From the NCBI GenBank assembly GCA_903916245.1, contig CAIWVZ010000353.1:1-33648 (forward strand): DNA of 33,648 nt. Direction: 5' to 3'. Source of the stretch: an uncultured Planctomycetota bacterium (GTDB taxonomy: Bacteria > Planctomycetota > GCA-002687715 > CAIWVZ01). Made by a program: the position numbers and the translations under genes. This document shows positions 1 to 33,648 of the stretch, one piece after another (position 1 is the stretch's first letter; each line of letters starts with the position of its first letter). The notes beneath the pieces were generated by a model. That model ran no database searches, had not been told where the DNA came from, and was given only the letters and a program-made list of their open reading frames with translations.

Positions 1-1
1 G

Positions 2-523
2 TCCACGCGGGACGCCCTCCGCGCCCTTCACGAGCGTCTCGGTCTGACGACCATCCACGTCACGCACGACCGTGAGGAAGCGATGGCCGTCGCCGACGAT
101 CTCGCCGTCCTCATCGACGGACGGCTTCGACGCTTCGGCCCGTGTCGCGACGTTTGGGACGATCCGGGCGACGCCGACGTCGCGCGCTTCCTCGGGATGA
201 CGCTCTTACCCGTCGACGTCTCGGATGGATGTGCTCGGGCGCCCGGATTTTCGGCGCACATCGACGGCGAACGTCTCGGAGGGCGTCCCCTTCTCGGATT
301 CCGGCCGATCGACCTCCGCATGGCGCCCGGCACCGCCGCATCCGTCACGCGTCGTCGCGATCTCGGAGATGCGGTCGACGTCACCGTCACGTGTGCGGAA
401 ACGACCTACCGGATGCGGGCCTTCCCCGGATCTCCCGAAGCGGCGCTCCGGCCCGGAGACGCTGTCGCATTGACGCTCCGCGAGGGGGCCGGACGCCTGT
501 TCGCGGATCCCGACATTCCATGA
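2..523 (+). CDS. ABC transporter ATP-binding protein, C-terminal part (5' end outside window)
   Basis: Frame 2 is open from the window edge: STRDALRALHERLGLTTIHVTHDREEAMAVADDLAVLIDGRL, with the H-loop (VTHDREEA) and a TOBE-like C-terminal region; stop TGA 521-523 overlaps the next start (ATGA). Confidence 0.88.
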   Translation, partial: STRDALRALHERLGLTTIHVTHDREEAMAVADDLAVLIDGRLRRFGPCRDVWDDPGDADVARFLGMTLLPVDVSDGCARAPGFSAHIDGERLGGRPLLGFRPIDLRMAPGTAASVTRRRDLGDAVDVTVTCAETTYRMRAFPGSPEAALRPGDAVALTLREGAGRLFADPDIP

Positions 524-2130
524 CGTCGCGTCGAATCCGCGTCGCGCTGCTTTGCATCCTCCTCGGTGCCGTCGTGCATCCGCTGCTCGCGCTCGTACGG
601 ACGGCATTTCCCTCGGGTTCCCCGGAACCCCTCATGGACGCCGTCGGCGCCCCCTCGGTCCGTGCGTGCGTCCTTCTGAGCGCGGGGATCGCCGCGGCCT
701 CGGTGCTCGCCGCCGCCGCGGTGGGGATTCCTCTCGGCATCGCCGCCGCGCGCCTGCGAGCCGGAGGGATCTTCAAAACGGCCGCGCTCGCACCGATGCT
801 CATGCCCGCGGTCCTCGGCACGCTCGCCTTCTGGTTCGTCTTCGGACGCGGCGGGCTTCTTCCGAGCATCGTCTCCGGTTTCGAAGGCGAGTTCCGAGGC
901 GTGGGCGCCGTCCTGCTGATCCACGCGTTGACGCTGCCGACCGCGTTCACCTTGCTCGTGGAAAGCGCTCTGCGCCGCGCCGATCCCGCGTTGGTCGACG
1001 CCGCGCGGAGTTTGGGCGCGAGCCCCCTCCGCGCGTTTCGGGACGGCACGCTGCCTCAAATTCTGCCGTCGATCGGCGGTGCGGCCGCCCTCGTGTGGAT
1101 GTCGGCGACGGCGTCGTTCACGGCCCCGTTCGTCTTCGGCACCGAACGCACGTTGACGACGGCCATCTTCGTCGAAAGGCAGGATGATCCGGCCCGCGCC
1201 GCCGCGATCGCTCTCCTCCTCTTCGTTCTCGCCGCCGTCCCCTTGATCGTCCTCCGTCGTTCGTCCGCCTCGGCGCGCAAAGGGGCGCACGTCGCCGCGC
1301 CTCCGGCACGGGGAGCCGCGCGGGCATGGCTGCTCGCGACGGCGGTTCCGCTCGCGGCGGCGGTCGTCCTGCCTCTCGTCACGATGTTCGCGCTCTCCTT
1401 CGTCGAAGGAGGGCGCCTCGTCGGCGGATTCGGTGCGGCGCGTTTCTCAACGACCGCGTGGACGACGGTGATCGGCGGCGGCGCGGAGCTCCCCGCATCG
1501 ATCGGACGCTCGCTCCTCTTTTCCGCGATCGCCGTCGTCGTCAACATCGCGGTGGGGACGTCCCTCGTGCTCGTCGCACGCCGTGCGTCGACGGGATGGC
1601 GTCGACTCCTGCTCGGTCTCGCTTCGATTCCGTTCGCGGTTCCCGCGACGGTGCTCGGCATCGCCATGGCGGAGGCCTACGCGACGGGCGGTTTCCTCGG
1701 GCTCGGACCGCCGCTCGTCGGGACGTGGGCCATGCTTCCCTTCGCCTACGCCGTGCGCAATCTGCCGCTCGTCGTCCAATCCGTCGACGCCGGGTGCGCG
1801 ATGATCCCGTCGGGCCTCGAAGACGCTTCCGCGACGCTCGGTGCGCCTCCGGGAGCGACGGTCCGCTATCTTCTGATTCCCCTTCTCAAGCCTGCGATCG
1901 CGGCGGGCGCGACATTGGCTTTCGCCGCATGCACCGGGGAATTCGTCGTTTCCATCCTGCTTTTCGACCCGGCGACGAAACCCGCCGCGGTCGCCATCCA
2001 TGATCTTTTCAGGACGGGGTCCTTCGGCGTCGCCGCCGCCGCGGGGCTGTGTCTTTCGTTCGCCACCCTCATCCCCGTCCTCGTGCTCGGGCGCGTTTCG
2101 CGGTCGGAAGACGCTTCCTCGCCCGCCTAG
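520..2130 (+). CDS. ABC transporter permease, fused two-domain type (ThiP/FbpB-like)
   Basis: From ATG 520: MTSRRIRVALLCILLGAVVHPLLALV...; many TM segments and two binding-protein-dependent permease loops (EAA-like 'DAARSLGASPLRAFRDGTLPQILPS' and 'DASATLGAPPGATVRYLLIPLLKPA'). The track start at 142 is an upstream extension antiparallel to nothing useful. Confidence 0.85.
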   Translation: MTSRRIRVALLCILLGAVVHPLLALVRTAFPSGSPEPLMDAVGAPSVRACVLLSAGIAAASVLAAAAVGIPLGIAAARLRAGGIFKTAALAPMLMPAVLGTLAFWFVFGRGGLLPSIVSGFEGEFRGVGAVLLIHALTLPTAFTLLVESALRRADPALVDAARSLGASPLRAFRDGTLPQILPSIGGAAALVWMSATASFTAPFVFGTERTLTTAIFVERQDDPARAAAIALLLFVLAAVPLIVLRRSSASARKGAHVAAPPARGAARAWLLATAVPLAAAVVLPLVTMFALSFVEGGRLVGGFGAARFSTTAWTTVIGGGAELPASIGRSLLFSAIAVVVNIAVGTSLVLVARRASTGWRRLLLGLASIPFAVPATVLGIAMAEAYATGGFLGLGPPLVGTWAMLPFAYAVRNLPLVVQSVDAGCAMIPSGLEDASATLGAPPGATVRYLLIPLLKPAIAAGATLAFAACTGEFVVSILLFDPATKPAAVAIHDLFRTGSFGVAAAAGLCLSFATLIPVLVLGRVSRSEDASSPA

Positions 2131-2167
2131 TGCCACCCCGGGAGCGGGGGGTTAGGATTCCCCTCCG

Positions 2168-3322
2168 ATGCACTACCTCGACAACGCCGCCACGTCGTGG
2201 CCCAAGCCGGATGCGGTCTACACACGCATGGATGCGGCCTTCCGGCAATTGTTCAGCCCGAAGCGCGGCACGGCACGCGCGGCTCGTCTCGGTGCGTCGC
2301 AACTCGACGACGTTCGGGCCTTGGTCGCGCGCATCCTCGGCGCCGACGATCCGCGACGCGTGTGCTTCATGGCCGGTGCGACGCACGCGTTGAACACGGC
2401 GATCCAGGCGTTCCCCCTCGACAGGGGCGATGCCGTCGTCATGAGCGCTGTCGAACACCACGCCGTTTCCCGACCGATCCGCAAGATCGCCCGCGAGCGG
2501 GGTGTTCGCTTCCACGTCGTTCCGTACACGGACGACACGCCCTTCGACCTCGCCGCGTTCGAGGCGCTTCTACGCGACGATCCGAAGATCAAGCTGGTCG
2601 CGACGACGCACGCGAGCAACGTCCTCGGTTCGATTCTCCCGGTTGCGGAGATCGGCGCGCTGTGCCGCAAGTACGGTAAGACCTACCTGCTCGACGCCGC
2701 TCAGTCCGCCGGAGTCCTCCCGATCGACGTCGAGTCGATGGGAGTCGACATGGTGGCGCTTCCCGGGCACAAGTCGCTGTACGGCCCGCCCGGCGTGGGC
2801 GTCCTTTGGGTGCGCGAAGGAGTCCCTCTCGCCACCTTCATGGAGGGTGGCACCGGCGGCGACTCGGGGAAACACGAGCTCGCGCCCACGACCCCCGACG
2901 GATTCGAAGTCGGAACGATTCCGCTTCCGCAGATTCTCGCTCTCGGTGAAGGCATTCGGTGGGTGTTCGACACCGGACTTTCGACGATCCATCATCACGA
3001 GATCCGGCTGTTGTCCCGGCTTCTCGACGCCCTCGCGGGAATGCCGGAGGTCACGATCTACGGACATCGGGACGTTTCCCGGAAGACGCCCGTCGTCTCC
3101 TTCAACGTCGCGGGATTCGCCCCGAAGCCTCTCGGTGAAAGACTCTTCGACGACTTCGGCATCGCGCTGCGCGCCGGATTCCACTGCGCTCCGATGGCTC
3201 ACGAGTCGGCGGGAAGCGCCGCATCCGGAGGCACGGTCCGCGCGAGTCTCGGCTGGTCGACGACGGATGCGGACGTCGATGCGCTCGTCGCGGCGTTGAC
3301 GTCGATCATCGCGTCGCGCTGA
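2168..3322 (+). CDS. PLP-dependent class V aminotransferase / cysteine-desulfurase-family protein
   Basis: MHYLDNAATSWPKPDAVY; ATTHASNVLGSILPVAEI; LLDAAQSAGVLPIDV; PGHKSLYGPPGVG (PLP lysine); RAGFHCAPMAHES near the C-terminus. Confidence 0.88.
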   Translation: MHYLDNAATSWPKPDAVYTRMDAAFRQLFSPKRGTARAARLGASQLDDVRALVARILGADDPRRVCFMAGATHALNTAIQAFPLDRGDAVVMSAVEHHAVSRPIRKIARERGVRFHVVPYTDDTPFDLAAFEALLRDDPKIKLVATTHASNVLGSILPVAEIGALCRKYGKTYLLDAAQSAGVLPIDVESMGVDMVALPGHKSLYGPPGVGVLWVREGVPLATFMEGGTGGDSGKHELAPTTPDGFEVGTIPLPQILALGEGIRWVFDTGLSTIHHHEIRLLSRLLDALAGMPEVTIYGHRDVSRKTPVVSFNVAGFAPKPLGERLFDDFGIALRAGFHCAPMAHESAGSAASGGTVRASLGWSTTDADVDALVAALTSIIASR

Positions 3323-3335
3323 TCAGCGCGACGCG
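3310..3335. terminator. 26-bp perfect palindrome spanning two abutting convergent stop codons
   Basis: CGCGTCGCGCTGA|TCAGCGCGACGCG, 13 complementary pairs centred on 3322|3323. Confidence 0.75.
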
Positions 3336-4957
3336 CGACGGACGTCCGACCATCGTCCGACGACGGGCGCCGGGAACGTCGTTTCGGCTCCATCCGTCCA
3401 CCGCACGTGCACCGACTTCGGAAGGCGTGTTCGGGCGAACGTGAACTGAACGCGCGGATCGCAGGTCGCGAGATACGACTTGGCGGAACGCACTTCGCCG
3501 ACCGATCGACCGTCGTCGAAGTGAAGCGTCACGCGGGCGCCGAGGGCGTCGGCTCCGGAACGCTCTCGAACCCTCAATCCGACCCAAGCGGCGACGGCCG
3601 GGAGTCGATTGCGGAACAACCGCAACGGCCCGTCGCGATTCATCACGAGGACGTCGATCGCCCCGTCATCGTCGATATCGCCGACGGCGAGCCCCCGCCC
3701 GGACTCGTGGAGACGGAAGTCGGAACCCGCGTCGCCCTCTTCGAAACGCCCGTCGTCGCGTTGCCGCAACCACTGATCGGGTTCTCCGAAAACGTCGGGC
3801 CCGCCCACCAACTCGGGGACGAGGGCGACGCGCCCGTTGGCGACGACGAAGTCGAGGCACCCGTCTCGATCGACGTCGACGATCGCCGTACCGAATCCCG
3901 TCTGAGAGCGCGTCAACACGCCGAGTCCGTTGCGCGCCGTCGCATCGACGAAATAACCGTCGCCTCCGAGGTAGAGCGCATGCGTCTCGCGATGGAGATG
4001 GACTTTCCAGATATCGAGGCGACCGTCTCCGTTCACGTCGCCGCCGTCGACCCCCATGCCCGCCTGCGACTTGCCCGTCTCGTCGACGGCGCATCCGCGT
4101 TCGGTCGCTTCCTCGACGAAGCGCCACTCTCCGAGATTGCGCCACAAGAACGACGGCATCTGATCGTTCGAGACATAGACGTCGATACGACCGTCGCCGT
4201 CCGCATCGGTCAGGAGAACCCCGAGGGCGGTCCCGCGGCGCGTGCCGATTCCGCAAGTTTCGGTGCGATCGACGAACCGAAGACCGCCGAGATTCTCGAA
4301 GACGCGCGTCATGCCGGGCGCGCCGTAGGACTGCGGCGAGCAGTAGTCGCGCGTCCCGTCGGCGGAGACACAGACGCGTCGGGTGAATCGCGGCGTGTCT
4401 TTCCAATCGAGGTAGTCGCCGATCACGAGATCGAAGTCGCCGTCGCCGTCGAGATCACCGGCCGCTCCGCTCGTCCCCCACGGACAGGGAACGAGACCCG
4501 AGCCCGGAGTGGCGTCTTCATAGACGCCGTCGCCGCGATTGCGCCACAACGCCGTCTTCCCGACTCCGGTCATGACGAGATCGACGTCGCCGTCGAGATC
4601 CAAGTCGGCGGCCACGACGCCCATGCCGTAGGCGTCGAACGGCGGCAACGACGTGGCCGACACGTCGGAGAACCTCCCGTCCGTTCCTTGAATCCACAGA
4701 CCGTGTCGTCGGGGATGAGCGACGGTCGGCGCGGAGCCTACGGCGAGGACGTCGAGTCGTCCGTCCCCGTTCACGTCGACGAATCCGCAACCTCCCCCCA
4801 TGATTTCGGGAAGCGCTTTTTCGGGCGTCGCCGCGGAGACGTGCGTGTAGACGATTCCGCGCGTCCGCGCCACGTCTTCGAAGGCTCCGGTGTCGTGAGT
4901 ATCGCTCGATCGGCCGCATGCCGACGCGAGAACGAGAAGCCACACCAGTTTCCTCAC
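3323..4957 (-). CDS. FG-GAP/VCBS repeat protein with C-terminal UnbV/ASPIC domain (CRTAC1-like), lipoprotein-like signal
   Basis: GTG start at 4957: VRKLVWLLVLASACGRSS; seven DxDxDGxxD motifs (e.g. VDVNGDGRLDVL, GDLDGDGDFDLV); C-terminal GLRVRERSGADALGARVTLHFDDGRSVGEVRSAKSYL. The longer track ORF (to 5863) overlaps the TPR gene and is not supported upstream of 4957. Confidence 0.85.
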   Translation of the reverse strand: MRKLVWLLVLASACGRSSDTHDTGAFEDVARTRGIVYTHVSAATPEKALPEIMGGGCGFVDVNGDGRLDVLAVGSAPTVAHPRRHGLWIQGTDGRFSDVSATSLPPFDAYGMGVVAADLDLDGDVDLVMTGVGKTALWRNRGDGVYEDATPGSGLVPCPWGTSGAAGDLDGDGDFDLVIGDYLDWKDTPRFTRRVCVSADGTRDYCSPQSYGAPGMTRVFENLGGLRFVDRTETCGIGTRRGTALGVLLTDADGDGRIDVYVSNDQMPSFLWRNLGEWRFVEEATERGCAVDETGKSQAGMGVDGGDVNGDGRLDIWKVHLHRETHALYLGGDGYFVDATARNGLGVLTRSQTGFGTAIVDVDRDGCLDFVVANGRVALVPELVGGPDVFGEPDQWLRQRDDGRFEEGDAGSDFRLHESGRGLAVGDIDDDGAIDVLVMNRDGPLRLFRNRLPAVAAWVGLRVRERSGADALGARVTLHFDDGRSVGEVRSAKSYLATCDPRVQFTFARTRLPKSVHVRWTDGAETTFPAPVVGRWSDVRRASR

Positions 4958-6132
4958 GGATTCGCCCCCTTGCGAGACGGTGATCGTCGTTCCGCGTCCG
5001 CGCGGAGGCGTCGGGCCAGCTCCCATTCGGGACGGGCCGCACATACCGCGTTCAGGTGATCCAACGCATCCTCGACGCGACCGTCTTTCAACGCGCATGC
5101 ACCGAGCGCGAGCCTCGCCCCCATCGCGTCGGGATCCGCGAGCAACGCGCGCCGTGCGACGGCGGCGACATCCGTCGTCGACGCCCCGAGGTCGAGCATC
5201 CGCGTGGCACGCCGTTCGAGCGCGGATGCGGGCGCGTCGTCGCGGGCGGCGACCTTTTCCCACACGGCGTCCGCCGCGGCCGTGGCCCCCAAGCGAAAAT
5301 CGAGATCGGCTTTTTGGAGAAGGAAATCGATGTCGTCGGTCGTCGTTTCGAACGGCGTCAACAACGCGCGCGCCGCACGGTAATCCCCGGCGGCCGCGAC
5401 CGATTCCGCCCGCAACCGCGCCGCGCGCGCATCGTCGCGTTCGAGAAGCACGCGTCGATACACGGGATCCCGAACGACATCCGAACGTCGCATGGGGACA
5501 CCTCGCAGCAGAGCGGCCGCACTCGGGTCTCCCCTCCTCACGCGAATCGATGCCGAAACGTGTCGAGCGGCCGGATCGTTCGGAGCCTTCAGGAGCGCCC
5601 GTTCCGCCAAGGCTGCCGCATCCTCGACACGTCCCTGCGCCAGTCGCGCACGGGCCGCGATGATCGTCGGTACGGGATCGTCGGGATCGAGGGCTTCGGC
5701 GCGAGCCGCGTCCTCGACCGCGTCGGCCGCACGCCCGGCATCGAGCGCGCGTTCCGCCGAAAGCCGCCACACTTGAGGAAGTGCGGCGGCATCGATGCGG
5801 GCGACCACCAAGGCGGGATCGGGATCGAGTCCCGCCTGATGAAGGGCCAACGCCCGTAGCCACGCCGCCTCGGCACGGGCGACGGGATCCGACAATCCCT
5901 GCCGGGCCGCCGCGTAGACCATAGCCGCCGGACCGTAGGCGTCACGGGCGTGCAACCATCGCGCATAGGCGAAGCGGGCGCTCGCATCTCCGACCGCCGC
6001 CCGATCGCGCCGCAGCACCGCCTCGGGGATTCCGGACGGCGCGGGAAGCGGCACGGAGGTGTCGCCCCCCTCCGCGCACGCCACCGCCAAGACGGCGGCG
6101 GCGACACCCGCGCGCAAGGTCGCCGACTTCAG
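4954..6132 (-). CDS. TPR-repeat lipoprotein-like protein
   Basis: LKSATLRAGVAAAVLAVACAEGG (lipobox-like) then helical TPR-like repeats (ALDPDDPVPTIIAARARLAQGRVEDAAALAERALLKAPNDPAARHV). Likely CTG start at 6132 overlapping the upstream stop by 4 nt; TTG 6117 is the alternative. Confidence 0.72.
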   Translation of the reverse strand: MKSATLRAGVAAAVLAVACAEGGDTSVPLPAPSGIPEAVLRRDRAAVGDASARFAYARWLHARDAYGPAAMVYAAARQGLSDPVARAEAAWLRALALHQAGLDPDPALVVARIDAAALPQVWRLSAERALDAGRAADAVEDAARAEALDPDDPVPTIIAARARLAQGRVEDAAALAERALLKAPNDPAARHVSASIRVRRGDPSAAALLRGVPMRRSDVVRDPVYRRVLLERDDARAARLRAESVAAAGDYRAARALLTPFETTTDDIDFLLQKADLDFRLGATAAADAVWEKVAARDDAPASALERRATRMLDLGASTTDVAAVARRALLADPDAMGARLALGACALKDGRVEDALDHLNAVCAARPEWELARRLRADAERRSPSRKGANP

Positions 6133-8036
6133 TTGAAGGTCCTGTCCACCTTGTTCGAAAGCACCACCGATTCGACGGCGGGCCACAACGCGGAATCCAC
6201 GGCATACGCCTGGAAGCGCAACGTGAGACCCCCGGTCACGGGAAGGCCGCTGAACGCCTGCGTGAACGTCGGATTCACGGATCCGGTCTTGTAGAAGGTG
6301 TTCGGAGGACCGACGAGCCCGAGACCGTCGAAGGCGATGAGCCCCGGCTGCGGCGTCAACACGCTCGTCCAAATGTCGCCCCACGTCGTCGTGATCCACG
6401 GATTCGGCGTCGGCGCCTCGGCGCAGATGGTGACGGGGGCGTTCAACTGCGAATGTTTGAAGACGATCGACGCGTAGTTGATCGTCGGCAAATAGGTCAC
6501 CGTGAGACCGCGCCACGTCGACGTGAAGGCGACCGACGTCGCCCCCGTGTAGGACGCCGTGACCACCGGATTCGTGTTGGTGGTTTCGGAAAGAGTCAGC
6601 GTCGTGGACGCGAATCCCGAAGCATCGGTCACCGCGCTCGCCGGATTGAGGGTGCCGCCACCCGACGTCACCGCGAAGTTCACGGTGGCGCCGGCGATGG
6701 CGTTGCCGCCGGCGGTCGCGAGACGCACCACCATGGGCGAAGCGAGCGGGCGACCGGCGACGCCGACCTGCGAGCTTCCCGACACCGCGGTCAACACCGG
6801 TGCGTTCGCATTCGACTTGATGCGTCGAATGCCCGACGATTGATTCGCGTAATAGATCGCGCCGTCGGGCCCCACGAGCGCGTCCGCGGTATTCGCGAAG
6901 CCCGTTCCCCAATCGTTCGCGTTCGGCTGCCCCGCGACGGCGGCGGCGGGCACCCAAGTCGTGCCGTTCCATGCCGCGATACGCACCGCGCCGGAGTAGT
7001 AGTCGGCGTAGAAGTACATCCCCTCGTAGGCCGTGCCGAAATTGAAGACGCCACCCGGTTGATTGCGGTAGACGCCCATCGACATCACGGAATACCAACC
7101 CGCCGAGTGGTTGACGGCGATGATCGGGGCCACCGCACCCGCGGAGCTCGATCCGGTACAGGTCGAGTAGGTCGCGTTGCCCTCGAGGAACGGCCAACCG
7201 AAATTCTGTCCGCCACCCGTGCCGACGTTGCCGACGGAGACCTCCTCCCACGCGTTTTGACCGACGTCCGCGATGAGCATCTTGTTCGTCGTCGCGTCGA
7301 TGTGGAAACGGAAGGGATTTCGAAGCCCTTTCGCCCACATGAGTTTGGCGTTGTCCGTGCCCGTCGTGATCGGATTACCCACGGGGATCAGCGTCGACTT
7401 CGCCGGAGGGCCACCGGCGCCCGCGGGAAGCCCCGAAACATTGAGGCGCAGTATCTTGCCCGCGATCACGTCGTTGTTTTGGGCGTTGCACGCCGACGCG
7501 TCGTCACCCGGGCTCATGTAGAGCATGCCGTCCGGTCCGAAGCGCAGCGACGACCCGTTGTGGTTGTACGCGTTGTCCGGGAAGTCGGTGATGATGTGAT
7601 AGGCGGAGGCCGTCGTGAACGTGACCGCCGTCGATGCCGGGTTCGTCAACGCGCCGGTGCACGTGAAGCGCGTCAGTCGCAAATGTGCGGACAGCGACGA
7701 GTTGTAGTAGGCGTAGATGTAGCCGTTGGTCGCGAAGCCGGGATCGACGGCGAGCCCGAGCAACCCGCGCTCGTTTCCGGTGTAGTTGATGTTGGTGACG
7801 TTGCCGACGGTCGCCGACGTGACGGTCGGGCTCAACGTCGCGATCTTGATGTTGCCCGTCGTCTGCTCGCACCACATGAGACGACCGTCCGGAACGAACG
7901 CCAACGCGACCGCCCCCGACGTGCCCGTGACCACCGATTCGGTGGCGAATCCCGACGGCACGACTTGCGCCGCCGACACGCCGCACATCACGAGGCACAA
8001 TGTAAAGAGACGGAACAATGAAGCCGTTGCGTTCAT
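6129..8036 (-). CDS. PQQ-dependent sugar (glucose/sorbosone) dehydrogenase-like secreted protein with Ig-like (Big_1-type) C-terminal region
   Basis: Signal peptide MNATASLFRLFTLCLVMCGVSAAQ; GSDH-like motifs: NERGLLGLAVDPGFATNGYIYAYY, HNGSSLRFGPDGMLYMSPGD, KGLRNPFRFHIDATTNKMLIADVGQNAWEEV; then AGRPLASPMVVRLATAGGNAIAGATVNFAVTSGGGTLNP. Confidence 0.85.
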   Translation of the reverse strand: MNATASLFRLFTLCLVMCGVSAAQVVPSGFATESVVTGTSGAVALAFVPDGRLMWCEQTTGNIKIATLSPTVTSATVGNVTNINYTGNERGLLGLAVDPGFATNGYIYAYYNSSLSAHLRLTRFTCTGALTNPASTAVTFTTASAYHIITDFPDNAYNHNGSSLRFGPDGMLYMSPGDDASACNAQNNDVIAGKILRLNVSGLPAGAGGPPAKSTLIPVGNPITTGTDNAKLMWAKGLRNPFRFHIDATTNKMLIADVGQNAWEEVSVGNVGTGGGQNFGWPFLEGNATYSTCTGSSSAGAVAPIIAVNHSAGWYSVMSMGVYRNQPGGVFNFGTAYEGMYFYADYYSGAVRIAAWNGTTWVPAAAVAGQPNANDWGTGFANTADALVGPDGAIYYANQSSGIRRIKSNANAPVLTAVSGSSQVGVAGRPLASPMVVRLATAGGNAIAGATVNFAVTSGGGTLNPASAVTDASGFASTTLTLSETTNTNPVVTASYTGATSVAFTSTWRGLTVTYLPTINYASIVFKHSQLNAPVTICAEAPTPNPWITTTWGDIWTSVLTPQPGLIAFDGLGLVGPPNTFYKTGSVNPTFTQAFSGLPVTGGLTLRFQAYAVDSALWPAVESVVLSNKVDRTFN

Positions 8037-8165
8037 GGGTTACCCGAAGGACGGGAGGGTGGCTCCCGGCGCTCGGTGCATGATATCAGCCCGACGAGCC
8101 ACCCCGAAAGCGGCGAATCCCGTAACATCCGCACCGGCCGCGTCGTCGGCAACCTCCACTCCCCC

Positions 8166-9269
8166 ATGAAGATCCGCAGCATCACTCTGTATCGCGCCGA
8201 CATCCGCATGAAGGAACCCTTCCGCATCGCGACGATGACCGTCGACGTCGCCCAATGCGTCTACGTCGCCGTCCGAACGGACGACGGACGAGTCGGATGG
8301 GGCGAGGCCAACCCCTATTGGCGGATCGTCGGCGAAACCCAGAGCACCGTTCTCGCGGCGGGGACCGATTTGGCGCGTCTGCTGATCGGTTCCGACCCGA
8401 CGCGCATTCACGCGTGCCATCGAATCATGGCCGGCTTCCTCGCGGGCAACACCACGGCGCGTTCCATGTTCGAGATGGCGCTCTGGGACCTTCTCGCCCA
8501 GGCGTGCGGAGCGCCTTTGTGGAAAGTCCTCGGGGGCACGCACGCGCCGATTCCGACCGACCGCACCGTCGGGATCGATACTCCCGAAAACATGGCACGC
8601 GCCGCCGTCGGTTATCGCGATCGCGGGTTCCCCGCGGTCAAGCTCAAGATCGGTCGCGATCCCTCCACCGACATTCGTGCCGTGCAAGCGGTACGGGCGG
8701 CCGTCGGACCCGACATTCCTCTTCGGATCGACGCCAATCAGGGATTCGACGCCACGACCGCCGCACGGGTGCTGCGTGAACTCGAATCGACGGACATCCA
8801 GTACTGCGAACAACCCGTTCCCGCCGCGGACGTCGACGGGTTGGCGTTCGTGCGTTCGCGTACCCGCATCCCGATCATGGCGGACGAAGCGGTGTTCACC
8901 GCCGTCGACGCGTCGCGCCTCGCCAAATCCGGCGCGTGCGACTACATGAATCTCAAGTTGTCGAAGACGGGAGGCATCGCGGAAGCGCTCCGCGCCGCGG
9001 CCGTCGCGGAAGCGGCGGGCATCCGCTGCGCCGTCGGCTGCATGACCGAATCCCGCCTCGGCCTCACCGCGGCCGCCCACTTCGCGAACGCATGCGGCAA
9101 CGTCGTCTTCGCCGATCTCGACGGCGCCGATTTTCATGCCGAAGACCCCGTCGTCGGCGGAATCACCTACGGCGAAGACGGCACCGTTCTCGCTCCCGAT
9201 GTCCCGGGCCTCGGGGTGCATGTCCATCCGGATTTCCTCGCCCGCTGCGCCACCACGGTGATCGAATGA
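8166..9269 (+). CDS. Enolase-superfamily enzyme, probable dipeptide (L-Ala-D/L-Glu-type) epimerase
   Basis: ATG 8166 MKIRSITLYRADIRMKEPFRIA; KLKIG, DANQG, CEQPVP, ADEAVF, MNLKLSKTGG and a DxD-type C-terminal motif (FADLDGADFHAEDPVVGG) typical of dipeptide epimerases in the MLE group. Confidence 0.82.
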   Translation: MKIRSITLYRADIRMKEPFRIATMTVDVAQCVYVAVRTDDGRVGWGEANPYWRIVGETQSTVLAAGTDLARLLIGSDPTRIHACHRIMAGFLAGNTTARSMFEMALWDLLAQACGAPLWKVLGGTHAPIPTDRTVGIDTPENMARAAVGYRDRGFPAVKLKIGRDPSTDIRAVQAVRAAVGPDIPLRIDANQGFDATTAARVLRELESTDIQYCEQPVPAADVDGLAFVRSRTRIPIMADEAVFTAVDASRLAKSGACDYMNLKLSKTGGIAEALRAAAVAEAAGIRCAVGCMTESRLGLTAAAHFANACGNVVFADLDGADFHAEDPVVGGITYGEDGTVLAPDVPGLGVHVHPDFLARCATTVIE

Positions 9270-10501
9270 ACCGACTCGCTCTCACGCTGTTCGCGGTCTA
9301 CGCCGCATGGATCATCACCCTCACGTCGACTCCGGTCCACGCGCAGAAAGCGACGGTGACTCTCGGGATCGACGTTCTGTTGGCGGAAGGACATCCCATC
9401 CTCGCGGGCAAGCGCATCGGCCTCGTGACGAATCCCTCGGGCGTGAACAAGGATCTCGTCCCGACGGCGGATCTGCTCGCGGCGGATCGCCGTTGGAAGC
9501 TGGTGCGTCTTTTCGGCCCCGAACACGGCATCCGCGGCGACGTCGCGGCGGGCGAAAAAGTCGGCGATGCCGTCGACCCGGTGACCGGGATCCCGGTCAC
9601 GAGTCTTTACGGAAAGACCAAGGCACCTCCCAAAGACATCCTTCAGACCCTCGACGTCCTCGTGTTCGATATTCAAGACATCGGAAGCCGTACGTACACC
9701 TACGTATCGACGCTCGGCGAATGCCTCGTCGCATGCGCCGCGGCGGGGCGACCGATCGTCGTGCTCGACCGACCGAATCCGATCGGCGGCGTGCTGTTCG
9801 AAGGCGCGGTCCGCGACGACAAATGGACGTCGTTCATCGGATGGTCGCCGATGCCGGTCTCCCACGGGATGACGCTCGGCGAAACCGCGCGATGGATGAA
9901 GTCGAAGATGTCGATCGACGTCGATCTCCACGTCGTCGCCATGAAGGGATGGACGCGAACCATGCAATGGGAAGACACGGGTCTCCACTGGGTGCCCACG
10001 TCTCCCCATATTCCGCACGCTCTCCAAGCCCGCCTCTACATCGCCACGGGAATGATCGGTGGAATCACCGTCAACGTGAACGAAGGCGTCGGCTACACGT
10101 TGCCGTTCGAAACGATCGCCGCCGAATGGCTCGATCCGACGGCGGTCGCCGCGGCGCTCGCGAAGATGGACGTCCCCGGCGTCGCATTTCGTCCCCTCGC
10201 CTACGTCCCGAACTACGGCAAGTTCGCCAAGAAGCCGCTCCGTGGACTTCAACTGATCGTCACCGATCGCGACACGTTTCGCCCACTGCGGACGTCGCTC
10301 GCACTGTTGACCGCCCTCGAGAAGGTTCATCCCGGCAAGACCGAATTCGAGAACGAACGGAGCCTCTCGATCCACTGGGGCAACGAGAAGATCATCCCGA
10401 TGATCAAAGCCGGAGCCGACGTCGCGACGGTCGAGAAGACCTTCGCCCCCGGACTCGAGACGTTCGCGGCGGAGCGCGCGAAGGCGTTGATCTACCGCTG
10501 A
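9266..10501 (+). CDS. namZ: DUF1343 protein, NamZ-like exo-beta-N-acetylmuramidase, secreted
   Basis: Signal peptide MNRLALTLFAVYAAWIITLTSTPVHAQ; canonical DUF1343 motifs GKRIGLVTNPSGVN, RLFGPEHGIRGD, DVLVFDIQDIGSRTYTYVSTL, IVVLDRPNPIGG. Start overlaps the upstream stop (ATGA 9266-9269). Confidence 0.85.
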   Translation: MNRLALTLFAVYAAWIITLTSTPVHAQKATVTLGIDVLLAEGHPILAGKRIGLVTNPSGVNKDLVPTADLLAADRRWKLVRLFGPEHGIRGDVAAGEKVGDAVDPVTGIPVTSLYGKTKAPPKDILQTLDVLVFDIQDIGSRTYTYVSTLGECLVACAAAGRPIVVLDRPNPIGGVLFEGAVRDDKWTSFIGWSPMPVSHGMTLGETARWMKSKMSIDVDLHVVAMKGWTRTMQWEDTGLHWVPTSPHIPHALQARLYIATGMIGGITVNVNEGVGYTLPFETIAAEWLDPTAVAAALAKMDVPGVAFRPLAYVPNYGKFAKKPLRGLQLIVTDRDTFRPLRTSLALLTALEKVHPGKTEFENERSLSIHWGNEKIIPMIKAGADVATVEKTFAPGLETFAAERAKALIYR

Positions 10502-11679
10502 CCGAGTCGGTACGGACCGAACACGGGGGCGGCGAGATCCTCGTCGTCCACGAGATTGCAGACCGGATCGAGGCCGCGCCCGTACCAAAGGGCCGCCCCT
10601 TCGGGCACCGATGCGGCGAGTCGCAGGAGCACGGTGTCCGGGCGCGCCGCGTCGACCGACGCGTCGAAGATGATCGGCAACGGTTTCCCCGTCGCGTCCG
10701 CGAGCGAAAACCCCTGAACGCGGGTTGCGGGACTCAGCGTGCCGTTCACTCCGCGATACGTCACGACGATGCGATCCCTACGCGGCCCCTCGATCTCGAT
10801 CTTCAAAGGACGAGGCCCCGAAGTCGGAGCATCCTCTTCGCCGAACAACGAAGCCGCCGCCTTCGCGAATCGCACGCCGAGACGCCGTTCCGCGTCGGCG
10901 GAAAGATGGATCGGATCGTCGAGAGACAGATCGACGGTGGCGACGCATTCCGTCCGCGCCACGCGCGACGGCAGCAGTCTCTGCACTTCCTGTACCGTGT
11001 TCCAACCGGTCGCGTCGCGCTCGACGACGTAGCGGCACAATTGTGCGGCGATCACGGGGAGTTCCGGACTACCGAGATCCCGCCGAACGTCGGCGATCCA
11101 GGCGTCGAGCCGCGCGGCGTAGGTCGCCGCCGCTTCCGGTTTTCCGACGGCGTCGGCTTCGCCCTGATACCAAAGGACTCCTTCGGGCTTCATTCTCGAC
11201 GCCTTCACGCGGGCGAGCATCTTGGCGTAGAGCGACTCCGGATCCGACTTCCGTGCGGCACTCCACGCATCGAGCGACGTTCCTCCGACGGCGACCGGTA
11301 TCAGCCCGACCACCGAACGCGTCGTCCGCGCACGATGCGCGGCGAAGGCGACGCCGGGCGACGCCCCCTTGCGACCGTCGAATCGACCGACTTTGGGCGG
11401 ACCGGCGGCCCAACCGGGGAGATCCTTCGGCACGACGGCGCGATGCGAGGGTTCGACGCCCACCTCCCAACGTGCTGCGTCCCCTTCCACCCGGAGGATA
11501 CGGACGTCGGGCTCGGCGGCGGAACCATCGAGCCATCCGTTGCCTTCCATGTTCGACTGCCCCGCCAAGACCCAGACGCGCGTCGGCGACGGACGGGATT
11601 CCTGAGCGGCGACGACGCCGACCGCGACGAGAAGCACGGAACAGCAGCCAAGCAGACGCCGAATCGAAGGCGGGATCAT
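10492..11679 (-). CDS. SASA-type (sialate O-acetylesterase-like, SGNH/CE6) secreted esterase
   Basis: ATG 11679 MIPPSIRRLLGCCSVLLVAVGVVAAQ; RVWVLAGQSNMEGNG (block I); GLIPVAVGGTSLDAW; GVLWYQGEADA; TVDLSLDDPIHLSADAERRLG (D/H block). C-terminus overlaps NamZ by 10 nt, tail to tail. Confidence 0.85.
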   Translation of the reverse strand: MIPPSIRRLLGCCSVLLVAVGVVAAQESRPSPTRVWVLAGQSNMEGNGWLDGSAAEPDVRILRVEGDAARWEVGVEPSHRAVVPKDLPGWAAGPPKVGRFDGRKGASPGVAFAAHRARTTRSVVGLIPVAVGGTSLDAWSAARKSDPESLYAKMLARVKASRMKPEGVLWYQGEADAVGKPEAAATYAARLDAWIADVRRDLGSPELPVIAAQLCRYVVERDATGWNTVQEVQRLLPSRVARTECVATVDLSLDDPIHLSADAERRLGVRFAKAAASLFGEEDAPTSGPRPLKIEIEGPRRDRIVVTYRGVNGTLSPATRVQGFSLADATGKPLPIIFDASVDAARPDTVLLRLAASVPEGAALWYGRGLDPVCNLVDDEDLAAPVFGPYRLGQR

Positions 11680-11703
11680 GACGCCCACAGCATAATGCTC
11701 GCG

Positions 11704-12513
11704 ATGATTCGCGTCCTTCTCCTCGTCGCGCTGCTTCTCGCCTCTTGCGCCGGGACCGGCGGTCGCTTCACGAACACCTTGGCGCACGGAGACGCGTTCG
11801 ACGTGGTTTTGGCGCGCCGTCCGGGTCCCGGAGACGATCCCCCGCCCCCGGCCGAACCGTTCCGAGTCACTCCCGTCGCGCCCATCGAAGAAATCCGTCG
11901 CCGGATCGACGGTGCGAAACCTCCCGTCGAAACCGGCAGGGACGCCCTCCCCGATCTCGTGGACGTCGCCCGACTCGACCCGCGCGTACGGCTCGACGTG
12001 CGCTACGCGACCGATCGGAACTTTCTCGGCGTCCCGGTCTATCCGGAAGGTCGCGTCCTCCTGCAACGCCCGGCCGCCGAAGCCCTCACGCGCGTGCGCG
12101 CTCGGCTCGAACCTTACGGATTCGGACTTCTTCTCCACGACGGCTACCGTCCGTGGCGCATCACGAAACTCTTTTGGGAAGCCGTGCCTCCGGAGAGTCG
12201 TTCGTTCGTCGCGGATCCCTCGCGCGGGTCTCGACACAATCGCGGATGTGCGATCGATCTCTCGCTCTTCGATCTGAAGTCGGGACGACCGCTTCCGTTC
12301 CCGTCCGATTACGACGCGTTCACCGAAGCCGCGCATCCCGAGTCGCATGCGGGCACATCCCTCGCACGGTGGAGACGCGATCTCCTGCGCGCCGCCATGG
12401 AAGCCGAGGGTTTCCATGTGAACACCCGCGAATGGTGGCATTTCGACTACGAGTCGTGGGAACGCTATCCGATTCTCGACATCCCCTTCGATGCGGTTCC
12501 CGCGCTTCCCTAG
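11704..12513 (+). CDS. D-Ala-D-Ala dipeptidase (VanX/DdpX-like, peptidase M15D), lipoprotein
   Basis: MIRVLLLVALLLASCAGTGG lipobox; DVRYATDRNFLG; LLHDGYRPW; SRHNRGCAIDLSLFD (SxHxxGxAxD); EWWHFDY (ExWH). Alternative ATG at 11695. Confidence 0.9.
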   Translation: MIRVLLLVALLLASCAGTGGRFTNTLAHGDAFDVVLARRPGPGDDPPPPAEPFRVTPVAPIEEIRRRIDGAKPPVETGRDALPDLVDVARLDPRVRLDVRYATDRNFLGVPVYPEGRVLLQRPAAEALTRVRARLEPYGFGLLLHDGYRPWRITKLFWEAVPPESRSFVADPSRGSRHNRGCAIDLSLFDLKSGRPLPFPSDYDAFTEAAHPESHAGTSLARWRRDLLRAAMEAEGFHVNTREWWHFDYESWERYPILDIPFDAVPALP

Positions 12514-13405
12514 TCCGCGGACCGCGACGGCCGTCGCGATCCTCGCCGCGTTGCCGCTCGTCGCGCAGACGACACGCGACGAAGACGCACGCTTCCGACG
12601 CCTCTTCGAACAGGGGCGCCATGCGGAACTGGCGGAGGCACTCGGCCGGAAGCTCGCCGAATCGCGGCCGCATCCGGGTCATGTGCTCATGGCCGCGGAA
12701 ACGGCCTACGAACTCGAGCGTTTCGAAGAGGCCGAACGCCGATTCGCGGAGGCCCTCGCTCTCGATCCGACATTGATTCCGCTGACGGTGCGGCGCGGAG
12801 CGACGCTCGTCGGGCTCGGACGCACCGACGACGCTCGCCGTCATCTCGCGGCGTTCGACGCGGCCCCACCGCGTCGCCGCGCGGCCGCGATCTTCGGACT
12901 CGGCTTGGCGGCCGTCGCCGACGGAGACGGCGCGGCGGCTCGGCGATATTTCGAGGCGTCGCTGAAACTCTCGCCGGACGACGCGGCCTGCGCCGTCCGC
13001 CTCGCTCAACTCGACCTCGCGGAAGGTCGCGACGTTGCGGCCCTCACCCTCGCCGATGCGATCCTCACACGACACCCGATGCACACCACCGCGACCCACG
13101 TCCGCGCGCGAGCGCTCGTCGCGTTGAATCGGACGGAGGAGGCGGACGCCGCCGCCGCGCGTCACCGAGCACTTTTGTCCGCTCACGATCGCATCGCGGT
13201 GTTGTCCGCTTCCGTCGCGACTTCGAGCACGCCGAGCGCGGTCATGGTCGCGGTCGCCCGCATCCACGCCGAATTCGGCGATCGCGCGGGAGTCGCCCGA
13301 TGGACGGGATACGTCCCGACGGACGATCCGCTCTTTCCGCAAGCCGCGGCGTTGCGCGAGACGAGCGGCACGGCGACGCGGCCGACGTCGAGGCCCGTCC
13401 GATGA
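12491..13405 (+). CDS. TPR-repeat secreted protein
   Basis: MRFPRFPSPRTATAVAILAALPLVAQ signal; AAETAYELERFEEAERRFAEALALDPT, GLGLAAVADGDGAAARRYFEASLKLSPDD. Confidence 0.8.
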   Translation: MRFPRFPSPRTATAVAILAALPLVAQTTRDEDARFRRLFEQGRHAELAEALGRKLAESRPHPGHVLMAAETAYELERFEEAERRFAEALALDPTLIPLTVRRGATLVGLGRTDDARRHLAAFDAAPPRRRAAAIFGLGLAAVADGDGAAARRYFEASLKLSPDDAACAVRLAQLDLAEGRDVAALTLADAILTRHPMHTTATHVRARALVALNRTEEADAAAARHRALLSAHDRIAVLSASVATSSTPSAVMVAVARIHAEFGDRAGVARWTGYVPTDDPLFPQAAALRETSGTATRPTSRPVR

Positions 13406-15033
13406 AAGGTCTCATCGGATTGCTGCTGACCGCGACCGCGCTCGCTCAAGGGCCGCTTTTCGAGGAAGTGCCGATCGTCGACGCCGCTGCGACGTCCCGG
13501 CCAATTCCACGACCGATCCACATTCCGGACGCGAAAGGCGGGGGTGCGTCGCTCGCGGACCTCGACGGCGACGGACGCCTCGATCTGATCGCGACACGAC
13601 CCTCGACGGTGGAAGCCGTGGCGGCGGGACGTCCGGGACCGCCCCCTCTCATTCTGCGCGGCAAAGGCGACGCGACCTTCGAAGATCCAGCCGCGGTGCT
13701 CCCTCCCCTCGATTGGGCGTTCGCGTCGGCCATCTTCGACATCGACGACGACGGACTGCGGGACATCGTGTGGAGCACGGCTCGTGGGCTCGTCGTGTGG
13801 CGCCAATCGAAGCCCTTCGTTTTCGACGACGCGTCGTCGCCGTTCCTTCCCGAAACCGCGAGACGGGCCGGTTGGTGCACATCGATCGCCGTCGATGATC
13901 TCGACCTCGACGGCGATCTCGACCTCATCGCAGCGCGTTACCTCGACTTTCCGTGGGAGAAGCCGCCCGCGGACGGGGTCGACGGAAGGCGCTGCCGGTT
14001 CAAAGGACGCCCGGTCGTCTGCGGCCCACGCGGCTTCGCCCCGATGCCGATCCTCGTGCTCGAGCGTCGCGGCACGACATTCGTCGACGGCGCCTCCCTG
14101 CTTCGCGCGCCGGCGTCACCCCCGGTCTACGGTCTCGGCGTCGTGACTCTCGACGCCAACGACGATGCCCGTCCCGATATCGCCGTGGCCGCCGATATGA
14201 CTCCGAACCTTCTCTTCCTCTCGACGTCGGAGGGAACGTGGGAGGAACGCGGCGAACGATGCGGCATCGCATGGAGCGCCGACGGGGCTCCCGAAGCGGG
14301 CATGGGCATCGACGCCGGCGATCTCGACGGAGACGGGCGCGACGATCTCGTGATCACGAATTTCGAAGGCGAAACGAACGCGGTCCTTCTCCAGGAACGC
14401 TCGGGACTTTTCCGCGAAGCGTCCATCGGTATCGGGACCGCGGCGGTCGACCGCCCCCGACTCGGATGGGGCGTCGGACTTCGCGACTTCAACCTCGACG
14501 GGCGCCTCGACATCTTCGTCGCCAACGGGCACGTCTATGCGGATGCCGCGGAAAACGGATCGTCCTACGCGATGCCCGCCACGCTGCATCTATCCGGTGT
14601 CCACGACGGGCGATTGCGCTTCACGGCGGACACCGCCACACCGGCGTTGACCCGACCGCGCATCGCGCGAGCGGCGGCTTTCGGCGACCTCGATGCGGAC
14701 GGTCGAGTCGACGCGGTCCTCGCGCAGCTCGGCGCTCCCCCCGTCGTCCTCCGCAACACCGCCCCGAACGTCCCTTGGTTCGGCGTGACGCTCAAAGGCC
14801 CCCTCCGAAATCGTGATGCCGTCGGCGCACGCATCCGTGTCGAGACCGATCGTGGCGTCGTCCGACGCCGCGTGGGAGTCTCGGGTTCGTTCCTCGCACA
14901 ATCCGCCCCGTCGTGCGTCTTTCCGTTTTCTTCCGTTTCTCCGCCGCGCGTCTCGGTGGAATTCAAAGGAAAGTCGGTCGCAGTCGCCGTGAAGCCGGGA
15001 ACTTACGTCGACGTGGACCTGTCCACCCCCTGA
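13402..15033 (+). CDS. FG-GAP/VCBS repeat protein with UnbV-like C-terminus
   Basis: ATG 13402 MKGLIGLLLTATALAQG; seven DxDxDG-type motifs (ADLDGDGRLDLI, DDLDLDGDLDLI, GDLDGDGRDDLV...); C-terminal VTLKGPLRNRDAVGARIRVETDRGVVRRRVGVSGSFLAQ. Confidence 0.85.
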   Translation: MKGLIGLLLTATALAQGPLFEEVPIVDAAATSRPIPRPIHIPDAKGGGASLADLDGDGRLDLIATRPSTVEAVAAGRPGPPPLILRGKGDATFEDPAAVLPPLDWAFASAIFDIDDDGLRDIVWSTARGLVVWRQSKPFVFDDASSPFLPETARRAGWCTSIAVDDLDLDGDLDLIAARYLDFPWEKPPADGVDGRRCRFKGRPVVCGPRGFAPMPILVLERRGTTFVDGASLLRAPASPPVYGLGVVTLDANDDARPDIAVAADMTPNLLFLSTSEGTWEERGERCGIAWSADGAPEAGMGIDAGDLDGDGRDDLVITNFEGETNAVLLQERSGLFREASIGIGTAAVDRPRLGWGVGLRDFNLDGRLDIFVANGHVYADAAENGSSYAMPATLHLSGVHDGRLRFTADTATPALTRPRIARAAAFGDLDADGRVDAVLAQLGAPPVVLRNTAPNVPWFGVTLKGPLRNRDAVGARIRVETDRGVVRRRVGVSGSFLAQSAPSCVFPFSSVSPPRVSVEFKGKSVAVAVKPGTYVDVDLSTP

Positions 15034-15099
15034 TCGCCCGTCGACACGCGTCGCTCACGCCCTTTTTCCATGCGTTCCGCGATCCCGTACACTTCACCG

Positions 15100-16926
15100 A
15101 TGCGGCGGCGCCTCCTCCTTCCTCTCCTTCTCGCGGGCCTTCTGCACGCGCAACAGTTCGCGGATCAAACCACGACCCGACTTCCGGCTCAGGCGATCTG
15201 GAGCGAGGAAGTCGATGCGGTCGACGTCGACGGAGACGGGGATCTCGATCTGATCTACGGAAAGGGTGACGGCTTCTCGGCGGCCTCCACCGCTCGCCAA
15301 AACACGATTCTGATCAACAACGGTTCCGGATTCTTCACCGACGAGACGACGACACGCTTTCCGGTGTTGCTCGGCCATACGAAAGACATCGACGCGGTCG
15401 ACGTCGATCGCGACGGGGATCTCGATCTCGTCCTCGCGAACGCCTGGGGACAACAACCGCGTCTTTGGATCAACAACGGAGCGGGATTCTTCACGGACGC
15501 CACGGCGACTCGGTTTCCCGCGCTGACGCTCCTGTCGTTCGGAACCGCGGCGGGAGACGTCGACGGGGACGGCGATCTCGATCTTCTCTTTTGCGATTCG
15601 GGCGCGACCCAATTCTCCGGATCCGGAGGCCAGCCCCGACTCTTTCTGAACGACGGAACCGGCGTCTTCTCGCAGGCGACGGCCGCCCGTCTTCCCCCGA
15701 TCGCGCTCCTCGGACAAGTCGACTGCGACTTTCTCGACGTCGACGGCGATTTCGATCTCGACGCGACGGTGACGAGTCGCGACGGACAAAGTGTGCTGTT
15801 GATCAACGACGGATTCGGCACGTTTACGTCGGGTTCCCTCCCGCCGGAAGGTACGGGCACCTACGAGTTCGAACCGGGCGACGTCGATGCGGACGGAGAC
15901 GTCGACATCTTCGTCGTCGGCGTGAGCGGCCTCTCCGAAGGGGTGTTGATCAACAACGGGAGCGGGACCTTCACGGCGTCGACGGCGGCGGTGGTCGGCA
16001 ACACCAGTTCGGACGACAACGACGCGTCGCTCGGCGATATCGACGGCGACGGCGATCTCGATGCGGTCGTGGGAGCGATTTCCACCGCGGAACGCGGACT
16101 GGTCAACGTATCCGGCGTCTTCACCTACCAATCGTCTCTCTTTCCGACGCTCGTAGATTCGAGCATGGACGGAGAACTCGCGGACGTCGACGGCGACGGC
16201 GATCTCGACTACGTGAGTGCCGTCGGCGAATCGGGAACGTTCCAAAATCGCGTCTACATCAACACGACCGGAACGCCGGACACGCGCCCTCCGCTCTTGC
16301 GGGTGGCGCTCTACGGTTCGGGAACGCCCTTCGGCGACATCCCCATTCGCTGCGTCGTTCGCGACGTGCTCGTGACGGAAGGCGATCCGGGATACACGGT
16401 GTCCGCGTCGGGCACGGTCAACGGCACCCCGTTCACGCTGCCCCTTCGTTGGTCGGGATCCGATCAGTTCCTCGGGGTGCTGACGACGGTCCCTCAAGGC
16501 GCCACCGTGGCCTTCACCGTCACGGCCGCCGATCGCCGCGGCAACGTCGTCGTCGGTGCCCCGGTGTCCTTCACCCCCACGGCTTTCCCCCCTCCACGCC
16601 TCGCCATCACGCCGCAGGGCGGCGGCGCCTTCACGGTCGTACTCGGTTCGGCGGCCCATCCCTTCGCCGAGGAACTCCTGTTCGTGTCGACCGCCGTCTC
16701 CGGACCACCCGGCGCCGGTCCGTTGCTCGGACTCGGAGGCGACGCTTGGTTCGTCGTTTCCCTACCGCCGGTGCTTCCGCCCCTCCACGCCTACCTCGAC
16801 GCTTCGGGCCAGCAAACGACCGTCTTCGGCCCGGGAAGCGTTCCGGTCGGATTCACGATCGACGCGCGGGCGGTCTTCCTCGGGCCGAATCCCGTGATGA
16901 CCAACCTCGTCCGCGTGACGTTCTAG
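15100..16926 (+). CDS. FG-GAP/VCBS repeat secreted protein
   Basis: MRRRLLLPLLLAGLLHAQQ; seven repeats (VDVDGDGDLDLI, VDVDRDGDLDLV, GDVDGDGDLDLL, LDVDGDFDLDAT, GDVDADGDVDIF, GDIDGDGDLDAV, ADVDGDGDLDYV) interleaved with 'INNGSGFFTDETTTRFP' modules; beta-rich C-terminal tail. Track start 15070 also possible. Confidence 0.82.
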   Translation: MRRRLLLPLLLAGLLHAQQFADQTTTRLPAQAIWSEEVDAVDVDGDGDLDLIYGKGDGFSAASTARQNTILINNGSGFFTDETTTRFPVLLGHTKDIDAVDVDRDGDLDLVLANAWGQQPRLWINNGAGFFTDATATRFPALTLLSFGTAAGDVDGDGDLDLLFCDSGATQFSGSGGQPRLFLNDGTGVFSQATAARLPPIALLGQVDCDFLDVDGDFDLDATVTSRDGQSVLLINDGFGTFTSGSLPPEGTGTYEFEPGDVDADGDVDIFVVGVSGLSEGVLINNGSGTFTASTAAVVGNTSSDDNDASLGDIDGDGDLDAVVGAISTAERGLVNVSGVFTYQSSLFPTLVDSSMDGELADVDGDGDLDYVSAVGESGTFQNRVYINTTGTPDTRPPLLRVALYGSGTPFGDIPIRCVVRDVLVTEGDPGYTVSASGTVNGTPFTLPLRWSGSDQFLGVLTTVPQGATVAFTVTAADRRGNVVVGAPVSFTPTAFPPPRLAITPQGGGAFTVVLGSAAHPFAEELLFVSTAVSGPPGAGPLLGLGGDAWFVVSLPPVLPPLHAYLDASGQQTTVFGPGSVPVGFTIDARAVFLGPNPVMTNLVRVTF

Positions 16927-16952
16927 CCCGCCCGATCCGCTACGATCGCGCC

Positions 16953-17423
16953 ATGAGCAACGAGACCCCGACGGCCTTCGCGACCGCGCGCCCCTACATC
17001 CGCGCCCTTCTCGTGATCGCGGCTCTGCGTTACCTGCTCGACTGGTGGCGCAACCCGACCTTCTTCGACGCCTTCGGCGTCTACGGAGGATCGCTCGCGA
17101 TGATGCTGACCGTCGCATTCACAGGATCTCTGCGCGAACCGTCGCTCGGACGAACGCTCAAGATCACGACCTGGATCGCGTTCTGCGCGTGGTGGTTCCC
17201 CAACTTCGTCTCCTATCTGACGGCCCAATGGATCGGATGGACCCACGGACGCTTCGCCGAAGGGCGGGCGGCGCCGCCGGCGCAGGAATTCGCCGCCAAG
17301 TTCGTCAACGCCTTGTCGACCGCTTGCCTCACGACGGTCGTCGGCATCCTTTGGTGCGGCCTCCTCGGTATCCTCTGCATTTGGTTGCCGACGAAATGGT
17401 CGAAGCGTTCCGCGGCGGCATGA
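16953..17423 (+). CDS. Small integral membrane protein of unknown function
   Basis: 157-codon ORF MSNETPTAFATARPYIRALLVIAALRYLLDWWRN... with about 4 hydrophobic segments; clean flanks to neighbouring genes. Confidence 0.65.
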   Translation: MSNETPTAFATARPYIRALLVIAALRYLLDWWRNPTFFDAFGVYGGSLAMMLTVAFTGSLREPSLGRTLKITTWIAFCAWWFPNFVSYLTAQWIGWTHGRFAEGRAAPPAQEFAAKFVNALSTACLTTVVGILWCGLLGILCIWLPTKWSKRSAAA

Positions 17424-17427
17424 TCCG

Positions 17428-19287
17428 ATGAGAACGCGTGTCGCCTTCGCTCTCGTCGCAGCGCTTTTGGGCGGAATGGCAAAGGGCCAAGCCGTCGAAA
17501 CGGAACGCACGATCTTGGACTTCGAAGGAGGGCCGGAAGAAGGTTTCGCCGTCTCCGGACCTTGGAAGGCGGAGCGACGTCCCGACAGAGTCAAGTCGGG
17601 CACCCAATCGCTGCTCGTCACGTTCGTCCTTCCGGAAAAGTGGCCCGCGCTTCGAATCCCGAAGGACACGGTGGGTCGTCGTGGAGCGAAGCGTCTCACG
17701 GTCGACGTCTACAACCCCCAAGACGCGAACGTGAATCTCGGGGTTCGCGTGGACGACGGTCCTTCGAAGGGCGTCGAAGCGGAGATCCACCGCTCGTCAC
17801 GACGCCTCGAACCCGGATGGAATGAAGTCGTCATCGACGTCTCGGCGTTGCGGACGACGTCGGCGAGCCGCTTGCTCGATCCCGACGACATCGCCCAAGT
17901 CGTCCTCCACGTGACGCCTTCCGAAAAACCGATCGAGCTCGTGTTCGACCGCATGCGTCTGAAATTGGTGACGGATGCCGGAACTCCCGAAGGCGATGCG
18001 CGTGCTCTTCGCGAATTCGAAATCGGATGGGCCACGGCCGCGACCGCCGCCGCGAAGTCGTCGCTCCTCTCGACCTTGCGCGACGTCGACGTCCCGCGCC
18101 GCGTGAAACTGATCGACCGCGTGCTCGCGGAAGAATCCGCGCCGCTCGTCGTCGAAGACGCGATTCGCATCCTCGGAAGGACCAAAGCCGACGACGCCGT
18201 CGCGGAAACGATCGCCCGCACGCGCAAAGCCTCCGAAACCCATCGTTGGCGCCTCATCGAGGCCCTCGGTCGCATGCCGTCCGCCGCGGCACGCGAATGG
18301 CTCCTCGTCGCGGCACGCGATCGACGCACTCCCACCGATCAAACGGCCGCCGTTCGTGCCCTCATGCGCCGCGACGGCGTCACGCTTCTTCCCGAGCTCG
18401 AAGCCCACAAGGACGATCCGTGGCAACTCCGGGCCGCGAAGATCGAGGCTCTTCGAACGATCCGATCCGGCAACGCGATCGGCGGATTGATCCCCTACCT
18501 GAAGGACTCCAACGCCCGCATCCGCGACGAGGCGGGCGATGCGCTCGTCGGTCTCGCCGGCCGCGATCTCGGTGAGGACATCGGAGCGTGGACGCGGTGG
18601 TGGGACGCCAATCGCGGGACGTTCGACCCCGACGCCAAGGGCCCAAGAGCCGGTCGATCGTCGTACGGTTCGACGTCGTTCTACGGCATTCCCGTCCTTC
18701 CCGGGCGCATCGCGTTCGCCATCGATCTTTCGGGCTCGATGAAGGAGAAGCTCACGGCGGGTGCTCGCGCCTACGCCGCGAAGGCTCCGCATCTCAAAGA
18801 GAAGCGGCTCGAGACTCGGCTCGACCTCGCGAAGGAGGAACTCCAACACACCCTCGCGAAACTCCCGCCGCGTACGGCGATCCAGTTGCTCTTCTTCGGA
18901 ACACAAATCACCGCGTGGAAGAACGGTCGCATCATCGACGCCGACGAGGAGACGCGGGCGGACGCCCAAAAGCGGGTCCGCGCCCTGACGGCCGAAGGGT
19001 CCACGAACATCCACGGCGCGCTCCTGCGCGCCTTTCAGCCCGATCCGGATTGGTCGTTCGCGGAAAACCTGTCCCAAGGCGTCGATACGATTTTCCTCCT
19101 GACCGACGGAGAACCGTCGACCGGCGCGATCGTGAACGCGGGGGAACTCCTGGCGGATATCCGCGACCGCAACCGCGTGCGCCGCTTGAGGATCCACACG
19201 ATCGGGGTCGGTCTGCCGAATTCAAACTTCCTACGAAGTCTCGCGCGCGATTCGGGCGGGGTCTACGTCGACTTGGCGAAACCCTGA
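17428..19287 (+). CDS. Secreted protein with HEAT-like repeats and C-terminal von Willebrand factor A domain
   Basis: Signal MRTRVAFALVAALLGGMAKGQ; repeat region RVKLIDRVLAEESAPLVVEDAIRILGRTK / EALRTIRSGNAIGGLIPYLKDSNARIRDEAGDALVGLAG; VWA MIDAS AFAIDLSGSM, T in STNIHGALL, FLLTDGEPSTG. Confidence 0.85.
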   Translation: MRTRVAFALVAALLGGMAKGQAVETERTILDFEGGPEEGFAVSGPWKAERRPDRVKSGTQSLLVTFVLPEKWPALRIPKDTVGRRGAKRLTVDVYNPQDANVNLGVRVDDGPSKGVEAEIHRSSRRLEPGWNEVVIDVSALRTTSASRLLDPDDIAQVVLHVTPSEKPIELVFDRMRLKLVTDAGTPEGDARALREFEIGWATAATAAAKSSLLSTLRDVDVPRRVKLIDRVLAEESAPLVVEDAIRILGRTKADDAVAETIARTRKASETHRWRLIEALGRMPSAAAREWLLVAARDRRTPTDQTAAVRALMRRDGVTLLPELEAHKDDPWQLRAAKIEALRTIRSGNAIGGLIPYLKDSNARIRDEAGDALVGLAGRDLGEDIGAWTRWWDANRGTFDPDAKGPRAGRSSYGSTSFYGIPVLPGRIAFAIDLSGSMKEKLTAGARAYAAKAPHLKEKRLETRLDLAKEELQHTLAKLPPRTAIQLLFFGTQITAWKNGRIIDADEETRADAQKRVRALTAEGSTNIHGALLRAFQPDPDWSFAENLSQGVDTIFLLTDGEPSTGAIVNAGELLADIRDRNRVRRLRIHTIGVGLPNSNFLRSLARDSGGVYVDLAKP

Positions 19288-19330
19288 TCCACTTGTCGCG
19301 CCGCAGTCGGTTCGGCGACAATACCGCGGC

Positions 19331-21883
19331 ATGAAACGACTTCCGTCCCTCCTACTCGTGTTCCTCGCGGCGACCGTATTCGCGTCCGCACAGAACCCCG
19401 TCGGGGCGTTGTCGGGCAAGCGCGTCGTGATCTCACCCGGACACGGCTACTACTGGCACTCGACGCTCGGTTGGACCACGCAGCGGCCGTTGATCGACGA
19501 CGCCATCGAAGATCGACACACGAACGAAATCGTGATGGACCATCTTCTCGAATGGCTCGAAGGAGCGGGAGCCACGACGATCATGGTGCGCGGTCGGAGC
19601 CGGAACACCGAAGAGCATCTGATCGACAACGACGTCGCCTTCGGCGGTTACTCGGAATCGGGTGCATGGACCACCGGAGCTTCGACGGGCTTCGGCGGCA
19701 CCTACCGCTATGCGACCACGACGAACGTCGAGACGGCACGCGCGACCTTTTCGACCGTCATCACGAAACGTGGCGAGTTCCCCGTCTACATCAATTACGT
19801 CGCCTCGTCGAATCGCACGGCCGCCGCGCGGATCGAAATCGACCACGCCGCCGGGACATCCTTCCGCACCGTCGACATGACGCGCGACGGAAGTCGTTGG
19901 GTCTATCTCGGGACGTATCCCGGCAATCCCCTGTCGACCTTCCGCGTCCACGTCACCAACGCGTCGATCTCTCCCGGTGTCGTCATCGCGGACGCGGTCC
20001 GCGTCGGCGAAGGCATGGGGTCGATCGCCCGCGGCGGGACCTTGAGCGGTCAACCGCGTTGGCTCGAGTGCTCACGTTACTGGGCGCAGTTCAACGGAGC
20101 GCCGTCTTCGGTGTGGGACAGCACGTCGGGCGAAGATTCCACCGACGACGTATCGTGCCGACCGCGCTACGCGCAGTGGTGGGGCGTCGACGCCTTCTTC
20201 TCCCTGCATACGAACGCCGGAGGCGGTACGGGCACCGACAGTTTCATCCACAACACGAACGCGCCCGCCGGATCGATCGCCCTGCGCTCGAACGTCCACA
20301 CGCGGGTCATCTCCGACCTTCGTACCTATTGGGACCCGAATTGGACCGATCGCGGTGAAAAGACCGCGAATTTCGGCGAAGTCAACGGCGCGTATCAAAC
20401 GCACCCCGCGATGTTGATGGAACTCGCCTTCCACGACGCGCCGACCGGAGATCTCGTCTCGATCCACAATCCGAAGTTCCGACGCATCGCCGCGCGCGCG
20501 ATCTATCGGGGTCTCGCGGCCTACTTGGCTCCGGGTGTCCCCTTCACGCTCGACCCGCCCTCGGCGCTCGCTGTCGTCGGCACACCGGGCGGCACGCTTC
20601 AAGCCCGGTGGACGGCGGTTTCGGGAGCGAGCGGCTACCGCCTGCGCATCTCGAAAGACGGCTTCGCTTTCGACGACGGCGTCGTCGTCGCCGGCGGCAC
20701 GTCCACGTCGTGGACCTTCCCCGACCTCGCGGCCGGGGACGTGCGTTTCGTGAAGATCGCCGCGATCAACGGCGGCGGAACTGGACCGTGGTCGGAACCC
20801 ATCGGTGGCCGCGTCTCTCCGAACGGGACGTCGCCGCTTCTTCTCGTTCATGCGTTCGATCGTCGCGACCGTTGGGTCAAGGTGCCCGACAACCTCCACG
20901 ACGGCATGTCGCGCACGTCCGAAGCGTTGATCCAACTCGACGGAGCGATCTGGCCGTTCGACGGCGCCACGAACGAAGCGGTCTCCGGCGGACTCGTGCC
21001 TCTCACCCCCTACCGATCGGTCGGGTGGATCCTCGGCGAAGAATCCACCGTCGACGAGACGTTCTCCTCCGCCGAGCAGTCGATCATCGGGGCTTACCTC
21101 GCCGCGAACGGACGATTCTGGTTCTCCGGAGCGGAGGTGGGTTGGGATCTCGACAACCTCGGCACCGCTGCGGATCGCGCTTTCTACGAAGGCATTCTCG
21201 GACAGAATTATCTGACCGACGACGCGGGCACGTACACGACCACAGCGGTGACGACCGGACCTCTCGCACCGCTTCCGGCCATCACGTTCGACAACGGCTC
21301 GGGTGGCATCTACAACGTCGATTACCCGGATACCGTGGGCCCCGTCGCCGGTTCGACGTCCTCGATCGTCCTTCGGTATTCCACGGGTGCGGGCGCCGCG
21401 ATGTTGCGGGGAGACGGTCGCGTCCTCGGCATCGGCTTCCCGATCGATTCCGTGGCGAATCTCACCCAACGCGCGCACCTGCTCGAGCAGGTGCTCCGCA
21501 CGATGCTGCCGCTCCCGTTGCGTTTCGGGGCGGCGCCGACGCCGGGAGGCAACGTGCCCCTCGTCTACGAGTTCCCGCAATCGGCCAATCGACCGTTCTT
21601 CGCCGCGGCGGCCTTCGGCACCGCACCCGGAATCCCGCTCGGCGACGGACGCGAAGTACCGTTGGCGCCGGATGCGCTCACGGGCTTCTCGATCGATCCC
21701 GGTCAGTCGATCTTCACGGGCATGAGCGGCGTGTTGTCGTCGACGGGCATCGCTTTCGGCAACATCGCGATTCCGGCGGTCCCCGGACTCACGGGCCTCG
21801 AATTCTCGATGTCGGCCGTCACCCTGCTTCCGTCGGGTGCCGTCGGCGAAATCGCTCCCGCCGTGCGTCTCACGCTTCCCTGA
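19331..21883 (+). CDS. N-acetylmuramoyl-L-alanine amidase (amidase_3-like) interrupted by a golvesin-type domain, with Fn3-like and C-terminal regions
   Basis: Signal MKRLPSLLLVFLAATVFASAQ; KRVVISPGHGYYWHS and TNEIVMDHLLEWLEGAGATTIMVRGRSR, inserted GGYSESGAWTTGASTGFGGTYRYAT...AARIEIDHAAGTSFRTVDMTRDGSRWVYLGTYPG, then FFSLHTNAGGGTGTDSFIHN and HPAMLMELAFHD; Fn3-like LQARWTAVSGASGYRLRISKDG. Confidence 0.8.
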   Translation: MKRLPSLLLVFLAATVFASAQNPVGALSGKRVVISPGHGYYWHSTLGWTTQRPLIDDAIEDRHTNEIVMDHLLEWLEGAGATTIMVRGRSRNTEEHLIDNDVAFGGYSESGAWTTGASTGFGGTYRYATTTNVETARATFSTVITKRGEFPVYINYVASSNRTAAARIEIDHAAGTSFRTVDMTRDGSRWVYLGTYPGNPLSTFRVHVTNASISPGVVIADAVRVGEGMGSIARGGTLSGQPRWLECSRYWAQFNGAPSSVWDSTSGEDSTDDVSCRPRYAQWWGVDAFFSLHTNAGGGTGTDSFIHNTNAPAGSIALRSNVHTRVISDLRTYWDPNWTDRGEKTANFGEVNGAYQTHPAMLMELAFHDAPTGDLVSIHNPKFRRIAARAIYRGLAAYLAPGVPFTLDPPSALAVVGTPGGTLQARWTAVSGASGYRLRISKDGFAFDDGVVVAGGTSTSWTFPDLAAGDVRFVKIAAINGGGTGPWSEPIGGRVSPNGTSPLLLVHAFDRRDRWVKVPDNLHDGMSRTSEALIQLDGAIWPFDGATNEAVSGGLVPLTPYRSVGWILGEESTVDETFSSAEQSIIGAYLAANGRFWFSGAEVGWDLDNLGTAADRAFYEGILGQNYLTDDAGTYTTTAVTTGPLAPLPAITFDNGSGGIYNVDYPDTVGPVAGSTSSIVLRYSTGAGAAMLRGDGRVLGIGFPIDSVANLTQRAHLLEQVLRTMLPLPLRFGAAPTPGGNVPLVYEFPQSANRPFFAAAAFGTAPGIPLGDGREVPLAPDALTGFSIDPGQSIFTGMSGVLSSTGIAFGNIAIPAVPGLTGLEFSMSAVTLLPSGAVGEIAPAVRLTLP

Positions 21884-21940
21884 CGTTCGGTTGCGTCCCG
21901 CTGCCCGATGGGGCATTCTCACCCCTTGGGAGTCCACGCC

Positions 21941-22903
21941 ATGCGCCTCGGAACGATCCTCGCCGTCCTCGCTCTCTTGCTCGCCGCCTGCGGCGATTCG
22001 AAGTCCCCCTCGAAGCGGGTCATCGCGGTCATTCCGAAGGGAACGACCCACGAGTTCTGGAAATCGATCCACGCCGGCGCCTTGAAGGCCGCCGCCGAAA
22101 GCGGCGTGGACATCGCGTGGAAGGGACCGCCGAAGGAAGACGACCGAGACGAGCAGATCAAAGTGGTCGAGGACTCGGTCACCCGTCGTGTCGCGGCCAT
22201 CGTTCTTGCCCCCCTCGACGAGGCGGCTCTCGCGACGCCCGTCGCCGAAGCCGCGAAAGACAAGATCCCCGTCGTCGTCATCGACTCGGATTTGAAGGGC
22301 GATGCCCACGCGTCGTTCGTCGCCACCGACAACGAAAAAGGTGGAGCGATGGCCGCGGAACGTCTCGGCACGCTTCTCGGCGGCAAAGGCCGCGTCCTCA
22401 TGCTCCGCTATCAGGTCGGATCGGCGTCCACGGAGAAGCGCGAGCGCGGCTTCCTCGCGGGGATCGCCAAGTTCCCCGGCATCACCATGGTGTCCGACAA
22501 CCAATACGCGGGCGCGACCGCCGAAGCCGCCTACGCCGCCGCCGAGAATCTTCTTCAGCGATTCCCCGAACTCGACGGCATCTTCTGCCCGAACGAGTCC
22601 GCGACGTTCGGCATGCTTCGCGCACTCACCTCGGTCGGCCGAAACGGCAAGGTGAAGTTCGTCGGATTCGACGCCAGTGCGAAACTCGCGGAAGCCCTGA
22701 AGACCGGTGATATTCACGGTCTCGTCCTGCAGAATCCGTTCCGCATGGGCTACCTCGGGGTCAAGACCGCTCTCGACGTGCTCGACGGAAAACTCGTCGA
22801 ACGTCGCATCGACACCGGCGTCGCCATGGCGACTCCCGACAACATGACGACTCCCGACATCGCGGAACTTCTGAACCCCAAGCTCCCCGAAAACGTCCGT
22901 TGA
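21941..22903 (+). CDS. Sugar ABC transporter substrate-binding lipoprotein (RbsB-like periplasmic binding protein)
   Basis: ATG 21941 MRLGTILAVLALLLAACGDSK lipobox; IAVIPKGTTHEFWKSIHAGALKAAAESGV; DSDLKGDAHASFVATDNEKGGAMAAERL; VKFVGFDAS. Confidence 0.9.
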   Translation: MRLGTILAVLALLLAACGDSKSPSKRVIAVIPKGTTHEFWKSIHAGALKAAAESGVDIAWKGPPKEDDRDEQIKVVEDSVTRRVAAIVLAPLDEAALATPVAEAAKDKIPVVVIDSDLKGDAHASFVATDNEKGGAMAAERLGTLLGGKGRVLMLRYQVGSASTEKRERGFLAGIAKFPGITMVSDNQYAGATAEAAYAAAENLLQRFPELDGIFCPNESATFGMLRALTSVGRNGKVKFVGFDASAKLAEALKTGDIHGLVLQNPFRMGYLGVKTALDVLDGKLVERRIDTGVAMATPDNMTTPDIAELLNPKLPENVR

Positions 22904-24426
22904 GCCGATCCGCGTCCGATCGCCCGACGCCGCTCCTCACGATGGAAGGCGTGGAAAAATCGTTCGGTGCCACCCGTGCACTTTCGGGGGTATCGCTCGA
23001 CGTCGCGCCCGGCGACGTGCACGCGCTGATCGGCGAAAACGGCGCCGGAAAAAGCACGTTGATGAAGATCCTCGCGGGGGTCCTCACTCCGGACGCGGGT
23101 CGCATGAGTCTCTTCGGCTCCCCCTACCGACCAACGGGCCCCCTCGACGCCCGACGCCGCGGGGTCGCGATGATCCATCAGGAATTGACCCTCGCGCCGC
23201 ACCTCGACGTCGAGGCGAACCTCACCCTCGGGACGGAAACGACGACGTTCGGTTTCGTGCGCCGTGCGGGACGCCGAGCCGCCATCCGCGATGTGCTGAC
23301 CCGCCTTCGCTTGGCCGATCTTCCCTTCGACACTCCGGTCGGCACGCTGTCGACGGCGGTACGTCAGCTGCTCGAAATCGCACGCGCGCTTCTCTCCGGC
23401 GCCCGGGTCGTGATCATGGACGAACCGACCTCGTCCCTCGGTCGCCGGGACGTCGAACGGCTGTTCGACATCGTCCGCGAACTCGCGGCTTCGGGCTGCG
23501 GCATCATCTACATTTCCCACTTCATGGACGAGCTGCGCGAAGTCGCGACCCGATTCACCGTCCTGCGGGACGGCGCGAGCGTCGGAACCGGCACCCTCGA
23601 CGCCGTCGACGACGACGCGTTGATCCGACTCATGGCGGGTGGCGCCCCCACCACAGGCACGCGCGCGCCGTCCGTGCGCGGGACGCCGTTGCTCGTCCTC
23701 GACGGGCTCGAGGGGCACCCACGGCCGACCGAAGCGTCCCTCGTGCTGCACCGGGGAGAGATCCTCGGCATCACGGGGCTCGTCGGAGCGGGGCGGACGG
23801 AACTCCTCCGGGCCGTCTTCGGGCTCGACCCGGTCGTCTCCGGCTCGGTGACCTTGGCGGGGATCGGCTTTTCCGCGGACGAGGGCCCCGACGCCCGCTG
23901 GGACCGCGGAATGGGCTTCGTGTCCGAGGATCGCAAACACGAGGGCCTGATGCTCGATCTGCCCCTGTCGGTCAATCTGACGCTCAGCCGCCTCGAACCC
24001 GTATCCCGGGCGGGCTTCGTCGACGGGAAAAAACTCGATGCGGCCTCACGGGAATGGATCGACCGACTCGGCATCCGAGCGGCGGGGTCGAACGTCGCGG
24101 TAGGTTCCCTTTCCGGAGGGAATCAGCAAAAGGTCGCGATCGCTCGACTCCTCCACCACGACGTCGACGTCCTCCTCCTCGACGAGCCGACCCGCGGTAT
24201 CGACGTCCGCAGCAAAGCGGCCGTATGGGATCTGCTCCGCTCCCTCGCGAACGCGGGCCGAGGGATCCTCGTCGTCGGTTCGCACCTCCCCGAAATGCTC
24301 GCTCATTGCGACCGCATCGCCGTCATGAACCGGGGTCGCCTCGGCGAGGCCCGCGACGCGTCGACGGTGACCGCCCACGAACTTTTGACCGAAGCCGTTT
24401 CGGTGGCGGAGAGTCGCCATGAGTGA
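22900..24426 (+). CDS. Sugar ABC transporter duplicated ATP-binding protein (RbsA/MglA-like)
   Basis: TTG start at 22900 overlapping the upstream TGA; Walker A GENGAGKST, Walker B VVIMDEPTSSL; second NBD LSGGNQQKVAIARLL, VLLLDEPTRGID. Confidence 0.92.
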   Translation: MSRSASDRPTPLLTMEGVEKSFGATRALSGVSLDVAPGDVHALIGENGAGKSTLMKILAGVLTPDAGRMSLFGSPYRPTGPLDARRRGVAMIHQELTLAPHLDVEANLTLGTETTTFGFVRRAGRRAAIRDVLTRLRLADLPFDTPVGTLSTAVRQLLEIARALLSGARVVIMDEPTSSLGRRDVERLFDIVRELAASGCGIIYISHFMDELREVATRFTVLRDGASVGTGTLDAVDDDALIRLMAGGAPTTGTRAPSVRGTPLLVLDGLEGHPRPTEASLVLHRGEILGITGLVGAGRTELLRAVFGLDPVVSGSVTLAGIGFSADEGPDARWDRGMGFVSEDRKHEGLMLDLPLSVNLTLSRLEPVSRAGFVDGKKLDAASREWIDRLGIRAAGSNVAVGSLSGGNQQKVAIARLLHHDVDVLLLDEPTRGIDVRSKAAVWDLLRSLANAGRGILVVGSHLPEMLAHCDRIAVMNRGRLGEARDASTVTAHELLTEAVSVAESRHE

Positions 24427-25372
24427 TTCGAACGCGGTGCGACTCGTCCGACGGCTCGGGCCGTTCCTCGGCCTCGCGCTCGTCCTCGTCCTCTTCACGG
24501 CTCTCGAACCGGATCGTTTCCCCACCGCCGTCAACTTCAGGACGGTGTTGACTCAAACAGTCATCGTGGGTCTCGGCGCCGTGGGCATGACGTTCGTGGT
24601 CGTCTCAGGGGGGATCGATTTGTCCGTCGGGTCTTCGATCGCGTTGTCGACGATCGTCATCGCACGACTTCTGCGCGACGGAGCCTCGCCCGCGGCGGCC
24701 GCGCTCGCCGGAGTCGTCGCGGGAGGCGTCGTCGGCGTCGTGAACGGCACGCTGATCACGCGACTGCGCATCGCTCCGTTCATCGTGACGCTCGGGACGC
24801 TCCAAATCGTCCGCGGGACCGCGAAGTACCTCGCCGGAGAGCAGAAAATCGACGCTCCGGCGTCGTGGCTCGCGGGACTCATGGCGAAAAGCCCCGATCC
24901 TTCGTGGCTCATCGTCGCCCCGGGAGTTTGGGCGCTGATCCTCCTCGCGGGCTTCCTCGCCTTCGTCCTCCGTCGCTCGATTCTCGGAGTTCACACCTAC
25001 GCGATCGGATCCAACGAATCGACGGCCGTCCTCTGCGGCATCAAGGTGGATCGCACCAAGGTGCTCATCTACGGGCTTTCCGGCCTGATGACGGGCCTCG
25101 CCGGTCTCATGCAGTTCTCCCGCTTGACCGTCGGCGATCCGACCGCGGCGACGGGCCTCGAACTCAACATCATCGCGGCGGTCGTGATCGGCGGCGCGAG
25201 CCTCTCGGGCGGGGTCGGCGGCATCGCGGGATCCTTGGTCGGCGCCCTCGTCATGGCGTTCCTCGCGAACGGGTGCACGCTGGTCGGGGTTCCGAACTAC
25301 GCTCAGGAGATTCTCGTCGGCGCGATCATCGTGGCCGTCGTGGCCATCGATCGCTCGAAACGCGGCACCTGA
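24419..25372 (+). CDS. Sugar ABC transporter permease (RbsC-like)
   Basis: GGIDLSVGSSIALSTIVIARLL; YAIGSNESTAVLCGIKVDRTKVLIYGLSGLMTGLAGLM; LNIIAAVVIGGASLSGGVGGIAGSLVGALVMAFLANG. Confidence 0.92.
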   Translation: MSDSNAVRLVRRLGPFLGLALVLVLFTALEPDRFPTAVNFRTVLTQTVIVGLGAVGMTFVVVSGGIDLSVGSSIALSTIVIARLLRDGASPAAAALAGVVAGGVVGVVNGTLITRLRIAPFIVTLGTLQIVRGTAKYLAGEQKIDAPASWLAGLMAKSPDPSWLIVAPGVWALILLAGFLAFVLRRSILGVHTYAIGSNESTAVLCGIKVDRTKVLIYGLSGLMTGLAGLMQFSRLTVGDPTAATGLELNIIAAVVIGGASLSGGVGGIAGSLVGALVMAFLANGCTLVGVPNYAQEILVGAIIVAVVAIDRSKRGT

Positions 25373-25376
25373 ACGA

Positions 25377-25411
25377 CGAAGGCCGCGCGGGTCGTCCCGG
25401 CGCGGCCTTCG
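25377..25411. terminator. Bidirectional hairpin between convergent permease (+) and ferredoxin (-) genes
   Basis: Perfect 12-bp arms CGAAGGCCGCGC (25377-25388) / GCGCGGCCTTCG (25400-25411); inner GGG/CCC can extend the stem around a TCGT loop. Begins 5 nt after the permease stop. Confidence 0.75.
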
Positions 25412-25438
25412 AAGGTAGGAAACGGTTGCGCGGGCCGA

Positions 25439-25786
25439 TCAGGCCATGCCCCACTTCACCTTGTTGGCTTCGACCTCTTCTTCGGTCGGGTTGGTCTTGT
25501 TCTCGTACTCGGCCTTGACGAAGGCGGCGGCGTTCGTCGAGCAGTACTTGTTCCACGCGGTGTCGTCGGCGGCGACGGCCGGGACCGCGCTCTCCTCGAA
25601 GATCGCCTTCCACGGGCAGGCGCTTTCGCAGGCCGCGCACGAAATGCACTCATCCGGATTGATGTAGAGCATGTTCGGCATGCCGGCGGCCGGGTCGGCC
25701 GGCTTGTAGAAGCAATCGGTCGGGCAGGCGCCGACGCACTCGGTCGAGACGCAGTCGACGCAGAGACGGGTCACAACGTAAGCCAT
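25439..25786 (-). CDS. Ferredoxin with two Fe-S cluster motifs (7Fe/8Fe type)
   Basis: ATG 25786 MAYVVTRLCVDCVSTECVGACPTDCFYKPADP...MLYINPDECISCAACESACPWKAIFEE; two cysteine clusters. Confidence 0.92.
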   Translation of the reverse strand: MAYVVTRLCVDCVSTECVGACPTDCFYKPADPAAGMPNMLYINPDECISCAACESACPWKAIFEESAVPAVAADDTAWNKYCSTNAAAFVKAEYENKTNPTEEEVEANKVKWGMA

Positions 25787-25883
25787 GATTCTGGTTTCCT
25801 TGCCACAGTTTGCGGGGAGTGGCCCCCGGGCCATATCTGTCGGCGCGGGATTCTATGCAGATTCAGCGGACGCTACTAGATCG

Positions 25884-25904
25884 AGATGAGAACGAGTCTC
25901 ATCT
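25884..25904. promoter_or_regulatory. Fur-box-like palindrome upstream of the ferredoxin gene (may also act as a 3' hairpin for the M28 gene)
   Basis: AGATGAGA-ACGAG-TCTCATCT, perfect 8-bp arms; ATGAGAACGAGTCTCAT is close to Fur-box variants of the form ATGAGAATGATTCTCAT. About 100 nt upstream of the ferredoxin ATG on the minus strand. Confidence 0.5.
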
Positions 25905-27305
25905 AAGCGTTTCCCTCATATCCGCAAGCACGTACGCCAGCACGGCATGGATGCCGACGTGGGCGTCCAACGCCTTCGGATCGACGGCCTCGAACGTGTC
26001 GAGGACCGTGTGGTGCCACTCGAAGTATCGGGTGCCGACCGTGTTGATGGACATCATCGGGACGCCGTGCGGCGCCAAGGGTGCGATGTCGGCTCCTCCG
26101 CCGTTCGTCGTCGCCTTCGCCGCGCCGAGAGGTCCGAGCAGAGCCACGATGTCGGTGAATGTCCGGAACCGCGGGTCGTCGGTGGTCGCGCCCGCGGGGA
26201 GCTTCATGCCGAACCCCGTCGGAGTCTCCACGCCGCCGTCGTTCTCGATCGCGGCGACGTGGCGCTTCGCGGTGCTCCGATGCGCCGCCTCGTACGCGCG
26301 GGCCCCGCGCAATCCGTTTTCTTCGTTGGCGAACAGCACGATGCGGATCGTGCGCCGCGGACGCAGGCCGAGCCGCTTCAACACGGCGGGGACTTCGACC
26401 ACCGATGCGACGCCGCCACCGTCGTCCTGCGCCCCTTCCCCGACATCCCAGCTGTCGAGGTGGGCTCCGAGGAGCACGATCTCGTCGGGTTGCTCCGATC
26501 CGAGATAGTCCCCGACGATGTTGGCGCCGTCCGCGTCCGGCATCGTGCGACATCCGAGGTCCATGCGGATCCGCATCGGCTTCCCGTCGCGTACGGTCTT
26601 TCCGATCCGGCCCGCGTCTTCGAACGACAGCGCCGCCGCGGGGATCTCCGGGATTCCTTCCGCGTACTTGAGCGTCCCGGTGTGCGGGGTTCGGCTTCCA
26701 CCGAACCCCGACGAGCGCACGAGGACGCCGACGGCGCCGAGGGCCGCGGCCCGCGCCGCGCCGTCGACGCGGTAGGAAACGGTCTTGCCGTAGCCTTCCC
26801 AAGGCACGTCGTACACCACGATCTTTCCCCGGACGTGGTCCCTTCCGAGGCGTTCGAGTTCGACGAACGACCGAACGGCCACCACCTCGGCCTCGATACC
26901 CCCTTTCGGAGTTCCCACCGAGCCGCCGAGTGCGAGGACGGGAAGCGCCTCGCTTTCCGGGGACGTGATCTCGACGCGCGCGTGACCACGCACCCATACG
27001 GGCACCTTGCACGGCTCCCGTCGAACGATGTCGCATCCCGCGCGTCGCAATTCCTCGAGAGCCCAAGCCTCGGCTTTCGCTTGGGCCGGACTTCCCGCGA
27101 GGCGCGGGCCGATGACGCGACAGAGGTGGTGGAGGCGATCCAGCGCCCCGTTGCCGAGCAAGGACGCGGTCGCGATACGACGCGCCACGGCACCGTAGCC
27201 ATCGGCGATCGTCGGTGTTTGTGCATGAACGGAAACGACGACGGCCGTCGCCACGAGGGCCACGGCCGTCATCCGATTCAGTCCGCGCGAAAAGCGCATG
27301 GACAT
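25899..27305 (-). CDS. M28 family metallopeptidase (PA-domain containing), secreted
   Basis: ATG 27305 MSMRFSRGLNRMTAVALVATAVVVSVHAQ; LGAHLDSWDVGEGAQDDGGGVA, FANEENGLRGARAY, EWHHTVLDTFEAV metal-site motifs; PA-like RGKIVVYDVPWEG...GAVGVLVRSSG. Confidence 0.9.
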   Translation of the reverse strand: MSMRFSRGLNRMTAVALVATAVVVSVHAQTPTIADGYGAVARRIATASLLGNGALDRLHHLCRVIGPRLAGSPAQAKAEAWALEELRRAGCDIVRREPCKVPVWVRGHARVEITSPESEALPVLALGGSVGTPKGGIEAEVVAVRSFVELERLGRDHVRGKIVVYDVPWEGYGKTVSYRVDGAARAAALGAVGVLVRSSGFGGSRTPHTGTLKYAEGIPEIPAAALSFEDAGRIGKTVRDGKPMRIRMDLGCRTMPDADGANIVGDYLGSEQPDEIVLLGAHLDSWDVGEGAQDDGGGVASVVEVPAVLKRLGLRPRRTIRIVLFANEENGLRGARAYEAAHRSTAKRHVAAIENDGGVETPTGFGMKLPAGATTDDPRFRTFTDIVALLGPLGAAKATTNGGGADIAPLAPHGVPMMSINTVGTRYFEWHHTVLDTFEAVDPKALDAHVGIHAVLAYVLADMRETLR

Positions 27306-27315
27306 GAGGGGGACC

Positions 27316-28323
27316 TCACTTCTTGTTGGGGTCGAACTCCGCGGCGGCCGCGAGCATCGTCGCACGCGCTCCGACGCGAGTCCCGTCGTTCTTCTTCGCG
27401 AACGTACGAAGTGCCTTCGCGACGTCGGCGGTCGGGGCCTTGTCGCCCGCGGACGCCACGATCTTGCGAAGCGCCTTGTCGAGATCGATTTCCTTCACGA
27501 CCTCCGGGCGCGCGAAGTCGAGGACGAGCGCGGACGCTTCGTTCTCCCACTCCGGATTGCCCTTGATCCACTTCGCATAGTTCTCGGCCGCCTTTTGAGC
27601 GTCGAGGAACCGCGCGTCGTCCATCAAGACTTTCGGGGCCTTCTTGAAGGCTTCCCGGCGCGTCTCGATCTCGCGACCCACCGCCTCGAGGTCTTCCTTC
27701 TCGTCGTCCTTCGCTTGAGCGAGGGCGTCGGCCACGACCTTCGCGGCTTCGACGAAAGCATTCTTCCCGTAGAGCAGACCGCGCGCCTTCTTGGCCGCGC
27801 CCTTGCCCCAACCGGACTTCGCCTTCTTGAGTTCCGCTTCCACCATTTCCTCGAGCTTCTTCGGGGCGCCGTTGGGGTTGCCCTGCCAAAGGATGGTGCC
27901 GTCGACGCCGACGAGCGCCGCCGACGGGAGCCCCGCACCCGAGGACGGGAACGGCTGATCCGCCGACGTGCTCAGCCACGTCTTGTTCGCGGGGAATCGC
28001 TTCCACATGAAGCCGGGGATGTCCGACGGATCAAGGCCCTGCGATTCGAGCAGCAGCGCGACGAACCCGTCCTTCCCGTACTTCTCCTGCATCTTGATGG
28101 CGTGAGGCACGCTCCCGCCGAGGCAAGGCCCTCAATGATTTCCCCACCAGTCGATGAGGATCGGGCTGCCCTTCAACTCGGCCATGGACTTGCGACCGTC
28201 CGAGTTGAGAACTTGTGAGAACACCTTATCGGGAGACGGATCGCCGACCTTCAACTGCGCGAACGCAGCCACCGCGACGACCGCCGCCGCGCCGAGGGTG
28301 CGCAGGAAGCGAGAGAGATTCAT
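27316..28323 (-). CDS. Thioredoxin-fold (TlpA/AhpC-TSA-like) secreted protein, probable selenoprotein with UGA-encoded Sec in a U-G-P-C active site
   Basis: Track ORFs 28132..28347 and 27316..28110 are in the same frame, separated by TGA (28134-28132) and GGG CCT TGC CTC GGC GGG AGC. Joined: MNLSRFLRTLGAAAVVAVAAFAQLKVGDPSPDKVFSQVLNSDGRKSMAELKGSPILIDWWGNH[U]GPCLGGSVPHAIKMQEKYGKDGFVALLLESQG...GLPSAALVGVDGTILWQGNPNG. The TGA replaces the first Cys of CGPC. Confidence 0.85.
28099..28134 (-). promoter_or_regulatory. Candidate bacterial SECIS element: UGA plus downstream hairpin GGCG-g-GAG-CGUGC-CUC-a-CGCC
   Basis: Hairpin 28119-28099 begins 13 nt after the UGA; 4-bp + G.A mismatch + 3-bp stem, 5-nt apical loop CGUGC containing GU at +22/+23 from the UGA. 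Confidence 0.6.
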
Positions 28324-28328
28324 GGAGA

Positions 28329-28354
28329 CCATTCCCGGAATGGACACCCATTCC
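28329..28354. repeat. Three alternating 7-mer arms CCATTCC-c-GGAATGG-acac-CCATTCC in the leader of the candidate selenoprotein gene
   Basis: Read directly: 28329-28335, 28337-28343, 28348-28354; the middle arm can pair with either neighbour. Confidence 0.7.
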
Positions 28355-28362
28355 GCGTTCCC

Positions 28363-29508
28363 TCAAGTGTGAGGCTTCGGCCGCTCTTTGGCAAGTTGCC
28401 GCCGCGTCGGGACTTGGGAAATTCGGGCCGTCAGGCGATCGATCCGCCGCCCGAGCGCGGCAACCCCCGCATCCAAGGGATGATCCGCCTCGAGTTGACG
28501 GAAAAGCCGACGCCCGAGGTCGAGGTCCCCCGACGCCAACGCGGCCCGACAGGCACGCACCCAAAGAGGACGATGCACCCGCGCGTCGGAACGCGCTGCA
28601 CGCATCAGCGCCAAGCCCCCGGGAGCATCTCCCCCGTCGAAGCGATCCATGCCCGCGGCGATCGGGCACCCGATGTCCGCCGCACCGCCGTAGACGGGAA
28701 GCAGGCGCCGCGCCAACGCCGCCAGACTGACGATGTCGAGGTGATTGTGGAGAAAGACTTCGGCGAGTCGATGGCGTCCGCCGCGCTGCCACGCGAAGTA
28801 CTGCGCGGGACACTCCGCCCCCGGGAGATCGTCTTCGCGATGGAATCCGAGCCAGCGTTCTTCGACGGTCCGTAGCCGGACGTCTCCCCAAATGTTCCGC
28901 GCGTGGCGTCGCACGGGATGGATGAGATCGAGGTGCGGACGCCCTCGACAAACGGCCTCGAGGCCCTGGAGACGAAAACGGTCGTCGATCCGCGGAGCGT
29001 CGAACGACTTTCCATGAAAACTGACGAGCGCCCGGCCGTCCTCGATTTCGCGACGCACCGCGTCGAGGAAATCGGATTCGAGATGCGGTCCCGCAAGAAG
29101 GTGCTGACGCACGACGAACGCGCCGTCGACGTAACGACCGATGCCGACGAGGAACACCCACACGCCCGCACCCCCGTGGAGCGAGGTCGTTTCGGTATCG
29201 ACGAATCGCCACGCGTCGAGCGGGATGTCGTGGAAGCGCGCATCTCGGGATGCCGCCGCCGCCCATGCGGAGAGGCCGTCGACCGGATTCAACGGAGCAT
29301 CGCCGTGGCGTGCATGAACCGACACGCGTCGCGTCAGCACCCACGATGGCCCTTCGCGTTGGAGCCCGGGCACGGGAGGTGCTCCCGCTTCGGTGACGGA
29401 TGTTGCGACGGCGACGGCGGGACTCGGCGCCGGCCCACCCGCCGGTGCCACCCGTCCGTCGGGCGCGACGCCCAATCGCCGGAGTCGGTCTAGGAAAGGG
29501 CTTCCCAT
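28363..29508 (-). CDS. mrfB: RNase H-like/DnaQ-like exonuclease with C-terminal TPR-like region (MrfB/YprB-like)
   Basis: ATG 29508 MGSPFLDRLRRLG; WRFVDTETTSLHGGAGVWVFLVGIGRY, LVSFHGKSFDAPRIDDRF, FLHNHLDIVSLAALARRL; adjacent to and overlapping the MrfA-like helicase. Confidence 0.82.
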   Translation of the reverse strand: MGSPFLDRLRRLGVAPDGRVAPAGGPAPSPAVAVATSVTEAGAPPVPGLQREGPSWVLTRRVSVHARHGDAPLNPVDGLSAWAAAASRDARFHDIPLDAWRFVDTETTSLHGGAGVWVFLVGIGRYVDGAFVVRQHLLAGPHLESDFLDAVRREIEDGRALVSFHGKSFDAPRIDDRFRLQGLEAVCRGRPHLDLIHPVRRHARNIWGDVRLRTVEERWLGFHREDDLPGAECPAQYFAWQRGGRHRLAEVFLHNHLDIVSLAALARRLLPVYGGAADIGCPIAAGMDRFDGGDAPGGLALMRAARSDARVHRPLWVRACRAALASGDLDLGRRLFRQLEADHPLDAGVAALGRRIDRLTARISQVPTRRQLAKERPKPHT

Positions 29509-31814
29509 GCCCCCTCGGTCGCCGCGCGAACGGTCCCGCTCCATGCCGCCAAAAGGTCGAGGACGACTCCGGCCGCCTCCTTGGCCTCGCGCCCGCCGCG
29601 ATTCAATCCGATGCACGAAGGGCACCCGATCTCGCAAGGGCATTTCGCGAGAGCGTCACGGGCCGCGAGGACGAGTTCCCGCCGTTTGGCGAAGAACGTC
29701 TCCGCGAATCCGACTCCCCCGCGGACCGAATCCATGAGCATGATCACGGGTCGTTCGAAATGATCGTGTTCGAATTCGCCGAAACCGCGCACGTCCGCGG
29801 GACTGCATCGCACGAAAATCGGCGCCAAACCACGAAGAAGGTGGGCGATGCCGGGAACGGCTCCCGCGCGTGTCCCTTCGCGCAAACGCGCCCGCGCGAC
29901 CAGTTCCTCCGACAAGGCGAACCACATCGCCGTGGTGTCGAGTTCTTCGGGAGGCAACGCGATGTTTCCGGAATCGAGCGTTTCGTGCGTGTAGAAACGA
30001 ATGCGTTTGAACACGGTCGCGAGCGTGGTCACGTGCACGTCGCCACGACCTTCGATCGCCGCGGCGGTATCGATCCTTTCGTCTTCGGTCAGAACGGCCA
30101 CCTTGGTTTCCGTCTCCGCGTCGGTGTACCAATCGACGGCGGCGCGCGTCGCGTAAGCGCGGCGTCCGTCCCAGTCGAGTTTCTCGACGTGGTACTGCTC
30201 GCCTTGATGTTGGTAGATCGCATGTTCGTGGATCGTGGTCGCGGCGTCGGAGCGTGCGACCATCCCGAGCGACGTGTCGTCCTTCGTGTCGAGCACGATG
30301 AACGAATCCGGATCGACGAAGTCGAGGCTGACGTCCTGCGCGGGGTACGCGTCCGCCATCCAGTGGTACTTGTCGCCCCGTTCGAGCAGGACACCCCCCT
30401 CGGACGCCAACCAGCGGAGCAACTCCGCCGCATCCGGTGAATCCCCGAAGCCGTCACCACGACGGAACGGCAATTCGAACGCCGCGCATTTCACGTGCTG
30501 CGCGAGCAACACGGGGTTGTCGGGATTGATGACGGGGCTCTCCGAAACCCCCGCCAAGACCCGTTCGGGATGCGTCAGGATGAACTGATCGAGAGGAACC
30601 GACGTTCCGACGAGCAGCGACAATGACAAACCGGAACGACGTCCGGCACGCCCCGCTTGTTGAAAATACGACGCGATGGTTCCGGGATAGCCCATCATGA
30701 CGACCGCGTCGAGGGCTCCGATATCGACGCCGAGTTCGAGGGCGTTCGTCGCGGCGACCATACGGATCGCCCCGCCACGAAGTCCCTGCTCGATGTCGCG
30801 CCGCAGCGCCGGAAGGTAGCCGCCTCGATACGTCGCCACCTTCGATTCCGGCATTCCGAGTTCGGAGGCCGTATCTCTCAGATACTTCGTGACGACTTCC
30901 ACACGGCTGCGGCTGCGGCCGAAGACGATCGAAGGAACATCCTGTTCCATCAAACGCCGAGTCAGTTTCCGCACGTGATCGACGGCGCGCGCCCGAATAC
31001 CGAGCGCCGGAACCATGACGGGAGGATTGTAGAACACGTGATGGCGCTCGGCGGCGGGTGCGCCGTTGCGGTCGATGACGACGGGATGACGCCCCGTAAG
31101 CCGACGGAAGTGGGCGGCCGGTTCGTGGATGGTCGCCGAGCATGCGATGAACGTGGGCGACCCGCCGTGGTGACGGGCGATCCGCACGAGGCGACGAAGG
31201 ACGTTGGCGACGGAAGATCCGAAGACGCCTTTGTAGTGGTGGAGCTCGTCGACGACGATCCACCGGAGCCGGCGGAAGAAAGAAACCCACCGCGCATGGT
31301 TCGGAAGAATGCCGACGTGCAGCATGTACGGATTGGTGACGAGGATGTCGCACCGATCGCGGGCGATCCGACGTTCGTCGGGCGGCGTATCGCCGTCGTA
31401 CGTGTGACACCCGATCGCGTCGCCGAGTTCCGAAGCCAACCCGTGCAGTTCGGCGACCTGGTCCTGCGACAACGCCTTGGTGGGAAACAGATAGAGAGCC
31501 GTCGGACGTCGATCCGGATCTTCCGTCAACATCGACGAAAGTACGGGGAGATTGTAGGAAAGGGACTTGCCGCTCGCGGTCGGAGTGACGATCAGGGCGT
31601 CGCGCCCCGCCGAGGCGTGAACGCATGTTTCCGCCTGATGACTGTAGAGACGCGCGATCCCCCGCCGAGCGAGGACGTCCCGCAACGCGGACGGGACACA
31701 ATCGGGAAACGGCGCGAAGGACCCGTTCCGACCGGGCGCGACGTGCCACGCCACCACGTTGTCGGACAACGAGCGGTCGGTTTTAAGTGCATCGAGAAAC
31801 GCGTCGAGCGACAT
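29490..31814 (-). CDS. mrfA: DEAD/DEAH-box helicase with C-terminal Zn/cysteine domain (MrfA/YprA-like, DUF1998)
   Basis: IVTPTASGKSLSYNLPVL (Walker A), DELHHYKGVFGS, ACSATIHEP, ALELGVDIGALDAVVMMGYPGTIASYFQQAGRAGR; C-terminal KCPCEIGCPSCIG four-cysteine motif. Confidence 0.9.
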   Translation of the reverse strand: MSLDAFLDALKTDRSLSDNVVAWHVAPGRNGSFAPFPDCVPSALRDVLARRGIARLYSHQAETCVHASAGRDALIVTPTASGKSLSYNLPVLSSMLTEDPDRRPTALYLFPTKALSQDQVAELHGLASELGDAIGCHTYDGDTPPDERRIARDRCDILVTNPYMLHVGILPNHARWVSFFRRLRWIVVDELHHYKGVFGSSVANVLRRLVRIARHHGGSPTFIACSATIHEPAAHFRRLTGRHPVVIDRNGAPAAERHHVFYNPPVMVPALGIRARAVDHVRKLTRRLMEQDVPSIVFGRSRSRVEVVTKYLRDTASELGMPESKVATYRGGYLPALRRDIEQGLRGGAIRMVAATNALELGVDIGALDAVVMMGYPGTIASYFQQAGRAGRRSGLSLSLLVGTSVPLDQFILTHPERVLAGVSESPVINPDNPVLLAQHVKCAAFELPFRRGDGFGDSPDAAELLRWLASEGGVLLERGDKYHWMADAYPAQDVSLDFVDPDSFIVLDTKDDTSLGMVARSDAATTIHEHAIYQHQGEQYHVEKLDWDGRRAYATRAAVDWYTDAETETKVAVLTEDERIDTAAAIEGRGDVHVTTLATVFKRIRFYTHETLDSGNIALPPEELDTTAMWFALSEELVARARLREGTRAGAVPGIAHLLRGLAPIFVRCSPADVRGFGEFEHDHFERPVIMLMDSVRGGVGFAETFFAKRRELVLAARDALAKCPCEIGCPSCIGLNRGGREAKEAAGVVLDLLAAWSGTVRAATEGAWEALS

Positions 31815-31858
31815 GTCGGTCTCCCCCGCGGACTCCGGATCCGCGTCGACCGGTCACG

Positions 31859-32731
31859 CTACCAGCGGGGGGGGACGCCGAAGATCGGCGCGGATCGAAG
31901 CCAGTCGAGCCCCGCGACGAGGACGTCTTCGACGTCGCCGTGATCGAAGGCCCCCTCGCCGCGCTCGGCCAATCGGCGTCGGAACGCGGTTCGGACGGCC
32001 CCCGACCGAAGCAGCACGCTCCCGGAGCAGCGAACGCTCGGCGAGGCCGTGGCGGAGAGCCTACGCGCCTCGGTCGCGAGATCCGCCAAAGCCTCCCCCG
32101 CGCCTTCGGCGACGGCCGCGGCCGCGGGAAAATCGGTCACCAGCGCGTCGAGCACGGCGGCCACGGCGGACGGCGGCCCGGTCGACGCGCCCTCGCCGAG
32201 ACGTCGGGCGATTTCCGTCGCCAGCGCGGGGTCCCGGAGGGACGCTTCCAGGAGGCGGGTCCCGATCCAGTGACCGGAACCTTCGTCCCCGACGGCGGGG
32301 CCCTTCCCGCCCGCCCGAACGAAGGCGCCTCCGGCGCCACGGGCGACCGCGATCGACCCGGTCCCGGCCACCACGAGGACCCCGGGAACTTCGGGGCCGG
32401 GGAACGCGGCGCAGTGGGCCAGTTCCGCATCGTTCATGAACCACGCAGCCCCCACGAGGACCCCGGCCCTCTCGAACGCCCGTCGAACGAGAATTCGCGC
32501 CTCGGGATGACTCGCCCCCGCCATTCCGACCACCGCGCGGTCGAGCGTCCGCCCCGCCGCTTCGACCCCGACCAGCAGATCAAAGATGCACGCTTCGACG
32601 GCTTTCGCACCGACGCGGTTCGGATTTCCGCACGGGGCTTCGGATCGACGGGACTCGTTTCCGATCTCTAGGAGGGCTCGGGATCCCGTGCCCCCGAGAT
32701 CCATCACGAGCGCGGCCCCCGAAGTCTTCAT
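31859..32731 (-). CDS. BadF/BadG/BcrA/BcrD-type ATPase, N-acetylglucosamine-kinase-like
   Basis: VMDLGGTGSRALL, NPNRVG, GVLVVAGTGSIAVAR, GPAVGDEGSGHWIGTRLLEASL. Confidence 0.85.
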   Translation of the reverse strand: MKTSGAALVMDLGGTGSRALLEIGNESRRSEAPCGNPNRVGAKAVEACIFDLLVGVEAAGRTLDRAVVGMAGASHPEARILVRRAFERAGVLVGAAWFMNDAELAHCAAFPGPEVPGVLVVAGTGSIAVARGAGGAFVRAGGKGPAVGDEGSGHWIGTRLLEASLRDPALATEIARRLGEGASTGPPSAVAAVLDALVTDFPAAAAVAEGAGEALADLATEARRLSATASPSVRCSGSVLLRSGAVRTAFRRRLAERGEGAFDHGDVEDVLVAGLDWLRSAPIFGVPPRW

Positions 32732-32792
32732 GGACCCATCCTACAGCAGCGATTCACGTCGCGAAAAGTCGCCCAAAGGGTATCGTGGCAAC

Positions 32793-33648
32793 ATGATGCG
32801 TCGATGGATCCTCGCCTTCTGCGTCGCGCTCGCCGCGGGCTGCGGAGGCGATTGGGCGTCCGACGGCATGGCCGCCTTCCGCAAGGGCGACACGAAGACC
32901 GCCGCCGACCTGCTCGCGATCGCCCACGAACACGATCCCTCGCGCAAGGACGTCGCGATCCTTCGCGCCGTTTGCCTTTCCCGCTCGCGACGGAGTGCCG
33001 AAGCCGAAGCGTTGCTCCGCCCGCTCGTCGATGACCCCGAGGTCCGACTGTTGGCGGTCGCGGCGCTGACCGAAACGTTCGCCGAAGCCGGCCGCCACAA
33101 GGACGCCGTCGACGCCGCCCGTGAGGCGACGCGCTCCGAACCGGGCAACAACCTTTTGAACGAAGCCTTGGGAATCGCCTACGCGGATTGGGCGGACGCT
33201 CAGTTCCGCGCGATGCCCCAACAACTCGAATCGGTCCTGTCCTCGAACACCGCGAGTTGGGTCAGTCGCGCCCTCCGCGATCTCCATGCGCTGCCGAAGG
33301 ACGATTACGCCGCGCGCCTGACGCAACTCAAGGAACGCCTCGTAAGGTCCGAAGGCCTCGAACGGCCCGAAGTTCTCGACGCTCTCGTCGCTCCGATGCG
33401 CGAGGCGACGACGACGGCCCGCGACATTTTCGCGGCGTGCGCGGACGATCCTTCGGCTTTCCGGGCCCGTCTCGAAAGCGGACGCGTAGCCGTCGCCGCG
33501 AAGGACGTCGATCGGGCCCGAACGATCCTCGAACCCCTGCTCGACCTGAAGAGCGAAGGTCTCGACCCGTTGCGCGCGGAGGCGGCACGGCTCACCGTCG
33601 GGGTCGCCATCGACCTCCTGACGGAACTCCTGATCGCGGCAGGAAAAC
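32793..33648 (+). CDS. TPR-like lipoprotein, 3' end outside window
   Basis: Open frame from ATG 32793 to the edge, absent from the supplied track: MMRRWILAFCVALAAGCGGDWASDGMAAFRKGDTKTAADLLAIAHEHDPSRKDVAILRAV...; lipobox AAGC. Confidence 0.8.
   Translation, partial: MMRRWILAFCVALAAGCGGDWASDGMAAFRKGDTKTAADLLAIAHEHDPSRKDVAILRAVCLSRSRRSAEAEALLRPLVDDPEVRLLAVAALTETFAEAGRHKDAVDAAREATRSEPGNNLLNEALGIAYADWADAQFRAMPQQLESVLSSNTASWVSRALRDLHALPKDDYAARLTQLKERLVRSEGLERPEVLDALVAPMREATTTARDIFAACADDPSAFRARLESGRVAVAAKDVDRARTILEPLLDLKSEGLDPLRAEAARLTVGVAIDLLTELLIAAGK

Follow-up and report, generated by a model that had tools for sequence, protein, structure and literature searches.

Whether the TGA at positions 28134-28132 ends a gene, breaks one or is read as an amino acid is the question raised by a locus on the minus strand of the window, the whole 33,648-nucleotide stretch of DNA analyzed here. 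The window comes from a contig in a 3.17-Mb Planctomycetota metagenome-assembled genome (MAG), which is fragmented into 460 contigs. An earlier note had described two minus-strand open reading frames lying in one frame and parted by this TGA alone, and our reading-frame check agrees. From the ATG at 28323 to 27316, a single 335-codon frame was found, whose sole internal stop is the TGA in question (...LIDWWGNH-TGA-GPCLGGSVPH...) and whose terminal stop is likewise TGA. The frame behind the internal TGA, previously put at about 270 codons, stays open for 271.

Read through, the protein has a signal-peptide-like start, the WGNH-U-GPC motif, a GLPSAALVGVDG strand and a Lys/Ala-rich helical C-terminus, with exactly one selenocysteine (Sec; residue 64) and one cysteine (residue 67). 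Judged from the sequence data, the gene almost certainly encodes an exported thioredoxin-like selenoprotein with Sec in its active site. The features of the locus are as follows.

27316..28323, minus strand: predicted selenoprotein gene, exported redoxin/thioredoxin-fold protein of 335 residues with U64-G-P-C67 (frame, homologues, dN/dS)
28132..28134, minus strand: in-frame TGA, predicted selenocysteine U64 at the first UGPC active-site position (aligned with Cys of homologues)
28234..28323, minus strand: probable Sec-pathway (secretion) signal peptide and N-terminal segment, with cleavage placed by inspection between MNLSRFLRTLGAAAVVAVAAFA and Q
27868..28233, minus strand: thioredoxin-fold domain of the ResA/TlpA/redoxin type with the cis-Pro segment GLPSAALVGVDG (profile and fold matches)
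27319..27867, minus strand: C-terminal all-helical domain of 183 residues, 15% Lys and 21% Ala (sequence, predicted structure)
28099..28119, minus strand: candidate bSECIS hairpin GGCG.GAG-CGUGC-CUC.CGCC (fold, family covariation, synonymous-codon null)
25899..27304, minus strand: downstream M28-family peptidase gene, its ATG probably at 27304 or 27298, just past the selenoprotein stop
28363..29643, minus strand: upstream gene with an RNase_H_2 domain

Selenocysteine machinery of the source genome

The search for sel genes called for in the earlier note recovered the complete set within the same genome. It carries selA (494 bits), selB (348 bits), selD (357 bits) and, directly after selA, a tRNA-Sec (72.3 bits) with the anticodon TCA (UCA in RNA). 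The selD gene (contig C64, 19183-20100) has its own in-frame TGA in the motif GGGUASK and is itself a selenoprotein gene. Elsewhere in this genome, tandem ResA-like domains (contig C219, around 10254-10454) contain FWUGPC and FWUSAC, two further Sec candidates, and a paralogue of the window protein (contig C429, 95-1045) contains YWUGPC, with a downstream hairpin that scores weakly. Further UGA/Cys frames in the window resemble the non-coding frames that GC-rich DNA produces.

Global reassignment of UGA, as known from codes 4 and 25, would likewise produce a frame that runs on past an internal TGA, and the residue would then be Trp or Gly. However, TGA is the terminal stop in 13 of the 18 window genes, the selenoprotein gene included, so UGA is not globally reassigned. 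Together with the full Sec apparatus and the Cys aligned at the TGA column in homologues, this leaves reassignment an exceedingly small chance compared with local recoding to Sec.

Conservation of the TGA and selection behind it

The TGA could also reflect a pseudogene or a sequencing or assembly error, in which a Cys codon (TGC or TGT) turned into TGA or was misread as such and the gene is broken. The fragmented state of the source MAG would fit such an error, but the same TGA is retained by orthologues from two separately assembled MAGs of the same genus (96−97% and 82% identity). Because independent MAGs carry it, a misread TGC or TGT is excluded as its origin. The UGPC DNA pattern was further found at 41 loci in an 84,980-species genome collection, all encoding the same kind of protein, with about 260−274 codons following the TGA unless a contig edge intervenes; relatives from named genomes belong to Planctomycetota wherever a phylum is stated. 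Past the TGA, dN/dS is about 0.06 (0.062 against L090, dS 1.66; 0.056 against L085), which speaks against decay. A broken or misread Cys codon is thus extremely improbable, and genuine recoding of the TGA is the reading we retain.

Of 149 related planctomycete genomes, 115 have homologues, and the in-frame TGA recurs in many of them. Aligning the homologues bore out the prediction of Cys or TGA in the Sec column: wherever the motif of a fetched TGA copy is readable, the TGA takes the place of the first Cys of CxxC, and other homologues have a conserved Cys there. Among the matches listed, where not every TGA was placed at this column, tRNA-Sec occurs in 49 of 54 genomes with a TGA copy versus 9 of 22 with only TGA-free copies (p=1.3e-5). 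Five TGA-copy genomes lack tRNA-Sec; selA is present in three of them, and the remaining two have a completeness of 77% and 59%.

The window sequence falls into a clade of 41 sequences, all with Sec (SH-aLRT 100). Many of these had been retrieved by the TGA pattern, and the clade alone is therefore biased. An independent motif search of 392 genomes of the phylum found the TGA version in 15 and the same motif with Cys (TGY) in none, which also counts against an erroneous Cys codon. On these sequences, the subfamily of the window protein looks Sec-only.

Several further features of the family were observed. Three relatives (L021, L036 and L040) share the architecture but lack both Sec and Cys at the site and are probably redox-dead paralogues. 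Some genomes (G032, G110, G125 and others) hold up to ten family members, partly in tandem, with Sec and Cys copies mixed. L090, L112 and L114 derive from public MAG records titled Candidatus Kuenenia stuttgartiensis and Singulisphaera sp. GP187, names that look loosely auto-assigned. A search for a plasmid relative found none. A UAG-Sec code was considered for three TAG-flagged relatives and rejected: the one examined (L028) has Cys at the site, and its TAG is the end stop.

A covarying hairpin downstream of the UGA

The hairpin behind the UGA has its apical loop CGUGC at 28111-28107, 20 nt past the UGA, and comprises 7 bp with one 1x1 mismatch (-9.6 kcal/mol). It agrees with the published bSECIS constraints, namely an apical loop of 3−9 nt, a stem of 4−16 bp, a G in the first two loop positions, a distance of 16−37 nt from the UGA and an MFE <= -7.5 (PMC13188914). 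By itself this model is weak, as 88% of shuffled sequences satisfy the constraints too. A loose bSECIS scan gave no separation of Sec from Cys or shuffled sequences, single-sequence RNA folding of the stretch past the TGA gave no signal (z +0.90), and Rfam at gathering thresholds gave no match in the window. Only covariation and a synonymous-codon null proved informative.

Across the subfamily, the loop is C-GUG-CC, 20 nt past the UGA. In 27 distinct sequences, 87.0% of the cells of a 4-bp stem are paired versus 54.6 +/- 3.8 after shuffling (0/500 shuffles), shuffle counts that overstate independence because the sequences have common ancestry. The covariation score is 0.736 versus 0.189 for shuffled sequences, and each of the four pairs has changed on both of its sides. 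Because the stem register was picked by eye in these very sequences, the fraction of paired cells is inflated, more so than the compensatory changes could be; when the partner was slid by 1−3 columns as a control, pairing fell to 24−55%. In the three AGC-GUG-CCU sequences, including that of the window, the pairing is shifted by one base from this register and the loop is 5 nt long. All 41 genes use GTG for the Val in the loop, versus 32% among other Val codons.

Hairpins of the wider family, for example GUGAAGGC-GUU-GCCUUCAC, sit closer to the UGA, their loops lying about 17 nt past it. Compared with random synonymous recoding, the hairpins reach a mean z of 1.65 in 46 Sec genes and 0.48 in 9 Cys genes. 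The window hairpin alone is not exceptional under this null (p=0.077), and the strength of the SECIS is comparative. The bSECIS element sought in the earlier note was located, with compensatory changes in relatives. A universal SECIS loop for the SelB of this genome was dropped as a candidate, as selD and the C429 paralogue differ in sequence there.

These data also bear on the possibility of two genes, in which translation truly ends at the UGA and a second gene starts at GTG 28110, from where an ORF finder gives a 264-residue frame. Such a split would place U64 and C67 in different products and interrupt the thioredoxin fold, whereas the Cys homologues are single uninterrupted frames, and a covarying hairpin at a fixed spacing from the UGA makes sense only under recoding. 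We consider two genes highly improbable and take the frame as one selenoprotein gene. The proposed Sec reading of WGNH-U-GPC has thus gained the machinery, the aligned Cys and TGA homologues and the SECIS hairpin.

Predicted structure and family of the protein

AlphaFold2 predicted the protein with high confidence (pLDDT 93.5, pTM 0.89), except for residues 1−20, where confidence is low. For the first domain, the best Foldseek matches in the PDB are DsbE-like and ResA-type thiol-disulfide oxidoreductases (3gl3, 4nmu, ResA). Predicted structure, Foldseek and alignment all point to a thioredoxin fold with a redox pair and a cis-Pro, and the Pro of the GLP/GIP segment is invariant among homologues. 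The protein itself scores 16.5 bits with PF08534 (Redoxin), below the Pfam gathering cut-off of 26.6 bits; this Pfam model recognizes 25 of 28 relatives at E <= 0.01, with 3.6e-21 as the best value.

A selenoprotein of this kind might act as a peroxide-handling, peroxiredoxin-like enzyme rather than as a disulfide reductase, and the Redoxin and AhpC-TSA Pfam models do match most relatives. The UGPC center, with its Cys three residues on, is however the arrangement of thiol-disulfide oxidoreductases, the closest solved structures are of the DsbE/ResA/TlpA types, and the commonest NCBIfam match is ResA, found in 33 of 33 members. A peroxide-handling role is therefore unlikely, and disulfide exchange is the chemistry we favor.

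The C-terminal 183 residues are predicted to form nine helices (pLDDT 94.2). The extension was rightly described in the earlier note as Lys/Ala-rich, helical and unusual, while its length, given there as roughly 200 residues, is shorter. A PDB fold search with this domain returned nothing significant (best E=0.34), a PDB sequence search nothing convincing, and Pfam no match. Counterparts of the domain in sister proteins match the C-terminal half of NF041382 (VPGUxxT type 1), with an E of 3.9e-19 in L034. The window protein's own helical domain reaches only E=0.17, so its homology runs via the family alignment. With 11 bits against the 350 needed and no VPGUxxT motif, the window protein falls outside NF041382, and what is common, through relatives, is the C-terminal domain alone. 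The helical domain probably recognizes or docks a substrate or partner. Separately, thioredoxin-like domains of the VPGUxxT type were noticed in planctomycetes (L141-L148), each with a single in-frame TGA; most of them sit in short frames that lack the helical domain.

Proposed function and gene neighborhood

We propose that SelB with Sec-tRNA-Sec decodes UGA 28134-28132 as selenocysteine, aided by the SECIS hairpin that follows after 20 nt. This would yield an exported, periplasmic oxidoreductase of the thioredoxin fold whose only cysteine belongs to the U-G-P-C center. By analogy with ResA/TlpA-type proteins, its selenol would attack disulfides in exported proteins, and C67 would resolve the resulting selenenylsulfide. 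A DsbD, with two DsbD_N stretches, a membrane domain and a Thioredoxin_7 domain, is encoded in the genome; on the same analogy it would re-reduce the selenoprotein and is a possible source of its electrons. A periplasmic ResA/TlpA-type selenol-disulfide reductase is the somewhat favored function, with the direction of the reaction suggested by these analogues. The sequence data themselves show the apparatus for recoding, conservation of the UGA, selection acting on the frame behind it, the covarying SECIS and the predicted fold, and these together support the selenoprotein itself.

The gene neighborhood failed as a clue to function. No conserved operon partner was found beyond the genus, as linkage to the RNase_H_2/DEAD and M28 genes stops there; the RNase_H_2 gene is therefore probably not functionally tied, and substrate and redox direction are guesses for the same reason. 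Elsewhere, the window contains a sugar-type ABC transporter operon (21908-25372, plus strand; Peripla_BP_4, double ABC_tran, BPD_transp_2) and three FG-GAP repeat proteins (3323-5863, minus; 13300-15033, plus; 15070-16926, plus), one with an ASPIC/UnbV domain.

Relation to known systems and meaning

Thioredoxin-fold selenoproteins with a UxxC center are already known: a 2026 prokaryotic selenoprotein catalogue lists a "Redoxin family protein" (UxxC, PF08534) and a thiol-disulfide isomerase-like protein (UxxC, cd02966) (PMC13188914, Table 1). As described there, these entries share with the window protein the thioredoxin-fold redoxin domain and Sec as the first residue of the UxxC center, but they give a domain name only, with no C-terminal helical domain or Sec-only subfamily. 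Selenoproteins of planctomycetes are known as well, reported for planctomycetes P1 and P2 from Porphyra, which, like the window's source, belong to this phylum and have the full Sec machinery (PMC4807772). The main text of that report treats fdhA and fmdB.

ResA, TlpA and DsbE share its fold and active-site position, but have Cys at the Sec position and a single domain of about 140 residues without a helical C-terminus. VPGUxxT type 1 proteins share the two-part architecture, with C-terminal 155−160 residues that are homologous in sister proteins, but have VPGUxxT in place of UGPC as the active-site motif. In open-licence papers, we found no description of the two-domain architecture, the apparent Sec-only subfamily or the covarying SECIS.

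Selenoprotein genes are easily split by annotation, and gene-finders would split the window gene or call it broken. It is a member of a phylum-wide set, in a phylum that the text of the current prokaryotic selenoprotein review does not mention (PMC13188914). The covarying hairpin offers a clean model of how SelB recognizes its RNA target, and the subfamily, apparently lacking a Cys version, lends itself naturally to testing what selenium can do and sulfur cannot. More tentatively, Planctomycetota may possess a large, multi-copy and largely unrecognized set of two-domain exported selenoproteins, one subfamily of which could be obligately Sec-containing, with a helical C-terminal module common to UGPC redoxins and VPGUxxT proteins that is perhaps a docking domain for one periplasmic redox pathway.
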